Shown: positions 1 to 64,000 of the stretch, piece after piece
Numbering within the stretch: position 1 is the stretch's first letter
How the letters are laid out: every line of letters starts with the position of its first letter
From: Haloarcula salinisoli
GTDB taxonomy: Archaea; Halobacteriota; Halobacteria; Halobacteriales; Haloarculaceae
Assembly: GCF_019599405.1 (NCBI RefSeq)
Contig: NZ_RKLQ01000001.1
Location: 1,488,001 to 1,552,000, forward strand
Direction of reading: 5' to 3'
Length of the DNA stretch: 64,000 bases
Notes under the pieces: generated by a model
What the model was told of the DNA's origin: nothing
Databases searched by the model: none
What the model saw: the letters and a program-made list of their open reading frames with translations, nothing else
Program-made: the position numbers and the translations under genes

Positions 1-749
1 GTGACGGGGGCGACCTGGCGACCGCGCTCGACGTCGAAGCCCGCGTCGAGGACGCGATGCAGGACGAACTCGACGCCGCCGTCGCGGCGGCCGTCGACGA
101 CGTCCTCGAAGAACGCGTCGACTCGACAGTGCGTGACCGGTTGCCCGATATCACCGACGCCGTCGAGTCCCGCGTCGAGGGGCGGCTGGACGCGGTCGAG
201 GACGACTTCACCGAGAAGATTACCGACGTTCGCCAGCGGGTCGTCCAGCTCAAACGCGAACTGGACGGCAAGGCGCCCGCCGACCACGACGCCTTCGAGA
301 CGGTCGAGGAACTGGACGGGAGCGTCGCCGAACTGAACCGCGAACTCGTCGCGGCCCGTGACGAGTTCGAGGACGATATGACCGCCCAGACAGAGCGCGT
401 CGACGACCTGGAGACTCGCTTCGACGAGTTCGAGCAGCGACTCGACGACACCGAGGAGAAGCTCAAACGTGTCGCCTGGGTCGTCAACGACCTGCGGGAC
501 GACCAGGGCGGCCGCGACGCCCACCAGAAGGCCGTCGACCGCATCAAACGCGCCGCCGCACAGGAGGGTATCTCGTCGGCGTCGTGTCAGAGCTGCGGCG
601 AGAAAGTCGAGATCGGACTGCTCACCGACCCGCAGTGTCCCCACTGCAGCTCGACGGTCTCGGACGTCCAGCCCGAGGGCGGTATCATCCGCAAGAAGGC
701 GTCGCTCGTCACCGCCGCACAGCTAGAGGCAGGGCCGACAGATGAGTGA
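1..749 (+). CDS. Coiled-coil protein with C-terminal zinc ribbon (5' partial)
   Basis: The frame (codons from base 3) is open through the left edge, so the true start lies outside the window. The 248 visible residues are acidic, heptad-like helix from the edge to about residue 185, with many Asp-Glu-Leu-Arg repeats, indicating a long coiled coil. The C-terminus carries two Cys pairs (CQSCG and CPHC), a zinc ribbon, then a short tail. No membrane segment is visible in the part seen. The stop overlaps the start of the next gene by 8 bases, so the two are probably co-transcribed. I do not recognise a specific function; a DNA- or protein-binding scaffold would fit. Confidence 0.8.
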   Translation, partial: DGGDLATALDVEARVEDAMQDELDAAVAAAVDDVLEERVDSTVRDRLPDITDAVESRVEGRLDAVEDDFTEKITDVRQRVVQLKRELDGKAPADHDAFETVEELDGSVAELNRELVAARDEFEDDMTAQTERVDDLETRFDEFEQRLDDTEEKLKRVAWVVNDLRDDQGGRDAHQKAVDRIKRAAAQEGISSASCQSCGEKVEIGLLTDPQCPHCSSTVSDVQPEGGIIRKKASLVTAAQLEAGPTDE

Positions 750-1404
750 CGACGAGCGCGACGACCCGTTCGAAAACCTCGAGGACCCAGCGGACCGCGA
801 GGGCGACCCGTTCGAGCGCCTCGGCGATACCGGGCCGGACGAGACGGCGGGGGAGAGCGACGCCGAGCAGGCAGATGGAGACAGTACGCCAGACGCGCCA
901 GCCGGGACCGGGGGCGACTCGACTACGGACGCCGACGACGAGCCCGCTTTCGAGGAGGAGTTCATCGACGAGGGCGACCCCTTCGAGAGCGGCCCGGGCA
1001 CGACACCCAGCCCGTCGCCCGCGGGCGGCAGCGGTGCCAGCGAGCCAGTGGAAGACGACACGCTCGGCGGTGACGACCCATTCGCGGGGATGGACGGTCG
1101 CGAGGGGGACCCGTTCGGCGAGGGCGAGAGCGCCTTCGAGTCGGTCGACGTCGAGAGCGTCGACGCCGACGAGGTCTGGGAATCGCTGAACGAAGAGCCC
1201 GAAACCGCGACTGTCGAGGGCACCCGCTACACCGACGTATCGAAACACCGCTTCTGCGAGCAGTGTGAGTTCTTCTCGAGTCCGCCCAACGCCCACTGTA
1301 CCCACGAGGAGGCCGAGATAATCGAGTACCTCGATATGGAGACGGTCCGGCTGCTGAACTGTCCCGTCGTCGCCGAGCAGCGCGAGCTCGAAGACGAGGG
1401 GTAA
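742..1404 (+). CDS. Acidic DPF-repeat protein with C-terminal cysteine cluster
   Basis: The protein has 220 residues. The first 130 are low-complexity and very acidic, with five spaced copies of a D-P-F motif (DDPFENL, GDPFERL, GDPFESG, DDPFAGM, GDPFGEG), likely disordered short linear motifs that bind one partner repeatedly. The last 60 residues are folded and carry four cysteines: FCEQC (Cys172, Cys175), CTHEE and LLNCPVV, which probably bind a metal. It overlaps the upstream coiled-coil zinc protein by 8 bases, suggesting translational coupling and a joint function. The function is unknown to me. Confidence 0.8.
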   Translation: MSDDERDDPFENLEDPADREGDPFERLGDTGPDETAGESDAEQADGDSTPDAPAGTGGDSTTDADDEPAFEEEFIDEGDPFESGPGTTPSPSPAGGSGASEPVEDDTLGGDDPFAGMDGREGDPFGEGESAFESVDVESVDADEVWESLNEEPETATVEGTRYTDVSKHRFCEQCEFFSSPPNAHCTHEEAEIIEYLDMETVRLLNCPVVAEQRELEDEG

Positions 1405-1436
1405 GACACTTTTGCGGGGGTCGTCGAATACCGCAT

Positions 1437-1754
1437 ATGCAGTTCTGTGACGAGTGCGGGTCGATGATGAAAAAGCAAGACGGCGTGATGCAGTGTACGA
1501 GCTGTGATTATACGGCAGACCAGGACAGCGACGGGGATTTCGTGAGCACGGAGGAACAGTCAGGCGACGAGCTCATCGAGACCGAGGAGGGCGACAATTT
1601 CGAGGGTAAACCCACTGCCGACGACGTCATCTGTGACGAGTGTGGCCACACCAAAGCGTGGTACACCATCAAACAGACCGGCGCGGCCGACGAGCCGCCG
1701 ACTCGATTCTTCAAGTGCCAGGAGTGTGGCTACCGCTGGCGCGAGTACAACTGA
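1437..1754 (+). CDS. tfs: Transcription factor S (archaeal TFIIS/RPB9-like)
   Basis: At 105 residues this is the usual length for archaeal TFS, which binds RNA polymerase and stimulates cleavage of backtracked RNA. The N-terminal ribbon has FCDECG and CTSCDY. The C-terminal ribbon has ICDECGH and FKCQECGYRW, with the acidic tip GAADEPPTRF that matches the catalytic Asp-Glu pair of TFIIS, so it should be cleavage-competent. An acidic linker of about 30 residues separates the ribbons. A TATA-like acacttttg about 28 bases before the ATG suggests leaderless transcription. Confidence 0.95.
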   Translation: MQFCDECGSMMKKQDGVMQCTSCDYTADQDSDGDFVSTEEQSGDELIETEEGDNFEGKPTADDVICDECGHTKAWYTIKQTGAADEPPTRFFKCQECGYRWREYN

Positions 1755-1815
1755 CGCTCCAGCCGGGGTCGAAGTCACCTGAAAGCTTTTACATGTCTCG
1801 CCGGTAGCGCCAGCC

Positions 1816-2622
1816 ATGCAGCGCCGCCGCCTCCTCGCGCTCGTCGGGTCGCTGGCCGCCGGCAGTGGCTGTACCGGCTCCGGCGACGACCCGTCGGTCG
1901 ACAGCACCGTGACGCCGGCCCCGGTCCCGACGGCGGGCGGGACCCGGACCCCCACGCTGGACGGGGACGTCCAGATAACGGCGGCCATGGTCCAGCCAGG
2001 CGTCGTCACGGCCGGCGACGACTCCCTCAGCGTCGTCGACGACGCCGGCCAGTACCTTTTCTTCAATCTCGAAGGTGGTGTCCCCGACCGCTCGGCCGTC
2101 GAGTTCCGGTTCAGCGGGGCGAGCTACACCCCCGAATCGTTCTACGGCCGGCTCTACCGCGGTGATTTCGACGGTGAGGAGTACGGCGAGAACGGCGGCC
2201 CGCTGGTGTTCGCACTCCCGCAGACCGGCGACGGGACCGACGCCGAACTCGCCTGGGGAGACGGGTCGTGGACGCTACCGGAGACCGTGGTCCAGCGACT
2301 CGAAGACCCGCTCCCGTCGTTCTCGGTGTCCCTCGATGGGCCTGAGACGGCCGGCGACGGGTCGGACCTGGAGATAACTGTCGGCGTGACGAACGAGGGT
2401 GACAGCGCCGGCCGGTACGTCTTCGCGCTCAACCGTCAGGGGCCGCAAATAGCGTCCACCCCGGTGGGTCGTATCGCCGGAGAGCTGGAACCCGGAGCGA
2501 GCGAAACGCACACGTTCGACGCTGTCCCGCCCGACGACCGGAACGGGACGGGGTACTTCCTCCAGGTCCCCGGCGAGCGGGATAGCCTGGACCACTACAT
2601 CGAGCCGGCCGACGACAGCTGA
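1816..2622 (+). CDS. Tat-type secreted lipoprotein, function unknown
   Basis: The 268-residue protein begins MQRRRLLALVGSLAAGSGC. This twin-arginine leader ends in a lipobox whose Cys19 would be lipidated, so the mature protein is anchored outside the membrane. A Thr/Pro-rich linker (about residues 28-55) follows. Residues near 185-240 (SLDGPETAGD..EITVGVTNEGD) resemble an Ig-like beta-sandwich of the CARDB/DUF11 kind. A TATA-like gcttttacat lies about 25 bases before the ATG, suggesting a leaderless transcript. No enzymatic motif is seen. Confidence 0.85.
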   Translation: MQRRRLLALVGSLAAGSGCTGSGDDPSVDSTVTPAPVPTAGGTRTPTLDGDVQITAAMVQPGVVTAGDDSLSVVDDAGQYLFFNLEGGVPDRSAVEFRFSGASYTPESFYGRLYRGDFDGEEYGENGGPLVFALPQTGDGTDAELAWGDGSWTLPETVVQRLEDPLPSFSVSLDGPETAGDGSDLEITVGVTNEGDSAGRYVFALNRQGPQIASTPVGRIAGELEPGASETHTFDAVPPDDRNGTGYFLQVPGERDSLDHYIEPADDS

Positions 2623-2637
2623 GCGCGGCCGTCCGGC

Positions 2638-3213
2638 TCACGACGAGACGGCGTCGTCGTCCTTTTTTACGACCTCGTCGCGCTTGCGGTCGACCCAGAG
2701 CGCGACGGGCCAGTCCTCTATCCGATAGGGAGCGGCCCCGTCGAGCATCTCCACGCGGGCGACGGGGTCCGACGGCATCGTGACGAGACCCTCGTGGCGC
2801 TCGTCGCCGACGGCGTCTATCTTGTGGCGCGCGCCACCGGGGATGTACACTGATTCGCGCGGCTCCGCTTCGAGGACCTGGTGACTCCCGTCCTCGCGTT
2901 CGAGCGTGAACCTGGCTTCGCCGGCCAGACAGAGACAGACCTCGTCGAAGGCCGGCGTGTGGGTGTGCCAGTCGATGGTCGCGCCGGGGGCCATCTCGAA
3001 GTAGAGCAGTTTAAAATCGTTGGTGATAGCGATCGGGTAGGTCTCGATGTCCTCGCCGCCCTGCTCGAAGTGGTTCGCGGCGTCGGCGTCGATTTTGTAC
3101 ATCGTCTGGTCGGGGAGATGGGTATGGTCGAGCTCCGGTGGTGTGAGGTCCCGGTCGGTCATGACACTGCGAAGATGTTCGAAGACAGTTGACAATTCTT
3201 TGGTCGGAGCCAT
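2638..3213 (-). CDS. Cupin-domain protein
   Basis: The start at MAPTKELSTVF gives 191 residues; an upstream extension would run across the divergent promoter and is not credible. The core has the two cupin motifs: W-H-T-H-T-P-x(3)-E followed by LCLAGEARFTLE, and later PGGARHKID, so metal-binding His and Glu are retained. Cupins of this size bind or convert small molecules or act as ligand sensors; the substrate cannot be told here. It is divergent from a small gene at 3256, and the shared 42-base gap contains an AT-rich TATA-like element (gtaatattcgat). Confidence 0.85.
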   Translation of the reverse strand: MAPTKELSTVFEHLRSVMTDRDLTPPELDHTHLPDQTMYKIDADAANHFEQGGEDIETYPIAITNDFKLLYFEMAPGATIDWHTHTPAFDEVCLCLAGEARFTLEREDGSHQVLEAEPRESVYIPGGARHKIDAVGDERHEGLVTMPSDPVARVEMLDGAAPYRIEDWPVALWVDRKRDEVVKKDDDAVSS

Positions 3214-3255
3214 CGGCGAAAGTAATATTCGATAGAGTCCCGAGTGAAACGAACG

Positions 3256-3474
3256 ATGGCAACAATCGAACTGACAACGGGGGACGTCAGAAGTCACGAG
3301 CGCATCGAACTCAGGAGCGGTTACGTCGTCGCCTACGAGGGCGGTGACGGACGACACTGGGGTGAGATAGAGCGCGTCTACCCGGTAAGCAGTGTCCTCG
3401 AGATAGACCCAGGCGAGAGCAAGATACAGGGCGGGCCCCAGCCGGGAGACGGCATGTCGTTCGTGCCGGAGTGA
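3256..3474 (+). CDS. Small conserved-looking protein, unknown function
   Basis: The protein has 72 residues starting MATIELTTGDV; a GTG four codons upstream is an alternative start. It looks like an all-beta domain with no cysteines or membrane segment. It is divergent from the cupin gene and about 10 bases from the convergent transporter gene downstream. The codon use is typical of its neighbours, which is the main evidence for coding. I do not recognise the family. Confidence 0.65.
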   Translation: MATIELTTGDVRSHERIELRSGYVVAYEGGDGRHWGEIERVYPVSSVLEIDPGESKIQGGPQPGDGMSFVPE

Positions 3475-3483
3475 CTCGTCGTC

Positions 3484-4356
3484 TCAGGCCGAGATAGCGA
3501 CCCACGCCAGCACGACGATAGCCGCGCCGAGGACAGTCGAGGCGACGCCGTGGGTCCGGAGTTCGTCCAGCAGGTCGTGGGAGTGCTCCTCCAGCGAGCA
3601 GACCTCGTCTATCTCGCTGCCGGCCTCGCAGTTGGGGAGGAAGTCCATCGCGACGTGGAGGAAGATACCGGCAGCGAAGCCGAAGATGATAGCGTTGGCA
3701 GCCGGGTTGGCCGGGACTGTCACGAGCGCCGACGGGATAGCCGTCAGGCCGACACCGGCTGCGGGGACCAAGAGCGCGGTCGCGGAGTTGTTCTCACGGA
3801 CCAGTCGGCGGGCGGCGGCATAGCCCGCGGGCCCCTTGTGAGAGACGATAGCCAGCCCGAGCAGGAGGCCGAGCGTCGGCATCGAGGCGTACACCAGTCC
3901 AATGATGAGCCCCGCCGATAGCGCGTGGGCGGTGATTGCCGCCGTCGTCGTGTCGAAGCTCGTCTCGACGTGCGTGAGTCGGTGGCCGATGGTGTGGGTC
4001 CCGTAGCCGGCGACGATACCCGCGGCGATACCGATACCGCCGATTCGGGGGGTACCGGCGGCGGCGCCCAGCCCCATCGCCTGCGGGACGAGGAACATCG
4101 CCGCCGAGGTGACCATCGCGCCGCTCGCGAGGCCGTACCCCCACACGAGTCGATACGGGCTCGTCTCCGTGGCACGGGCGCCCAGCCACGCGCCCAGCCC
4201 CATCGCCACGAAGGCGACCCAGGAGATGACGAGCACCTTCCCGGCGCCCCCGGTGACCGCGAGGCCCGACAGGACGAGCAGGACGACGACACTCGCGAAC
4301 CCGAGAAGTGAGTACTCCCCCGGGTTATTAAAAATAGAGTGGTCGTTAATAGCCAT
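3484..4356 (-). CDS. ZIP-family metal transporter
   Basis: The start at MAINDHSIFN gives 290 residues with about eight membrane segments. Diagnostic metal-site features are HALSAGLIIGL (segment 4) and SHKGPAGYAAA (segment 5), the His-rich pair that carries divalent metal in ZIP proteins, with HVAMDFLPNCEAG near the C-terminus. The protein probably imports zinc or another divalent metal. ATG lies just inside an AT-rich stretch (gttattaaaaatag on the plus strand), so the promoter may overlap the 5' end. The downstream neighbour is convergent. Confidence 0.85.
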   Translation of the reverse strand: MAINDHSIFNNPGEYSLLGFASVVVLLVLSGLAVTGGAGKVLVISWVAFVAMGLGAWLGARATETSPYRLVWGYGLASGAMVTSAAMFLVPQAMGLGAAAGTPRIGGIGIAAGIVAGYGTHTIGHRLTHVETSFDTTTAAITAHALSAGLIIGLVYASMPTLGLLLGLAIVSHKGPAGYAAARRLVRENNSATALLVPAAGVGLTAIPSALVTVPANPAANAIIFGFAAGIFLHVAMDFLPNCEAGSEIDEVCSLEEHSHDLLDELRTHGVASTVLGAAIVVLAWVAISA

Positions 4357-4439
4357 TAATCGATACAACCCTGTTGTTACTAATAAGCCCGTCGGTCCTC
4401 GCAGGCCACTGTATCTCGGTGGCCCGGGGAGACGCCTCG

Positions 4440-5132
4440 TTAACGCGTCGCTTTCCGGTAGTCGCCCCAGTCGAGGACCGTGCCGTCGAGGGTCTCCGCG
4501 GATGCGTCCTCCAGCGCCCATAGCACCATTCCGGCCACGTCCCCGGGGTTGCGCCCGCCATCGCCCGAGAGGTCGGTGTCGACCTTTCCGGGGTCGACAG
4601 CGCCGACGGTGGCGTCGAGGTCGGCCGCGAAGCCCCGAACCAGCGCCTCCGCAGCGGCCTTCGAGACGGCGTAGGAGCCGTAACCGGGCATCCCTTTCCG
4701 AGCGACGGCGCCCGTGGGAACGACCACGCGCGCGCCCTCGGCGAGATGTGGGGCTGCCTCGCGGACGGCGGCGAACACGCCGCGCCCGTTCGTCCGCAAG
4801 TGGTCGTCGAACGCGGCGTAGGATTCCTCGTGTAGCGGCGTCTCGCCCGCTGGGCCATGATAGACCCCCGCGCTGGCGACGACGCCGTCGATGGCACCGC
4901 CGACTGTCGTCGCCCGCTGCATGAGGTGTTCGACGTCCAGTTCGTCACGCACGTCGGCTCGGACGGCGGTGACCGCACCGCTCCCCTCGTCGATATCGTC
5001 TGCGACGGCGTCGAGGGCGTCCGCGTCCCGGGCACAGACGACCGCGTGGCCGCCCGCGTCGGCGACCGCTCGCGCAACCTGTTCCCCGATGCCCCGGCTG
5101 GCGCCCGTCACGACAACTGTCGCGTCGTCCAT
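4440..5132 (-). CDS. Short-chain dehydrogenase/reductase
   Basis: The protein has 230 residues with a classical SDR Rossmann fold. TGASRGIG (residues 9-16) is the cofactor loop, R60-A-D-V marks the adenine pocket, and Y154-x3-K158 (YAVSK) is the catalytic pair. The usual NNAG appears as VASAGV, and the position of the catalytic Ser is Thr140 (VVVPTG), a tolerated but uncommon change. It probably uses NAD(P)H on a small alcohol or ketone; the substrate is unknown. It is divergent from the carotenoid operon. Confidence 0.85.
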   Translation of the reverse strand: MDDATVVVTGASRGIGEQVARAVADAGGHAVVCARDADALDAVADDIDEGSGAVTAVRADVRDELDVEHLMQRATTVGGAIDGVVASAGVYHGPAGETPLHEESYAAFDDHLRTNGRGVFAAVREAAPHLAEGARVVVPTGAVARKGMPGYGSYAVSKAAAEALVRGFAADLDATVGAVDPGKVDTDLSGDGGRNPGDVAGMVLWALEDASAETLDGTVLDWGDYRKATR

Positions 5133-5235
5133 ACCGGCGCGTAGGGCTCCAGAAGTATCGCCGTTGTCCCTGCCTGCCCCCGGGCCGGGAGCGAGTTCCC
5201 TGTGTCGATTTCACACACCAACCCTGTTTGGCGCG

Positions 5236-5269
5236 CCTTTATTGTCGCTCCGGGCCCGAGAGAAGGATA
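5236..5269 (+). promoter_or_regulatory. Putative promoter and SD of the bacterioruberin operon
   Basis: A TATA-like tttatt lies near 5238 and an SD-like agaagga directly precedes the ATG at 5270. The spacing of about 30 bases fits a haloarchaeal promoter with a very short leader. This is inferred from spacing and composition only. Confidence 0.45.
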
Positions 5270-6757
5270 ATGAGTGACCTGTCCGGAGACGAGGTTGTCG
5301 TGGTGGGCGGCGGTTTTGGCGGCCTCTCGGCGGCCTGCTATCTGGCCGACGCCGGTGCGGATGTCCGAGTACTGGAGAAAAACGAGCAGGTCGGCGGCCG
5401 TGCCTCCCGGCTTGAGGCCGATGGGTTCACCTTCGACATGGGCCCGTCGTGGTATCTGATGCCCGACGTCTTCGAGCGCTTCTTCGCGTACTTCGGCAAG
5501 GAGCCGGGCGATTACTACGACCTCGAACGGCTGGACCCCCACTACCGTATCTTCTTCAAGGACGGCGACCAGCTCGACGTGACCGGGAACAACGACGAGA
5601 TGCGCGAGCTGTTCGAGTCCTACGAACCCGGGGCCGGTGAGGCCTTCGATGAGTACCTCGAAACGAGCGAGACCCATTACGAGACGGCGATGAACAAGTT
5701 CGTCTACGAGGACCGCTCGCGGCTGCGGGACTGGGTCGACCTGGACGTGATGACCGCCGCGCCCATCGGCCTCCAGTTGCTGGGGTCGATGCAGGGCCAC
5801 GTCGAGGACTACTTCACCCACCCCAAGCTCCAGCAGATAATGCAGTACACGCTCGTGTTCCTCGGTGGCTCTCCGAAGAACACGCCGGCGCTGTACAACA
5901 TGATGAGTCACGTCGATTTCAACCTCGGCGTCTACTACCCTGACGGGGGTATCGGGGCCGTCGTCGACGCGCTCGTGGAACTCGGCAGGAGCTTGGGCGT
6001 GACCTACGAGACCGACAGCGAGGTCACCGAAATCAGCCGGCGCAAGGAGGGGTTCCTGGTCGAGACGGTCACCGGAGACACGTACCACCCCGACGAGGTC
6101 GTCGTCAACGCCGACTACGGCCACGCCGAGCGGGAACTCCTGCCCGACCACGAACGGCAGTACGACGACGACTACTGGGAGAAGAAAACGTACGCGCCCT
6201 CTGCCTTCCTGCTGTACATGGGCGTCGAGGGCGACGTCGACCCGCTGGCCCACCACACGCTCGTGCTCCCGACCGACTGGGAGCCACACTTCGACGACAT
6301 CTTCGAGGAGCCCGACTGGCCCGACGAACCGGCGTACTACCTCTGTGTGCCAAGCGAGACCGACCCCTCCGTCGCACCGGAGGGCCACTCCAACCTCTTC
6401 GTGCTGGTCCCCATCGCGCCGGGGCTGCACGACGGCGACGCCGTCCGCGAGGAGTACCGCGAGAAGATTCTGGCCGACATCGCCGAGCACACCGGCGTCG
6501 ACCTGCGCGACCGCATCGTCTACGAGAAGCAGTTCGCCGTCTCCGACTTCGGTGAGCGGTACAACGCCACGGAGGGCACCGCGCTTGGCCTGGCCCACAC
6601 GCTGCGCCAGACGGCGCTCTTGCGTCCGAACAACCGCTCGTCGGCCGTCGACGGGCTCTACTTCACCGGCTCCTTCACGACCCCCGGCGTCGGCGTCCCG
6701 ATGTGTCTCATCAGCGGCGAACACACCGCCAAGCGCCTCATCGACGACCACGAATGA
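5270..6757 (+). CDS. crtD: Carotenoid 3,4-desaturase (CrtI/CrtD family phytoene desaturase-like)
   Basis: The start at MSDLSGDEV gives 495 residues. The N-terminus has the FAD dinucleotide loop VVGGGFGGLSAACYLADAGADVRV with VGGRAS, and the C-terminus has the family signature LYFTGSFTTPGVGVPMCLISG. CrtI-type enzymes introduce double bonds in carotenoids. The following genes are the lycopene elongase and the bisanhydrobacterioruberin hydratase, the order established in Haloarcula japonica, which makes this the CrtD that desaturates the C50 intermediate rather than the phytoene desaturase. It overlaps lyeJ by 4 bases (ATGA), so translation is coupled. Confidence 0.9.
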   Translation: MSDLSGDEVVVVGGGFGGLSAACYLADAGADVRVLEKNEQVGGRASRLEADGFTFDMGPSWYLMPDVFERFFAYFGKEPGDYYDLERLDPHYRIFFKDGDQLDVTGNNDEMRELFESYEPGAGEAFDEYLETSETHYETAMNKFVYEDRSRLRDWVDLDVMTAAPIGLQLLGSMQGHVEDYFTHPKLQQIMQYTLVFLGGSPKNTPALYNMMSHVDFNLGVYYPDGGIGAVVDALVELGRSLGVTYETDSEVTEISRRKEGFLVETVTGDTYHPDEVVVNADYGHAERELLPDHERQYDDDYWEKKTYAPSAFLLYMGVEGDVDPLAHHTLVLPTDWEPHFDDIFEEPDWPDEPAYYLCVPSETDPSVAPEGHSNLFVLVPIAPGLHDGDAVREEYREKILADIAEHTGVDLRDRIVYEKQFAVSDFGERYNATEGTALGLAHTLRQTALLRPNNRSSAVDGLYFTGSFTTPGVGVPMCLISGEHTAKRLIDDHE

Positions 6758-7635
6758 GTACCGTGACGGACCGACTCACCAGTGTGCTCCCGGGCGAGGA
6801 GAGCCGCCCCGGCTACCTGTTCTGGCTCTCCCGACCCCGCTTCTGGCTCTACCAGGGCGGCCCGGTCGTCGTCGCCGTCACGTACGCCGCCGACGGCCCC
6901 GGTGAGCTGTTCTCCCCGCTGGCTATCGCACTCTTTCTGTACTTCACGATTCCGGCGAACGTCTTCCTCTATGGCGTCAACGACATCTTCGACCGGGACA
7001 TCGACCAGGTCAACCCCAAGAAAGACGAGGGCCGCGAGGTCAGCTATCGCGGGGACCGCGTCGTCGTCGCTGCCATCGTCGCCTCGGGGTTACTTGCCGC
7101 CGGGTTCCTCCCGTTCCTGCCCGCCCTCGGCGTCGTCGCACTCCTCGCGTGGGCCGCCCTCTCGATAGAGTACTCCGCCCCGCCGCTGCGGTTCAAGACC
7201 ACTCCCTTCCTCGATTCGCTGTCGAACGGGCTCTACATCCTCCCCGGCGTCGTCGCGTACGCCGCTATCGAGGGGGTCGCCCCGCCCGCGAGCGCCGTCG
7301 CCGGCGCGTGGCTCTGGACGATGGGGATGCACACCTTCTCTGCGATTCCGGACATCGAACCGGACCGCCAGGCCGGCATCGAGACGACCGCGACGTTCCT
7401 CGGTACGTCAAACACCTACTACTACTGCGTGATGTGCTGGCTCTCGGCCGCCTTCGTCTTCACCTACACCCACTGGGTGTTCGGCGGTCTCCTGCTCGTC
7501 TATCCGGGCCTCGTCTTCGGCATCCTCGCGGTCGGCGTCGACGTCGACGAGGCCTACTGGTGGTATCCAGCGATCAACACGCTCGTCGGGATGGCCTTTA
7601 CGCTGGTGGGACTCTGGGTGATGCTGTATGGCTGA
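6754..7635 (+). CDS. lyeJ: Lycopene elongase / 1,2-hydratase (UbiA prenyltransferase family)
   Basis: The start overlaps the crtD stop; the protein has 293 residues with about eight membrane helices. Both Mg-diphosphate motifs of UbiA enzymes are present: NDIFDRDIDQ near residue 80 and DIEPDRQAG near residue 205. LyeJ adds C5 units to both ends of lycopene to make the C50 skeleton of bacterioruberin. The 8-base overlap with the next gene (7628-7635) supports one three-gene transcript. Assignment rests on family motifs plus the gene order. Confidence 0.92.
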   Translation: MSTVTDRLTSVLPGEESRPGYLFWLSRPRFWLYQGGPVVVAVTYAADGPGELFSPLAIALFLYFTIPANVFLYGVNDIFDRDIDQVNPKKDEGREVSYRGDRVVVAAIVASGLLAAGFLPFLPALGVVALLAWAALSIEYSAPPLRFKTTPFLDSLSNGLYILPGVVAYAAIEGVAPPASAVAGAWLWTMGMHTFSAIPDIEPDRQAGIETTATFLGTSNTYYYCVMCWLSAAFVFTYTHWVFGGLLLVYPGLVFGILAVGVDVDEAYWWYPAINTLVGMAFTLVGLWVMLYG

Positions 7636-8497
7636 TGGGGTCGCCGACTGGTCGATGCCCGACAACCGCCACGAGGTAGCCGCCCGGCTCGACGCGCTGG
7701 TCCGCGAGCACCGCTTTACCATCGCCGTGGTTTTCCCCCTCGTGGGCGCGGTGACGCTGCTTGCCAGCGCCGAGGGCCTGCTCCCGCCGCCGCTGGCGTT
7801 CAATCCGTTCTTCGTCCTCTTCGGGACGCTGGTGATGCGACTGCCGCTGGTGGCCGGCGTCGCGCCATTGCTCGACCGGAAGGCGACGCTCGCGCTCGTG
7901 GCGCTCACGCTGTACTCCTACGGCATCGAACTCGTCGGCGTGCGGACGGGGTGGCCGTACGGCGAGTTTACCTACGGTGTGGACCTCGGACCGATGCTGT
8001 TTGGCGAGGTGCCACTGGGCCTGCCGGTCTTTTTCTTCCCGCTCGTCCTGAACGCCTACCTGCTGGTCCTGCTGCTGTTCGGTGAGCAAGCCGAATCGAC
8101 ACCAGTTCGGCTCCTGGCCACGCTGGCGACCGTGATACTCGTCGACCTCGTGCTGGACCCCGGCGCTGTCGCAATCGGCTTCTGGGCCTACGAGAACCAG
8201 GCCTTCTATGGTGTCCCGTGGTCGAACTATCTGGGCTGGCTGCTGTCGGGGGCCGTGGCCGTCCTGCTGTTCGACCTCGGGTTCGACCGGGCCGGACTGC
8301 GCCGCCGGCTCGCGGAGTGTGAGTTCATGCTGGACGACCTGGTGAGCTTCGTCCTGCTGTGGGGCGGTATCAACCTCTTCTACGCGAACTGGATACCGGT
8401 CGCGCTGGCCGGGCTGCTGGGGGCCGGGCTGTTGAAGACCGAACGCTTCGACTTCGACCTCTCGGAGACGCGCCTGGGCGGCGCCGTCTGGCGGTAA
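7628..8497 (+). CDS. cruF: Bisanhydrobacterioruberin hydratase (CruF)
   Basis: The protein has 289 residues with seven or eight hydrophobic helices. The conserved stretch YGIELVGVRTGWPYGEFTYG, with LGLPVFFFPL and VLDPGAVAIGFW, is typical of CruF carotenoid hydratases. It hydrates the ends of bisanhydrobacterioruberin to complete bacterioruberin. It overlaps lyeJ by 8 bases and closes the operon. The product pigments and stiffens the membrane and protects against light and oxidants. Confidence 0.9.
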   Translation: MADGVADWSMPDNRHEVAARLDALVREHRFTIAVVFPLVGAVTLLASAEGLLPPPLAFNPFFVLFGTLVMRLPLVAGVAPLLDRKATLALVALTLYSYGIELVGVRTGWPYGEFTYGVDLGPMLFGEVPLGLPVFFFPLVLNAYLLVLLLFGEQAESTPVRLLATLATVILVDLVLDPGAVAIGFWAYENQAFYGVPWSNYLGWLLSGAVAVLLFDLGFDRAGLRRRLAECEFMLDDLVSFVLLWGGINLFYANWIPVALAGLLGAGLLKTERFDFDLSETRLGGAVWR

Positions 8498-8550
8498 CGG
8501 CCGGTTCCGGGACCCCGGCAGTTATCAGACTCGCCGGTGAACATCCGCCG

Positions 8551-9651
8551 ATGACAGCCCTGTTTACCCCCCTGGCCCTCCGAGAGACGACGATACCCAA
8601 TCGAGTGATGGTCTCCCCGATGTGCCAGTACTCCTGTGACGCCCGCGACGGCGTCGCCACGGACTGGCACCGGACCCACCTCACTTCCCGTGCCGTCGGC
8701 GGCGCCGGGCTCGTGATGACAGAGGCCACCGCCGTCGAGGCCCGCGGGCGCATCTCCCCCGAAGACCTCGGTATCTGGACCGACGAGCAGGCCGCAGCGC
8801 TCGAACCAATCACCGAATTCGTCCGCGACCAGGGCAGTGTCCCCGGCATCCAGCTGGCCCACGCCGGCCGGAAGGCCTCGACGAGTCGCCCGTGGGAGGG
8901 CCACGAACCGCTCCAGCCAGACGCTGGCGGCTGGGACGTCGTCGGCCCGAGCGGCGAGCCGTGGCCCTACGACGACGAGGCCCCGGCGACACAGCGGCTC
9001 ACCCGAGACGACATCGAATCGGTCGTCGACTCGTTCCGTGCGGCCGCCGAGCGCGCACGGGAGGCGGGCTTCGAGGTCGCCGAGGTCCACGCCGCCCACG
9101 GCTATCTCCTCCACGAGTTCTGCTCGCCGGTGACCAACGAGCGCGAGGACGGCTACGGCGGCGACTTCGATGGCCGGATACGGCTCACGCGTGAAGTCAC
9201 GGCTGCGGTTCGAGAGGTCTGGCCCGACGGCAAGCCTGTCTTCGTTCGCATCTCCGCGACCGACTGGCTCCCAGACCGGGAGTCCTGGACCGTCGAGGAC
9301 TCGGTGCGACTGGCCGACGACCTGGCCGACGTGGGCGCGGACCTCATCGACGTCAGCGGCGGCGGAATCAGCCCGGACTCCTGGCCCGAGAACGCAGGGC
9401 CGAACTACCAGCTTCCCTACGCCGAGCGTATCGGGAGCGAGTCCAGTTCAGACATCGCCGTCGGCACGGTCGGCGGAATCACCACGCCCGAGCAGGCAGC
9501 GGCCATCGTCGCCAACGACCGGGCGGACCTGACCATCGTCGGGCGCGAACACCTCCGTGACCCGTATTTCACACTTCACGCGGCACAGGCACTCGACGCG
9601 ACCGACGAAATCGAAGGGCCGCCCCAGTACCGTCGCGCGTTCGGGTTCTGA
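8551..9651 (+). CDS. Old yellow enzyme, YqjM-like NADH:flavin oxidoreductase
   Basis: The 366-residue TIM barrel shows the OYE signatures PMCQYSCDARDGVATDWH (N-terminal FMN region with the YqjM-type Cys), QLAHAGRKAS, the catalytic EVHAAHGYLLHEFCSP and TNEREDGYGGDFDGRIRL, and a C-terminal VGREHLRDPYF. Such enzymes reduce activated alkenes or nitro compounds with NAD(P)H. It starts 54 bases after cruF on the same strand and could be read through from that operon. Its stop is followed within 10 bases by a strong palindrome. Confidence 0.93.
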   Translation: MTALFTPLALRETTIPNRVMVSPMCQYSCDARDGVATDWHRTHLTSRAVGGAGLVMTEATAVEARGRISPEDLGIWTDEQAAALEPITEFVRDQGSVPGIQLAHAGRKASTSRPWEGHEPLQPDAGGWDVVGPSGEPWPYDDEAPATQRLTRDDIESVVDSFRAAAERAREAGFEVAEVHAAHGYLLHEFCSPVTNEREDGYGGDFDGRIRLTREVTAAVREVWPDGKPVFVRISATDWLPDRESWTVEDSVRLADDLADVGADLIDVSGGGISPDSWPENAGPNYQLPYAERIGSESSSDIAVGTVGGITTPEQAAAIVANDRADLTIVGREHLRDPYFTLHAAQALDATDEIEGPPQYRRAFGF

Positions 9652-9657
9652 CCGGTC

Positions 9658-9737
9658 ATACTGCCGGCTGTAACAAACTGAAGTACTTCGCCACCCCTGG
9701 GTGGCGAATAGCTTTAGGAACGTACAGCCGACAGTAT
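9658..9737. terminator. Nested palindromes between convergent genes (probable bidirectional terminator or MITE-like remnant)
   Basis: Outer arms at 9658-9672 and 9723-9737 pair over 15 bases with one mismatch (ATACTGCCGGCTGTA against the complement of TACAGCCGACAGTAT). Inside them, 9687-9708 form a perfect 10-base stem with a 2-base loop (arms TTCGCCACCC and GGGTGGCGAA), flanked by ATAGCTTTAGG. The structure lies between the OYE stop and the stop of the minus-strand gene, so a shared terminator is the simplest reading. The long outer arms are unusual for a terminator. Confidence 0.6.
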
Positions 9738-10059
9738 CAGGAGACGGCGACGGCGACCTCGTACGTTCGATTCTGATAGTGCACGTATCGGTTCTCGGCG
9801 AACACGGTGTAGTCGAGGTCGCCCGGGATTTCGACTAGCTCCGAGGAGTTGCGGGCCCGCTCGAACAGCTCCTGCTGGGCCGGTGAGAGTTCTTCGAACG
9901 CGACAGTCTCGTTCGCTGAGACGTTCCCCTCGGCCGGCTCGACGTCGAGGTAGGCGGCGTGCCGTGTGCGTTCTGCCCGGCGAGACCGATATATATCCCG
10001 CCACCGACGACGAGGAACGCCAGCACACAGCCGGCGAGGAGCCACGTTCTCCTGTCCAT
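9737..10059 (-). pseudogene. Frameshifted small membrane-anchored protein
   Basis: The N-terminal reading frame begins MDRRTWLLAGCVLAFLVVGGG, a clear signal anchor, and continues to QNAH near base 9965. The downstream part (AAYLDVEPAEGNVSANETVAFEELSPAQQELFERARNSS... to VAVAVS) lies in the frame shifted by one base. Joined, they make about 106 residues of a typical haloarchaeal extracellular small domain. Neither frame alone gives a complete protein, so one base has been lost or gained near 9955-9975. This may be real decay or a sequencing error. Confidence 0.6.
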
Positions 10060-10116
10060 GTCGGGCGGTAGACAGGCGGTGATAAGTGCTTTCTGCGGGT
10101 GTGCGCCGACGGCTGG

Positions 10117-11118
10117 CTACACCGTGTCGAGGTCGAGGTCGACGGCGAACCAGTTGAGCGCGAGCAGAAATAGGCTCCCGGCGACTGCGGCGGCGGTGAA
10201 GGCGAACAGGACCTCGTCGGTGAAGCCGGCGGCCGTCTCCTCTCTGGTCACGACGATGGGCGCTCTGAGCGCTCCCACGACGAGTGCGACGAGAAACGTC
10301 ATCGTGGCCGGTCGATTTCGGTCGAGGGCGCGACGGACGACCCGCGAGACGGTAAAGAGGCCGACGAACCCGCCCGCGATGAAGGTGACGACGACGGTCG
10401 CGTCGGTGACGAGTGTCGCGGACGACCCGCCGGTTACGGGGGAAAGCAACGCGTCGATGAACCGACTGAGCGTGTCCGACATGAACTTGTACTGGCCGAG
10501 GATGATGAGCAACAGCGACCCGGAGATACCCGGGAGAATCATCGCGCTGACCGCGACCGCGCCCGCGAGGAAGACGATGAGGAGGGCGTGAGTCTCCAGA
10601 AATTCGACGGGGCCGGCGAGCAGGAAGGCGATAGAGAATCCGACGAAACCCGCGACGAGCTGAAACATGGAGTCGAACGAGATTTCACGCAACAGGATGA
10701 CCGCCGAGACGGCGATGAGCCCGAAGAAGAACCCGAACAGAAGTGCCGGCGCCTCGTCGGCCAGGATACTGACCGCGCGGGTGATCAGCACGACCGCCAG
10801 ACCGACACCCGCGACGAGCGCCAGCCCGAACCAGCCGTCGACTTCGTCGAAGATGTGCAGCGCCCCTCGGAAGTCGAAGCCGCCGTCCAGCGGCGTCAGG
10901 GCTTTCAGGAACGTGACGATGCGCGTGGGCGTCAGCGCGTTTATCATCGCGATGAGCCGCCCGTAGATACCGGCGATGAGCGCGATGGTCCCGCCAGAGA
11001 CACCCGGAACGGCGTCGGCGCTGCCCATACAGATACCGATAGCGAACGTCCGCGCCCACTCCCGTACCGGCGGCACGGAGCCACTGAGCGTCGGTAGCTT
11101 CTCCGGCGACGTTGTCAT
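10117..11118 (-). CDS. DUF368 membrane protein (polyprenyl-phosphate translocase family)
   Basis: The protein has 333 residues and about nine membrane segments. The family hallmark IGICMGSADAVPGVSGGTIALIAGIY lies near residues 27-52, and a second PGISGSLLLIILGQY repeat near 200 reveals the internal duplication of DUF368. Bacterial DUF368 proteins (PopT) recycle undecaprenyl phosphate across the membrane; in haloarchaea a role with dolichyl phosphate in glycosylation is inferred. It is preceded by a short intergenic region and transcribed alone. Confidence 0.88.
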   Translation of the reverse strand: MTTSPEKLPTLSGSVPPVREWARTFAIGICMGSADAVPGVSGGTIALIAGIYGRLIAMINALTPTRIVTFLKALTPLDGGFDFRGALHIFDEVDGWFGLALVAGVGLAVVLITRAVSILADEAPALLFGFFFGLIAVSAVILLREISFDSMFQLVAGFVGFSIAFLLAGPVEFLETHALLIVFLAGAVAVSAMILPGISGSLLLIILGQYKFMSDTLSRFIDALLSPVTGGSSATLVTDATVVVTFIAGGFVGLFTVSRVVRRALDRNRPATMTFLVALVVGALRAPIVVTREETAAGFTDEVLFAFTAAAVAGSLFLLALNWFAVDLDLDTV

Positions 11119-11209
11119 TGCCCACAGCTACCGCCATGCGGGTGAAATCTCTTGTGGAGTTGACTGCGGTCGTGGTGCGGGCGTCCGGTAACGGCGAAAA
11201 CGAGCCGTG

Positions 11210-11455
11210 TTAGCTGGAACTCTCGACGACGAGCACGCCGTTGTGCAGCGTCGCAGTCCCGCTGCTATCGGGGAGGTCGACGTCGATTTCGGTCCGCAAC
11301 GTCGGCGTGTCGATAGCGACGACAGCGGTCTCGTCGATGCATTCGACGGTCACCTCGTCGTCGGCGAGGGGGTGGAGGTCCGCGGCGACCGTCCACCCGT
11401 CGTCGTGGTCGGTGCGAGAGACGTGCAGGTCGTGTTGTTGCTGGGTCGCGTCCAT
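11210..11455 (-). CDS. Small Hsp20/CS-fold-like protein
   Basis: The protein has 81 residues. Its alternating strands (TVAADLHPLADDEVTVECIDETAVVAID... EIDVDLPDSSGTATLHNGVLVV) resemble the C-terminal half of an alpha-crystallin domain, in particular VDLP and ATLHNGVLVV, which match the conserved D-L-P and A-x-x-x-N-G-V-L region of small heat shock proteins. The N-terminal arm is short. Role as a mini-chaperone is inferred from fold only. Confidence 0.65.
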   Translation of the reverse strand: MDATQQQHDLHVSRTDHDDGWTVAADLHPLADDEVTVECIDETAVVAIDTPTLRTEIDVDLPDSSGTATLHNGVLVVESSS

Positions 11456-11557
11456 CTGACAGACGATAGTAGGGGCGCTATCGACATAGGGTGGCGGTTG
11501 GCAGGCGCCGAAGGCCGACGGGCCACGTGGGTCGTGCGGAGTCCAGCAGTCCCGAGG

Positions 11558-12103
11558 CTAGCGCTGGTCCGAGAGCGGCCGCCCCCGAGCCGACTCCTCG
11601 GCCCCGCCCGCCTCGACCGGTGGGCTGACCGGGACACGGTAACTGCACACGAGCGCCGCGGCGCCGACCACGACCAGCAGGACGTTCGCGCTCGTCGAAC
11701 TGGCCTGGACGATGTCCAGTGAGTAGGCCGCCCGCGAGGCCGGGAACAGCGGCTGGATACCCATCGGCGTGATGACGTCACCGACGAGGTGAGAAACGAC
11801 GCCGGCTGCGCCGACCAGATAGCAGACGGCGGGATGTTCGCCACCGAGTCCCGGCGAGCCAACCGCCGGCGCCCGAAAGAGTAGGACGACGAGCACGCCG
11901 GCGATCATGGCGGCAAGCAGTGTGTGCGTGACGCCGCGGTGGACCAGCCCCGGCCACACCTTGTCGATGTCGGGGAGCACGGCCAGCGCGAGCGCCACAC
12001 CCAGACATTCCGTCGCGGCCGCCCGGCGGCCTCGAAGCCTGAACCAGCAGATGAGCGGCGCGAACAAGAGCGCGGTAAGCCCGACGTGACCCGGCGGATA
12101 CAT
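11558..12103 (-). CDS. YdjM/DUF457-type membrane metal-dependent hydrolase
   Basis: The start at MYPPGHVGLTALLF gives 181 residues with four membrane segments. Metal-ligand positions of the family are present: H6 in the first segment, LPDIDK, VHRGVTHTLLAA, and a later SHLVGDVITPMGIQPLFP. These proteins are annotated as inner-membrane hydrolases, but a substrate is not established. The upstream ATG at 12151 would add a non-conserved stretch and is less likely. Confidence 0.8.
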   Translation of the reverse strand: MYPPGHVGLTALLFAPLICWFRLRGRRAAATECLGVALALAVLPDIDKVWPGLVHRGVTHTLLAAMIAGVLVVLLFRAPAVGSPGLGGEHPAVCYLVGAAGVVSHLVGDVITPMGIQPLFPASRAAYSLDIVQASSTSANVLLVVVGAAALVCSYRVPVSPPVEAGGAEESARGRPLSDQR

Positions 12104-12411
12104 CGTCTTACTGGTTCGAAAATGGCGGGTTAAGGGTTCGTACCAGGACACGCTTTAATTACCCGGAGATAGCTGTAGTATCGATACCGGTTGACTCCGG
12201 TTAAGCGAGACGTAGCTGCCAGGTCCAGCCGGGTAACCACTGGGGCCGTGCAGGTACTACTATCCTAACGCGGTCGAGCGTGTCACTCGCTCCATCCGCA
12301 GAGTCACACCGAGAGTCCCATCTACCTGCAAGTAGTCGCTGTCTTCGCCCCACCGATTTATCGGGCTCGCTCGGGGCTGGACCCACAGCTCAGACAGCCA
12401 CCGAATAATAG
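12104..12411. other. Non-coding gap
   Basis: These 308 bases hold the putative promoter of the YdjM-like gene at their left end (TATA-like taatta/ttaattacc near 12155-12162). The rest has no credible coding frame on either strand and no repeat that I can see. Confidence 0.5.
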
Positions 12412-13176
12412 CTAGATTGTGACCGTAATCTCGTCCCAGTGCATATGGCAGCTTCCGGCGCGGAATTCGTATGGCTCTCGATACTCCGACGTTTTCAGTC
12501 CGTAAAGTCGGAGCGTCTCGACGTCGGTGCCGTTTACGAGATCGAACGTCCCAGTAGTTCCCTCACCGGCCGTCAGGTCGGTGAACGCGACCTCGACCGT
12601 CCCGTCGTCCCAGTCAAACGTCAGCGCTGTTTCGATCCAGCGCTCGTACCCGTAGCCGTCGCTCGGCTCGTTCCGCTGTGCAATTTCTGGTTCGTTGATG
12701 ACGTTCCACTGTGGGTTATTGCTTCCCGTGAACAGTTCGAACTCGCCATCGGAGTTGACCAGCACGAGCCCGCCACCGTTGCTATTACTCGTCTCTCGCC
12801 AGTAGTACTTGAGCTCCCGTATCTGGGCTCCGCCGCCGAGTTCGGACGGCGACGCAGTGGCAAGTAGCGACACTTCGTCGTCGGTCTCGACTCCCGCACT
12901 GGCGTCGCCGCTGTAGGCGTACGCTTCGCTTCGCCCCCAGCGGTCGTCTTCGACAGTCCACGCGGTGAGCTGGGGGTCCTCGAACCCGAGTGTGAAACTG
13001 GTCCGGCTGTCCTCTGCGGCGTCTGTTGTCGTCTCGGTCCCGCCGTCTGGTGTCGTTTCGGTCCCGTCGTCTTCACTACCGTCTTCGTCGGACTCGTCGT
13101 CCAAGATACCCAGACATCCCGTCAAGCTGACCGTTCCAATGCCCGCTGCCGACGACAGCACAGTCCTTCTATCCAT
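12412..13176 (-). CDS. Tat-type secreted lipoprotein, lectin-like domain
   Basis: The start at MDRRTVLSSAAGIG gives 254 residues; the leader ends in SLTGC (lipobox), so the mature protein is a lipoprotein. An acidic Asp/Glu/Thr linker of about 45 residues follows. The remaining 180 residues have the layout of a concanavalin-type beta-sandwich: SFTLGFEDPQLTAWTVEDDRWGRSEAYAYSGDASAGVE at the start and FDLVNGTDVETLRLYGLK near the end. Carbohydrate or cell-surface binding is plausible but inferred. An AT-rich promoter lies at 13177-13225. Confidence 0.8.
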   Translation of the reverse strand: MDRRTVLSSAAGIGTVSLTGCLGILDDESDEDGSEDDGTETTPDGGTETTTDAAEDSRTSFTLGFEDPQLTAWTVEDDRWGRSEAYAYSGDASAGVETDDEVSLLATASPSELGGGAQIRELKYYWRETSNSNGGGLVLVNSDGEFELFTGSNNPQWNVINEPEIAQRNEPSDGYGYERWIETALTFDWDDGTVEVAFTDLTAGEGTTGTFDLVNGTDVETLRLYGLKTSEYREPYEFRAGSCHMHWDEITVTI

Positions 13177-13230
13177 GCAGTTCCTTCGCAAAACTAATTA
13201 TATAATTTCTTTGAACTACCGGGAGACTGT

Positions 13231-13830
13231 TCAGGCTGACGACATAAGATATCCCCAAGCCTGGACCCGGTCACCGTTCCCGGCGATCCACCGCTCGCCG
13301 ATGTCGTCCCGGTAGTAGCCGTTGGGAACCACGATATCGTCGATGCGGTCGTAACACTGTCGCCGGGCCGCTTGTATCGTCTCGGCTTTCCCGGTCACGA
13401 CGAGGGGTATCCCGTTCTCCCCGGCCACGCACCATTGGCCCTCGACCATCGAAGGGTCGCAAGGGCCGCCATCGGAGAGACACTTCGCGTCCTCCAGGTG
13501 TATGCCGTCGCGGTCAGCCGTCTGAAAGACGACGGTGGCGTTGCGTAAGTTCTCGTCATAGGTTTTCTCGTCGTCGAACGGGAAGGGCGGGAGCACGGCG
13601 CGAACGCCGACCTGGAACCCCAGGTGGACCCGCAGGCGGGGGTCCCGACCGTGTGCGAGGTCGTCCAAGAACTGCCCGGTCGGGGAGTCGAAGCCATCTT
13701 CCTGTACGGCGATTGTCGGATAGCCGAATCGAGGTGTGAACTCCAGGGGATAGATGCCGCTATCGTTGACGATGCAGTTGCGGTCGATGCTGAGCGTCAC
13801 GCTGACGACGGTGTGGCCTCCGCTGTAGAC
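13231..13830 (-). pseudogene. Remnant of a PurD/ATP-grasp-like protein (C-terminal part only)
   Basis: About 195 residues match the second half of phosphoribosylamine-glycine ligase-like proteins. YPLEFTPRFGYPTIAVQ corresponds to the E-x-N-x-R-F-G-x-P metal motif, and the C-terminal YDRIDDIVVPNGYYRDDIGERW corresponds to the closing PurD domain. The usual N-domain and most of the ATP-grasp domain are missing: upstream of about 13830 the frame gives basic, non-conserved sequence, and neighbouring frames give fragments with stops. A complete protein would be near 430 residues. It is therefore likely a truncated relic, perhaps of a viral or mobile-element ATP-grasp gene, not the cellular purD. 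Confidence 0.6.
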
Positions 13831-14012
13831 TCCCAGTCGAAGTTGTCTGAAGCGCCGCGTCCATCGAAGTTGCTGGCCGCGCTGGCGGTAGCTGCCCGCG
13901 GAGTGGGTTGCGTGTGGGCGACAAATCGGTCCGGAACCGGACGCCATCGTAGATAGCTGCAGGAACCTCCACTGGAGGAACTGTTTTACACCGCTTGCCA
14001 GAACAGCAGGGT

Positions 14013-14285
14013 ATGACACGCGAGGAACTCGCGACAGCCAGTGACCTGCTCGAATCGGCGGCCGACGACACGGCAAACGACGACGCGGGCGAGCGCCTCG
14101 GCGAGCTCGCCGGTCAGCTCGAACGGCTCTCGACTGCCGACCGCGGCCCCGACCACGGTCGACTCGCCCGCATCCAGTCGGCGCTGAACGACCTCCAGAG
14201 TAATGACGGGACCGACGTAGCCGAGACTATCGACGACGCCGACGACGCCATCAACGAGTACCGCTCGGACCTCGAAGGAGTATAA
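14013..14285 (+). CDS. DUF7553-like small helical protein
   Basis: This is a 90-residue acidic helical hairpin protein starting MTREELATASDLLESAADD. It shares layout and short motifs with the product of 45400-45669: two long helices separated by D-H-G-R-L-x-x-I-x-x-x-L and ending in a helix rich in Ala, Asp and Ile before Y-R. It is convergent with the YihY-like gene, 3 bases away. The function is unknown. Confidence 0.75.
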   Translation: MTREELATASDLLESAADDTANDDAGERLGELAGQLERLSTADRGPDHGRLARIQSALNDLQSNDGTDVAETIDDADDAINEYRSDLEGV

Positions 14286-14288
14286 CGA

Positions 14289-15422
14289 CTAATCCTCGGC
14301 CTGCGACTCGTTCGCGACCCGGCGGTCGGCTGCTGGCTCGCTCGCCTCCGGGCCAGCCCGGGAGGCCAGATACTCGACCAGCTCGTCGTCAGAGACCTCC
14401 CAGCGGAGCGTCACTAGCCACTGGTTCGTCTCGCCCTCGGTCGTCGACTGCTCGACGAGCTCGACGGGACCGGTCGGTTTCGGTCGTGGCCCGACGAGGT
14501 CCGTCCGCCGATGGGAGCCCCGGTCGGTCAGGAGCTCGGTCCGGAGGTCGGCCAGATACGCGACCAGTTCGGCCGGTTCGAGAGATTCGGTCCGCTCGGT
14601 GGTGAAATGCGTCGTCGCGCGACCGACGCCGCCCGGCCCGCCCAGCGAGTGCTCACCGATGACCGCGTTGACAACGGCGCCCAGCAGGAGCACCAGCGCC
14701 GAGAAGTAGAGGTACGTGACGACGACGATGACTCCGCCGAAGAAGTTGCCCGCGCTCGGATCCGCCACTGAGAGGTACAGCTGGAAGAGTCCTTGCAGCG
14801 CCCCCCAGCCGACGGCGGCCACGACGACGCCGGGCAACACGTCGCGGACGCCCAGGTCCGCGTCCGGGAAGACGTAGTAGATGGGGTAGAACGCGACGAC
14901 GAGCCCGGCGAGCAGCGCGACTGGCGTCAAGAGGTCGCTGAACGGGACACGGTCGGCGAGCCCGCCCAGCACGATGCTGGAGCCGACCATCGCCACGAGC
15001 GCGACGGCGAGCGCGACGAAGACGACCAACCCGTCACGGAACTTGTCGACCAGGGAGTTCGTGTCGACGGTCTCGTATATCTCCGAGAACGCTGTGTCGA
15101 GTCCGCGGAATATCTTCAGCGTCCCCCAGACCAGCACGAGCAATCCGATGATGGACGCGCCGGCGCCGTTTGTCCCCCCCTGAAGCAGCCCCGTGACGAG
15201 CTCCGCAATCGGCCCGGGGAGCCACCCGATTGCACTCTGGATGACCTGCGTCTCCAGCCCGACGCCGACGGCGGTAAACAGGACAAACAGCAGTAACAGC
15301 ATCGGCGCAAGCGAGATGAACGCGTGGTAGGCCAGGGCTGCGGCCATGAACGTGACGTTCTTTTCCGAGAAGTCCGAGGCGACTCGCTTGCCGAAGTCGA
15401 TTGCACCGGACTGGGTGACCAT
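14289..15422 (-). CDS. YihY/BrkB-family membrane protein
   Basis: The start at MVTQSGAIDFGKRV gives 377 residues. Six membrane helices occupy about residues 25-290, with family features MAAALAYHAFISLAPMLLLL, WGTLKIFRGLDTAFSEIYE and FFGGVIVVVTYLYFSALVLLLGAVVNA. A cytoplasmic tail of about 100 residues is variable and acidic. The family was once called ribonuclease BN and is now regarded as a transporter-like envelope protein. The upstream gap is AT-rich and holds the promoter. Confidence 0.88.
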   Translation of the reverse strand: MVTQSGAIDFGKRVASDFSEKNVTFMAAALAYHAFISLAPMLLLLFVLFTAVGVGLETQVIQSAIGWLPGPIAELVTGLLQGGTNGAGASIIGLLVLVWGTLKIFRGLDTAFSEIYETVDTNSLVDKFRDGLVVFVALAVALVAMVGSSIVLGGLADRVPFSDLLTPVALLAGLVVAFYPIYYVFPDADLGVRDVLPGVVVAAVGWGALQGLFQLYLSVADPSAGNFFGGVIVVVTYLYFSALVLLLGAVVNAVIGEHSLGGPGGVGRATTHFTTERTESLEPAELVAYLADLRTELLTDRGSHRRTDLVGPRPKPTGPVELVEQSTTEGETNQWLVTLRWEVSDDELVEYLASRAGPEASEPAADRRVANESQAED

Positions 15423-15522
15423 GGTCAGATTAGTAGCTTTATTGAGAAGAAATTGTGATGCGACTTCCACGTCCAGTGGTTCCGGAGTTGTTTCTCGCTA
15501 CGTACCACCGTCACTTCGCGAG

Positions 15523-15725
15523 GCTCGTGGTCCCTACTCCTCGACCAGCTCCTCGGCCAGCAGCGGCACGAACCTCCGCAATCCACCTTTTTCTGCCTCG
15601 GGTGTGCTCACTACGCTCGCACACCACTCGTTGAAAAACGTGGGCGAAAAAGGCCACTCGCGGCGCAACGCGCCGCTCGTGGTCCCTACTCCTCGACCAG
15701 CTCCTCGGCCAGCAACGGCACGAAC
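15523..15725. repeat. Gene-tail direct repeat flanking a palindromic core (element 1)
   Basis: A 51-base segment at 15675-15725, covering the last 13 codons, the stop and 11 following bases of the minus-strand gene, recurs at 15523-15573 with one mismatch. Between the copies lie 101 bases that contain a core at 15583-15654. Read on the plus strand this core is CCACCTTTTTC, six bases, GGGTG, a hairpin (GGTGTGC with GCACACC), CCACTC, three bases, GAAAAACGTGG, then GCGAAAAAGGC. CCACCTTTTTC can pair with GAAAAACGTGG (10 of 11) or with GAAAAAGG. A separate small hairpin GGCGC/GCGCC lies at 15662-15674. The same core occurs at 54743-54825. Confidence 0.85.
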
Positions 15726-16930
15726 GTGCCGATGTCGGTGACCATTCCCACCGCCTGCGCGGAGCCGCGGTCGACCAGCTGCGTGACGGTGGCGGGGCTG
15801 ATATCCACACAGACGACCGGCGTCGTGGAGGGGAGGCAGTTGCCGACGGCCACCGAGTGCAGCAGTGTCGAGAGCATCAACACCATGTCGGCCTCGTGGG
15901 CCTGCGCTCGGATGGCGTTCTGTGCTTCGACGGCGTCGGTGATGGTGTCGGGCAGCGGGCCGTCGTCGCGAATCGAGCCCGCCAGCACGAACGGGCGGTC
16001 GTTGGCGACACACTCGTACATCACGCCGGACTCGATAGTCCCCGACTCGACGGCCGCTTCGATGCCGCCCTCGCGGATGACCTCGCTGATGGCGTAGATG
16101 TGGTGTTTGTGGCCGTGACGAGCGTGGTCCAGTGTCTCGGTGTCGACGCCCAGCGACGTGCCATAGAGGTCCCGCTCGATGTCGTGAACCGCGAAACCGT
16201 TGCCAGCTGAGAGCATATCGATGTGGCCCTCGCGAACGAGGCGAGCGAGGTCCTCGCGGGCGCCGGAGTGGATGAGCGCCGGCCCACAGACCGCGAGTAC
16301 GTCCCCGCCCGACTCGCTGGTCTCTCGCATCGCGTCGGCGATCTGGCGGATAGTCGACTCCGAGGGCCGTTCGGCGGAGACGCCGCCCTGCATGAATCCA
16401 AAGGTCCCACCCGAGTCCCGCGGTCGTTCCGGCGGTTCGACCCTGATACCGGTGTCGCCCGTGACGACGCGGTCGCCCGCCTCGATGGCGTTCAGGACCT
16501 TGGTGTAGGCGCGGGGGCCGTCCGAACCGTCACTCGATGGCTCGGGTTCGACGACGATGGCACAGTCCATCTCCATGTTCTCGACCGGGAGCCACTCGTC
16601 CTCGTAGCGGACGAACGTCGGGTGGTTCGTCGTCGAGTAGAAGCCGTCTGGGACCACCCGGTCGGCCGGCGCCCGCTCCAGTGTCGCGTCGGTCGGGTCG
16701 GCCGGGTTCGCGCCGTGCTGGTGGAGTTCGTGGACGATGGACTGGAGCGTCTCTGTGTCGTCGGCCTCGACCAGTAACCTGGCGTAGGATTCCTCTTCCT
16801 TCCGCCGGCCGATGTCGAACGCCTCCACGGTGAACGAACCGCCCATATCCATCACGATGCTGAAGGCTGTCCCCATCGTCCCGGAGTCGATGATGTGACC
16901 CGCCAGTTCCACCTCGCGAGAAACCGTCAT
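15686..16930 (-). CDS. Archaeal ornithine cyclodeaminase-type protein (TIGR00300 / LOR-SDH region family)
   Basis: The protein has 414 residues. The N-terminal 110 form the LOR/SDH-type domain (ELAGHIIDSGTMGTAFSIVMDMGG, with HPTFVRY), and the rest is a nucleotide-binding domain (GFMQGGVSAERP, AVCGPALIHSGAR, LSAGNGFAVHDIERDLYGTSLGVD, DMVLMLSTLLHSVAVGNCLPS). Archaeal members and the C-terminal half of cyanobacterial ArgZ/AgrE convert ornithine to proline and ammonia. The last 13 codons and stop are duplicated 152 bases downstream around a palindromic core, so the gene's 3' end is intact but sits beside a second copy of itself. Confidence 0.85.
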   Translation of the reverse strand: MTVSREVELAGHIIDSGTMGTAFSIVMDMGGSFTVEAFDIGRRKEEESYARLLVEADDTETLQSIVHELHQHGANPADPTDATLERAPADRVVPDGFYSTTNHPTFVRYEDEWLPVENMEMDCAIVVEPEPSSDGSDGPRAYTKVLNAIEAGDRVVTGDTGIRVEPPERPRDSGGTFGFMQGGVSAERPSESTIRQIADAMRETSESGGDVLAVCGPALIHSGAREDLARLVREGHIDMLSAGNGFAVHDIERDLYGTSLGVDTETLDHARHGHKHHIYAISEVIREGGIEAAVESGTIESGVMYECVANDRPFVLAGSIRDDGPLPDTITDAVEAQNAIRAQAHEADMVLMLSTLLHSVAVGNCLPSTTPVVCVDISPATVTQLVDRGSAQAVGMVTDIGTFVPLLAEELVEE

Positions 16931-16999
16931 GCGTGTGGAATGGTGACAAGACGCAAAGACGGTTGGGGTGGGTATCGAAACGTGTCGGAAAGAGAGAGT

Positions 17000-17230
17000 C
17001 TAGTAATTGCTCCCTTGGGTTATTTCGATTGAGTAGTCCGGCTGAGTGTACACCTTCCTGAGTTCGCGGAGTCCCACGAAAGTCATGACGCCTCCGAACG
17101 GCACAGCTATGAATGCTCTCCCGGGGTTATAAAAAGAAAATAGTATGGACACCGCTCCAAACCCGACCACGAATAGCCCGAAGATCGTGCCCAAAACCCG
17201 ACCTTTTGTCCCATAGACCATTCTACTCAT
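17000..17230 (-). CDS. Small membrane protein, unknown
   Basis: The start at MSRMVYGTKGR gives 76 residues with two hydrophobic helices (VLGTIFGLFVVGFGAVSILF and FIAVPFGGVMTFVGL). Base composition is lower in GC than the neighbours, and the upstream 60 bases are AT-rich. That could mark recent acquisition. No family is recognised. Confidence 0.6.
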   Translation of the reverse strand: MSRMVYGTKGRVLGTIFGLFVVGFGAVSILFSFYNPGRAFIAVPFGGVMTFVGLRELRKVYTQPDYSIEITQGSNY

Positions 17231-17447
17231 ACTGTTGTGTAAATTACTATCTGCATTAATACTTTGTATAAAATATGAAGGAGAAGCGTACAGCGCCACG
17301 AGAAGACGACAAGGCCGCTGTAACGGATATGCTGGTTCCGCTACCGGACCGGCGCCCTGCTACCGGGTACGCGAGTCCTCGCGGACCGGACCGTCGGCCA
17401 GGCCTGACACCACAGCACCGATACGTCTCCACCCGATACCGACGGTG

Positions 17448-18371
17448 ATGACCCGACGCGGCTACGAGAACGCTGGCTATCGGCGGTTGTTCGACGGCGA
17501 CGGACTCACCGTTGGGCTCGGCCTGCCACTGACGGGCGTCCGGGAGTCGACGCCGGCCGTCGAGGCCGAAGTCCGGCTGGCCAAACGCGCCGAGTCGCTG
17601 GGCTTCGACGGCCTCTGGGCCAGGGACGTACCGACCTTCTGGCCCCGCTTCGGGGACGCCGGCGGGGCCTTCGACACGTGGCCGTTGCTCTCACATCTGG
17701 CCGCCCACACCGACGACATCGCGCTTGGCACCTCGAGTGTCGTCCTGTCGCTGCGCCATCCGATTCACGTCGCCAAGTCGGCCGCCACCGTAGACCGGTT
17801 CTCCGACGGTCGGCTCGTCATGGGTATCGCCTCCGGGGACCGCGACCCCGAGTACCCGGCCTTCGGCGTCGACCCCGACGAGCGCGGCGAGCGGTTCCGC
17901 GAGCGCGTCGCGGCGGTGCGGGCCATCTGGCGCGAGGAGTTCCCCGAAATCGAAGGGTCGTGGGGCCGTCTGGATGGCGAGCTGGACGTCCTCCCGAAGC
18001 CGACGACAGAGACGCTCCCACTCCTGCCGACGGGCAACGCCCGCCAGTCCGACGAGTGGATTGCCGACCACGGCGACGGCTGGCTCTTCTATCACCTCCC
18101 GGAGTCCACCCTCGAATCGTACCTGGAGCGGTGGCGCGAGCAAACGACCGACAAGCCGTTCGCCATCGCCGTGCGGGTGGCCTTCGCCGAGGACCCGACC
18201 GCAGAGCCAGAGCCCCTGCATCTTGGCTACCGCGCCGGTGTCGAGTGGTTCCGCGAGTACTTCCACCGGCTCGAATCGTACGGGCTCGATCACGTCATCG
18301 TCGGGCTGGAAGCCGACGACCCACAGGCTGCGATGGAGACGTTCGCGAGTACGGTCCTCCAGGAGCTCTGA
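17448..18371 (+). CDS. LLM-class flavin-dependent oxidoreductase
   Basis: The start at MTRRGYENAGYRRL gives 307 residues of a luciferase-like TIM barrel: GLGLPLTGV, AESLGFDGLWARDVPTFWP, LSLRHPIHVAKSAATVDRFSDGRLVMGIASGDRDPEY and WGRLDGELDVLPKPT are the conserved strands and the F420/FMN pocket. Many archaeal members use coenzyme F420. The substrate is unknown. A pirin gene follows 56 bases downstream on the same strand. Confidence 0.9.
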   Translation: MTRRGYENAGYRRLFDGDGLTVGLGLPLTGVRESTPAVEAEVRLAKRAESLGFDGLWARDVPTFWPRFGDAGGAFDTWPLLSHLAAHTDDIALGTSSVVLSLRHPIHVAKSAATVDRFSDGRLVMGIASGDRDPEYPAFGVDPDERGERFRERVAAVRAIWREEFPEIEGSWGRLDGELDVLPKPTTETLPLLPTGNARQSDEWIADHGDGWLFYHLPESTLESYLERWREQTTDKPFAIAVRVAFAEDPTAEPEPLHLGYRAGVEWFREYFHRLESYGLDHVIVGLEADDPQAAMETFASTVLQEL

Positions 18372-18427
18372 GTGACGATACCCTGTGTCCGCGCGTATAT
18401 CAGGCTCCAGCACGAATCCACGGTATC

Positions 18428-19171
18428 GTGACACAGTCGAAATCGCTGTACAAGGCCCCCAGAACGACTGTCTCCCAGGACCAGGGGAAGTTCCGCATCC
18501 ACTTCAACTTCCCCGGCCGGAACCACCCCGACCACGACGACCACGGCTACGGCCCGCTGGCGACGGTCGTCGAGTCGTTCATGGACCCGGACACGCTCAT
18601 CGGGATGCACCCCCACCGCAACGAGGAGATCATCTCGTGGGTCCCAGACGGGGTAATGCGCCACGACGACCGGCAGGGAAACGAACTGGTCACCGACCCA
18701 GACCACCTGCTGGTCATGAACGCGGGCCGGGAGTTCTGGCACGAAGAGCGCACGCTCGCCGAGGACCCGCCGCTGCGGATGTTACAGATTTTCGTCCGGC
18801 CACACAGCCTCGGGCTGGAACCGACGATACAGCACGAGCCGATTCCGACGCCGGTCGACGGCGAGTGGCGACACCTCTTCGGGCCAGAGGGGACGACAGC
18901 GCCGGCGTACGTCCGGAACCAGGTACACTGCCACGACGTTCGGCTCCCCGAGGGGGCCAGCGTCGAGTTTCCGACGGTCGAGGGCTGGGATACGTATTTT
19001 TACGTCTTCGATGGGGCGGTCGCGGTCGCCGGCACCGATTTCGACCGCGCCGAGAGCGGCCTGCTGGTCTCGGGCGGCGAGACCATAACCGCGACGTCCG
19101 ACGCCGTGGTGGTCGCGTTCAGTATCGACCCGACGGCACCGGTCACGCGACAGGGTACAATCGGCCGCTGA
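18428..19171 (+). CDS. Pirin-family cupin protein (GTG start)
   Basis: The protein has 247 residues from GTG; no nearer ATG fits. The pirin iron motif region is present: MHPHRNEEIISWVPDGVMRHDD, with H-P-H and E-E corresponding to the metal ligands, followed by LLVMNAGREFWHEE and LQIFVRPHS. Pirins are iron cupins; some have quercetinase activity or act in redox sensing. A second cupin-like half (HDVRLPEGASVEF...) completes the fold. It probably shares a transcript with the LLM gene upstream. Confidence 0.88.
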   Translation: MTQSKSLYKAPRTTVSQDQGKFRIHFNFPGRNHPDHDDHGYGPLATVVESFMDPDTLIGMHPHRNEEIISWVPDGVMRHDDRQGNELVTDPDHLLVMNAGREFWHEERTLAEDPPLRMLQIFVRPHSLGLEPTIQHEPIPTPVDGEWRHLFGPEGTTAPAYVRNQVHCHDVRLPEGASVEFPTVEGWDTYFYVFDGAVAVAGTDFDRAESGLLVSGGETITATSDAVVVAFSIDPTAPVTRQGTIGR

Positions 19172-19205
19172 GACGGGCTCCGTTAAACGTGCCCGTGTAA
19201 GACCC

Positions 19206-19589
19206 CTATGGGTCCACCCGTCGGTCGACGGCCCACGACAGCGAGGGGTCTACGTCACAGAGCCGGTCGTAGAACCGCCTGAGTCCGGCCGACTCGGTTT
19301 CGGGCAGGACGTGTAGCCGGACGGTGCCGTCCCGGACCGCCACGCGGAACACGTCGGTCGTGTCCTCGTCGCGGACCAGCCACAGCGGCATCGGTAGGTC
19401 GTGGAAGTCACCGTAGCGGTACGGGCCATCGGCGAGTATATCCGTGACTACGGCCGCCAGCTCGGGCTCGGTGTGGCCCCGATTCGGAACGAGTTCGAAC
19501 TCCGTGCCGCCCTCGTACTCGACGCCGCTGCCGTGGGGGTATCGTCGGGTCGGCCGGGCCGGAATCGAGAACGAGGGGTCGCCCGTCAT
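19206..19589 (-). CDS. Conserved-looking haloarchaeal protein, unknown
   Basis: The protein has 127 residues, is acidic, and has no membrane segment or cysteine cluster. Patterned hydrophobics (FELVPNRGHTEPELAAVVTDILADGPYRYGDFHDLPMPLWLVRDEDT) suggest a compact alpha/beta domain. It converges on the pirin gene and is divergent from the LOV sensor gene, with about 100 bases between. No function can be proposed. Confidence 0.7.
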   Translation of the reverse strand: MTGDPSFSIPARPTRRYPHGSGVEYEGGTEFELVPNRGHTEPELAAVVTDILADGPYRYGDFHDLPMPLWLVRDEDTTDVFRVAVRDGTVRLHVLPETESAGLRRFYDRLCDVDPSLSWAVDRRVDP

Positions 19590-19692
19590 CTGTGTTGTCG
19601 TTGGTCGTGATAGCGCTTAAAATCGCGGGCGCTCGACCCAGGTGGCTATCCACCGTGATAACTGGGCGCTTACATTTAAGCGAGGAAATATC

Positions 19693-21606
19693 ATGGTTTA
19701 TACTATGAGAAGTGACGCCCCCGGGTCATCACTGGTGCTCCACGCTGGGAGCGACGACGGGCTGGTCGGCGACGCGGTCGAATCGCTGGGGACGGACGAA
19801 GCGACAGTCCGGGCCGTCGATAGCGAGGCGGCGGCGCTGACCGCGGTCAGAGAGGAGTCGGTGGGGTGTCTCGTCTGCGAGAGCGAGTTCGCCGACGGCG
19901 ACGGGCTGGAGCTGCTGTCGGCGCTCGAAACGAGCGCGCCGCTGCTGCCGACGCTGTTCCTGACTGACGACCCGTCACTCGGAGACGCGGCGCTTTCGGC
20001 CGGCGCGACTGATATCGTGGTCAAACAGGACGGGCTCGACCCGGTGGCGGTACTGGCCCGCCGGCTGGAGAACACACTGTCCCGGGGGCCAGCAGTCACT
20101 CGTGACGCCGACGAGGAGGCGGTTGCCCTGCTACAAAGTATGTACGACGTCACGACCGATACGGAGTCGAGCTTCGAGGCGAAGGTCGACCGGTTGCTGC
20201 GACTGGGCTGTGAGACGTTCTCGCTGTCGAACGGGTTCCTGACCCGTATCGAGGGCGGGGAGGCCGATGGGAAACAGACCATCGTCCAGTCGCGCGGCCC
20301 CCACGAGAAGCTGTCTCCGGGCGAGTCATGCCCGCTCTCGCGAGCCTACTGTCGTGAGACCGTCCGCACCGACGGCCTCCTGGCGTTCGAGGACGCCGTC
20401 GAGGCGGGGTGGACCGACGACCCCAGCTACGAGGAGTTCGGCCTCGGGTGTTACATCGGCGGCAAGGTTGTCGTCGACGGGGAGCTGTACGGAACGCTCT
20501 GTTTCGCCGACACCGAGCCACGCCAGACGCCGTTCACCGAGCTGGAACGGACCGCAGTGCGTCTGATGAGCGAATGGGTGAGCTACGAACTCGAAGGCCA
20601 GCAGGCCCGCGCGGAGCTGGAGCTGAAAGAGCGCGCCATGGACGAGGCCCCAGTGGGCATCCTCATCAGCGACCCCGACCAGCACGACAACCCGGCAGTG
20701 TACGTCAACGACCAGTTCACCGAGATGACGGGATATCCGGAAGCCGACGCGCTCGGCCGGAACTGCCGGTTCCTCCAGGGCGAGCGGACCGACCCGGAAC
20801 CGGTAGCCGAGTTGCGGGCGGCGATAGACGCCGAGCGCCCGGTCTCCGTCGAACTCCGCAACTACCGCCGTGATGGCACCGAGTTCTGGAACCGTGTCTC
20901 GGTCGCGCCAATCCGCAACAGCGAGGGCGAGGTGACCAACTACGTCGGCTTCCAGGAGGACGTCACGGAGCGCAAGGAGCACGAACTTGAGCTCAAACTT
21001 CGGAACCGAGCGATTTCGGCGGCCCCAATCGGCATCACCATCCACGACACGTCCGCCCCGGCGTTGCCGGTCACGTACGCCAACAGCGGGTTCGAGGCCA
21101 TCACTGGCTACGAGCCCACGGCCATCGAGGGGGAGCCACTCTCGATGCTGGCGGGCGCTGAGACGGAGCCGGAGCGGGCCGGAGCGCTCGAAACGGTCGG
21201 CGGTGAATCGGCCTCTGAGACGCTCCTGCTCTACCGGACGGACGGGTCGCCGTTCTGGGGACGGGTGAGTATCGCGCCGGTCACCGACGAGGACGGGGAG
21301 ACCACACACGCCGTGGGGTTCCTGCAGGACGTGACCGAGACCAAACAGCACGCCGAGGAGATAGAGCGGCGCCTCGACGAGTTCGGCGACGTTCTCGCCG
21401 CCGAGCTACAGACGCCACTGCGGGACGCCCGGTCGCGGCTGGCCGCCGACCTCGACGAGCTCTCCCCTGGGGACCTCAGCGCCGCGCTGGCGGCCATCGA
21501 ACGGACGGACAGCCTCATCGACGACCTCACCACGGTGCACTCCTTCTCGGTGAAATCCCGCGACGTGTTCGAAACGGACGGGAGCGCGCCGGGGACGGAC
21601 CCGTGA
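19693..21606 (+). CDS. LOV/PAS-GAF sensor protein with receiver-like N-terminus and degenerate kinase end
   Basis: The ATG at 19693 gives 637 residues; ATG 19705 is also possible. Order: receiver-like domain (about 10-125; VKQDG holds the conserved Lys but the phospho-Asp site is CLVCESEF); GAF domain (about 150-310); PAS domain with the LOV flavin motif GRNCRFLQG, Cys358 being the photoactive position; a second PAS where the same loop reads GEPLSMLAG, without Cys; and a final coiled region with LAAELQTPLRD, an H-box in which the phosphoacceptor His is absent. No HATPase domain follows. It is probably a blue-light sensor that signals through protein contacts. The next gene (54 bases on) is a likely partner. 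Confidence 0.88.
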   Translation: MVYTMRSDAPGSSLVLHAGSDDGLVGDAVESLGTDEATVRAVDSEAAALTAVREESVGCLVCESEFADGDGLELLSALETSAPLLPTLFLTDDPSLGDAALSAGATDIVVKQDGLDPVAVLARRLENTLSRGPAVTRDADEEAVALLQSMYDVTTDTESSFEAKVDRLLRLGCETFSLSNGFLTRIEGGEADGKQTIVQSRGPHEKLSPGESCPLSRAYCRETVRTDGLLAFEDAVEAGWTDDPSYEEFGLGCYIGGKVVVDGELYGTLCFADTEPRQTPFTELERTAVRLMSEWVSYELEGQQARAELELKERAMDEAPVGILISDPDQHDNPAVYVNDQFTEMTGYPEADALGRNCRFLQGERTDPEPVAELRAAIDAERPVSVELRNYRRDGTEFWNRVSVAPIRNSEGEVTNYVGFQEDVTERKEHELELKLRNRAISAAPIGITIHDTSAPALPVTYANSGFEAITGYEPTAIEGEPLSMLAGAETEPERAGALETVGGESASETLLLYRTDGSPFWGRVSIAPVTDEDGETTHAVGFLQDVTETKQHAEEIERRLDEFGDVLAAELQTPLRDARSRLAADLDELSPGDLSAALAAIERTDSLIDDLTTVHSFSVKSRDVFETDGSAPGTDP

Positions 21607-21659
21607 CCGGGAATCGACCGTGGTGGCCTCGCTGGGGCTCGACCTCTCTCTGAGCACCA

Positions 21660-22430
21660 ATGGACCACCTCATCACAGATGTCGTCATCTGCGAGCAAAA
21701 CCGCACGCGAGCAGAGCTGTACGCACTCTGGCTCGACCAGGTGGACGCGGCGGTCGCGCTGACGGCGCGGGAGGCGGCCGACGCCGTCGATGAGGGGACG
21801 GCCGTCGTGGTTCTCGACCAGCGCTTCGCCGGGGAGAAGACGCGGAACCTACTGTCGCTCGTTCGGTCGGAATCGCCGCTCTCCCGGGTCATAGAAACCC
21901 GAGAGCGGTCCTCGCCGTTCCCGGAGCTTGGCCTCGACCACCACCTTGTCAAGCCCGTCTTCGAGGCGGAGCTGACCGACCTCGTCGGGACCCTGTTACT
22001 GCGGGCCAACTACCATCTGGTGCTCCGGCTCTACTACCAGACGACAGCCCCGCTCCTGTCGCTGCAGAGTCAGACCGAGCCGAACGACGCGGCGGTCGAA
22101 CAGCGAGAACGCCTCGAGGCCCGGGCCGAACGGCTCAAAGACGTCATCGGGACCTACCAGGCTGCGATGAGCGAAGACGACATAGCGGCCGTCAAAGACG
22201 CTGTCAACTACACGCCCGTTCGGAAGGCCCACGATAGCGACACCGATACCGGCAGCAAATACCGGCCAGATAAGTGCTCCCGTTGTCGGGAGCCGTGGAA
22301 CAGCTCGCCGTCGGAGGGTGGGACCAGAGTCACCAGACTGGGAGCGTACGTCTGGCGGTGTGGTAACTGCGGCCACGTTCAGATGCGTGCCGACCCGAGC
22401 CACCAGGACGTCGGGAAGTTCCGCCGCTGA
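21660..22430 (+). CDS. Receiver-like HalX protein with C-terminal zinc ribbon
   Basis: The protein has 256 residues. The first 115 form a receiver-like fold: VVICEQNRTRAELY replaces the acidic D-D pocket, VVVLDQRF keeps one Asp at the phosphorylation position, and HHLVKPV keeps the Lys. Residues 120-190 match the helical HalX module (LRLYYQTT.. RERLEARAERLKDVIGTYQ). The C-terminus has a zinc ribbon, CSRCREPW and CGNCGHVQ. Its position just after the LOV sensor suggests it receives or transmits that light signal. Confidence 0.8.
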   Translation: MDHLITDVVICEQNRTRAELYALWLDQVDAAVALTAREAADAVDEGTAVVVLDQRFAGEKTRNLLSLVRSESPLSRVIETRERSSPFPELGLDHHLVKPVFEAELTDLVGTLLLRANYHLVLRLYYQTTAPLLSLQSQTEPNDAAVEQRERLEARAERLKDVIGTYQAAMSEDDIAAVKDAVNYTPVRKAHDSDTDTGSKYRPDKCSRCREPWNSSPSEGGTRVTRLGAYVWRCGNCGHVQMRADPSHQDVGKFRR

Positions 22431-22490
22431 CCGACGGTTCCGGGCCCGCGGGTGGTGCGATTTATCCGCACGTGGCCCTTCTGGCCGAGT

Positions 22491-23192
22491 ATGTGTGGCC
22501 GTTACAGTCTGTTCGCGCATCCAGCCGACATCGAGGCCCGCTTCGACGCCGCCTTCGACTTCGAGTTCGAGGCCCGCTACAACGCCGCCCCGAGCCAGTC
22601 GCTCCCGGTCATCACCGGCGAGGACCCCGACACGATTCAGCGCATGGAGTGGGGCCTGGTGCCGTCCTTTGCGGAGTCACGGAACGACCACGGCTACATC
22701 AACGCCCGGGCGAAGACACTCGCCGAGAAGCGGTCCTTTGCCGACGCCTACGAATCGCGGCGGTGTCTCGTACCCGCTGATGGGATGTACGAGTGGGTGG
22801 AACAGAACGGTAGCAAACAGCCGTATCGGGTCGCCCTCCCCGACGACGACCTCTTCGCCATGGCCGGGCTCTACGAACGGTGGGAGCCGCCCCAACGCCA
22901 GACCGGACTCGGTGAATTCGGTGCGAGTGGCGACCAGGGTGGCCAGGACGAGGTCGTCGAGACGTTCACCATCGTCACGACGGAGCCAAACGACACCGTG
23001 GCCGACCTCCACCATCGGATGGCCGTGATTCTCTCCCCCGATGAAGAATCACAGTGGCTCACTGGAGACACCGACACCGTCGCAGACCTGCTCGACCCCT
23101 ACGGCGACCCGATGCGGACCTATCCGATATCGACGGCCGTCAACAGCCCCAGCAACGACTCACCGGACATCATCGAGCCCGTCGATGGCTAG
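22491..23192 (+). CDS. SRAP/YedK-like abasic-site protein (HMCES family)
   Basis: The start MCGRYSLF leaves Cys2 as the N-terminal nucleophile after Met removal, as in E. coli YedK and human HMCES, which form a thiazolidine crosslink to abasic sites in single-stranded DNA. The protein has 233 residues. NAAPSQSLPVI, MEWGLVPSFA, INARAKTLAEKRSF, RRCLVPADGMYEWV and HHRMAVIL are all family signatures, including active-site Asn, Glu and His. Its stop overlaps the convergent gene by 4 bases. Confidence 0.95.
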   Translation: MCGRYSLFAHPADIEARFDAAFDFEFEARYNAAPSQSLPVITGEDPDTIQRMEWGLVPSFAESRNDHGYINARAKTLAEKRSFADAYESRRCLVPADGMYEWVEQNGSKQPYRVALPDDDLFAMAGLYERWEPPQRQTGLGEFGASGDQGGQDEVVETFTIVTTEPNDTVADLHHRMAVILSPDEESQWLTGDTDTVADLLDPYGDPMRTYPISTAVNSPSNDSPDIIEPVDG

Positions 23193-23596
23193 CGGATGAA
23201 CTCGTGGGTGTTCGTCTCTTCGGTGAGTTCGCGCTCCGGCTGTGGGCCGAAGGCGTCCTCGTGGATGAACAGATACACCATCAGGACCAGCGCGAAGACG
23301 ACACTGCCAAGCGAGAGTGGCGTTCGCACACCGGCCAGTAGCGGACCGAAGTAAACGACCACGACACCCGAGAGGCCGAGAAGCGCCAAGGCCAGCCCGA
23401 GCTTTCGCAGCTGCGCGACGTACAGGGCGGCCAGTAACAGGGCGAAGCCAACGGTGAGTTTCCCGATACCGATGGCCGTCGTCAGACTCAGCTCGAGTTC
23501 GACCACCAGGTCCAGCGTGCCGGCAGCGAGTTGCACCGCGCCGAGCGCTACGAGAAGCACACTGACCCCGTACGCGCGGGCCTGGCCCATCGCCAT
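23189..23596 (-). CDS. Four-helix membrane protein, unknown
   Basis: The protein has 135 residues with four predicted membrane helices (from YGVSVLLVALGAVQLAAG to LGSVVFALVLMVYLFI) and a short charged C-terminal tail. The tail overlaps the 3' end of the SRAP gene by 4 bases. No conserved polar motif identifies a transported substrate. Confidence 0.75.
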   Translation of the reverse strand: MAMGQARAYGVSVLLVALGAVQLAAGTLDLVVELELSLTTAIGIGKLTVGFALLLAALYVAQLRKLGLALALLGLSGVVVVYFGPLLAGVRTPLSLGSVVFALVLMVYLFIHEDAFGPQPERELTEETNTHEFIR

Positions 23597-23638
23597 AGCA
23601 ACACAATCGGCGGCCCGGCGTAATATCTCTATGGGGCG

Positions 23639-24250
23639 TTACTGAACCCGACCGAATGCGAGCGTCCCGCTGATGGACTCGATGTAGGCGTTGACGACCT
23701 GGCCCTCGCGGGCGCCGGAGACGAAGATGGTATACTTGCCTTTCTCGGCGACACCGTCGCCCTCGCGGCCGGTGCCGGTGATCTTGACCTCGTAGGTCTC
23801 GCCCTCTTCGAGCGTGGGCGTGTTCTGCTGGGTGGTGTTGCTCGAACCCTTCGAGACCGGACGGAAGGCACCGCAGGCCTGACAGCGGAGCATGTCCACG
23901 CCGTCCTCGGTCTTGAGGACGGTGTCGGGCAGGCCACACTCCGAGCAGGTGACGTACTCGGCGGTGTAGGCGTCGATTGCGGCCTGGAAGTCGGCGATGT
24001 CGAAGGAACCGTTGTAGCGAGCCTCGCCGCCGTCGAACTGTCCGTTGGTCCCGAACTCGCGCTGGATGGTGCTGTGGAGGTGCTGGGCGTCCCGGGAGAG
24101 GGCGTCGGCGATGGCCTCGAGGTTGGTCAGTCGTGTGAACGCGCCGTCGGTCTGACCCTCCGGCTCCGGGATGGAGAGGCGCTCACCGGCCTCTCGTGGC
24201 TGGTCCGGGAGCACGTCGTATGCTCTGTCGAGTGCGGCTTCGTAGTTCAT
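23639..24250 (-). CDS. Translation initiation factor aIF2 beta with C-terminal TRAM domain
   Basis: The start at MNYEAALDRAYDVLP gives 203 residues. The central aIF2-beta/eIF5 fold (TRLTNLEAIADALSRDAQHLHSTIQREFGTNGQFD) is followed by the zinc-binding C4 (TCSECGLPDT, RCQACGA). The last 60 residues are a TRAM domain (YEVKITGTGREGDGVAEKGKYTIFVSGAREGQVVNAYI), an RNA-binding addition seen in haloarchaeal homologues. The protein joins the alpha and gamma subunits in delivering initiator tRNA. Confidence 0.93.
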   Translation of the reverse strand: MNYEAALDRAYDVLPDQPREAGERLSIPEPEGQTDGAFTRLTNLEAIADALSRDAQHLHSTIQREFGTNGQFDGGEARYNGSFDIADFQAAIDAYTAEYVTCSECGLPDTVLKTEDGVDMLRCQACGAFRPVSKGSSNTTQQNTPTLEEGETYEVKITGTGREGDGVAEKGKYTIFVSGAREGQVVNAYIESISGTLAFGRVQ

Positions 24251-24399
24251 ACCGGAAGGACGGGGTTCGAGCCTAAAGGCGTTCCGTGATAGCCCCTCGC
24301 ACCGACAGTCCGGCGCTACCGAGATGCGTGCGTTCGTAAGCCACTGCAACCGGAGCTAAGTTCCCGATAACAAATCAATTCGTCCCAGTTGCCAGCGGT

Positions 24400-25431
24400 A
24401 TGTCCAGATACGGGACACGCAGACGGTTCCTGACCGCAGCGGCAGCTGCCTTCGCTGGTCTCGGCCTCGCCACGACCACCGACGCCGACGACCACCGCAC
24501 GTTCACCGTTGAGCAGGACGGCGACTGTTACCCGGTGGTTCCGCTCTCGGGTGACGAGCCCGTCGAGGCGTTCTACGAATGGGGGCTCGACGAGCGCTCG
24601 TACAGCTCCGAGGGGACCCGGGAGCTACAGGACTCGGAGACGAGCCTCCTGTTTCTCTATCGAGGACCCGAGGGGCTCAGCCTCGTCGTCGTCCACGACG
24701 CGGCGGACGACGGGACCCCTGGCGGAAAGGTCACCTTCGAAATCACGGGCATCCCGGGGAGCGCGACCTGGGCGGTCAAGGACGACCTCTACGAGGCCGA
24801 GACCAACGTCGACACCTGGGAGGTCAACGGGACCGTTCTGGAGGCAAACGAGAGCACGATAACCGACGACTACAACGCCTCCAGCGAGAACGAGACCGCG
24901 GGCGATGGCAACGAGACCGAGCCGTACCAGAACGAGACGGAGGATACTGCCATCGACCAGGGCAAGAACGATACCGCGGGCGATGGCAACGAGACCGAGC
25001 CAGACCAGAACGAGACCGCAGCGAGCACGCGAACCGACGAGATAGACTGGTGGTGGACCACTGGCCGGACCGACGGGGGCGCGCTCCGCGGGCTCGCGGT
25101 CGACGACCTCGAGCTCCGCATCGAGCCCGCGTTCAACGACGAGGCCGAGCTGGAGGACACGCCGAACGACGGCGAGGTGACGTCGTGGGAGCTGCTCTCC
25201 GGCGACCGGGAGGACCCGGACCGGACCGCCCTCGACCTGCGCGAGCCGCTCACACTCCGGACCGGCAGCTGTGACGGCGACACGCCGACGGCCGACGACG
25301 CCACGGAGGCGAACGCGACCGACAACTCGACAGGGACCGAGAGCGAGGGCGAAACAACCGACGCGAGCGAAGATGGGGAAGATATCGCAGCGGACAACGA
25401 AGATGAGGCGGACAGCGACGAGAGCGAATAG
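24400..25431 (+). CDS. Tat-exported acidic protein with Asn-glycosylation repeats
   Basis: The protein has 343 residues, with the leader RRRFLTAAAAAFAGLGLA ending before TTTDADD. A folded domain of about 130 residues follows. The middle (about 160-210) has two copies of a motif, GDGNETEPxQNETE, the underlying DNA repeat at about 24892-24943 and 24973-25017 differing at a few bases. N-E-T, N-D-T, N-A-S and N-S-T sequons are dense, so heavy N-glycosylation outside the cell is likely. The last 80 residues are a disordered acidic tail. No anchor is obvious. Confidence 0.82.
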   Translation: MSRYGTRRRFLTAAAAAFAGLGLATTTDADDHRTFTVEQDGDCYPVVPLSGDEPVEAFYEWGLDERSYSSEGTRELQDSETSLLFLYRGPEGLSLVVVHDAADDGTPGGKVTFEITGIPGSATWAVKDDLYEAETNVDTWEVNGTVLEANESTITDDYNASSENETAGDGNETEPYQNETEDTAIDQGKNDTAGDGNETEPDQNETAASTRTDEIDWWWTTGRTDGGALRGLAVDDLELRIEPAFNDEAELEDTPNDGEVTSWELLSGDREDPDRTALDLREPLTLRTGSCDGDTPTADDATEANATDNSTGTESEGETTDASEDGEDIAADNEDEADSDESE

Positions 25432-25493
25432 CGGGCGGGGACAAGAGTCGGCTTTCGCGGCCCGCCCGACGGCGTCAAACTGCTGTGGGTCGG

Positions 25494-27290
25494 TTATTCG
25501 AGGTGGTGGTAATCCAGTTCGTAGCCGGTGTCGACGGCGTCCTGGACTTCGGAGCTGGGCTCGGCCACGCCGCGGGTCCGAAGGTCCAGTCCGGTCGGCC
25601 CCTCGCTCATAACGATGTTTCGCCGCCAGTCACCGTCGGTCTCGGGGTAGTCCGTCCGGTAGTGTGCGCCCCGCGATTCGGTCCGTTCGAGGGCGGCCCG
25701 CAGCATCGTCTCGGCTATCGGGAGGCTAAAGGAGAGGTCGACGGCGAACTCGAACTCCCGGCTCGTTCGGTCCCCGTCGATACGGAGGTCGGCCGTCCGC
25801 GCCCGGAGGGCGTCGAGTTCGGCCAGTCCCTCCCGCAGTGACGCTTCGTCCCGGAGGATGCCGGCGTGCTCCCAGAGGATGTCTCCCAGGTCAGCGAGTA
25901 GCTCGCGGGCCGTCACCTCGCCCTCGCTGTCGGCCAGTTCCGCGAGCGCGTGGAACTCCCGCTGGGCGAGCGCGCGCTGACTGGCAGTGACGGCCGGCAC
26001 CGTGTCGTCGACCTGCTCGGCGACGTGTTCGCCGACGAGCTTTCCGATAGCGACGGTCTCGGCCAGCGAGTTCCCGCCGAGTCGGTTGGCGCCGTGGACC
26101 CCCGCGACCGTCTCGCCGACGGCGTAGAGTCCGGGGACGCCGGTTTCACCCGTCGAGGAGTCGATGTCGACCCCGCCCATCGAGTAGTGGGCCGTCGGTG
26201 CGACCTCCATGGGCGCCTCGGTGATGTCGACCCCGAGCGACCCGAACCGCTCGACCATCGACGGCAGGCGGTCCTTGATGTACTGGTCGTCACGGTGGGA
26301 GATGTCCAGATAGACGCCGCCGTTGTCGGTGCCGCGCCCCTCGCGTATCTCCTGGGCGATGGCCCGGGCGACTACGTCACGGGCGTCGAGTTCCATCTGG
26401 TCGGGCGAGTACCGTTCCATGAACCGCTCGCCCTCGGCGTTTATCAGCCGGCCACCCTCGCCCCGAACGGCCTCTGTCACGAGCCGCCCGTCCCACTCCT
26501 CGCCGTAGCGGGCGCCGACCATCCCGGTCGGGTGGAACTGGACGAACTCGATGTCCATGAGCCGGGCCCCGGCCCCGAGCGCCAGGGCGGGCCCGTCGCC
26601 GTTGTTCTCGTCCGCCCGCGAGGAGTGACGGTGGTACAGCGCCGAGGAGCCCCCGGCCGCGAGCACCACGTGGTCGCTCCGGAAGAGCACGAACTCGCCG
26701 CTCTCCATGTCGAAGCCCATCGCCCCCGCGACCCGCTCACCGTCGGTCAGCAGCCGCGTCACCATCACGTTGTCCCGGTAGGGAATATCCATCGACTGTG
26801 CTTTCGCGACGAGTGTGTCGAGCATCGCCTCGCCGGTCCGGTCACCCACGAAGCAGGTCCGTCGGAACGACTGTGCGCCGAAGTAGCGCTGATTTATTTT
26901 CCCGTCCTCGGTCCGGTCGAAGGGCATCCCCCAGTCGGCCAGTTCGCGGATGCGGTCGGGCATGTGCTTCGCCGTCAGCTCGACGGCCTCCGGGTCGTTG
27001 ATGTAGTGGCCCTCGTCGAGCGTGTCGGCGGCGTGAATAGTCCAGTCGTCCTCCGGGTCGAGGCTCCCCAGCGCGGCGTTGATACCGCCGGCCGCCCACG
27101 TCGTGTGGGCGTCCCCGTGGTCGCTCTTGCCGATGACCAGCGGCTCGACGCCGGCGTCGGCCAGGGCTATCGCGGCCCGGGCGCCCGCCGCGCCCGCGCC
27201 CACGACGAGCACCGGAACTGACACCGTCTCGTGGTCGATGGGGTCGTCGCGCACAGCCACTGTTTCGGCCGTCTGCAGGCGATCTCGCAT
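25494..27290 (-). CDS. FAD-dependent L-aspartate oxidase / fumarate reductase-type flavoprotein
   Basis: The protein has 598 residues. The N-terminal FAD loop is VLVVGAGAAGARAAIALADAGV, followed by HTTWAAGGINAA, HPTGMVGARYGEEWDGRLVTEAVRGEGG (capping domain), PTAHYSMGGVDID and ANRLGGNSLAETVAIGKLVG. The residues of the succinate/fumarate active site and of L-aspartate oxidase both fit; the C-terminal helical domain matches SdhA/NadB proteins. No iron-sulphur or membrane subunit is adjacent, so a stand-alone enzyme is possible. Assignment between NadB and a fumarate-reductase-like protein is open. Confidence 0.85.
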   Translation of the reverse strand: MRDRLQTAETVAVRDDPIDHETVSVPVLVVGAGAAGARAAIALADAGVEPLVIGKSDHGDAHTTWAAGGINAALGSLDPEDDWTIHAADTLDEGHYINDPEAVELTAKHMPDRIRELADWGMPFDRTEDGKINQRYFGAQSFRRTCFVGDRTGEAMLDTLVAKAQSMDIPYRDNVMVTRLLTDGERVAGAMGFDMESGEFVLFRSDHVVLAAGGSSALYHRHSSRADENNGDGPALALGAGARLMDIEFVQFHPTGMVGARYGEEWDGRLVTEAVRGEGGRLINAEGERFMERYSPDQMELDARDVVARAIAQEIREGRGTDNGGVYLDISHRDDQYIKDRLPSMVERFGSLGVDITEAPMEVAPTAHYSMGGVDIDSSTGETGVPGLYAVGETVAGVHGANRLGGNSLAETVAIGKLVGEHVAEQVDDTVPAVTASQRALAQREFHALAELADSEGEVTARELLADLGDILWEHAGILRDEASLREGLAELDALRARTADLRIDGDRTSREFEFAVDLSFSLPIAETMLRAALERTESRGAHYRTDYPETDGDWRRNIVMSEGPTGLDLRTRGVAEPSSEVQDAVDTGYELDYHHLE

Positions 27291-27380
27291 GAGCTAACGT
27301 AGGGGCTGTACACGGATAAGCCTCGCGCGCGTGCGTGTGATTGAAAATATGAATTCGTGACAGACTCGGCTGTCGGAGCC

Positions 27381-27674
27381 TCACCCGAACAGCAACAGCG
27401 CGTTCGAGACGACGACAGCACACGTCACAGTCGCGAAAAGCGCCAGGAAGACGGCGGCGTTCCGGTCGTCGAGTAGCGCCCAGCCGGCGACCAGCCACGC
27501 CATCGCAGCGAACTTCACGAGCCCCAATCCGGCGAGGCCGAACTCGGCGAGCATGGCCGCCATGACGACGTTGCCCTCGCGCAACCCCGCCTCCAGCCCG
27601 ACCATCGTCAGGACGATGTCGGCTGCGGTGGTCGCGAGGATGAGCGCCCAGAGGACGGCGTGGCTCCGGGTCAT
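27381..27674 (-). CDS. DUF5658-like small membrane protein
   Basis: The ATG start (MTRSHAVLWALIL) gives 97 residues and three helices: TTAADIVLTMVGL, VKFAAMAWLVAGWALL and FLALFATVTCAVVVSNALLLF. A GTG at 27737 would give 118 residues (VVSTAESDDALLTLRRERR before the ATG), and this basic N-terminal stretch is plausible. It is divergent from the Rrf2-like regulator, and the intervening 90 bases probably hold both promoters. Confidence 0.7.
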   Translation of the reverse strand: MTRSHAVLWALILATTAADIVLTMVGLEAGLREGNVVMAAMLAEFGLAGLGLVKFAAMAWLVAGWALLDDRNAAVFLALFATVTCAVVVSNALLLFG

Positions 27675-27830
27675 GCGCCGCTCCCGGCGCAGCGTCAGGA
27701 GCGCGTCGTCGCTCTCGGCAGTGGAGACGACCGGCACTGCCCGACAGCAGGGTACCGAGGCATTTGAGCGCTCGGGTGCAAACGCCGACAGTATCCACAC
27801 ACATATCAACACGCTCGCGCTACCGAAGGT

Positions 27831-28358
27831 ATGGTCCAGATCGACCTGACCACGAGTCAGGAGCAGACCCTGACTGCGCTGGTCAACCAGCACCGCCCGG
27901 GGGAGGGGCCAGTCAAGGCACAGGTCGTCGCCGACGAAGTCGACCGCAGCCTCGGTACCATCCAGAACCAGATGCAACGGCTCGCTCAACTGGGCGTCGT
28001 CGAGGGCGTCTCCGGGCCGGCCGGTGGCTACGAACCGACCGAGCTGGCCTTCGAGGCGCTCGGACGGGAGCCACTGGACGAGACGGCGGCCGTCACCGTC
28101 GCCCACGACTACGAGCGCCTGGACGTGACCGTCGACCGACTCACGTTCACGAGCGTCCACCATCCCGAGAGCTGTCGGGCCGAGTTGCACCTCCAGCAGT
28201 CGGTCGCCGACTTCAGCGTCGGGCAGGCCGTCGCCGCGGGACCGCTGCCCCTCTCGGGGCTGGTCGTTGCGGGCACCGTCGAGGCCATCGACGACACGTC
28301 GAACACGCTGATTCTGGACATCGCGAAGCTCGAAGCGCCGGTCGAGTCACCGGAGTGA
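27831..28358 (+). CDS. Rrf2-like winged-helix regulator
   Basis: The protein has 175 residues. The N-terminal 75 form a winged helix: TSQEQTLTALVNQHR, then AQVVADEVDRSLGTIQNQMQRLAQLGVVEGVSGPAGGYEPT, the recognition helix and wing of the Rrf2 type, without the cluster-binding cysteines. The C-terminal 100 residues form a beta-rich ligand domain ending in SGLVVAGTVEAIDDTSNTLILDIAKLEAP. It may regulate the divergent DUF5658 gene or itself. Confidence 0.75.
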   Translation: MVQIDLTTSQEQTLTALVNQHRPGEGPVKAQVVADEVDRSLGTIQNQMQRLAQLGVVEGVSGPAGGYEPTELAFEALGREPLDETAAVTVAHDYERLDVTVDRLTFTSVHHPESCRAELHLQQSVADFSVGQAVAAGPLPLSGLVVAGTVEAIDDTSNTLILDIAKLEAPVESPE

Positions 28359-28373
28359 GCGCGCCCGCTTTCG

Positions 28374-28619
28374 CTACCCGCCGTGTTTTCGGTACCACAC
28401 CCGCTCGCCGACCGGTGACTCGCCCTCGTCGATATCGAGACGCGAGAGAAAGAGGTCCCTGATAGCGAACGTGACGACCAGTTCGACCGTCTCGCCGTCG
28501 GCCGTTGCGACCGTGACCACGCAGTGGCCGTCACGTTCGCCGACAGACTCGATGGTCCCGACCGACCAGCGGTCGACGTGATGGGACGGCTCCCGCGCGT
28601 GGATGCGGTCGTGGGCCAC
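28374..28619 (-). CDS. Small beta-rich protein (GTG start)
   Basis: The protein has 81 residues starting at GTG immediately after the TAA of the upstream gene (TAAGTG), a stop-start junction that implies translational coupling. RWSVGTIESVGERDGHCVVTVATADGETVELVVT reads as a small beta barrel, and the rest is a short helix. No cysteines are in a metal pattern. The function is unknown. Confidence 0.65.
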   Translation of the reverse strand: MAHDRIHAREPSHHVDRWSVGTIESVGERDGHCVVTVATADGETVELVVTFAIRDLFLSRLDIDEGESPVGERVWYRKHGG

Positions 28620-28775
28620 TTACCGGCCCCATTCGTAGAACCACCAGACGCTGCCCAGCAGCAGGAGGCCAGCACCGAGGGCGGAGGTCGCGGGTTCAGG
28701 GAACACGAACAGAACGAACCCGACGAGCATCATCGTGACCGGCTCGACCTCGTCGAGGTAGTCGCTGAGTACCAT
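28620..28775 (-). CDS. 51-residue membrane protein
   Basis: The short frame MVLSDYLDEVEPVTMMLVGFVLFVFPEP... to WWFYEWGR* encodes two hydrophobic stretches separated by EPATSALG. Codon use is typical (GC-rich third positions), and the stop abuts the next gene's GTG, so the two form a small operon. Such hairpin-like proteins are common in haloarchaea and easily missed. Confidence 0.65.
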   Translation of the reverse strand: MVLSDYLDEVEPVTMMLVGFVLFVFPEPATSALGAGLLLLGSVWWFYEWGR

Positions 28776-28816
28776 ACAGGAATCTCGGCCGGCGAGATAA
28801 AAAAGCCGTACGCCAC

Positions 28817-30082
28817 TCAGGGTGGGGGCGACTCAGCGTCGTCTCGGGGACGGAACTCGATGGGGAGCTCCTGGACACCGTAGATGAACGCGCTCCGGAC
28901 CGGCTGGAGCCGCTCACCGCCGGGCCGGACGTCCGCGGTCCGCTCGAAGAGGGCGTTCAGGCCGATTCGAGCCTCCATGCGGGCCAGCGGCGCGCCCAGG
29001 CAGTAGTGGGTCCCGCGGCCGAAGCCGAAGTGTGGGTTCGGTGCCCGGTCGACGCGGAACTGGTCGGGCGCGTCGAACACGGCGGGGTCGCGATTGGCCG
29101 AGCCGAGCCACGGAACGACGGTGTCGCCTTCCTCGATGCTCATACCCTGGAGCTCAACGTCCCGCGTGGCGATGCGGGCCAGGGCCTGCACCGGCGAGCG
29201 GTACCGGAGCACCTCCTCGATGGTGCTCTCTATCGGTGCCTCGCCGGTCCGAACCCGCTCCATCGCCGCCGGGTGAGCGGTCAGACAGCGCATCGCGTTG
29301 CCGATGAGGTTCGTCGTGGTGATGTTGCCGGCGACGAGCAACAGCATACAGAACCCCAGCGCCTCCTCGTGGGAGAGTCGCTCCTCGCCCGCGGCCTCGG
29401 CGATGACGGAAATGAGGTCGTCTTTCGAGTCCCGTGCCCGGTCTTCCAGTTTCGCCTCGAAGTACTCGGCCAGTTCCTCGCTGGCCTGCTCCTGGCGCTG
29501 CCGGAATGCCTCGAGGGCCGCTTCTGAGGTGTCGGTGGGCGTCTCGACGAGCGTCTCCGACCAGCCCCGGAACTGCGGGCGGTCCTCGCTTGGCACGCCG
29601 AGCAGTTCGGCGATGACGATGACCGGGAACGGGTACGCGAAGTCGTCGATGAGGTCCATCCGCCCGCCGTCGATAGCGTCCTCGAGCAGGTCCGCGGCGA
29701 TGTCCTCGAATCGCTCCGCACGCTGTGTGATAGCCCTGGGACGGAACCAGTCCTCGACGACGCCCCGCAACCGGCCGTGTCGCTCGCCGTCGGCGGTCAG
29801 CATCGTCTCCAGAATGGGGCTCTGTTCCGCCTCGGGCGGGAGGTCGATGGCGCTGGCCAGCCGTGGGTTCGAGGAGAACGTCTCCGGGTCGTCGAGAATC
29901 CGGTCGACGTCCTCGTACCGGAACACGTCCCAGCACTGTCGGTTCTGGTCGTACCGGACCGGTTGTTCCTCGCGCATCTCGGCGTACCAGTCGAACGGGT
30001 CCAGCCACGCCTCGCGAGTCGACAACGCCTGCGGGACGCGTTCGAGTGACTGGCCCTCGCCCTCGTCGGTGGGTGCGCTCAT
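28817..30082 (-). CDS. Cytochrome P450
   Basis: The protein has 421 residues, the usual length of a soluble class P450. I-helix AGNITTTN (a variant of A-G-x-D/E-T-T in which Asn replaces the acid), K-helix E-x-x-R in EEVLRYRSP, and the heme ligand loop FGFGRGTHYCLG with Cys361 are present. No signal peptide is seen. It resembles bacterial CYP families that hydroxylate hydrophobic substrates; archaeal substrates are mostly unknown. The Asn in the I helix could change proton delivery. No ferredoxin is adjacent. Confidence 0.92.
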   Translation of the reverse strand: MSAPTDEGEGQSLERVPQALSTREAWLDPFDWYAEMREEQPVRYDQNRQCWDVFRYEDVDRILDDPETFSSNPRLASAIDLPPEAEQSPILETMLTADGERHGRLRGVVEDWFRPRAITQRAERFEDIAADLLEDAIDGGRMDLIDDFAYPFPVIVIAELLGVPSEDRPQFRGWSETLVETPTDTSEAALEAFRQRQEQASEELAEYFEAKLEDRARDSKDDLISVIAEAAGEERLSHEEALGFCMLLLVAGNITTTNLIGNAMRCLTAHPAAMERVRTGEAPIESTIEEVLRYRSPVQALARIATRDVELQGMSIEEGDTVVPWLGSANRDPAVFDAPDQFRVDRAPNPHFGFGRGTHYCLGAPLARMEARIGLNALFERTADVRPGGERLQPVRSAFIYGVQELPIEFRPRDDAESPPP

Positions 30083-30158
30083 ACACCAGTTAGAAATTCG
30101 ATAGGTATCAACGTCCGGTCGCGGGTGGGCAAGGCGCCTTCAGCTGGTAACGAGGTGA

Positions 30159-30992
30159 CTATTCACGTGAGTCGTACTCCTGGTAGATGAGATGGCCACA
30201 GGCCTTGCAGTGGGTCGCGTCGGCGTCGTGCGCGCAGAGCCCACAGTCCGGACAGGTGACATCGACCTTGTCTCTGGTGCGCCACTCCTTGACGATTTTC
30301 CCGGCCTGCCACGGGATGACGATGATGCCCGCCAGAATCGCGGCGACCGTCACCCACCGTCCGGCCGCCGTCGCGGGGATGATATCGCCGAACCCGACCG
30401 TCGAGACGGTGACGACCACGTAGTAGAACGCGTCGCCGAAGGTCTCCACGTCGGGGTTGACCGTCGATTCGACGCTGTAGAACAGGCCAGCCGAGGCGAA
30501 AAAGAGGACCAGCACCGTCAGCAGGAGCTTCAACGCCCGCAGCGTGTTGTCGTCGATAGTGCCGAAGAAGAACTCCGCGTCGTCGGTGAACCGATAGAAC
30601 CGCAACACTCGAATCACGCGGAGGACCCGCAGGAAGCCCACGTTGAACGGGACCGCAGATACCGGCAACGCGACCAGGGCGAACGTCGGGACGATGGCGA
30701 CGAGGTCGACCATCGTGTAGCCGTTGGAGAACTCGGCCCACCGGTCGGCAGCGGCGTAGAGCCGCAGGGCGTACTCGACCGCGAAGACGACGCCGATAGC
30801 GACCTCGAGACGCCACAGGAACGTGGTGGTCGCGGCCGAGACCGGGTACGTCTGGGCGACGTACACCGCGACGAAGACGAGGTTCAAGACGAGAAGCGAG
30901 ACGTCGATAGCCTTCCCGAGATAGGTCTCGTGGTCCAGCAGATAGAAGCGGACCTGCCGCCGGAAGTCGCTCGTTCCCGTCGAAGGTTCCAT
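30159..30992 (-). CDS. Voltage-gated-type potassium channel with C-terminal zinc ribbon
   Basis: The protein has 277 residues. Helices S1-S4 occupy about residues 28-135; S4 (FLRVLRVIRVLRFYRF) has Arg at every third position, so the sensor is real. The pore ends in STVGFGD (198-203), the K+ selectivity filter. After S6, the cytoplasmic end carries two Cys pairs, CPDCGLC and CKACG (about 248-268), forming a zinc ribbon. A zinc ribbon on a K+ channel is uncommon. A divergent gene order upstream gives it its own promoter. Confidence 0.9.
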   Translation of the reverse strand: MEPSTGTSDFRRQVRFYLLDHETYLGKAIDVSLLVLNLVFVAVYVAQTYPVSAATTTFLWRLEVAIGVVFAVEYALRLYAAADRWAEFSNGYTMVDLVAIVPTFALVALPVSAVPFNVGFLRVLRVIRVLRFYRFTDDAEFFFGTIDDNTLRALKLLLTVLVLFFASAGLFYSVESTVNPDVETFGDAFYYVVVTVSTVGFGDIIPATAAGRWVTVAAILAGIIVIPWQAGKIVKEWRTRDKVDVTCPDCGLCAHDADATHCKACGHLIYQEYDSRE

Positions 30993-31077
30993 CGTACACG
31001 TGACTGGAGGAGACAGCTACGTAGGCTCTCGGGTTCGGAGTGACACGGTAAAACGAGACCGGACCGACGAGAGCCCG

Positions 31078-32190
31078 CTATTCGTCTTCGGTCGCAGTCG
31101 CCTGTGCCAGCGCGTCTTCGGGTTCGACCCAGATGACGAACTGGTCGTACTCATCGCGGTCGACGACGCCGTTGATGTACTCGGCGTCGACAGGCGGGTG
31201 GTTAATCTCCGACTCGGGGACCGGGACGACCTGGCGGACCTCGTCGACGACCCAGCCGATGGCCCCCTGGTCCTCGAACTGCTCGGGGTCGAAGACGATG
31301 ATGAGGTTCTGCTCGCCCTCGCCCTCGATGTCCATCATCTCCTTCGGTTCGAGGATGGTCGTTATCTGGCCGCGCAGGTCGACGACGCCGTCGACGAAAT
31401 CCGGCGTGTTGGGGACCCGCGTGACCGCGTTCCGCTTGACTATCTCCTCGACGTACTCGATGTCGAGACAGTAGTACTCCTCGCCCAGCGAGAACTCCAG
31501 GACGCGGACCACATCTTCGGACTGGGTGGCGTTCCCTTCCATCGCCGCGCGGGCGCCGCCCTCGGTGGACTCGACCGACGAGGTGGCCATCGCCTCCTCC
31601 AGCAGTTGCTGGTCGGGGAGCTCGACGCCGCTGATGTCGCCGGGTATCGTGCTGGCGCCCGTGGCTCCCGCCGGGACTGCCGGGCCCTCACTCCCCGCCT
31701 CGGCGTCGGGAGCCGGGTCGGTGTTCGCTACGCCGGCTGTCTCCGACCCGGCGTCGGCGCCACTCTCGGGGGCCGACTCGCCGCCCATGACCTGGGCCGC
31801 GGATTCGGCCGCTCGCTGGGCGGCGGCCTGGGCGTCGCTGGCGTCGACAGCGTCGTCGGAACCGGCCCCAACCGTCGACCCGGTCTGGGATTCGACGGCC
31901 TCGGCGGCTTGCGAGGCCGCGCTGGCTGTCGTCGACGACTCCTCGCCGCTCTCGCTCGTCAGCGACGAGAAGCCGGTGTCGTCGGTCGAGGGCTCGCCGG
32001 CACTCTTGTCACGGTCCTCGGTCCCACTGGTCGAAGGCTCGTCGGCGACAGAGCCGGCGTCGCCGGTCGACGCCGACGGGGGGTCCTCGCCGTCCTCATT
32101 CGGGGTGTCGTCTGTCTGGTCGTCGGTACCTCTGTTGCCTTCGCGCATATTACGGATGCGCTCTGCTCTGTCCATGCGGTCGTCGCTCAT
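31078..32190 (-). CDS. CheW-domain protein with long disordered N-terminus
   Basis: The protein has 370 residues. About 1-216 are acidic, Ser/Ala/Thr-rich and disordered, with a short amphipathic start (MDRAERIRNMREGNR). About 217-362 form a CheW fold: VRVLEFSLGEEYYCLDIEYVEEIVKRNAVTRVPNTPDFVDGVVDLRGQITTILEPKEM, the latter being the receptor/kinase coupling signature. The ATG overlaps the stop of the ParA gene (ATGA), so the two are co-translated. Chemosensory array coupling is the likely job, with ParA providing placement. Confidence 0.92.
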   Translation of the reverse strand: MSDDRMDRAERIRNMREGNRGTDDQTDDTPNEDGEDPPSASTGDAGSVADEPSTSGTEDRDKSAGEPSTDDTGFSSLTSESGEESSTTASAASQAAEAVESQTGSTVGAGSDDAVDASDAQAAAQRAAESAAQVMGGESAPESGADAGSETAGVANTDPAPDAEAGSEGPAVPAGATGASTIPGDISGVELPDQQLLEEAMATSSVESTEGGARAAMEGNATQSEDVVRVLEFSLGEEYYCLDIEYVEEIVKRNAVTRVPNTPDFVDGVVDLRGQITTILEPKEMMDIEGEGEQNLIIVFDPEQFEDQGAIGWVVDEVRQVVPVPESEINHPPVDAEYINGVVDRDEYDQFVIWVEPEDALAQATATEDE

Positions 32191-33080
32191 GCTGTCACCT
32201 TGTTGTAGCCGAACTTCTCGTCGAACCGCGCCGCGATGTCGCTGAAGACATCGGCCATGTCACACTGTTCCTCGGTCCCGAAAATCGACTTGCCCTCGGT
32301 GTAGGCCCGCTGGAGGGCCACCCGTTTGCGGACCTGCCAGACCGGGCTGTCGGGGAACGCGGCCTTGAACCACTTCAGCATCGTTTCGGCTTCGGAGGTC
32401 GTCTCGATGCGGTTGGCGACGACGCCCAGCATCTCCACCTGGATGTCGGCCTGCTGTTCCAGGGCGACCATCTGGTCCATCAGCAGTTCGATGGCCCGCT
32501 CGGAGGTGGCTTCCGCCAGCGCCGGCACGAGGACGTGCTGGGCGGCGAAGACGCCGGTGTCGGTCAGGTTGCCGTAGAACGGCGGCGAGTCGATGATGAC
32601 GTAGTCGTAGCCCGTCACCGTATCCAGCGCCCGGTCCAGCGTATCGAGCGCGTGGCTCCCGCTGACCATCTCCGGGGTTACGTTGATCGCGAACTGGGAG
32701 AGCACCGACGGGTCGATGTCGAGGCCGCGGGCGTCGATACGGGCGATGAGGTCGGCGATGGTCAGCTCGTGTTCCGCCTGCAACATGTCGATGTTGGACG
32801 GAACCACGTCCATCTCCTCGTGCTCTATGATAATCTCGGCGAGTACCCCAGGGTCGCCCGTGAGCGCGTCGAACAGCGACGGGGGCTGGGCGTCGTAGGC
32901 GTCGACGAGTCCCAGTCCCTCGGTCGCGTTCCCCTGCGGGTCCAGGTCCACGAAGAGGACGTCCCGGCCCCGGTCGCTCAACGCCCCGGCTACGTTGATA
33001 GCTACAGTCGTCTTGCCGGTCCCGCCCTTCGCGTTGGTCACGCAAATCCGGGCAGGGCCGGACGTTGAACCCCGGTTCAT
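32187..33080 (-). CDS. ParA/MinD-family ATPase
   Basis: The start MNRGSTSG gives 297 residues. The deviant Walker A KGGTGKTT is at residues 18-25, with DLDPQGNATEGLG (switch I) and DSPPFYGNLT (switch II/Walker B), which marks a ParA rather than a metabolic ATPase. There is no ParB nearby, and the downstream gene encodes CheW, so it probably positions a chemosensory or motility complex, as ParC and MinD4 do elsewhere. The divergent ArlD/E-like gene shares the 172-base upstream region. Confidence 0.9.
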   Translation of the reverse strand: MNRGSTSGPARICVTNAKGGTGKTTVAINVAGALSDRGRDVLFVDLDPQGNATEGLGLVDAYDAQPPSLFDALTGDPGVLAEIIIEHEEMDVVPSNIDMLQAEHELTIADLIARIDARGLDIDPSVLSQFAINVTPEMVSGSHALDTLDRALDTVTGYDYVIIDSPPFYGNLTDTGVFAAQHVLVPALAEATSERAIELLMDQMVALEQQADIQVEMLGVVANRIETTSEAETMLKWFKAAFPDSPVWQVRKRVALQRAYTEGKSIFGTEEQCDMADVFSDIAARFDEKFGYNKVTA

Positions 33081-33192
33081 CGTCGAACTGTCCGAATGTC
33101 GGAGGTCGGCCGGTATAAAAATACGCCCCCGATTATCAAACGCGTAACTGGCCGCATGCAGTCGATTCGCCACCGAGCGGCCGTCTGGCGGC

Positions 33193-33210
33193 GTCTGACG
33201 GCCGTCAGAC
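33193..33210. promoter_or_regulatory. 18-base perfect palindrome in a divergent promoter region
   Basis: GTCTGACGGCCGTCAGAC is self-complementary, lies 43 bases before the ArlD/E-like start at 33253 and 113 bases before the ParA start. A TATA-like atttaac at about 33220 serves the plus-strand gene. Position and symmetry fit a dimeric operator for both genes. The regulator is not visible. Confidence 0.55.
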
Positions 33211-33252
33211 CGACTGCAAGATTTAACTTCGCGTAGTTGAAATAGGGATAGC

Positions 33253-33750
33253 ATGACTATCAACCCGCGCGACTACGACCTGGACGAGCTGCGGAAGATG
33301 GCTCGCCAGCGCGGCGAGCGCAACGGCGGGCTGTCCGAGGACGAAGACGTTCCGGACCCGGCCAATCTGGAGATGGGGCTGGAAGACGCCGACGAGGAGA
33401 TGCTGGCGGGCAGTTCCTTCCGGTCGGGACTGTATCGCGAGTTGCTCCCATTCCTCTCGGGCGAGAGCCAGGAGAAACCGTATCTCGCCGCGTTGCCCGA
33501 GACCTACGCCGCCGAGTTCGTCGTCTTCGAGTGGCTGGAGTTCCTGCTGATGCACTCGGGGTACCAGGGCGCCGACGAGGCGCTTGCGTACTACGAGTCC
33601 ATCGACTGGATCACCGAGGGGGTCCGGTCGGACCTGTCGGACTACCTGCTCGGTATCGACGAGACGGCGACGAACGACAGCAACGACCTCAGCGTGGACG
33701 ACCATATGCTGAGCCTGGTCTACGTCGCGAAGCTCACCGGCATGACATAA
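33253..33750 (+). CDS. ArlD/E (FlaD/E)-domain archaellum-type protein
   Basis: The protein has 165 residues. The C-terminal half carries the FlaD/E signature PYLAALPETYAAEFVVFEWLEFLLMHSGYQGADEALAYYESIDWIT. The first 60 are an acidic, partly disordered extension. FlaD/E proteins link the archaellum motor to the chemotaxis machinery. This copy is outside the archaellum operon and next to CheW/ParA and an actin homologue, suggesting an accessory adaptor. Confidence 0.85.
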   Translation: MTINPRDYDLDELRKMARQRGERNGGLSEDEDVPDPANLEMGLEDADEEMLAGSSFRSGLYRELLPFLSGESQEKPYLAALPETYAAEFVVFEWLEFLLMHSGYQGADEALAYYESIDWITEGVRSDLSDYLLGIDETATNDSNDLSVDDHMLSLVYVAKLTGMT

Positions 33751-33831
33751 CAGGCTATCACGCGGGTCATTATCGGCGCTGATTCTTGACGTGAGGATAT
33801 ATACCGGGGCAGCGACAACTGGCGACCGTAT

Positions 33832-34932
33832 ATGAGTGACGACGACGCGGCGGAGGCCGACGAAGCGGAGTCGACGGCCGACGACTCCGCAGAGAGCACG
33901 AGCGGGGGGACGGTTCCGGTCGGTGTGAAGCTCGGCAGCACCCGGACTGTCATCGCCCTGCCCGACAACCACGGGACAGAGAATCGCATCATCCGGACGC
34001 TGACCTGCATGGCGACCTACGAGGACGCCCTGACCGGTGAGGAGAAGGTACTCTACGGCGAGGAGGCCGCCCGCGAGTACCCCGACCGCGTCGAGTACAT
34101 GCTCCGTTCGGGCCTGCCCGAAGACAAAGACCGCGCCGAGATGACCAAGACGTTCTTCGAGGCGCTCATCGAGGCAAACGACATCCCCGCAGACAGCGGC
34201 GTCGTATACGCGATTCCCACCATCGACAACCCCGCCGGGCTCGAGAACCTGAAATCCGTCATCGAGGACTCGGGCATCGGTCTCAAACTCATGGAGAGCT
34301 ATCCGGAGTCGCTGTGTGGCTCTATCCCCGCCTTCGGCGACGACCTCGAAGCCATCGACGAGATATTCATCTCCGTGAACATGGGCTCGACGAACCTCGA
34401 AGCCTCGGCGTACCGCCGGGGCGAACAGCTCGCCCCCTTCACGACGGGTGCGGTCACCGGCAACGAGGTCGACCGGATGATAGCCAACTACGTCGAGGAG
34501 GAGACCCAGGGCCGGGTCAATATCGACACCCAGACTGCCCGCGAGTACAAGGAGGAACACGCCGACTTCCTCGATTTCGAACCCTTCACCGACATCATCC
34601 AGCAGCCCGGCGGCGGCACCCACGAGTTCACCATCGAACGGTCGGTGATGGACGCCGTCGACGAGTATCTCGACGACGCCGTCGACGAACTCGCCAACAC
34701 CTTCCTCCCTGAACTGGCCAACGACTACATGAAGGTGTACCAGCTGGCCCTGGACCGACCCATCGTCATCACCGGGGGGATGGCCTGTATCCCCGGTATC
34801 GTCGACGAGTTCGAGGAACGGCTCAGCGAGGAACTGAACCGCGATATCGAGGCGACAGCGGCCGAAAAACCCGACGAGGCGCCCACTGTCGGCGCCCAGC
34901 GCATCGCTGCCAGACTCGTCGAGAACAGCTAA
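33832..34932 (+). CDS. Actin-like ATPase (salactin/volactin-type, MreB/Hsp70 superfamily)
   Basis: The protein has 366 residues after a 28-residue acidic, disordered start. Actin-fold signatures are: phosphate-1 VPVGVKLGSTRTVIAL, connect-1 and phosphate-2 SVNMGSTNLEASAYR, and adenosine motif VITGGMACIPG, with GNEVDRMIANYV in between. Haloarchaeal actins of this type polymerise and help set cell shape and motility. It follows the ArlD/E-like gene by 82 bases with its own weak TATA (tatataccg), so both may be co-regulated. Confidence 0.85.
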   Translation: MSDDDAAEADEAESTADDSAESTSGGTVPVGVKLGSTRTVIALPDNHGTENRIIRTLTCMATYEDALTGEEKVLYGEEAAREYPDRVEYMLRSGLPEDKDRAEMTKTFFEALIEANDIPADSGVVYAIPTIDNPAGLENLKSVIEDSGIGLKLMESYPESLCGSIPAFGDDLEAIDEIFISVNMGSTNLEASAYRRGEQLAPFTTGAVTGNEVDRMIANYVEEETQGRVNIDTQTAREYKEEHADFLDFEPFTDIIQQPGGGTHEFTIERSVMDAVDEYLDDAVDELANTFLPELANDYMKVYQLALDRPIVITGGMACIPGIVDEFEERLSEELNRDIEATAAEKPDEAPTVGAQRIAARLVENS

Positions 34933-34997
34933 CGGAGCCAGTACAAATCGACCCGCACCCGACCGTACGACAGTATGCGGGCGGTGTGTGAACCGTT

Positions 34998-35177
34998 TCA
35001 GCTGGTCCCGTTCGAACGCCAGCAGTCGAACCAGCCAACGATTGGTGGGTCGCCGCTTTCCCCGGCCCTCGCTGTCAGCGCCCTGAAAGCGTCCGTGTCG
35101 ATACGGAGGGCCGACGGCGTCTCGCCGCCCTCAGCCTCCTTGTGCTCTCCCGTGACTCCCTGTCTGAGGCCTGCCAT
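34998..35177 (-). CDS. Possible 59-residue protein
   Basis: A short frame reads MAGLRQGVTGEHKEAEGGETPSALRID... to VGWFDCWRSNGTS*. Third positions are GC-biased but not strongly so, and no match is recalled. It would be the only gene in the gap between the actin-like gene and the PH/TPR gene. The last residues hold one Cys and two Trp. It may be a real small protein or chance. Confidence 0.3.
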   Translation of the reverse strand: MAGLRQGVTGEHKEAEGGETPSALRIDTDAFRALTARAGESGDPPIVGWFDCWRSNGTS

Positions 35178-35279
35178 GGCCCACTCTTCGGAGCCCTGAT
35201 ACCTAAAGCCAAGTCAGACGCGCGTCAGTCGGCCAGCAGACCAGTGCGATGCACACGTGGGAAAGAAGATGACGGCGGC

Positions 35280-35388
35280 CGAATCTTTCCACGGTTGTCA
35301 ATATTTATCACCGGAGCAGATACATTAATATCTGAATATCAGAATAGATAGGTGAGTATCTTAGTATCTGGTGGTCTACCCGCAACTA
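35280..35388 (+). promoter_or_regulatory. AT-rich promoter with palindromic site
   Basis: This stretch is markedly AT-rich (atatttatca, tacattaatatctg, tagtatctgg) just before the ATG at 35389. It holds the interrupted palindrome TCTGA-ata-TCAGA at 35331-35343, and repeated gtatct/gatac motifs that could be operator half-sites. TATA-like attaata lies near 35324. Regulation of the PH/TPR gene is inferred. Confidence 0.5.
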
Positions 35389-37215
35389 ATGGGTCGGATT
35401 ATCAATCTAAATAGCTGGGAAGACGACGAGCTGCCGGACGTGGTCAGCCGGACCGGAGGGGGTGGGTTCCTCTCTACGGGCTATCTCGCGGACGAACCTG
35501 CGGTGGCGCTGGTCGAGGACGACGAGACGATGCAGTACGTGCTCACGAACCGGAAACGCGGGGTCACGGTCGAATCAGCCACGGAGACGGCACAGGTCAA
35601 ACCCGATAGCAGCCATCGGACCGTCGTGGTCGTCACGGACCGCCGGCTGCTTGTCCTCGTGGGGCGTGACGGGGGGGACGAGCAGACCAGTATCGCCCTG
35701 TCGACTGTCACCGATGTGGCGGCGACGAGGGGCCGACGGAACGGCGAACTCGCCGTCGAGCGCGACGACGACACGACGTGGCAGATTCCGACCGGGACCG
35801 ACGGGCTGGACACACTCGCGGCGTATCTCGAGGAGGCGGCCGCCGCTTGGCGGGAGGTCGAAGCGTCCCTTTCGGCAGTCGAGGAGAGGCTCTCGGCGGC
35901 GGCCCGGTTCCAGCGGGACGGCGAGTACGACCGGGCGCTCTCGGTGGCGCGCGAGACCCGAGACGCCGTCGAACGCGCCCGGTCGAGGGCTGTGGGGTTC
36001 AACAGGGACCACCCCGGGAACGCGCTGCAGGCCCGGAGCCAGCGCGTCGTGGCACAGCGGGTCGCGACGCTCGGGGCCATCCACGTCGCGCGAGCCAGAG
36101 AAGCGGCGGGGACGGGCGACCGCCTGTTCCGGGCCGGCAACTACGAGGGCGCACGCGAAGCGTTCGAGCGGGCCCGCGAGGAGTACGATTCGGCACTGAC
36201 CGAGGGGGAGCGCCGGCTCGAGGACCCCCACGCGATACGCGTCGAGCGCAATCGTGTCGACCGACTGGTCGCGGATATCGACGACTCACCGCTGCCGTCG
36301 GCTATCACGGCCGACAGAGCGGCCGTGGCGGCGGAGGACCCGGCCGAGGCCGCCGCCCACTGGGAGACGGCGCTGTCGGGGTATCGGCTGGCACTCACCG
36401 CGGCCGAGGGCGACGGCGACAGCCTCTATCGGGGCGACCCCGACCAGCTCCGGGACCGTATCACCACCGTCGCCGAGAGCCTCGCGGCGGCCCAGCGGAC
36501 CGTCGGCGAGGAGGCCAGACGGGCGGGGGACTGGTACGCCGACGCCGAGCAGTACGAGGCCGCACTGGAGGAGTTCGCGACGGCTGCCGAGGCCTTCGAC
36601 GGAGCGCTCGAAACGGCGACCGAGAGTTACCGGGACGCGGTCCCACACCTGAAAGCAGACGTCGAGGCACTCCAGCGGCGCATCGACCGGGCCCGGGCCG
36701 CACGTGACGGTGAAGACCCCGGGGCGGACCGCATCGAGTCCGACGACGAACCGGCCTACGAAGTCTCGGCGACGCTGGGCGACGTCGAGGGGCCGACGGA
36801 GATCGCCGACGCCATCAAACCGCCGACGGCCGACAGCGGTCCGGGACAGACCGTCGAGCGGCTGGAGCGACTCGACGGGCCGGCGGTGACCGGCCTCGTT
36901 GCCGAGGCGTTGACCGCGACCGGGTGGGAGACACAGGCCGCCAGTCCGCGGACGCCCTTCGACCTCCTGGCCACCCGCGGCGACGACCGGATGGGCGTGG
37001 TCGTCAGCGACGGGGGCGACAGGGCGGCTGTCACCGAGTGCGCACAGGTGACAGGCGCCGCCGGGACCGACGCCGTCATGCTCGCGACCACGAGTCCGGT
37101 CCCGGACGACGTCGAACAGACGGCGACGGAGCGAGACGTCCGCCTGCTCGACCGGGAGTCTCTGGCTGCTATCGTGGACTCGCAGGGATTGACCCTCCCC
37201 GCGCCGGCACAGTGA
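35389..37215 (+). CDS. PH-like / TPR / REase-like multidomain protein
   Basis: ATG 35389 gives 608 residues; a GTG at 35371 is possible. About 30-150 form a beta-rich module like bacterial PH domains (YVLTNRKRGVTVE..RTVVVVTDRRLLVLVG..IALSTVTDVAATRG). About 160-430 are TPR-like helical hairpins with Ala/Glu/Arg heptads (RLFRAGNYEGAREAFERAREEYDSAL). About 490-600 resemble an Mrr-type nuclease fold (LVAEALTATGWETQAASPRTPFDLLATRGDDRMGVVVSD), but the E-x-K catalytic pair is not intact, so it is probably non-catalytic. Cytosolic, no membrane helices. A sensor or scaffold role is inferred. Confidence 0.8.
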   Translation: MGRIINLNSWEDDELPDVVSRTGGGGFLSTGYLADEPAVALVEDDETMQYVLTNRKRGVTVESATETAQVKPDSSHRTVVVVTDRRLLVLVGRDGGDEQTSIALSTVTDVAATRGRRNGELAVERDDDTTWQIPTGTDGLDTLAAYLEEAAAAWREVEASLSAVEERLSAAARFQRDGEYDRALSVARETRDAVERARSRAVGFNRDHPGNALQARSQRVVAQRVATLGAIHVARAREAAGTGDRLFRAGNYEGAREAFERAREEYDSALTEGERRLEDPHAIRVERNRVDRLVADIDDSPLPSAITADRAAVAAEDPAEAAAHWETALSGYRLALTAAEGDGDSLYRGDPDQLRDRITTVAESLAAAQRTVGEEARRAGDWYADAEQYEAALEEFATAAEAFDGALETATESYRDAVPHLKADVEALQRRIDRARAARDGEDPGADRIESDDEPAYEVSATLGDVEGPTEIADAIKPPTADSGPGQTVERLERLDGPAVTGLVAEALTATGWETQAASPRTPFDLLATRGDDRMGVVVSDGGDRAAVTECAQVTGAAGTDAVMLATTSPVPDDVEQTATERDVRLLDRESLAAIVDSQGLTLPAPAQ

Positions 37216-37274
37216 GCCGTGCTTACCATGGTCGGCGAAGGTTTATTCTCATGCAAGGAGTATAATTATCTATA

Positions 37275-37409
37275 ATGGACTGTTCCGCCTGTGGTACCAG
37301 AATGACGTACAACGACGAGACAACAAAGCTCACGGAGTTCGTCTGTCCGCGCTGTCACGAGACGGTCATCGACTGGAAGTCCGAGGCCCGGGCCGTCCGA
37401 CTGGCCTGA
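37275..37409 (+). CDS. 44-residue zinc-ribbon protein
   Basis: This short frame, MDCSACGTRMTYNDETTKLTEF..., has two Cys pairs, CSAC and CPRC, 26 residues apart, a one-knuckle zinc ribbon. It ends LA*. The start sits 8 bases downstream of an AT-rich tataattatctataATG, a plausible leaderless promoter. Such tiny zinc proteins are frequent in haloarchaea, and many affect stress or biofilm traits; the role here is unknown. Confidence 0.75.
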   Translation: MDCSACGTRMTYNDETTKLTEFVCPRCHETVIDWKSEARAVRLA

Positions 37410-37522
37410 GACGGCGGCCGGGCAGTTCCGGACATATCGGTCCGTGAGGCAAGCAGAAGCGAGCAGAATCGAAAGCGAACAATTGGCGAGCGTTTTTATA
37501 TTTGCGTGTTCGAGTGTGTCCA

Positions 37523-39637
37523 ATGGGAGCCCCGCTTCGCATCGGCTGTCTCGTCGACGATGCTGACCCCGAGCAGTCGGCAGCGTACGACTGGTGTGAA
37601 TCCCGGTTCGACGCGGTGGCCCGCTGTCGACCGGAGTCGTTCGACCCGACCGAGTACGACGTGCTCTGGTGGCACCGTGTCGACCCGGTCGACCCGGCGA
37701 TGGTGTCCGACGGCGGGCCGCTGTCCGCGTTCGTCCGGGACGGCGGCACACTCCTGCTGACGCTTGCCGCGATGACCGCGGTCGAACCACTGGGGTTCGA
37801 CGGTGTCGGCCCGGACGCCGTGGGCTGGGCGGAAGTCACCGACCCGACGGGCCCGCTGTGGAAGCGACTCTACGCCGACCACCCGATAGCGGCCGGGTTC
37901 GATACGCTCCGCGTCCACACGCGTGGCGCCGGTGTGACGGCCCCGTACGCTCGCTACGAGACAGTCGCCCCCACGGACGGGGACGTGCTGGCCAGCACGG
38001 CCCGGGGCGACCACGACGCGGTCGCGGAGCGGTCGGTCGTCTCCTGGCAGCCAGGTGCTGGCCGCGTCGTCGGCATCGGTTCGGCGCTCTCCTTTCGGCA
38101 GCCAACCCACGACATCTGCCGGGGCAACCGGGAGACGCTCGTCGCCAACGCTATCTCCTTCCTGGCGAACGAGGAGACGGTCCCGCTCACCGGCCGGCCG
38201 AAGGACAGCACGACGCTGTCGGCCATGCGGGACCGACTCGGCGAGGACCCCCACCGGCCGGGCTATCACGTCACCCCGCCCGCGAACTGGCTCAACGACC
38301 CGAACGGGCTCGTCCACTGGAACGGCCGGTACCACGTCTTCTACCAGTACAACCCCACCGGCCCGTTCCACGGCACGATTCACTGGGGTCACGCGGTCAG
38401 CGACGACCTGGTCCACTGGGAGGACCGCCCGGTCGCCCTCTCGCCGTCGCCCGACGGCCCCGACCGCGACGGCTGCTGGTCCGGGTGTACAGTCGACGAC
38501 GACGGTGTCGCGACTATCCTCTACACCGGCGGGCGCGGCACCGAACAACTGCCGTGTCTGGCGACCTCGACCGACGAGTCGCTCACCTCGTGGGTGAAAG
38601 ACCCCGAGAACCCGGTCATCGACGAGTTGCCCGCCGAACCCGAGGTCCTCCGGACCGAGGACTGGGACGGCGAGTTCCGGGACCACTGCGTCTGGCGCGA
38701 GGACGGCGTCTGGCACCAGCTCATCGGCGCCGGGATGGAGGGCGGGGGCGGGGCGGCACTGCTGTACGTCTCGACGGACCTGCGCGAGTGGACCTACCGG
38801 GGGCCCATCCTGACCGGGGACCGCGACTCGGCGGGGACCGTCTGGGAGTGTCCGGAGCTGCTGAACTTCGGCGAGAGACAGCTGCTGCACGTCTCGAACT
38901 ACGAGGACGTGATGTACTTCCTCGGCCAGTACGACGACGGCAAGTTCACCGTCGAGCGGCGGGGCAAGCTCGACCACGGCGACTTCTACGCCCCACAGTC
39001 CATGTGGACCGACGACGGCCGCACGCTGACCTGGGGATGGGTCCAGGAAGCGCGTGACGTCGGCGCCCAGTGGGACGCCGGCTGGTCCGGGTCGCTGTCG
39101 GTGCCCCGCGAACTAACGCTTGCCGAGGACGGCGGACTCCGACAGCGGCCCGCGGCGGCACTCACCGAACTGCGCGGCGACGGCGAGCACCGCGAGAACC
39201 TCCGACTGCGCGCGGACGAGGGCCGCGAACTCGACGTACAGAGCCGACAGTTCGAGCTCAAGGCGACGGTGCGACTGGAGGACGCCGACGCCGTCGAGCT
39301 TCGCGTGCTTGAGACGCCCGACGGCGAGGAGCAGACGCCGATACGCTACACCGCGGCCAGCGAGGTCGTGGTCGACCGCACACAGTCGAGCACGACGCCG
39401 GAGGCGACGACCGACAGCCAGCGGATGACGGTGACACCCTACGACGCGCCGCTGTCGCTCCACGTGTTCGTCGACGGGAGTATCGTCGAGGTGTTCGCCA
39501 ACCAACGTCACTGTCTCACCAGCCGCGTCTACCCCGAGCGCACGGACGCGACGGGTATCTCGCTGGCTGCCACCGGCGGGACGGCGACGGTGACCGGGCT
39601 GGACTGCTGGGAGCTGGACAGCGCCTGGCGCTCGTAG
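37523..39637 (+). CDS. GH32 fructan hydrolase with N-terminal GATase-like domain
   Basis: ATG 37523 gives 704 residues, no signal peptide, so the enzyme is likely cytosolic. About 1-225 resemble a glutamine-amidotransferase/ThuA-like fold ([33 protein letters not shown]). The GH32 five-blade propeller begins with NWLNDPNGL, nucleophile Asp259, then FRDH with Asp387 (RDP has become RDH) and WECPEL with acid/base Glu442. The C-terminal 150 residues form the beta-sandwich ([24 protein letters not shown]). It should hydrolyse beta-fructosides such as sucrose, levan or inulin. The partner GH68 is 3 kb away. Confidence 0.92.
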
Positions 39638-39649
39638 AGTGGCCCTGGC

Positions 39650-40555
39650 TCAGAGCGTCGTGCTCGTACCGCTGTAGCCACAGTCGTCACAGGCGGCGGT
39701 CTCTCGCTCGCCCAGCGTGTAGACGGCGACGTGGCCGCCACAGCGGGGGCAGTTCTCACCAGCCGACGGCTGGCGCGCCTCGGTCAGGACGCGGTCGAAC
39801 ATCGGCGTGGTGTCGCTGCTTGCGATGACCTGCGCGTGGACCGCCGAGGCGGACTCGTCGACGGCGGCGCCCCAGATGAGGACCGCGTCGTCGGGAATCG
39901 ACGCCTCGATGCCGTCGACGGCCTCCACGGCGGCGGCCAGTGTCAGGTCCTCACCGCCGACGAGGTTGACCAGTATCGACCCGAGGCTGTCGACGTCAAC
40001 GTATGGCGCCGAAAGCGCCGCCTCGACCGCGTCGACCGCGTCGACCGCCACGTCGCCGGTGTCACGCGCGGTACCGGTGGTGATGGCCGCCGCCGTGCCG
40101 CTGCCCAGCACGGTCCTGACGTCCGCCGGGTCCAGGTTGATGACCCCTGGTCTGGCGATAAGCTCGTGGAGCGTCGTCACGACCGACCGGATACCCCGCC
40201 GATGGTAGCCCGGCGGGATGACCACGGTCGCGTCGACGGCCGACCGCAAGCGGGCTATCTCCCGTGCCGTCGTGGGGTCCAGTTCGTCCGCCGTCGCGGG
40301 CGCCCCCACCACCGCGATGGTCACGCCCTCCCGTTCGGCCAGACGCTCGAGCCACTCGGTCGGCGGGACGGTTCCGTTCGCGAAATCGGTGGCGAAGATG
40401 GTGATAGAAGCGCGGTCCTGCGACGGGCTCGGCGGCTCCGAGAGCGCCGTGATGCCGGGGACCATTCCGAGCGTCTCACCGACAGACGCGACGCCGGCGT
40501 GGCCGATGACCACCGACTGGTGGTGCTCCAGAACGGCGACGGGTTCTCCTCGCAT
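39650..40555 (-). CDS. Degenerate FtsZ/tubulin-superfamily protein with C-terminal zinc ribbon
   Basis: The protein has 301 residues. About 10-165 look like a reduced GTPase domain: SVVIGHAGVASVG in place of the FtsZ nucleotide loop, VTIAVVGAPA and DATVVIPPGYH as later strands, then GVINLDPADVRTVLGSGTA, which matches the FtsZ stretch GLINVDFADVRTVM. About 166-245 are the C-terminal FtsZ domain, with SILVNLVGGEDLTLAAAVEAV and DDAVLIWGAAVDE. Residues 269-292 add CPRCG and CDDCG, a zinc ribbon. The G-box GGGTGTG is absent, so GTP binding is unlikely. It starts at a good ATG, and no frame upstream completes the domain. It sits between the GH32 and GH68 genes. Confidence 0.8.
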   Translation of the reverse strand: MRGEPVAVLEHHQSVVIGHAGVASVGETLGMVPGITALSEPPSPSQDRASITIFATDFANGTVPPTEWLERLAEREGVTIAVVGAPATADELDPTTAREIARLRSAVDATVVIPPGYHRRGIRSVVTTLHELIARPGVINLDPADVRTVLGSGTAAAITTGTARDTGDVAVDAVDAVEAALSAPYVDVDSLGSILVNLVGGEDLTLAAAVEAVDGIEASIPDDAVLIWGAAVDESASAVHAQVIASSDTTPMFDRVLTEARQPSAGENCPRCGGHVAVYTLGERETAACDDCGYSGTSTTL

Positions 40556-40659
40556 AGACAGGCTGTACGGCCCGTATGACCCATGCGGACTAAAGTTGAA
40601 CGGGCGACTGATGGCCAGTTGTCAGGTGAGCGCCACTCCCTACCCTACACCGACACAAC

Positions 40660-41970
40660 TCAGTGACCGTAGCCCCCACGCTGGTCGTCCGCGTGTGCCC
40701 GGGCGAGCAGCTCGCGCTCTGTCGGCCCCAGGGATTCGCCCGCCATTGGAATCTCCCAGTGCCCGAGTTTGCCGACGATTTCGGTCCGGGTGCCCGAGAC
40801 GTCGAGCCGCAGCGTCGGCCCGAGCGTCCCGCCGAACCGTCGCCGCTGCTCGCTTTCGGGGAGGTGGGCAATCTCGTCGAGCGTCTCGCCGGCGAAGTCG
40901 AAGTAGTTGAAGAAGTTCTGGACCAGCACCTCCCCGTCGTGGGGGAACGCCATCCACGAGTACGCCTGGAACGGCGCGTTGGGCGGGTTGGTAGCGACCA
41001 GGCCCGAGCCGTTGAGCGGGACGTACTCGCCGTGGAGCTCCTCGGCGACGAAGCCATAGAGCGCGTCGTAGCCCGACAGCTCCGGCCCGAAGGTGTGGAG
41101 GTGACTGGAGATAAAGAGGTAGTACAGCCCGTCGCGGTAGACGACGTGGGGGCGTTCGAGTTCCTGGTTGACGCCGACGGCGTCCAGCAGCGGCGCTTCG
41201 AGTTCCCACGCCAGCGGGTCGCCGGTCGGCGAGTGGGCGATGCCGACGCTGCCGTTGAACTCCTGCTTGCCGGCGTCGCCGTCGAAGAGGTCGCTCCCCT
41301 CCGGGACCGGCGAGTTGGCCTCGAAGAGGAGCCACGTCTCGCCCGTCTCGGGGTCCTCGAAGAACCACGGGTCACGGAACGTGTATATCATCGCCCGGGA
41401 CTGGTCTTCGCGTTCGTACCGCTCGCCGTCGGGGGAGAGGAGTTCGTGGTGGGTCCAGGGCCCACGGAGCTCGAAGCCGTCGGTGGTGTCTACGCGCCCG
41501 CCACTGGCGGCGACGATGCGCTGTGAATATGTCAGCTCCTCGGCCCCGTCCGTGCCGGCCGCCGTGTAGAACAGATACACGTCGCCGTCGTCGTACAGCG
41601 CTGACCCGGCCCACTGGCGCTGTCCCAGCGCCTCCGAAAACACCGGCCCCGCATCCTGCCACTCGCGACCGTCCGCCGAGTAGAACGCACGGATGGTTGC
41701 CACGTCGTGGCGTTTCCCAGGCAGGAGCTCCGCCGGCGCAGTCAGCGAGAAACACACCCGGTAGCCGTCGACCTCGGCGAGCGTGCCGTCGCGCTCACGG
41801 AGAAACCACGTGTCCCAGATATGCAGATGGGGCATCTGGTCGGTTTCGGGCGGGTAGAACACCGGCGCGGTCGTCTCCCCGGTTCGTTCGAGACCGGCGG
41901 CCTGCTCGCGTGTCCAGCCGGCACGGGCGCGATATCCTGGCGCGCCCTCACCGGGCGAGTGGTCGTTCAT
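40660..41970 (-). CDS. GH68 levansucrase/invertase-type enzyme
   Basis: The start MNDHSPGEGAPG gives 436 residues, no signal peptide. The catalytic triad of GH68 is complete: HIWDTWF with nucleophile Asp53, TFRDPWFF with Asp200 and LERPHVVYRD with acid/base Glu272. GH68 enzymes transfer fructose from sucrose to build levan, or hydrolyse sucrose. No export signal is visible, so the product is probably intracellular or leaves by an unseen route. It faces the FtsZ-like gene and the GH32 gene, suggesting sucrose/fructan turnover. Confidence 0.9.
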   Translation of the reverse strand: MNDHSPGEGAPGYRARAGWTREQAAGLERTGETTAPVFYPPETDQMPHLHIWDTWFLRERDGTLAEVDGYRVCFSLTAPAELLPGKRHDVATIRAFYSADGREWQDAGPVFSEALGQRQWAGSALYDDGDVYLFYTAAGTDGAEELTYSQRIVAASGGRVDTTDGFELRGPWTHHELLSPDGERYEREDQSRAMIYTFRDPWFFEDPETGETWLLFEANSPVPEGSDLFDGDAGKQEFNGSVGIAHSPTGDPLAWELEAPLLDAVGVNQELERPHVVYRDGLYYLFISSHLHTFGPELSGYDALYGFVAEELHGEYVPLNGSGLVATNPPNAPFQAYSWMAFPHDGEVLVQNFFNYFDFAGETLDEIAHLPESEQRRRFGGTLGPTLRLDVSGTRTEIVGKLGHWEIPMAGESLGPTERELLARAHADDQRGGYGH

Positions 41971-42087
41971 ACCCCTGTGGATGGGAAGGACCGAAATAAA
42001 AGTTCGCAGCGAGTACAACGGCCGTTGTATGTGGTGCGTTCACCGCCGGCCGGACGGTTGTTCGCGAGCGCCCTGGACCCAGCCTCC

Positions 42088-42321
42088 CTACTTGTCCGCC
42101 GAGTCGTTTTCCTCGTACCCGACACCCTCGGGCCCTGTGATGTCGAGCGGGCGAATCCACTCGTACCAGATGAACACGACGCCGAGGCCGTATCCCATCG
42201 CCCAGACGGCGCTGCCGACCCACGGATACCCCCACTGGCTCAGCAGACCGTTGGCGAGGCCGGGGACGATGACCACCGCAGCCACGGTCAGCCCGAGGAC
42301 GATTGTCTCGTTGCGGTTCAT
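42088..42321 (-). CDS. Small two-helix membrane protein
   Basis: The protein has 77 residues with two helices, IVLGLTVAAVVIVPGLANGLL and VGSAVWAMGYGLGVVFIWYEWI, and a short acidic C-terminus. It is divergent from the crtB-like gene, with about 185 bases between starts. It resembles the small hydrophobic proteins found near carotenoid or transport genes but cannot be assigned. Confidence 0.65.
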   Translation of the reverse strand: MNRNETIVLGLTVAAVVIVPGLANGLLSQWGYPWVGSAVWAMGYGLGVVFIWYEWIRPLDITGPEGVGYEENDSADK

Positions 42322-42468
42322 CGGCCGCCCCCCGCCGCGTGCCCGATTCGCATACCCCGCCGTATGGGACTGCGGAATTTAGGGGTGGCGTTTCAGCCAC
42401 ATCACGAGCCGGCCGGCAGCGTCGGGAGGACTTCGGCAAAGTGGCCCACAGCGAATCCGTAGCCAACC

Positions 42469-42506
42469 CATTTTTATCGCAGTATGCCTTACCCCGGATG
42501 ACGGGA
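42469..42506 (+). promoter_or_regulatory. Putative promoter of the phytoene/squalene synthase gene
   Basis: A strong TATA-like tttttatcg lies at 42470-42478, about 30 bases before the ATGs at 42498 and 42507. The spacing implies a leaderless or nearly leaderless transcript and a start near 42500, so the ATG at 42507 is preferred. Confidence 0.5.
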
Positions 42507-43553
42507 ATGTCTCAGAACCACACTGGCCGGCCGTCACAAGAAGACATTGAGTGGTGCTACGACGCCGTCCACAGAGTGTCACGGACGTTTAGCTTGACAA
42601 TTTCGGAACTCGACGAGCCGATGGCGCGCGATATCTGTGTCGGATATCTTCTCTGCCGTGTCGCCGACACAATCGAAGATGCCGGACACATCCCCCCCGC
42701 TGCCCAGTCAGAGCTACTCCGACTCTACAGCCAGACTCTTGACCCGGACGCGGACGCATCGGTTCGAACGTTCGACGACGCCGTAAACGAGTGGCTGCCG
42801 GCGACACTGACCGACGACTGGGAGGTCGTCGACAACGCCGCCCGCGCCGTGGGCGTCTTCCGCTCGCTCGATAACCACGCCCTGGAGAGCATCCGCGGAC
42901 CAGTTCGGGAACTCGTCGACGGAATGGCGATGTTCGTCGACCGCTACGCCGACGAGGGCGGCCTGCGTATCAAGACCCTCGACGAGCTAGAGGAGTACTG
43001 CTGGTACGCGGCCGGCACCGTCGGGACACTCGTGACGGCGCTGGTCTCCCACGAAGCCACGCCGGAACAGACCGAGCAGATGGAGGAGAACGCTCGCGCC
43101 TTCGCGCTCTTGCTCCAGCTCGTCAACGTCGCCAAGGACGCGGCGACCGATATGGAAGAGGAGAACAACGTCTACCTCCCGCTAGAATTGCTGGACGAGG
43201 AGGGGCTGGACCACAGCGACGTCGGGAACCCCGACAACGTCGAGTCGCTGGTCCCGGTCATCGAGCGTGTCACCGCCCGCGCCGAGGGCTACCTCGACGG
43301 CGCCCAGACGTGGCTCGAAGCGATGCCCGAGACCCGCGGCAACACGCTCTCGGCGTGGGCTATCCCGTTCTTGCTCGCGGTCGGCACCATCCGCGAACTC
43401 CGCGAACGGCCCGCCGATGTCATCGAGAACGGCAACGTCAAGATAACCCGCGACGAGGTCCACGCGGTCTGCCAGCAGTTCATCGGCGACAGCTCGCCAC
43501 CCATCGGCGACCTGCGGACCCGCATCAGAAAGCAGCCACTCCACGAGTACTGA
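42507..43553 (+). CDS. crtB: Phytoene/squalene synthase family protein (probable CrtB)
   Basis: ATG 42507 gives 348 residues (ATG 42498 is possible). Both aspartate motifs for prenyl diphosphate binding are present: CRVADTIEDAGHIP (D-x-x-x-D) and NVAKDAATDMEEE. SRTFSLTISELDEPMARDICVGYLLCR is the family N-terminal signature. The enzyme condenses two GGPP (phytoene) or two FPP (squalene); phytoene synthase is favoured because the bacterioruberin operon is in the same window, but squalene synthase cannot be ruled out. Confidence 0.85.
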   Translation: MSQNHTGRPSQEDIEWCYDAVHRVSRTFSLTISELDEPMARDICVGYLLCRVADTIEDAGHIPPAAQSELLRLYSQTLDPDADASVRTFDDAVNEWLPATLTDDWEVVDNAARAVGVFRSLDNHALESIRGPVRELVDGMAMFVDRYADEGGLRIKTLDELEEYCWYAAGTVGTLVTALVSHEATPEQTEQMEENARAFALLLQLVNVAKDAATDMEEENNVYLPLELLDEEGLDHSDVGNPDNVESLVPVIERVTARAEGYLDGAQTWLEAMPETRGNTLSAWAIPFLLAVGTIRELRERPADVIENGNVKITRDEVHAVCQQFIGDSSPPIGDLRTRIRKQPLHEY

Positions 43554-43695
43554 GGACACTCCCTGAGTTCCCTGCTCAGACGGCTCACTCCCGACATTCC
43601 CCCTTTTCGCACACAACGCTGTGAGGACCGGCTGTACAATTCTGTCCGAACGCACAGTCGGCAGTAAGAAGGCACGGCTGGCCGAAGCGTTCGGT

Positions 43696-44070
43696 ATGCC
43701 CGAGACGCTCGAACTCCCCAACGGTGACGAGGTAACGCCCGAGGACGTGTTCCTCTACAACGACTACCCCTACCGGCTGGTGTGGCTCGATAGCGAAGAC
43801 CACGCCTTCGAGCTCTCCCCACTGTACTGGGGCGACAGCGGCATGGACATCCCGTTCCGTGACCGAGAGGCGCTCGTCGACCAGTGGGAACCCGAATCCC
43901 GGGGAGTGCTCTCGGCCGAAGAGTGGGCCGACTGGCTCGACGAGGCCAGCGACGACCCCCGCTTCGACGACGAGGAACTCGCCGAACTGGCCGCGGAACT
44001 GCCGACCGACTGGGACCACGAGCCCGCGACCGACGACGACGGCGGCCTGCTCGACCGGTTCGGACTCTGA
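43696..44070 (+). CDS. Haloarchaeal conserved-looking acidic protein, unknown
   Basis: The start MPETLELPNGDEV gives 124 residues, strongly acidic, with aromatic-rich segments YNDYPYRLVWLDSEDHAFELSPLYWGDSGMDIPF. No cysteines or helices typical of membranes. The upstream ATG-like starts would add a basic stretch that looks like leader DNA rather than protein. It is followed by the TRAM-like gene 50 bases on. Confidence 0.7.
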   Translation: MPETLELPNGDEVTPEDVFLYNDYPYRLVWLDSEDHAFELSPLYWGDSGMDIPFRDREALVDQWEPESRGVLSAEEWADWLDEASDDPRFDDEELAELAAELPTDWDHEPATDDDGGLLDRFGL

Positions 44071-44119
44071 GCATCGCGATGCTGCAACCTATTTAGAGCC
44101 CGACGCTCCAGAGCATCGT

Positions 44120-44464
44120 ATGCAACTCCCACTGCTCGCCGGCGGCGCCGGCCTCGTGGTCCTGTTACTGGTCGTCGTGCTCTGGCGGCGCGGGTCCGGG
44201 GCCAGCGCGTCGAAGCAGGCCCACGACGCCGCACAGGAGCGAGACCCACCCGTCGAAATCGGTGGGACCTACGAGTTCGGCATCACGGAGTTTACCGACC
44301 ACCACTCCGGCGACCGCGTCGCCGTCGGCAAGGTCGAGGGGTTCGTCCTCTTTACCGACGGCGTGCCGACGTCGTGTTCGGTCGGCGACCCAATCCGGGC
44401 GACGGTCACCTCGTTCAACCGCGGCCACACCTCCGCCGACGCGACCTACGAGGGGCGGGCCTAA
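44120..44464 (+). CDS. Membrane-anchored TRAM-like protein
   Basis: The protein has 114 residues. One N-terminal helix (LLAGGAGLVVLLLVVVLW) is followed by a 75-residue beta-barrel: VEIGGTYEFGITEFTDHHSGDRVAVGKVEGFVLFTDGVPTSCSVGDPIRATVTSFNRGHTSADATYE, which matches the TRAM layout (V-x-x-G-D-x-V-x-x-x-I). The barrel could bind RNA on the inner membrane face. Its stop overlaps the convergent gene by 4 bases. Confidence 0.75.
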   Translation: MQLPLLAGGAGLVVLLLVVVLWRRGSGASASKQAHDAAQERDPPVEIGGTYEFGITEFTDHHSGDRVAVGKVEGFVLFTDGVPTSCSVGDPIRATVTSFNRGHTSADATYEGRA

Positions 44465-45024
44465 TAGCGCGAGAAGTTCTCGTCGGGGTAGACACGTCCC
44501 TCTGCCAGGTCCACGACGTCGAGCGTCGCGAGCCGATTCAACCGGGCCGCTGCATCGTCTTCGTCGACGCCCAGTTCGACCGCACGAGCAATCACCCGCT
44601 CTCTCGTCGGCACGCTCTCGATGAGGCCGTCACTGTCGAGTACCATCTCCTCGGCGATGATTGCCTTCAGGATGGCGCCACGCTCCCGTTTCCCCGGCGT
44701 CCTGTCGCTCCCGGTCCACTCGACGCTCATCGTCCCATCGTCGTTGACGTGTGAGACCACGAACCCGTCCGGCAGCGTCTCGGTCAACGCCGCCACCAGT
44801 GCTGCCCTGTCGAGCCTGGCGGTAAAGCGGTACCGGTGGCCGTCTTTGGACTGGCCGCTCTGAACCACGTTGGTACCCTCCTGCTCGACGGCCTCGGTGA
44901 TGGCTGCCGCGAGTCGGTCGCCGATCTCCGTGGCCGTCTCGTCGCGCTCTCGGGTCGCGTCCGCGGCTGCGCCCGCCAGCTCCTCGTACCGTTCCATCCG
45001 TTCGTGCAGCGGGGTCTCGCCCAT
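44461..45024 (-). CDS. Haloarchaeal conserved-looking protein with helical N-terminus
   Basis: The protein has 187 residues. The first 50 are a long amphipathic helix (ERMERYEELAGAAADATRERDETATEIGDRLAAAI). A central alpha/beta part includes FVVSHVNDDGTMSVEWTGSDR, and the C-terminal part looks like a winged helix (TRERVIARAVELGVDEDDAAARLNRLATLDVVDLAEGRVYPD). DNA binding is possible; the family is not recognised. Confidence 0.65.
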   Translation of the reverse strand: MGETPLHERMERYEELAGAAADATRERDETATEIGDRLAAAITEAVEQEGTNVVQSGQSKDGHRYRFTARLDRAALVAALTETLPDGFVVSHVNDDGTMSVEWTGSDRTPGKRERGAILKAIIAEEMVLDSDGLIESVPTRERVIARAVELGVDEDDAAARLNRLATLDVVDLAEGRVYPDENFSRY

Positions 45025-45146
45025 ACCCCTGTACTGGGGCCCAGTGAATTACATATTGTGGCAGTGACAGCCGCGAGTGAACGACGGGCAACTTTCGCTG
45101 TGTGGAATCCCTGAGGTGCGACAGCCGCACCTGATAGCCTCAAAGA

Positions 45147-45169
45147 TGGGTTGGGGCGGATTCGAACCG
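45147..45169 (-). repeat. Duplicate of the tRNA-Val 3' end (att-like)
   Basis: These 23 bases are identical to the 3' end of the tRNA-Val gene at 45277-45299 (T-arm 3' side, acceptor and discriminator base). The insert between copies is 107 bases and has its own hairpin arms (GACGCC with GGCGTC) and a plus-strand T-arm-like piece at about 45200-45225 (GGTTCGAATCC followed by TCTCCCA). This is the layout of an attachment-site duplication left by integration at a tRNA gene. Confidence 0.8.
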
Positions 45170-45276
45170 ACTGAACTTCGCTCGCTACCGCTCGCTCGTT
45201 CCGGGGTTCGAATCCTCGTCTCCCATGCAGACGCCGCTGGCTCCTCACGTTCGTTCGTCGCAGTCGGCGTCAGAAA

Positions 45277-45351
45277 TGGGTTGGGGCGGATTCGAACCGC
45301 CGACCCTCGCCGTGTGAAGGCGATGTCATAACCGGACTAGACCACCAACCC
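45277..45351 (-). tRNA. tRNA-Val (anticodon CAC)
   Basis: Read on the minus strand, the acceptor GGGTTGG pairs with CCAACCC plus discriminator A. The anticodon loop TTCACAC gives anticodon CAC, reading GUG. The T-loop TTCGAAT is flanked by GGCGG and CCGCC. D-arm features GTCTAGTCCGG are present. The 75-base gene has no encoded CCA. Its 3' end is duplicated 130 bases downstream. Confidence 0.93.
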
Positions 45352-45399
45352 GCGTCACCTGTTGCTATACGAGGGGCTACTTTAAGAATTGCGTTCCGA

Positions 45400-45669
45400 T
45401 TACGCTTCCGGCGCCTGCTTCCCGCGATAGTTCCCGATTCGCTCGCGGGCCTGTCCGATAGCCGTCTCGGCCTCACCCTCGGCTCGCTCCTGGAGTGCTT
45501 TCAGGTCGGCTTTCACGGCCTCCAGCCGGCTCGGTTCGGGTTCCTCCTCGGTTCCGGTGAGTTCCCGGAACCGCGCCTCGACCGGCTCCAGCTCTTCTTT
45601 GAGGCCCTTGCCTGCGGTCTCGCCGGCGCGCTTGAGGTAGTACCGAGCATCTTCGAAGTGTTTGTTCAT
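45400..45669 (-). CDS. DUF7553-like small helical protein (paralogue)
   Basis: The start MNKHFEDARYYLKRAG gives 89 residues, a charged helical hairpin: KGLKEELEPVEARFRELTG, then RLEAVKADLKALQERAEGEAETAIGQARERIGNYRG. The second helix region parallels the product of 14013-14285 (RLARIQSALNDLQ..). TATA-like tatatct just upstream on the minus strand suggests a leaderless transcript. Confidence 0.75.
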   Translation of the reverse strand: MNKHFEDARYYLKRAGETAGKGLKEELEPVEARFRELTGTEEEPEPSRLEAVKADLKALQERAEGEAETAIGQARERIGNYRGKQAPEA

Positions 45670-45695
45670 ATCTGTCCTTTCGCAGAGAACAGATA
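45669..45695. promoter_or_regulatory. Inverted repeat at a start codon
   Basis: TATCTGT and ACAGATA, 13 bases apart, form a 7-base inverted repeat that begins at the start codon of the DUF7553-like gene and overlaps its TATA. A dimeric repressor site is a fair inference. No regulator gene is adjacent. Confidence 0.4.
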
Positions 45696-45779
45696 TAGCC
45701 TTTGTGGCGTGGCTTGTTACCAGATGTCGTTGTTCTGGACACAAGGCACATATGAGGTGCAGCGGAATCACTCTCCTGT

Positions 45780-45923
45780 ATGCTACAAGCAGAATTCGAG
45801 GTCTGTACGGAGTGTGGCAACTTGCACATGGAAGGGGGCGCCGGTCCGGAACACATCGATTCCTGTGCGGTATGTGACGGCCGCCTCGACGACGTGGAAC
45901 TGGACGACCTCGTCGGTCTGTAA
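45780..45923 (+). CDS. 47-residue double-CxxC zinc protein
   Basis: This short frame, MLQAEFEVCTECGNLHME..., contains CTEC and CAVC with about 20 residues between, a zinc knuckle pair, and an acidic end (DDVELDDLVGL). It resembles the haloarchaeal small zinc-finger proteins of the HVO_2753 kind in size and spacing. The start lies about 110 bases from the divergent DUF7553-like gene. Role unknown; such proteins have been tied to biofilm and swarming in Haloferax. Confidence 0.75.
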   Translation: MLQAEFEVCTECGNLHMEGGAGPEHIDSCAVCDGRLDDVELDDLVGL

Positions 45924-45986
45924 ACTGGTCGCGCTACCGTCGCCGGTGTACGAACTGTTTTCACCGGAACAGCGCTAGGTCGGCGT

Positions 45987-46937
45987 ATGTTCACACGGGT
46001 GTCGATTCCGACGCCGTTCCAGGTGGGTGCGGTCAACGCCTACGTCGCGGGCCGAACCATCGTCGACCCGGGGCCCGACAGCGAGGAAGCGTGGTCCCGA
46101 CTACTGGAGGCACTCGAAGCCCGCGAGCTCGCGCCGAGTGACATCTCGCAAGTGCTCGTCACACACCCACACCCCGACCACTTCGGGCTGGCCCACCGGT
46201 TCCGGGACGCCGGCGCGCGGGTGCTTGCCAGTTCCGAGGGGGCCGACATCATGCGCGATTTCGGCGCCCGCCTGCGCTACGAGCAGTCCTACTTCACCGA
46301 TTTCTTCGAGCGCTGTGGTATCTCCAGAGAGACCGCGAAGGCGGTCACACAGCTTCCCGAAGCCTTTCTCCCTTACGCACAGAGCGTCGAGACGGACCGC
46401 ACCGTCGACGCCGGCGATACCCTCACCGTCGACGACGAACCCCTCACCGTCGACAGCGTCGCCGGCCACGCCGTCGGCGAGCGCATCTTTTCCTACGACC
46501 ACGAGGGCCGGCGCGAGGCCCTCGTCGGCGACACGGTGCTTGGCGACATCACGCCCAACCCCTTCCTGCAGCCACCGCAAACGGCCGGCGGCGCCCGACC
46601 CCGCGTCCTGCCGGCGTTCAACGAGTCGCTCCGGTGGCTCCGCGAACAGAGCCACGACCGCTTTCTGACGGGTCACCGCGAGCCGGTCGAATCACCGCAA
46701 GAGCGCATCGACGCCGTCCTCGAGGAGCACGACCAGCGCAGCAGGGAGGTCGCCGACATCGTGGGCGAGGGCGCGACGACACCTGTCGACGTGATGACGG
46801 CCCTCTTCGGTGACCTCCCGGCCACGGAGTATTTTGCGGGCATGAGCGAGGCTGTCGGCCACCTTGACGTGCTGGAAGAACGGGGTCGCGTCGAAAAGCG
46901 GTCGAGCGGCGGCGTGTTCGTCTACGAGCTACAGTAG
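45987..46937 (+). CDS. MBL-fold metallohydrolase
   Basis: The protein has 316 residues. The metal-binding loop THPHPDHFGL (H-x-H-x-D-H) and later VAGHAVGER, VGDTVLGDITPN and FLTGHREPV give the remaining ligands of a two-zinc site. The C-terminal 60 residues form a winged-helix-like end (TTPVDVMTALFGDLPATEYFAGMSEAVGHLDVLEERGRVEK). The fold is that of beta-lactamase-like thioesterases or hydrolases. Its 3' end overlaps the nuoN gene by 9 bases (convergent). Confidence 0.9.
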   Translation: MFTRVSIPTPFQVGAVNAYVAGRTIVDPGPDSEEAWSRLLEALEARELAPSDISQVLVTHPHPDHFGLAHRFRDAGARVLASSEGADIMRDFGARLRYEQSYFTDFFERCGISRETAKAVTQLPEAFLPYAQSVETDRTVDAGDTLTVDDEPLTVDSVAGHAVGERIFSYDHEGRREALVGDTVLGDITPNPFLQPPQTAGGARPRVLPAFNESLRWLREQSHDRFLTGHREPVESPQERIDAVLEEHDQRSREVADIVGEGATTPVDVMTALFGDLPATEYFAGMSEAVGHLDVLEERGRVEKRSSGGVFVYELQ

Positions 46938-48488
46938 CTCGACGGCCCGGAAGGCGACCTCGGAGACGTAGCCGAAGCCGGGAATCAGGAGCACAGTGAT
47001 GACCGCCGCCGCGACGATGGCGGTGTACAGCCCCGTCGGGTAGGAATCGATGGTCCGCTCGCCCGTGGGCTCCTCTATCCACATCGCCTTGACGACCCGT
47101 GAGTAGTAGAACAGCGACAGGGCGCTGTTGATGACCAGTGCGGCCGCGAGCGACCACGCGCTGACGTTCAGCGTCGCCTGGAACAGGTAGAACTTCGAGA
47201 AGAACCCACCGCCGATGGGCAGGCCGGCCAGACTGAACAGGAAGACAGTCATCGCCGCGCAGGCGACGGGCGCCTGCTTGCCCAGGCCGTTGTAGTCCTC
47301 GAAGCGTCGGCCGACGCCCCAGTACTCCGCCAGCGCGATAAAGAGGAACGCACCGGTGTTCATGAAGCCATAGACCAGCAGGTGGGCCATCCCGGCGCTC
47401 ATCGAGAGCGACATCCCGTCGCCCGTCCCGGTCAGCGCGGCCAGTCCGATGAGGACGTAGCCGGCGTGGCCGACCGAGGAGTAGGCCAGCATCCGCTTGA
47501 CCGTCTCCTGGGTCGCGGCGGCGAAGTTCCCGATGAACATCGTCGCGATGGCCAGCACCTGGAAGACGACGAACCAGTCGACCGCCCCGCCGGTCTCGGC
47601 CAGCGCGCCGATCGGGAAGGCCACGGCGAAAGCGCGGAACGCGATCACGAAGCCCGCAGCTTTGGAAGCCGAGGAGAGGAACGCCGAGATCGGCGCGGGC
47701 GCGCCCTCGTAGGCCTCCGGCGCCCAGAAGTGGAAGGGGACGGCGGCCATCTTGAACGCGAGGCCGCCGATTATCATCACGATACCGACACCGAGGATGG
47801 ACATCTGGACCGAGGCGCCACTCGACTGTGCCTGGACGCTCCCGTCGACGACGGTCTGGACGGTGCCCGACTGGATGGCCGTCGCGACGGCGTCGAATCG
47901 CATGACACCGGTCGCGGCGTACACCAGCGAGATACCGTAGGCCAGCACCGACGACGAGACCGCACCGATCAGGAAGTACTTCAGCCCTGCCTCGACGCTC
48001 CCGCGGTTCTTCTTCAGGAAGGCCACGAGGGCGTACGAGGGCAGTGAGACGAGCTCGAAAGCCACGAAGCCAGTCGCCAGACTGTTCGCGGCCGCGAGCA
48101 GGCTCATGCCGGTCGCCGACAGCAGGACCAGCGAGTAGAACTCCGCCTGGTAGGCGTGTTCGCGCACGTAGTCCATGCTGGCGAGGGTCACCAGCGCAGT
48201 GACGCTCGCGACGATGGTCATGAAGAACAGCGCCATCTGGTCGACGACCAGCTGACCGCCAAAGAGGACGGCCGGACCGGTCCCGCCCTCACCGGTCGGG
48301 ATGCCGACGCCGCCGTACAGCAGGTACACCGCAGCGGCCAGCGAACCGAGCGAGCCGGCGACGGCGATACCGCCCAGTACAGTGGTGTTCGTCGTATCCG
48401 GGTCGACGCTGTCGGCCAGCAACAGTAGGAGTGCCGCTGCGCCAAAGGCGAGTGCGGGCGCGGTAGCCAGCCACGTCGGGTCGACCAT
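46929..48488 (-). CDS. nuoN: Complex I subunit N (antiporter-like)
   Basis: The protein has 519 residues and about 14 membrane helices. ELVSLPSYALVAFLKKN carries the key glutamate of TM5 and KFFLIGAVSSSVLAYGISLVY..KMAAVPFHFWAPEAYEGAPAPISAFLSSASKAAG carries the lysines of the proton channel. VKRMLAYSSVGHAGYVLIGL is the mid-membrane lysine. It abuts nuoM (stop and start are adjacent), at the 3' end of the operon. Confidence 0.93.
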   Translation of the reverse strand: MVDPTWLATAPALAFGAAALLLLLADSVDPDTTNTTVLGGIAVAGSLGSLAAAVYLLYGGVGIPTGEGGTGPAVLFGGQLVVDQMALFFMTIVASVTALVTLASMDYVREHAYQAEFYSLVLLSATGMSLLAAANSLATGFVAFELVSLPSYALVAFLKKNRGSVEAGLKYFLIGAVSSSVLAYGISLVYAATGVMRFDAVATAIQSGTVQTVVDGSVQAQSSGASVQMSILGVGIVMIIGGLAFKMAAVPFHFWAPEAYEGAPAPISAFLSSASKAAGFVIAFRAFAVAFPIGALAETGGAVDWFVVFQVLAIATMFIGNFAAATQETVKRMLAYSSVGHAGYVLIGLAALTGTGDGMSLSMSAGMAHLLVYGFMNTGAFLFIALAEYWGVGRRFEDYNGLGKQAPVACAAMTVFLFSLAGLPIGGGFFSKFYLFQATLNVSAWSLAAALVINSALSLFYYSRVVKAMWIEEPTGERTIDSYPTGLYTAIVAAAVITVLLIPGFGYVSEVAFRAVELL

Positions 48489-50018
48489 CTATGCACCACC
48501 TCCGGTGAGTGGGGCAACAGCGTGTTGTATCATGTCCAGCGAGAGGTCGGGAGCGACACCCAGTGCGATGACGAGCAGGAGCAAGACGGCCAGCGGCGCC
48601 ACGTCGTGGAACGCGGCCCGACCGACCTCGTAGTCGGTCTCCAGCGTGAAGCTGCCAAAGAGGGTCCGCTGCATCGCCCACAGCAGGTAACCCGCGACGA
48701 TGACGATGCCGAACATCGCCAGCGACGTGAGCACCGGGGCGCTCGCACCCAGCGTGGCCGCGTTGAACGCGCCCTGGAAGATGAAGAACTCGGCGGCGAA
48801 GCCGGCCATCAGCGGCAGGCCCATGTAGCCAAAGGCCGCCGCGACGAAGATACCGGCCGTCCACGGCATCCGGTCGGCGAGCCCGGACATATCGCCCACC
48901 ATGCGCGTGTGGGTCGTGTTGTAGATGACGCCGACCGTCATGAACATCAGCCCGGAGATGAGCCCGTGAGCGACCATCTGGAAGGTCGCACCGCCCATCC
49001 CGAGTGGAGTGAAAGCGACCAGCCCCAGGATGACATATCCCATCGACGAGATAGAGGAGTAGGCGACGATGCGCTTGAGGTCACGCTGGGCCAGGGCCAA
49101 CATTGCGCCGTAGATGACCGAGACGACGCCGACGATGGCCAGCGGGACCGCGAGCTGGCGGGCCGTCGCTTCGAGCATCGTGAAGTTGAACCGCAACAGT
49201 GCGTAGGTCCCCATCTTCAGGAGGACACCGGCCAGCATCACCGACACCGGCGTCGGCGCCTCGACGTGGGCGTCGGGCAGCCACGTGTGCAGCGGGAAGA
49301 CGGGCACCTTCACCGCGAAGCCGATGAACATCAGGACGAACGATATCGTCGCCAGGCTGTAGCCGGCGATGGTCGGCAGACCGGTCGCCGTGCGGAACGC
49401 CGTCGCCATCGCGGGCAGGGACAGCGTCGTGACGTCCGTCGCGAACACGAGCGCGAACAGGCCCGCGAACATCACCAGCGAGGCGACGTTCGTGTAGACG
49501 AAGAACTTGATGGCGGCGTACTTCCGGCGCGGACCGCCCCACACGCCGATGAGGAAGTACATCGGGATGAGCACGCCCTCCCAGAAGACGAACCAGAGGA
49601 AGAAATCCAGCGCGGTGAAGACACCGATGAGACTCACTTCCATCAGGAGCATGAGCCCGTAGAACTGGGACTGGCGCTCGTCGATTGGCGTCCAGGCCGA
49701 GACGATGGCCAGGGTGGTCAGGATGGTCGTCAGTGCGAGCAGTGGCATACTGACACCGTCCAGACCGACGTAGTACTGGACGGTGTACTCGCCCAGGTTG
49801 AGCCACGGGACCTGCGTCCCGAAGGCGACCTCACCGGGCGAGAGCAAGGCGTTCCCGGCGCCGTTGTAGTCGGTCAGGAACACGTAGTACATGTAGGTCG
49901 TCAGCGCGACCGGAATCACGCTGATGCCGGCCGCGAGCTTCCCGGCGACGCGGTCGGGCGCGAGCATGACGATACCCGCACCGAGCAGCGTCACCAGCAG
50001 GAGCGTCTCGACCAGCAT
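48489..50018 (-). CDS. nuoM: Complex I subunit M (antiporter-like)
   Basis: The protein has 509 residues, about 14 helices. FFLWFVFWEGVLIPMYFLIGVWGG carries the TM5 glutamate; KVPVFPLHTWLPDAHVEAPTPVSVMLAGVLLKMGTYALLRF is the discontinuous TM7 with its lysines; LKRIVAYSSISSMGYVILGL is the mid-membrane channel. It is directly upstream of nuoN and directly downstream of nuoL in one transcript. Confidence 0.94.
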   Translation of the reverse strand: MLVETLLLVTLLGAGIVMLAPDRVAGKLAAGISVIPVALTTYMYYVFLTDYNGAGNALLSPGEVAFGTQVPWLNLGEYTVQYYVGLDGVSMPLLALTTILTTLAIVSAWTPIDERQSQFYGLMLLMEVSLIGVFTALDFFLWFVFWEGVLIPMYFLIGVWGGPRRKYAAIKFFVYTNVASLVMFAGLFALVFATDVTTLSLPAMATAFRTATGLPTIAGYSLATISFVLMFIGFAVKVPVFPLHTWLPDAHVEAPTPVSVMLAGVLLKMGTYALLRFNFTMLEATARQLAVPLAIVGVVSVIYGAMLALAQRDLKRIVAYSSISSMGYVILGLVAFTPLGMGGATFQMVAHGLISGLMFMTVGVIYNTTHTRMVGDMSGLADRMPWTAGIFVAAAFGYMGLPLMAGFAAEFFIFQGAFNAATLGASAPVLTSLAMFGIVIVAGYLLWAMQRTLFGSFTLETDYEVGRAAFHDVAPLAVLLLLVIALGVAPDLSLDMIQHAVAPLTGGGA

Positions 50019-52124
50019 TCAGAACCACCCCCCTGCGACGCCGAAGACGACGAGCAAGAGCACGAGCCCGAGTGTCAGCAGCGTCGCGTAGTTGCTGACG
50101 ACGCCGGACTGGATGCGGCGGGCCCGGCGACCGCCAAAGAGGCTCACGGAGGAGACGCCGTTGACGACGCCGTCGACGACGCCCTGGTCGAACTTGTCCA
50201 TCGCGCGGGCGACCGGGTACGTGAGCCCGGTCGCGAGCCACACCTGATACTCGTCCTGGTAGTAGTTGTGCATGAGTATGGTCTTCGCACCGCCCAGCTT
50301 GTCCGTGTGTTCGACCGGCTCGGGCCCGCTGTACAGCGAGCGGGCGGCCAGCAGGCCCGCCAGTGCGAGCCCGAGCGAGATAGCCGCCGAGGCAAGCAGC
50401 GTCGCGGTCTCCCCCAGCGGGTAGCCCGCGGCGACGCCGCCCACGTCGTGGAGCAGCTCCTCGTAGCGGACGAGGCCGGTCCCCAGCTGCGCGGGCCAGC
50501 CGCCCTCGTCGGGGCCGTGGACCCACGCGTGCAGGAAGTCGATGGGTGCGCCGGTGAGTTCGGCGACCGGCTTCATGTTGATGAGGCCGATCGTCGCGGC
50601 GAGCACGCCAAGCACCGACAGGGGGCCCTTGACGTTCCAGCCGACCGAGACCGGGTCACGGGCGATATCGGTCCGGGGCTCGCCGTGGAAGGTGAGATAC
50701 ACCATGCGGAAGGTGTAGAAGCCGGTCATAAAGACCGCCAGCAGCCCGAACGTGTACGCGAGCAGGTAGACCGGACCGAGGCCGTTCGAGCTACCGAACC
50801 CGTGGATGAGTGCCTCGTATAGCACCTCGTCCTTGGACCAGAAGCCAGCGAACGGAACGATACCGGCCAGTGCGAGCGAGCCCGAGAGGAACGTCCAGTA
50901 GGTCACCGGCATCCGGTCTTTCAGGCCGCCCATGTCCCACATATTCTCGTTGTGGTGCATGGCGATGATGACCGACCCCGCACCGAGGAACAGCAGCGCC
51001 TTGAAGACGGCGTGGGTCGTCAGGTGGAAGACTGCGGCCACGTAGCCACCCGAACCCAGCGCGAGCATCATATACCCGTACTGAGAGATGGTAGAGTAGG
51101 CCAGCACCTGCTTGAGCTCCTGTTTGACGACGCCCATCGTCGCCGCGAACAGGGCCGTGAAGCCACCGACCAGCGCGATGACCGCCAGCGCGGTCGGCGA
51201 GATAGCGTAGAAGCCGTACATCCGCGCGACGAGGTAGACACCGGCCGCGACCATCGTCGCCGCGTGAATCAGCGCCGAGACCGGCGTCGGACCTTCCATC
51301 GCGTCGGGGAGCCAGGTGTGCAGCGGGAACTGCGCGGACTTCCCGATGACCCCGCCCAGCACGAGCAGCCCCAGGACCGTGAACCACGCCTGCGGGCCCA
51401 TGCCGACGGTGTCGAGCATGGCAATCGGTGCGGTGGCACCGTCGACGATGGCCGCCTCGGCCAGCGCCGGGAAGCTCTGTTCGACGACCTGGCCGCCCTC
51501 GCGGATGGGAGCAAAGAGGCCGGTGCCGAACGTGGCGATGATGCCCACGACGCCGATGAGGAAGAAGTAGTCACCGAATCGGGTGACCAGGAACGCCTTC
51601 TTCGCGGCGCTGGGCGGGCCGTCCTCACGGAACCAGAAGCCGATGAGCAGATACGAACACAGGCCCACCAGCTCGAAGAAGATGAAGGCCATCAGCAGGT
51701 TGTTGGCCACGACGAAGCCGAGCATACTCGCCGTGAAGAGGCCGAGACCGGCGTAGTACCGCGGGAGACCAGTCTCGCCCTCGTCGTTCATGTAGCCCAG
51801 CGAGAAGATGTGGACCAGGAAGGAGATGAAGGTGACGATGAGCAGCATGAGCGCCGATAGCGGGTCGAGCAGCAGGCCAAAGCGCAGCGCAATAGAGTCC
51901 ACGCCCGCGACCCACGTGTAGACGAACTCGTTGTAGGACGTGCTCGACCCGACGAAGCCGGCGACGTCGAGCGTGACCCAGATCGAGAGTGCCAGCGACA
52001 GTCCCGTCGCCGCGATACCGGCGAGGGCGCCGCCTTTGGGCATCCGGTCGCCCAGGAACAGGGCGACGAGGAACGATACGAACGGGAGCAGGACGATTGC
52101 CGGAGCGTATGTGAATGCAGCCAT
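50019..52124 (-). CDS. nuoL: Complex I subunit L (antiporter-like with lateral helix)
   Basis: The ATG at 52124 gives 701 residues; a GTG at 52133 would overlap nuoK. FFELVGLCSYLLIGFW carries the TM5 glutamate, KSAQFPLHTWLPDAMEGPTPVSALIHAATMVAAGVYL the central channel, and LKQVLAYSTISQYGYMMLAL the third channel site. The C-terminal helices correspond to the lateral arm. The gene is the longest of the operon and translation starts 2 bases after the nuoK stop. Confidence 0.94.
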   Translation of the reverse strand: MAAFTYAPAIVLLPFVSFLVALFLGDRMPKGGALAGIAATGLSLALSIWVTLDVAGFVGSSTSYNEFVYTWVAGVDSIALRFGLLLDPLSALMLLIVTFISFLVHIFSLGYMNDEGETGLPRYYAGLGLFTASMLGFVVANNLLMAFIFFELVGLCSYLLIGFWFREDGPPSAAKKAFLVTRFGDYFFLIGVVGIIATFGTGLFAPIREGGQVVEQSFPALAEAAIVDGATAPIAMLDTVGMGPQAWFTVLGLLVLGGVIGKSAQFPLHTWLPDAMEGPTPVSALIHAATMVAAGVYLVARMYGFYAISPTALAVIALVGGFTALFAATMGVVKQELKQVLAYSTISQYGYMMLALGSGGYVAAVFHLTTHAVFKALLFLGAGSVIIAMHHNENMWDMGGLKDRMPVTYWTFLSGSLALAGIVPFAGFWSKDEVLYEALIHGFGSSNGLGPVYLLAYTFGLLAVFMTGFYTFRMVYLTFHGEPRTDIARDPVSVGWNVKGPLSVLGVLAATIGLINMKPVAELTGAPIDFLHAWVHGPDEGGWPAQLGTGLVRYEELLHDVGGVAAGYPLGETATLLASAAISLGLALAGLLAARSLYSGPEPVEHTDKLGGAKTILMHNYYQDEYQVWLATGLTYPVARAMDKFDQGVVDGVVNGVSSVSLFGGRRARRIQSGVVSNYATLLTLGLVLLLVVFGVAGGWF

Positions 52125-52126
52125 CG

Positions 52127-52432
52127 TTACCACCTCATCGTCGTCGCTTTGGTTACGTCCACGTCACTGAAGTTGCGGTACAGAACGAGGATGATGCCGA
52201 TACCGACGGCCACCTCTGCGGCCGCGATGGCCATCCCGAACAGGGCAAAGACCTGTCCGGTGAGGTTGCCGTGCTGGAGCGAGAACGCGACGAAGTTGAT
52301 GTTGGCCGCGTTGAGCATCAGCTCGACCGACATCAGGAAGATGAGCGCGTTCCGGCGTGTCAGCACACCGAACAGGCCGATACAGAATATCGCTGCCGAC
52401 AGCAGCAGGTAGTACTCGGCTGCGACCGCCAT
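52127..52432 (-). CDS. nuoK: Complex I subunit K
   Basis: ATG 52432 gives 101 residues and three helices. Conserved acid positions are in VELMLNAANINF (Glu of TM2) and AAAEVAVGIGIILVLYR (Glu of TM3), the proton-path residues of NuoK. Start overlaps the nuoJ2 stop by one base. Confidence 0.93.
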   Translation of the reverse strand: MAVAAEYYLLLSAAIFCIGLFGVLTRRNALIFLMSVELMLNAANINFVAFSLQHGNLTGQVFALFGMAIAAAEVAVGIGIILVLYRNFSDVDVTKATTMRW

Positions 52433-52836
52433 CACTCCTCACCTCCGTCTGCCGGGGAGGTACCGCCATCGGCGGCGACGGCGTCCGCTGGCTCGTCCGC
52501 ACCGGAGTCGAGACCGACGTTTTCACCGGCTTCCTCGCGCTTTGCGAGCATCACCGCACCGTCCAGTGCGGCATCGAGGAGGACGCCGATAAGGAGGAAC
52601 GCGACCAGGAACCCCTCACCGGGGATGGCCGCCTCACCGTCGTCCATGAGCTGGCCCGGTGCGATGTCGAACATCGCCGCGCCCAGGCTTTTCGTTATCG
52701 CGGCCCCGTCTGGAAAACCCGCCGGCGCGGGGAAGGAGGCGGTCAGGAACACGACCGCGAGGACGACGAACAGCGCCACGGCGGCGAGTCCGGCGACCAG
52801 GCTCCCCTCGGTGTTGAGTCGGGGTCGGTTCGTCAT
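52432..52836 (-). CDS. nuoJ2: Complex I subunit J, second half
   Basis: The protein has 134 residues with two or three helices (AGLAAVALFVVLAVVFLTA, AFLLIGVLLDAALDGAVMLAKR) and an acidic C-terminal tail. In haloarchaea NuoJ is split in two; this is the C-terminal half. It overlaps nuoJ1 by 4 bases (ATGA). Confidence 0.85.
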   Translation of the reverse strand: MTNRPRLNTEGSLVAGLAAVALFVVLAVVFLTASFPAPAGFPDGAAITKSLGAAMFDIAPGQLMDDGEAAIPGEGFLVAFLLIGVLLDAALDGAVMLAKREEAGENVGLDSGADEPADAVAADGGTSPADGGEE

Positions 52837-53102
52837 GGCGTCACCTCGATGACGGATTCGTCCTCTCGGGTCAGCATCACGGCGAACGTGATGAGGATGA
52901 GGACACCGCCCACGTAGACGAGGATTTGCATCGTTGCGACAAAGGCCGCCATGTTCAGCACGTAGAACACGGCGACGCTGACCAACGAGACGCCCAGTAA
53001 CAGCGCCGAATGCCAGACGTCACGAACTAACACGACGCCGGCCGCGCTGCCCACTGTCACCAGAGCGAACAGCGCGAACGCGATTGACTCGTACAGTGCC
53101 AT
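52833..53102 (-). CDS. nuoJ1: Complex I subunit J, first half
   Basis: The protein has 89 residues and three helices; YVGGVLILITFAVMLT corresponds to the NuoJ TM3 that carries the pi-bulge and conserved Tyr/Gly. It is now the first gene of the nuoJ1-J2-K-L-M-N block, whose upstream side is an insert of foreign-facing genes, so it needs its own promoter in the 53103-53160 region. Confidence 0.88.
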   Translation of the reverse strand: MALYESIAFALFALVTVGSAAGVVLVRDVWHSALLLGVSLVSVAVFYVLNMAAFVATMQILVYVGGVLILITFAVMLTREDESVIEVTP

Positions 53103-53308
53103 CTTGGTTGACTCTCTTGGCGGCGGCCCTTTGAAGATTCCTCTTTCGCCTCGCGCGAGCGAGCGCGTGACAGATGCGACAGGACGTGGAACACAGGTTC
53201 GAACATCGGATATTCGCGACTATCAGTCAACTCGCCGACACCTGATAGAGCGCCTGAACGGCGTGCTATTTCGATATCTACTTCTGCAATTAAATTAAGA
53301 TACGTGTC

Positions 53309-53806
53309 ATGGAAATCCGGTCCGTCCAATCCGTCGGAGAGTACGTCGGGACGATGAAGCCCGGCGAGGACTGGCGCGCAGAGCTAGAAGCGATGTACGC
53401 GGCTGCGGACGCCGATGCAGCCTGGTTCACCGCCATCGGTGGGGTCACAGACGCGGAGGTGTCGTTCTACGACCAGACGACGTGTTCGTACGGCCCGACG
53501 AAGTTCGACGAGCCGATGGAAGTGGCAGCGTGTACGGGCAACGTCGCACAGATTGCCGGCGACGAATCCGCACCGTACGCCCATACACACGCCGTTCTCG
53601 CCCGGTCCGACGGCTCCATCGTCGCCGGCCATCTGAACGCGGCAACGGTGTTCGTCGGTGAGGTGTATATGCGCGTTTTCGATACGGAGTTCACCAGGGA
53701 AGCGGCCGAGACGCCGGTACTGCAGACCGACGAGTCGTGGGACGAGCGAGTCAACGACGGCGAGCGCGAGACCGACCCGGTCACTGGGCTCCAGCTGTGG
53801 CGATAA
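53309..53806 (+). CDS. PPC/DUF296 DNA-binding-type protein
   Basis: The protein has 165 residues. The PPC (DUF296) fold shows in GEYVGTMKPGEDWRAELEAMYAAADADAAWFTAIGGVTDAEVSFYDQ and HTHAVLARSDGSIVAGHLNAATVFVGEVYMRVFD, where H-T-H and GH-L are the metal-binding His. Family members bind DNA or small ligands as trimers. The promoter is AT-rich (caattaaattaagatacg). The gene lies inside the break in the complex I operon, on the other strand. Confidence 0.88.
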   Translation: MEIRSVQSVGEYVGTMKPGEDWRAELEAMYAAADADAAWFTAIGGVTDAEVSFYDQTTCSYGPTKFDEPMEVAACTGNVAQIAGDESAPYAHTHAVLARSDGSIVAGHLNAATVFVGEVYMRVFDTEFTREAAETPVLQTDESWDERVNDGERETDPVTGLQLWR

Positions 53807-53925
53807 CTGCGCGACCACCGTCGTCGCTCTGAGGCTGTGAGAGTGGCCGACTTCGTCCGTCTACTCTTTTCACCGATGACACCGTGAGCAAAAGTTTATC
53901 ATGCTTCTAGACATTGGTTCTCACG

Positions 53926-54672
53926 ATGTCGGATTCGTCGGGCGACCCGATACACGTGCTCCACGTCGACGACGACCCGCGACTGTGTGAGCTCGTCGAA
54001 CTGTATCTGGAACGGGACCGGAGCGGGCTCGACTGTCGCGTCAGGACCGAGACGTCCACGACAGCGGCGTTCGATGCCATCCACAGCGACGGCGCGACCT
54101 TCGACTGTGTCGTCTCCGACTACCGGATGCCGGGGATGAACGGTATCGAGTTCCTGGAACGCGTCCGCGAGACCCATCCCGAATTACCCGTCTTGCTGTT
54201 CTCGGGCGAGGAGACAAACGAGGTCGCCGCGGAGATTATCAACGCGGGAGTCACCGATTACCTCCGGAAGGGCTACGGCACAGAGCAGTACGCCATGCTC
54301 GGTCGCCGCGTCAGGCACGCTATTGATTCGGACGGACAGTTCGACGCGACGCGCGAGACCGAACTCGACGGTGTGGGGGTGGTCGGCCCCGACGGCCACT
54401 ACCGGGACGCCGACGAGAGCTACGCCGATTGTTACGGCTACGACCCCGAGGAGATACCGGGCAAACACTGGGCCGAACTCCACCCCGACGAGGAAGTCAA
54501 ACACATCCGCACACACGTCTGGCCCGTCGTCCGGGACGGGGGCAGATGGAGCGGCCACAGCGAGGGGCTCCGGGCGGACGGCACCACGTTCACAGAATCG
54601 AAGAAGGTGACGACCCTGGAGGACGGACGCCTCCGCATCGCCGTCTCGGAACTCGACGAGTCTGACGGGTGA
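53926..54672 (+). CDS. Response regulator-PAS protein
   Basis: ATG 53926 gives 248 residues. Receiver domain (1-120): HVDDDPRLC acidic pair, VVSDYRMPGMNG with phospho-Asp, LFSGEE and LRKGYG with Lys. A PAS domain follows (about 135-240): VGPDGHYRDADESYADCYGYDPEEIPGKHWAELHPDEE. No output HTH or kinase follows. It is typical of haloarchaeal stand-alone regulators. It lies between the PPC gene and the duplicated nuoI tail. Confidence 0.9.
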   Translation: MSDSSGDPIHVLHVDDDPRLCELVELYLERDRSGLDCRVRTETSTTAAFDAIHSDGATFDCVVSDYRMPGMNGIEFLERVRETHPELPVLLFSGEETNEVAAEIINAGVTDYLRKGYGTEQYAMLGRRVRHAIDSDGQFDATRETELDGVGVVGPDGHYRDADESYADCYGYDPEEIPGKHWAELHPDEEVKHIRTHVWPVVRDGGRWSGHSEGLRADGTTFTESKKVTTLEDGRLRIAVSELDESDG

Positions 54673-54701
54673 CGGAAGCTACCGAACCGAAGAGTGGTCG
54701 C

Positions 54702-54908
54702 TACTGGTAGTCCACTTCGCCGTCGCCCTCGCCAACCCGATGCCACCTTTTTCGTCGTCGGGTGACCTCGCCAGCCTTCGGCTCGCTGCGGCCACCACTC
54801 CTCGAAAAACGTGGGCGAAAAAGGCGCGAATCGCCGCTGCCGATTCGCGTGAAACCGCGCCTGCGGCGCGGTACGTTACTGGTAGTCCACTTCGCCGTCG
54901 CCCTCGCC
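54702..54908. repeat. Gene-tail direct repeat flanking a palindromic core (element 2)
   Basis: The last 32 bases of nuoI at 54877-54908 recur at 54702-54733. Between lie 143 bases. The core 54743-54825 on the plus strand reads CCACCTTTTTC, six bases, GGGTG, a variable hairpin (AGCC/GGCT), CCACTC, three bases, GAAAAACGTGG and GCGAAAAAGGC, the same order and spacing as at 15583-15654. Two further hairpins follow on the nuoI side: GCGAATCG with CGATTCGC, and ACCGCGCC with GGCGCGGT. The duplicated stop codon is TAG in the distal copy and TAA in the gene. Confidence 0.85.
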
Positions 54909-55337
54909 GATCCAGGCGCCCCGGTCGGGCTCCCGTGATTCGAGCGGGTCGATGTCCTTGTACCACGGGACGTTTTTGAGTTGCTCCTTGTCGTAGGCGA
55001 ACTCGTCTTTCGTGTCCGCGGTGAACTCGAAGTTCTGGGTCAGGAGGATAGCGTCGACGGGACAGACCTCCTCACACAGTCGGCAGTAGATACACTGGCC
55101 GATGTGGAGGTTGTACTGCTCGCCGTTGCGCTGGTCGTCCTGGACAATCTGGATGGTGTTGTTCGGGCAGACGTTCTCGCACTGCCGACACCAGATACAC
55201 CGCTCCTGGCTGAACTTGTGGACGCCGCGGAAGCGGGGGCTCACCTCGGGGGCGACGTCAGGGTACTCCACCGTGAACGTCTCCCCGTCGAGGGCGTGTT
55301 TCATCGTCGTCGCCATGGATTTCATGATGCCAATCAT
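54876..55337 (-). CDS. nuoI: Complex I subunit I (two 4Fe-4S clusters)
   Basis: The protein has 153 residues with two ferredoxin motifs, CIWCRQCENVCP and CIYCRLCEEVCP, for the N6a and N6b clusters that pass electrons toward NuoB. Archaeal forms receive electrons from ferredoxin or another donor because NuoEFG are missing. The final ten codons (GEGDGEVDYQ) are repeated downstream. It is the last gene of the nuoA-B-CD-H-I block. Confidence 0.94.
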   Translation of the reverse strand: MIGIMKSMATTMKHALDGETFTVEYPDVAPEVSPRFRGVHKFSQERCIWCRQCENVCPNNTIQIVQDDQRNGEQYNLHIGQCIYCRLCEEVCPVDAILLTQNFEFTADTKDEFAYDKEQLKNVPWYKDIDPLESREPDRGAWIGEGDGEVDYQ

Positions 55338-55374
55338 TGGTATGTACCTCCAGTGGTCGCAAACGCGGCGCTCA

Positions 55375-56418
55375 TCAGGCGATCACCCCGACGATAACCG
55401 CAGTCAGCAGCAGGTTCGCCAGCGAGAGCACGAGCATCCCCTTCCAGCCGATCTCGATGAGCTGGTCGATACGCACCCGTGGGACGGCCGAACGCGCCCA
55501 CTGGGTAAAGAGGAAGACGCCCCAGATCTTGATGAGGAACCAGACGATGCCCGGCAGCACCGGACCGGCTGGTCCCCCGAGGAAGATGGTGGCGATAATG
55601 GCCCCACCGAGGAAGATGTGGATGAACTCGCCCAGGTAGATGAGGACGAAATACACCGAGGAGTACTCGGTCTGATAGCCGGCGACAATCTCCGTCGGTG
55701 CCTCCGGGATGTCGAAGGGGTTACGACCCACTTCGGCGAGGTTCGCAATCATAAACAGAGCGAACGCAAAGGGGTTGACGAAAGCGTACCACGACGGAAT
55801 CGGGCCGACGAGCGTCTGGCTCTGGGCCGCGACAATCTCGCTCATCTGGAGCGAGCCGGCGAAGATGACCACGGAGGCCCCTGTCAGAATCAGGGGAATC
55901 TCGTAGGCAACGTTCTGTGCGACCGCGCGGAGCCCGCCGAGGAACGAGTACTTGTTGTTCGACGCGTAGCCGGCCATCACGAGCCCGACAGAGGCGATAG
56001 AGGCCGTCGCGAAGACGTACGCGAGGCCGACCTCGGGGTCGGCCAGGTGGATGCCGTTGCCCATCGGGATGACGGCGAACCCGAGCAGCGCGGAGCTGGC
56101 GATGACGAGCGGGGCCAGGTCCCAGGCCGGGCGGTCGACGCCGTCGGGAACGATGAGCTCCTTCGAGAGGAGCCGGACGGCGTCGGCCGGGATGATGAGC
56201 AGGCCGGCCGGGCCGACGCGATTGATGGCGATTCGGTCGGTGAACGCGGCCGTTATCTTCCGCTTCGCCCAGATCACCAGGGCCGTCTGGGTCAGCATCA
56301 GGCTGCCGATGAACGCGGCACCGATGAGGCTCATCAGCACCAACACGGGGACGCTGTTGGGGTCCAGACCAGCTAGTTCGGCCAGTGTCTCGGGAAGCGG
56401 TGCCGACACCGGCGCCAT
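55375..56418 (-). CDS. nuoH: Complex I subunit H
   Basis: The protein has 347 residues and eight helices. The quinone-pocket loop shows in INRVGPAGLLIIPADAVRLLSKE and the acidic-rich region in NPFDIPEAPTEIVAGYQTEYSS, the conserved proton-entry loop of NuoH. It starts by overlapping the nuoCD stop by one base and precedes nuoI by 37 bases. Confidence 0.95.
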   Translation of the reverse strand: MAPVSAPLPETLAELAGLDPNSVPVLVLMSLIGAAFIGSLMLTQTALVIWAKRKITAAFTDRIAINRVGPAGLLIIPADAVRLLSKELIVPDGVDRPAWDLAPLVIASSALLGFAVIPMGNGIHLADPEVGLAYVFATASIASVGLVMAGYASNNKYSFLGGLRAVAQNVAYEIPLILTGASVVIFAGSLQMSEIVAAQSQTLVGPIPSWYAFVNPFAFALFMIANLAEVGRNPFDIPEAPTEIVAGYQTEYSSVYFVLIYLGEFIHIFLGGAIIATIFLGGPAGPVLPGIVWFLIKIWGVFLFTQWARSAVPRVRIDQLIEIGWKGMLVLSLANLLLTAVIVGVIA

Positions 56419-58094
56419 CAGCGGTCCACCTCCCCGAGCACGATGTCGAGGCTGCCCAGCGAGGCAATCATGTCAGGGATGTACTCGCCCTGGGACATCT
56501 CGGGCAGCGTCTGCAGGTTCGAGAAACACGGACTGCGAATCTTGAACCGGGCCGGCTTGTCTGTACCGTCCGAGCGGATGTAGATGCCGAGTTCGCCTTT
56601 CGCGGCCTCGACGGCGCGGTAAATCTCTCGGTCCGGGTCCGGGCGCAGCGTCCGGGGGACGTTAGCCTGAATCTCCCGGTCGTCCTCGGGCCACTGTTCG
56701 AGCAGGTCGACACACTGCTCGATGATGCGGGCCGACTCCTCGACCTCGCGCATCCGCACGAGGACGCGGCTGAAGTTGTCGCCGCCGGTCTCCGTGACGA
56801 CGTTCCAGTCCAGTTCGTCGTAGTAGCCATAGGGGTCGTCCCGACGGAGGTCGTAGTCGACGCCCGAGCCGCGGGCGACGGGGCCGGTCGCCCCGTACGA
56901 CTTGACCTTCTCCTCCGAGAGGACGCCGGTGTCCACACACCGCATCTGGAAGATTTCGTTGCCGGTGATGAGGTCGTGGTACTCCTCCAGCTTGTAGGGA
57001 AGCTCGTCGAGGAAGTCACGGACCTTCTCGAAGAACTCCTCGCGGGGCTCGGGCAGGTCCCAGGCCACGCCACCCAGCCGGAGGTAGTTGAACATAAGCC
57101 GCTGACCGGTGAGGTCTTCGAGGATGTTCTGGACGACTTCTCGGTCCCGGAACGCGTACTGGAAGACGGCGGTGAAGTCGCCGAAGACGTCCAGCGCGAA
57201 CGTCCCGAGCGCGAGCATATGCGCCGCGATGCGACACAGCTCGGCGGACATCGTCCGGATGACCTGGGCGTACTCTGGGACCTCTATCTCCGCGAGGTCC
57301 TCGGCCGCACGCGCGTAGGCCCACTCGTTGAGGATACCCGCGGAGACGTAATCCCAGCGGTCGGGGTAGGGCATAATCTGGTGCCGGTAGGTCCCCTGCT
57401 GGCACATCTGTTCCTCACAGCGGTGCAGGTAGCCGATGTCCGGGTCGATGTCGGCAATCTGTTCGCCGTCCAGCACCGTCTTCACGTGGAGGACGCCGTG
57501 CGTGGCCGGGTGGTGGGGGCCGATGTTGACGAACATCGTGTCCGGGTCGTCCTCACTTCGGTGGTCGTCCTGCAGCGGGTTCGCGTGCTCTCGCAGCGAG
57601 ACAATCTGGGGCTGGCTCTGGTTGTAGTCCTGACCGAGCGGGTGGCCCTGCCAGGTGTCGGGCAGCAGGATACGGCGGAGGTCCGGGTGGTCGTCGTAGT
57701 CGATGCCGACCAGGTCGTAGGCCTCGCGCTCGTGCCAGTCGGCGGTCTCGTAGACGCGGGCGCCCGACTGATTGTGCGGGTCATCTTTGGGCGAGGGGAC
57801 GACGATGGACAGTTCCTGTGTCGGGTCGTCGTACTTCCGCAGGTGGTAGATAGACTCGTAGCGGTCGTCGTACTCCTGGGCCGTGACACAGGCACAGTGG
57901 TCGAAGCCAGCCTCGGTCTTCAGCGTCGAGAGGACGTCCTGTACTTCGTCGGGTCGGACGACAAAGCCCTCGGCGTTGACGTGGGTTTCGCGGTCTATCA
58001 CGTGACCGCCCAGCAGGTCCGCCAGCGCGTCGTAGTCCAGCCCGTCGTCGGTGACGCCGATTTCAGTCGGTGTGGAGGGTTTCTCTAAGCTCAT
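56418..58094 (-). CDS. nuoCD: Complex I fused subunit C-D
   Basis: ATG 58094 gives 558 residues; the frame continues upstream but overlaps nuoB. The first 170 residues are NuoC (DWHEREAYDLVGIDYDDHPDLRRILLPDTWQGHPLGQDY). The rest is NuoD (NIGPHHPATHGVLH, IGYLHRCEEQM, ELCRIAAHML, and the C-terminal SLDIVLGEVDR), which forms the quinone site. The start overlaps the nuoB stop by 4 bases. The C-D fusion is normal in this lineage. Confidence 0.95.
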   Translation of the reverse strand: MSLEKPSTPTEIGVTDDGLDYDALADLLGGHVIDRETHVNAEGFVVRPDEVQDVLSTLKTEAGFDHCACVTAQEYDDRYESIYHLRKYDDPTQELSIVVPSPKDDPHNQSGARVYETADWHEREAYDLVGIDYDDHPDLRRILLPDTWQGHPLGQDYNQSQPQIVSLREHANPLQDDHRSEDDPDTMFVNIGPHHPATHGVLHVKTVLDGEQIADIDPDIGYLHRCEEQMCQQGTYRHQIMPYPDRWDYVSAGILNEWAYARAAEDLAEIEVPEYAQVIRTMSAELCRIAAHMLALGTFALDVFGDFTAVFQYAFRDREVVQNILEDLTGQRLMFNYLRLGGVAWDLPEPREEFFEKVRDFLDELPYKLEEYHDLITGNEIFQMRCVDTGVLSEEKVKSYGATGPVARGSGVDYDLRRDDPYGYYDELDWNVVTETGGDNFSRVLVRMREVEESARIIEQCVDLLEQWPEDDREIQANVPRTLRPDPDREIYRAVEAAKGELGIYIRSDGTDKPARFKIRSPCFSNLQTLPEMSQGEYIPDMIASLGSLDIVLGEVDR

Positions 58095-58783
58095 GGCGAA
58101 TCGTCCCAGTTGTACCGCATCACGAGGTCGTCCTCGTCGATTTCGTCGGCGAGGTGCTGGACGAGTTCGTCCTGGTCCAGGTCGCCGAACTGTTCGAGCT
58201 CGTAGGGCTTGACCGTCACCGGCGAGGACTCGCCGTTGGCGATGCGCTCCTGAAGCTTGGCGACGCCGTAGACGAGCGCTTCGGGTCGCGGTGGGCAACC
58301 GGGGACGTGGATGTCGACCGGGATGACCTCCTCGGCGCCCTTGACGACGTTGTACCCTTCCTGGAACGGCCCGCCGGAGATGGTACACGACCCCATCGAG
58401 ACGACGAACTTCGGCTCGGGCATCTGGTCGTACACCCGCTTCATGCGCGGGGCGAACTTCGAGACGATGGTCCCCGGGACGATGATGACGTCAGCCTGTC
58501 GCGGCGACGCCCGTGGCACACCTGCGCCGAAGCGGTCGAGGTCGTGTTTGATAGCGTAGGTGGCGATCATCTCGATGCTACAGCAGGCGATACCGAACTG
58601 CAGCATGAACATCGAGGAGCCACGGACCCAGTTCATGAACTGGTCGAACTTGGTGAGGATGAACGGCGTCGAGCCGAACGCCTCACGGAGCGTGGAGTTG
58701 AACCGGTCGTCTGTCCCCTCGCCCATCCGGGCTTCCTGGGTCGATACGTCCTTCACTGCTGGTGGTGTCTGGTCACTACTCAT
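58091..58783 (-). CDS. nuoB: Complex I subunit B (N2 cluster)
   Basis: ATG 58783 gives 230 residues. FGIACCSIEM carries the Cys-Cys pair, with VVSMGSCTISGGPF and DIHVPGCPPRPE the remaining ligands of the terminal N2 4Fe-4S cluster. The first 30 residues are a variable disordered extension. It overlaps nuoA by 8 bases. Confidence 0.95.
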   Translation of the reverse strand: MSSDQTPPAVKDVSTQEARMGEGTDDRFNSTLREAFGSTPFILTKFDQFMNWVRGSSMFMLQFGIACCSIEMIATYAIKHDLDRFGAGVPRASPRQADVIIVPGTIVSKFAPRMKRVYDQMPEPKFVVSMGSCTISGGPFQEGYNVVKGAEEVIPVDIHVPGCPPRPEALVYGVAKLQERIANGESSPVTVKPYELEQFGDLDQDELVQHLADEIDEDDLVMRYNWDDSP

Positions 58784-59189
58784 ACGTGTCTGCCCCCTTC
58801 GTGGCGCGCGAACTGCGCACCCATCTGACTGCACCGTTGCGCCATGCCCAGCCGAGTCCGACGGCGAGGATACCGATGAAGGCGACCATCGGCAGGAGCG
58901 CTCTCGTCATCCCGACCGCGCTCACGGCGTCGCGGTAAATGACCGTCCACGGGAAGATGAGGACGGTCTCGATGTCGAAGACGACGAACAGCAGCGCGAC
59001 CATGTAGTACTGGATATTGAACTTGATCTTCTGGCTGCTGCCAGTCGGCACCTCGCCGGACTCGTAGGTGGCGGTTTTGCCTTGTTCGGGGACGCTCGGT
59101 CGCAGCAGGCTCGAGACGACCATCATAGAGATGGGTATCGCGAGGGCTACGACGGCGAGCGCACCGATGGCAATCCATGGATTACTCAT
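58776..59189 (-). CDS. nuoA: Complex I subunit A
   Basis: ATG 59189 gives 137 residues with three helices; YESGEVPTGSSQKIKFNIQYYMVALLFVVFDIETVLIFPW is the NuoA signature. An SD-like GGAG lies about 9 bases before the ATG. It is the first gene of the operon, just downstream of a TATA. Confidence 0.93.
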   Translation of the reverse strand: MSNPWIAIGALAVVALAIPISMMVVSSLLRPSVPEQGKTATYESGEVPTGSSQKIKFNIQYYMVALLFVVFDIETVLIFPWTVIYRDAVSAVGMTRALLPMVAFIGILAVGLGWAWRNGAVRWVRSSRATKGADTYE

Positions 59190-59204
59190 TCCGGAATCTC
59201 CTAT

Positions 59205-59240
59205 CGTGCGAGGGTTAGGAGTACTCGCATATAAGGGTTG
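59205..59240 (-). promoter_or_regulatory. Complex I operon promoter
   Basis: On the minus strand a TATA-like CTTATATGC lies about 40 bases before the nuoA ATG, with an SD-like taggaga in between. The pair implies a short leader of about 16 bases. It drives nuoA-B-CD-H-I. Confidence 0.55.
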
Positions 59241-59338
59241 ATAACCGCCACGGCGGCGGAATTCGGGCGCCTCGGAAGGTGACGCCCGTCTGTGCGACAA
59301 CCCCCTATCAGGACCCCAGGAGTGAGGCCGTAGTATTA

Positions 59339-59995
59339 TTACTCGCCGGCGTCCCAGTACTGGTCTTTGAACCCGGGCGTCCCGAGTTCGTGGAGGTCCC
59401 GTGAGACCTCGCCGACATCGGTCTGGAGCCCCCGATGATAGTCGACGAGCCGGTCGCGCAGTTCGTCGTGTTGTCGGGAGAGTATCTGGACCGCCGTCAG
59501 CGCCGCGTTGAACGATTTCCCGGCGTCGACGGCCGTGATGGGCGCGCCCTGTGGCATCCCGATGACTGAGTCGACGGACTTCTCCTGGACGGGAACGCCG
59601 ATGACCGGCAGCGGATAGGCGATACTGGCGGTCATGTTGGGCAGGTCGGCCGACTTGCCGCCCGCACCCGCGATGATGACGTCGAGGCCGCGGTCCTCGG
59701 CCGTCTCCGCGTAGGCGTACATCAGGTCCGGTGTCCGGTGGGCCGAGCAGACGAACGTCTCGAACGTGAAGCGGCTATCGGGGGCATCGGTGTAGTCGGT
59801 CTGCTCCTCGAAGCCGAGTTCGTCCGCGAGCGCGGCGTAGGCGCCCGGTCGTTTCCCCTTCCCGCCGGCCATCGTCGGCAGGTCCGAGTCCGAACCCATG
59901 ATGATGCCGACGTCGGGCGTCTCGTCGTTCGGACGGTCCATCTCGGCTTCCTCGTGAAGCTGGTCGATTATCGACTGCACGCTATCGGCGGTCAT
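59339..59995 (-). CDS. purE: 5-(carboxyamino)imidazole ribonucleotide mutase
   Basis: The start MTADSVQSII gives 218 residues, somewhat longer than bacterial PurE. VGIIMGSDSDLPTM is the nucleotide loop, SAHRTPDLMYAYA holds the catalytic His, and AGAGGKSADLPNMTASIAYPLPVIGVPV the product site. It interconverts N5-CAIR and CAIR in purine synthesis. purK, its usual partner, is not in the window next to it; the divergent neighbour is a HEAT-repeat gene. Confidence 0.93.
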   Translation of the reverse strand: MTADSVQSIIDQLHEEAEMDRPNDETPDVGIIMGSDSDLPTMAGGKGKRPGAYAALADELGFEEQTDYTDAPDSRFTFETFVCSAHRTPDLMYAYAETAEDRGLDVIIAGAGGKSADLPNMTASIAYPLPVIGVPVQEKSVDSVIGMPQGAPITAVDAGKSFNAALTAVQILSRQHDELRDRLVDYHRGLQTDVGEVSRDLHELGTPGFKDQYWDAGE

Positions 59996-60095
59996 GGTCG
60001 GCCATCCACGCCGGCCGCACCTAATGCAAACGGTTTCGGCTGGCACCGGTCTGGAAAGGAAAACGCTCTTAGCCCGGAGTCACAACCCTGCGTAC

Positions 60096-61370
60096 ATGAG
60101 CAACGGGGACGACGAGACGGCGGACTCAGAGGCCGCCGACGAGGAAACCAGCGACGTGCCTGACACGACGGTCACCGCCGAGGAGCTCCAGGAACGGCTC
60201 GACGAGGCCAAACAGGAACTCGAAGCGGCCGAGACCGAGGCCGCTCTGGACGGCGTCGAGGAGCGCCTCGACAGCATCGAGAGCGACGTCGAAGGGCTCC
60301 CGGAACCGGACGAGGACGACGATGAGGCCGAGGACCCGGCCGAGGAAATCGAATCGCGCCTCTCCGACCTTCGGGACGACCTCGAAGCGCAGCGCGGCCC
60401 ATACGCCGAGGACGTCGTCGGGATTCTCGAAGACGCACAGACGACCCTCACCGACAGCGAGTGGACCGACGACGGCGAGGAAGACGCCCTCGCCGCCGTC
60501 GAATCGTTCCTCGCCGAGGTGGCCGACTACGCGGAGGCCGAGGCCGGCGACAGTCCCGCCGACGCGGCCGACGCACTGGGTACCGTCGCCGAGGTCATCG
60601 AGGCAGAGTCGCTCGACCCGGACGCAGACGATGACAGTATCGCCGAGCTGCTGGCCGCTGCCGAAGGACTGGAAGAGGACCTCGAAGCCGCCGAGGTCTG
60701 GGGCGACCTTACCGTCCAGGAACAGCTCGACGCCAAGGGGTTCTACGACATCCTGACCAACGAGAACCGGAAGGACTTCCCGCCCGAGTGGAACGCCGCC
60801 AAGCTCCACGCCAGGGAGGGCAACCTCGAACTCGTCCTCTATGCGTTCGACAAGCTGGGCTCGGACTTCATGGAGGAGTACTTCCTCGACATCTTCTACC
60901 ATCTCGGCAGCGACGCCGAACCGGCCTTCGAGAAGATGCACGAGCTGGCCCAGAAGCGCAACAAGGGTCCAATCGAAGTGCTCGGGAAGATCGGCGACGA
61001 CCGTGCCTGCGAGACGCTCCACGAGTTCATCGAGGACGACGGCGACCCCGCGCTCCAGAAGGTCACGCTCCGCTCGCTGGGCGCCATCGGGAGTGAAACG
61101 TCGGTCCAGCCGGTCGCGAACCGCCTCGCGGCGGAGAGCGACGAAGTCCGCTCGGTTGCGGCGCGCGCGCTGGGCCTGCTGGGAGACACCCGCGCCGTCG
61201 AGCCCCTGGCCGACGTCCTCGAAGGGGACGACAGCGACGAGGTCCGGGCCTCTGCCGCGTGGGCGCTCCGCCAGATCGGTACCGAAGAGGCCCTCGAGGA
61301 GGCTGCCAAGTACACCGACGACCGCGCGTATCTCGTCCAGTCAGAGGCCGAGAAGGCAGCCGGCGCGTAA
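60096..61370 (+). CDS. HEAT-repeat protein
   Basis: ATG 60096 gives 424 residues. About 1-215 are acidic, heptad-rich and largely helical, likely a coiled-coil or disordered arm. From about 280, HEAT/PBS-lyase-type repeats: GDDRACETLHEFIEDDGDPALQKVTLRSLGAIG, then SVQPVANRLAAESDEVRSVAARALGLLGDTRAVEPLADVL and DEVRASAAWALRQIGTEEAL. A protein-protein scaffold is likely; the partner is unknown. Confidence 0.85.
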   Translation: MSNGDDETADSEAADEETSDVPDTTVTAEELQERLDEAKQELEAAETEAALDGVEERLDSIESDVEGLPEPDEDDDEAEDPAEEIESRLSDLRDDLEAQRGPYAEDVVGILEDAQTTLTDSEWTDDGEEDALAAVESFLAEVADYAEAEAGDSPADAADALGTVAEVIEAESLDPDADDDSIAELLAAAEGLEEDLEAAEVWGDLTVQEQLDAKGFYDILTNENRKDFPPEWNAAKLHAREGNLELVLYAFDKLGSDFMEEYFLDIFYHLGSDAEPAFEKMHELAQKRNKGPIEVLGKIGDDRACETLHEFIEDDGDPALQKVTLRSLGAIGSETSVQPVANRLAAESDEVRSVAARALGLLGDTRAVEPLADVLEGDDSDEVRASAAWALRQIGTEEALEEAAKYTDDRAYLVQSEAEKAAGA

Positions 61371-61409
61371 GCCAAATCCTTTTGAACCAGGGCGGGGCCA
61401 GCCCCGCCG

Positions 61410-63077
61410 ATGCAATTTCGCCGTCTGCTCGTCGCCGTTCTCGTCTGCTGTGGGCTCGTGACCACCGGGTTCGTCGGCCCGCTCCCGGCCGCTGGCGACA
61501 CCCCGGAATCACTGGCCGGGCCGGCTACCCTGGCCGCGGAATCGTCCGGGACCCAGAACACCCGCCCGGCCATCCACGCTATCTATCCGGACCCCGTCCG
61601 GGGCGGCGACCGCGGCGAGTTCGTCGTGCTCGCGCTCCCGAACGGCACCGCGCTCGGTCGCTTTGCGCTCACCGACGGCGACACGTCGGCGGCGCTCCCG
61701 AACCGAACGATGAGCGGCCGGGTCGCCGTGACCGACGCTCCAGAGAGCATCCGGAACCTCACTGACTATCCCGTCGTCGGGGTGGACAGCGCGCCGGCAC
61801 TCGCAAACGGCGGTGACAGCGTCCGACTCATCCGGAACGATACCACCGTGGCGAACGTTCGCTACAGCGACGTCGAGGAGGGGGAACTGGGTGTCGTCGA
61901 TGGGTCGTCGTTACGCTGGCGACCGCTCGGTGCGACCGACCGCCCCGTCGTCACAGGCGGCCCCGGCACAGTTCGGGCGTTCACGCTCCCGGACGCGCCG
62001 CAGGCTCCGCTCGCGCCGATACGGAACGCGTCCGCTCGTGTCTACCTCGCCGGCTACACGCTCACTTCGGAGCGGGTCGCCGACGCACTCATCGCCGCAC
62101 AGCGGCGGGGCGCCGAGGTTCGGGTGCTGTTGGAGGGCGAGCCCGTTGGCGGGCGTACCCGCGTCGAGGCGAGCACGCTGGACCGACTCAGCGAGGCCGG
62201 TATCGAGGTTCGGGTCCTCGCCGGCCCGCGGGCGCGCTATCGCTACCATCACGCGAAGTACGCCGTCGCCGACGACCACGCGGTCGTCCTGACCGAGAAC
62301 TGGAAGCCAGCGGGAACGGGCGGGAAGAGCAGTCGCGGCTGGGGCGTGACGACGAACCAGTCCCGGGTCGTCTCGGGGCTAGCCGAGACCTTCCGGGCTG
62401 ACGCCGGCTGGCGCGACGCCGTGGCGTGGGCGGACTACCGCGAGGGGCGGTCGTTCCAGCGCGGGGAGTCGGCAAACGGCAGCTACCGGTCACGGTTCGA
62501 CGCGACGACGGTCCCGGTCGAGCGGACCGAACTACTGGTGACACCTGACAACGCCCAGCGCTCGCTCGTCGCCGAAATCGACGCCGCCGACGACTCAATC
62601 GACGTGATTCAGCCGACCGTCGGCGGCTGGGAGGAACCCCTCATGCGGGCGCTCCGGCGGGCCGCGAAACGCGGTGTCGAGGTCCGGCTCCTCCTGAGTT
62701 CGGCGTGGTACGTCCGCGAAGAGAACCGGAAGACGGTCGAGCGGTTCAACGCGTGGGCCGACCGGACGGACTCGCCCCTGACGGCGAAAGTGGCTGACTC
62801 GGGGGACCGTTACGCGAAGATACACGCGAAGGGCGCGATAGTCGACGGCGACCGCGTCGTCCTGGGGAGCCTGAACTGGAACGAGCAGGCCGCGACGGTG
62901 AACCGCGAGGTACTGGTCGTGTTACACGGCACCGCCGTCGCCGACTACTTCGGGCGCGTGTTCGAGCGGGACTGGAACGGTGGCAAGCCGTCCCTCCCGC
63001 TGGGCATCGCGGCCGCCGTTCTGGGGGCACTGGTGGTCGCCGGCCTGGCCGCTCGGCGGGTGCGATTCACGGCCTAA
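61410..63077 (+). CDS. Secreted phospholipase D-like protein with lamin-tail-type domain and membrane anchor
   Basis: The protein has 555 residues. A signal peptide (LLVAVLVCCGLVTTGFVGPLPAAG) precedes a beta-rich region (about 50-160) like a lamin-tail domain: IYPDPVRGGDRGEFVVLALPNGTALG. Two PLD half-sites follow: HHAKYAVADDHAVVLTENW (first H-x-K-x4-D) and KIHAKGAIVDGDRVVLGSLNWNEQ (second). LGIAAAVLGALVVAGLAARR at the end is an anchor helix, so the enzyme faces the outside. Phosphodiesterase or nuclease activity cannot be separated. Confidence 0.9.
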   Translation: MQFRRLLVAVLVCCGLVTTGFVGPLPAAGDTPESLAGPATLAAESSGTQNTRPAIHAIYPDPVRGGDRGEFVVLALPNGTALGRFALTDGDTSAALPNRTMSGRVAVTDAPESIRNLTDYPVVGVDSAPALANGGDSVRLIRNDTTVANVRYSDVEEGELGVVDGSSLRWRPLGATDRPVVTGGPGTVRAFTLPDAPQAPLAPIRNASARVYLAGYTLTSERVADALIAAQRRGAEVRVLLEGEPVGGRTRVEASTLDRLSEAGIEVRVLAGPRARYRYHHAKYAVADDHAVVLTENWKPAGTGGKSSRGWGVTTNQSRVVSGLAETFRADAGWRDAVAWADYREGRSFQRGESANGSYRSRFDATTVPVERTELLVTPDNAQRSLVAEIDAADDSIDVIQPTVGGWEEPLMRALRRAAKRGVEVRLLLSSAWYVREENRKTVERFNAWADRTDSPLTAKVADSGDRYAKIHAKGAIVDGDRVVLGSLNWNEQAATVNREVLVVLHGTAVADYFGRVFERDWNGGKPSLPLGIAAAVLGALVVAGLAARRVRFTA

Positions 63078-63390
63078 GGTCCCGGGGTGTCCTGGGGGTT
63101 TCAGGCATGACAGTATAGCGATTGAAACGCAACAGACCTCGAATCCGTAGCGTTGTGTGAGTCCAAGTCACAAGGGGTACAGAGGTCCCAGCCTCGTCGA
63201 CATCCCTGGTCGGACTGACCGGTATCGATGTTCAACCGTTCGCGTTCCGGTCCGTCGCATCCGCTCTGCAGTTCCGACTACAACTGTCACCCCCTGACAG
63301 AGACGGGCAAATGATAGCAAACCCCCGTGTCTGCGTCGAAGAGATGGGATCGCGGGGATGTGGGTATTTGCCAGGAGTATCGGGCACGGG
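63078..63390. other. Non-coding gap
   Basis: These 313 bases have lower GC than the flanking PLD gene. No credible frame of good codon use is seen on either strand; the short minus-strand frame at 63287-63493 overlaps the next gene and has poor composition. Nothing resembling an IS end or tRNA is present. Confidence 0.45.
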
Positions 63391-63984
63391 TCAATAATTC
63401 CGGCCGATACGCTTGGTCCTTCGATTTCGACGCCACAGAATGGTAGTTACTCTTCTGACGAGCAGGTCTATTCTTACGACCGTGTTTACCCATATCAGTC
63501 CAAGATAGAGTAAAATTCCGAAAGCTAACGCTACAGAGACCGCAAGCAGAATAAATTCTGTGCTGCTAGAGTTGATAAAGTATCGGTACGCCTGAATTTC
63601 AGGAAAGGCCCACTGGAGGAACAGCCTGGTACTTATCGAATAAAAGGCGTAGATACCACTGATGAACCCGACAGCGGTCGTCATAGCATCGACAAAGTTG
63701 ACACTTGAAGTCGTTCTAGTCGATGGCTTTCCGAGCGCTGCTAAGGCAACGTGAATTACTGCTGTTGCTCCGAAGAAGGTAATCAGGCATGGGAGCACAA
63801 CGCCGCTCTCGATGACAACACGCGTTTGATTGACGTAGGCAGCGAAGATACCTTCATGAAAGGAAAGGTACCCTCCTAGGAGTGTGGCACCAACAATTAT
63901 CAGAAGACCGGTCACGTAGAGCCACAGCGACTCGACGGTCTCTTCCGGCACGTTAGGCCTTGGTTCACGGGTATTAACGCTCAC
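63391..63984 (-). CDS. Four- or five-helix membrane protein, unknown
   Basis: The protein has 197 residues starting MSVNTREPRPNVPEETVESLW. Four or five helices are predicted (LWLYVTGLLIIVGATLLGGYL, GVVLPCLITFFGATAVIHVALAAL, FVDAMTTAVGFISGIYAF, FILLAVSVALAFGILLYLGLIWV), and the C-terminus is basic (VRRVTTILWRRNRRTKRIGRNY). Codons use more A/T at third positions than the window, suggesting transfer. No family is recognised. Confidence 0.7.
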   Translation of the reverse strand: MSVNTREPRPNVPEETVESLWLYVTGLLIIVGATLLGGYLSFHEGIFAAYVNQTRVVIESGVVLPCLITFFGATAVIHVALAALGKPSTRTTSSVNFVDAMTTAVGFISGIYAFYSISTRLFLQWAFPEIQAYRYFINSSSTEFILLAVSVALAFGILLYLGLIWVNTVVRIDLLVRRVTTILWRRNRRTKRIGRNY

Positions 63985-64000
63985 GTCTGTTCCTCCTCAC

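Follow-up and report, generated by a model that had tools for sequence, protein, structure and literature searches.

A dispersed hairpin repeat accompanied by duplicated gene edges in the Haloarculaceae

The ornithine cyclodeaminase locus

In the stretch of Haloarcula salinisoli DNA considered here (64,000 nucleotides, hereafter the window) the end of an ornithine cyclodeaminase gene, argZ, occurs twice, on either side of a short structured segment. The locus raises two questions: what kind of sequence lies between the copies, and how the gene came to have its end in duplicate while remaining whole.

A first-pass annotation, made from the letters of the window, had described a 51-base direct repeat with one mismatch. 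This is present as two 51-bp copies identical at 50/51 positions with a spacing of 152, and the repeat grows to 57 nt at 95% identity once the flanks are tolerated. We designate the copy which belongs to the gene T2 and the distal copy T1 (Table 1). T2 includes the stop codon (15686–15688) and the 11 bases beyond it, as had been stated; its coding part, given there as the last 13 codons, is one codon shorter, consisting of 12 full codons and one base. The single difference between T1 and T2 is synonymous (CTG/TTG, Leu), so that the distal tail does keep the same amino acids, and the completeness of the gene is borne out by a match of its 414-aa product to TIGR00300 (E 1.6e-161).

The structured core that had been noticed within the 101 intervening bases is likewise real: hairpins are present, and the predicted RNA fold of the repeat region is more stable than those of shuffled sequences (z −3.4). 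Judged from its sequence, the conserved GAAAAACGTGGGCGAAAAAGG segment would resemble a terminator when read on the strand of the gene. When the window was compared with the curated Rfam models the sole match was a tRNA, and the element matched none of them.

Table 1. Features of the two element-bearing loci of the window
Feature	Position in window	Strand
Host gene, nickel-pincer-dependent ornithine cyclodeaminase (TIGR00300, ArgZ C-terminal type), complete	15686..16930	-
T2, gene-proximal tail copy (12 codons, stop and 11 nt)	15675..15725	-
T1, distal tail copy, 50/51 identical, adjoining the native downstream flank	15523..15573	-
Dispersed hairpin element between the tail copies, 101 bp	15574..15674	+
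Precise left end CCACCTTTTTC; pairs with GAAAAACGTGG, alternative pairing with GAAAAAGG possible	15583..15593	+
Hairpin 1 (GTGTGC..GCACAC); stem sequence differs among copies, pairing retained	15602..15624	+
Conserved GAAAAACGTGGGCGAAAAAGG; reads on the strand of the gene as a double T-tract preceded by a hairpin	15633..15653	+
Hairpin 2; right arm GCTCGTGG falls within T2	15654..15682	+
Second host gene, nuoI-type 4Fe-4S subunit	54876..55337	-
T1 of nuoI, 34/35 identical	54699..54733	-
Second element copy, 140 bp, hairpins 1–3; missing in sister species G017	54734..54873	+
T2 of nuoI	54874..54908	-

Distribution and structure of the element

The 101-bp segment is one member of a non-coding family with dispersed copies; a search of the genome from which the window comes yielded numerous partial matches. 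When at most 3 mismatches are allowed, the 19-base motif GAAAAACGTGGGCGAAAAA is found at 22 sites in this genome, the reversed control giving 0. The element is present in 31/32 genomes of the genus, and an exact 18-base motif in 48/243 genomes across the order, nearly all of them within the family of the window. It is essentially confined to one haloarchaeal family, the Haloarculaceae going by record names, which include Haloarcula, Halorientalis, Halosimplex, Halomicrobium, Salinibaculum and others. The first-pass annotation had proposed that the segment be sought in other genomes; it is present there, often with a tail duplication, rather than being peculiar to this one.

Copies measure approximately 100–160 bp, some being longer through nested hairpins. 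They start with CCACCTTTTTC and finish at about CGGTATGCT, and these ends are not inverted repeats of one another. Nearly every copy has its left end paired with GAAAAACGTGG, and the inner stem covaries, 98–114 of 110–121 sequences being paired per position with GC, CG, UA and AU all occurring. In a subfamily (L051, L052, L237 and L246) CGACCTTTTTC paired with GAAAAACGTCG, or similar, replaces CCACC/GTGG, presumably as a compensatory change in the outer stem. Some copies (L038, L040, L042, L391, L336 and L348) carry long mosaics of extra perfect hairpins nested within hairpin 1, in which the modules GGTTGCGGGCC, GCTCACGGGCG and CAGCGGGACC..GGTCCCGCTCGACTC recur in a manner similar to BIME mosaics. 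A further motif, CCTGCCCTTCCCCGTC, recurs some 10–20 bases past the right end of copies which have no tail duplication; it lies to the right of many copies, for example L039, L040, L067, L221, L232 and L233.

A search for longer versions with genes between the two ends gave only copies with nested hairpin modules, and no transposase, recombinase or longer autonomous version of the element was found. No carrier was encountered among phage records, among viral contigs (searched by exact pattern only) or among plasmids, where there was one Haloferax match.

Duplication of gene edges

Of the 137 copies whose left end can be recognised, 67 are spanned by a direct repeat (repeat score ≥18.5) as against 1/160 shifted control positions, and because of this difference the gene-edge repeats around the elements are beyond chance; a locus shared by several species was counted once for each, so that the figures are not tallies of independent events. 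Genes were assigned at the repeats with an acidity filter and a codon model, as antisense ORFs confuse plain ORF calling. In the simple copies the duplications range from 19 to 212 bp (median 44.5) at a median identity of 94%, and 7/48 are perfect. Their side is fixed: in 63/67 the gene is on the minus strand and to the element's right; the duplicated edge is nearly always the 3' end, and the stop is situated 22–63 nt from the element core in most of these copies. The genes hit are many and have housekeeping functions unrelated to one another (citrate synthase, purM, hisH, ileS, pheT, argF, sufS, ilvD and nuoI), and no common core was seen within T. The original description of a palindromic element which duplicates the end of its host gene therefore extends to a repeated element with tail duplications at many loci.

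That description had also pointed to integrases which target the 3' ends of genes. Against such a kinship stand the many unrelated target genes, duplications of 19 to ~200 bp, the few copies at gene 5' ends, and an insert which carries neither integrase nor cargo. Compared with the integrase islands found at gene 3' ends, the insert is only some 100–300 bp, contains no genes and offers no shared att core.

At L032, L122 and L352, that is, at least three loci, it is the 5' end of the gene which is duplicated, in the opposite transcriptional sense; L352 has four identical 170-base units. These cases bear on the idea of target-primed reverse transcription of a read-through mRNA, in which the left end of the element would represent the 3' end of an RNA attached where the gene tail had been nicked. 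The precise left end, the fixed orientation against gene 3' ends and the terminator-like T-tracts would all suit such a process. We have downgraded mRNA-based insertion because of the 5'-end cases, no reverse transcriptase was found linked to the element, and we regard this explanation as hardly credible.

Tail-element units also form tandem arrays of 2–4, with four identical units in G011. In G005 an identical array spacing is observed at two places, and at L353 of the same genome a VapB/VapC-like gene pair (judged by eye) lies between one element and a three-unit array. Tandem units are what would result if a gene tail and its native terminator had simply been duplicated in tandem, or copied by slippage, with no mobile element involved, and the terminator-like nature of the element as well as G031 and G020, which have decayed old tail copies and a truncated element, are in keeping with it. 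In its simple form this reading is refuted, the inserted sequence being common to unrelated genes: a single dispersed sequence family is found at many of them. Moreover, at most loci no further element lies beyond the outermost T1, and the nuoI site of G017 (see below) is entirely without one. We consider such an origin quite improbable. The tail duplication around the element is as real as first described, but it is not a single event; the data are those of a family with tandem arrays and homogenised copies.

Empty and filled sites

Relatives without the insert, a comparison which had been recommended at the outset, do exist. The second copy in the window adjoins nuoI, whose orthologue L226 scores just below the TIGR01971 NuoI cut-off. 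In G017 nuoI and the same left-hand gene are joined through a single tail with no element, whereas in the window's genome (G000) 140 bp of element separate two copies of that tail. This pair directly demonstrates an insertion of ~140 bp with a long target duplication of 35 bp. The inner junction differs in G022 and G013, which have a longer T than the 35 bp of G000, and because of this the nuoI end must have been struck at least twice. A promoter-side site is cleanly empty in G017, G019, G013 and G011, while G018 has a second independent insertion 8 bases from the others. At citrate synthase the inner junctions are again independent, T being 25 bp in G000 and ~87 in G016. In the argZ gene tree 13/29 genes bear the element, requiring at least 7 changes, to which the tree gives no direction; the filled sites adjoin several different downstream neighbours. 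Further out at argZ (L090, L108 and L105) are one more tail copy, now decayed, and a truncated element, which seem to document earlier rounds.

One might regard the copies instead as a purely vertical set of functional terminators, ancient, lost through recombination between T1 and T2, with tails made alike through gene conversion, and possessing no present mobility. The same sites and junctions do recur over species and genera, the stems covary, and left ends are found 0–8 nt past stops, after tRNAs and upstream of promoters. Such inheritance is at odds with the nuoI insertion of G000, missing in G017 and with a junction unlike that of G022 and G013, and with the variety of neighbours at filled argZ sites. 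On this evidence we hold a vertical set to be somewhat doubtful, though it merits serious attention.

Copies without duplication

Although the element duplicates the tail at many loci, approximately half of the copies have no duplication, and the left end of these mostly abuts a functional edge. In about 30 it lies 0–8 bases past a stop codon; in roughly a dozen it precedes a start codon by some 40 bases, just beyond the promoter; and in a few it comes directly behind a tRNA gene. Short intergenic spacers explain some of these positions. The precise edge placement is surprising and is not predicted by the model which we favour below.

Behaviour of the tail copies

Many species share one and the same junction of T1 with the element, yet T1 continues to match the T2 of its own genome. 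At citrate synthase T1 has 4.3 mismatches per 80 to its own T2 and 17.8 to the T2 of other species; at argZ the corresponding values per 40 are 3.25 and 11. This within-species likeness persists despite the shared old junction. Mismatches between T1 and T2 are distributed 27/26/123 over codon positions 1/2/3, and changes assigned to T1 by means of an outgroup 5/15/35, a count for which the outgroup choice was crude and to which one long locus contributes much. Pure decay of a target duplication is rejected on the ground that the T1 changes are third-position biased.

These results also concern the possibility that we are dealing with an ordinary MITE, that is, with separate recent insertions made by a host-supplied IS transposase, after which the target duplication decays. 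The element is dispersed, short and non-coding, has empty and filled sites, and shows perfect T copies at several loci, all of which a MITE would do. When its ends are compared with each other no terminal inverted repeats are seen, and in place of a short fixed duplication there are variable ones of 19 to ~200 bp. A junction common to many species alongside a T1 that still matches its own T2, and the third-position bias in a supposedly dead T1, are likewise difficult to reconcile with it, and we judge a MITE unlikely.

Identity between the tails commonly stops at the stop codon; in G016 87/87 bases match and the sequence past the stop is unrelated. G003 has a T1 which, together with the flank outside it, is much like the native tail found in its empty sister G023, whereas the coding tail at the end of T2 is a different one; in G010 T1 codes for ...KLVETAE and T2 for ...KLVAEEE. 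Such patterns are the expected trace of interspecies recombination through the tails; intragenomic gene conversion explains part of them equally well.

Proposed mode of spread

On balance we favour the view that this is a non-autonomous, non-coding mobile hairpin repeat of the Haloarculaceae, which probably combines insertion at gene edges, long variable duplications and recombination between the tails. The element would settle at a gene edge, its arrival duplicating the adjoining edge (19 to ~200 bp) in about half of the copies. The gene would stay whole, T2 remaining part of it and T1 coming to lie beyond the element. As a guess, the first insertion might begin with a nick in each strand, the two far apart, and be completed by fill-in. 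T1 and T2 could subsequently serve as homology arms, recombination between them expanding, removing and homogenising units, and a donor block of T1, element and T2 could recombine into any species possessing the gene, whatever lies downstream. Tail-mediated transfer across species may account for the data, as may an ancient insertion that was lost precisely and repeatedly, together with gene conversion within genomes; the observations accommodate both. We put forward only tentatively, as a possibility, that the element makes its own homology arms: the duplicated, conserved gene edge would surround it with sequence common to any related species, and homologous recombination could then carry it between species whose neighbouring genes differ, rebuilding the gene each time.

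Relationship to known elements and significance

The Yersinia palindromic sequences (YPAL/RU-2) are ~168 bp, not A+T-rich, with internal rather than terminal inverted repeats; they are intergenic, with target duplications of 3–26 bp, empty and filled sites, and targets at or next to dyad symmetry (PMC2229807). Compared by description rather than by sequence, the haloarchaeal element resembles them in its internal hairpins, its variable-length target duplication and its empty and filled sites. It differs in being archaeal, in its longer duplications (19 to ~200 bp, median 44.5 in simple copies), in that these are gene edges on one fixed side, and in its tandem tail-element arrays. REP/BIME elements are described as extragenic hairpins with mosaics of nested hairpins and a hypothesised role in termination, REPs being 20–40 bp (PMC3733652). 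The present element is similar, consisting of extragenic hairpins with nested mosaics and having a possible termination role. To our knowledge, duplication of gene ends is not part of the REP/BIME description. By analogy, YPAL/RU-2 and REP/BIME would be the closest relatives in kind.

In Haloquadratum the SMRs, MITEs and PATEs are short transposase-free mobile repeats (PMC3119063). SMRs, of which SMR-A is ~110 bp and of unknown mobilisation, have terminal inverted repeats and no target duplications, while PATEs have IS605-like near-terminal palindromes and again no target duplications (PMC3119063). With its long duplications the present element does not fall within the definition of either SMRs or PATEs. 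In the open-licence literature we found no earlier description of it, which is weak evidence of novelty.

Small repeats of unknown mobility are common in prokaryotes, and haloarchaea exchange DNA readily. Here the gene-rebuilding duplications, the pairs of empty and filled sites, the tandem arrays and the identity of tails within a species provide direct handles on how such a repeat spreads. For annotation there is a warning, in that fragments of gene tails beside hairpins can be footprints of an element rather than pseudogenes or assembly errors. If the tails are true homology arms, an element without genes could exploit host recombination for its horizontal spread among haloarchaea.
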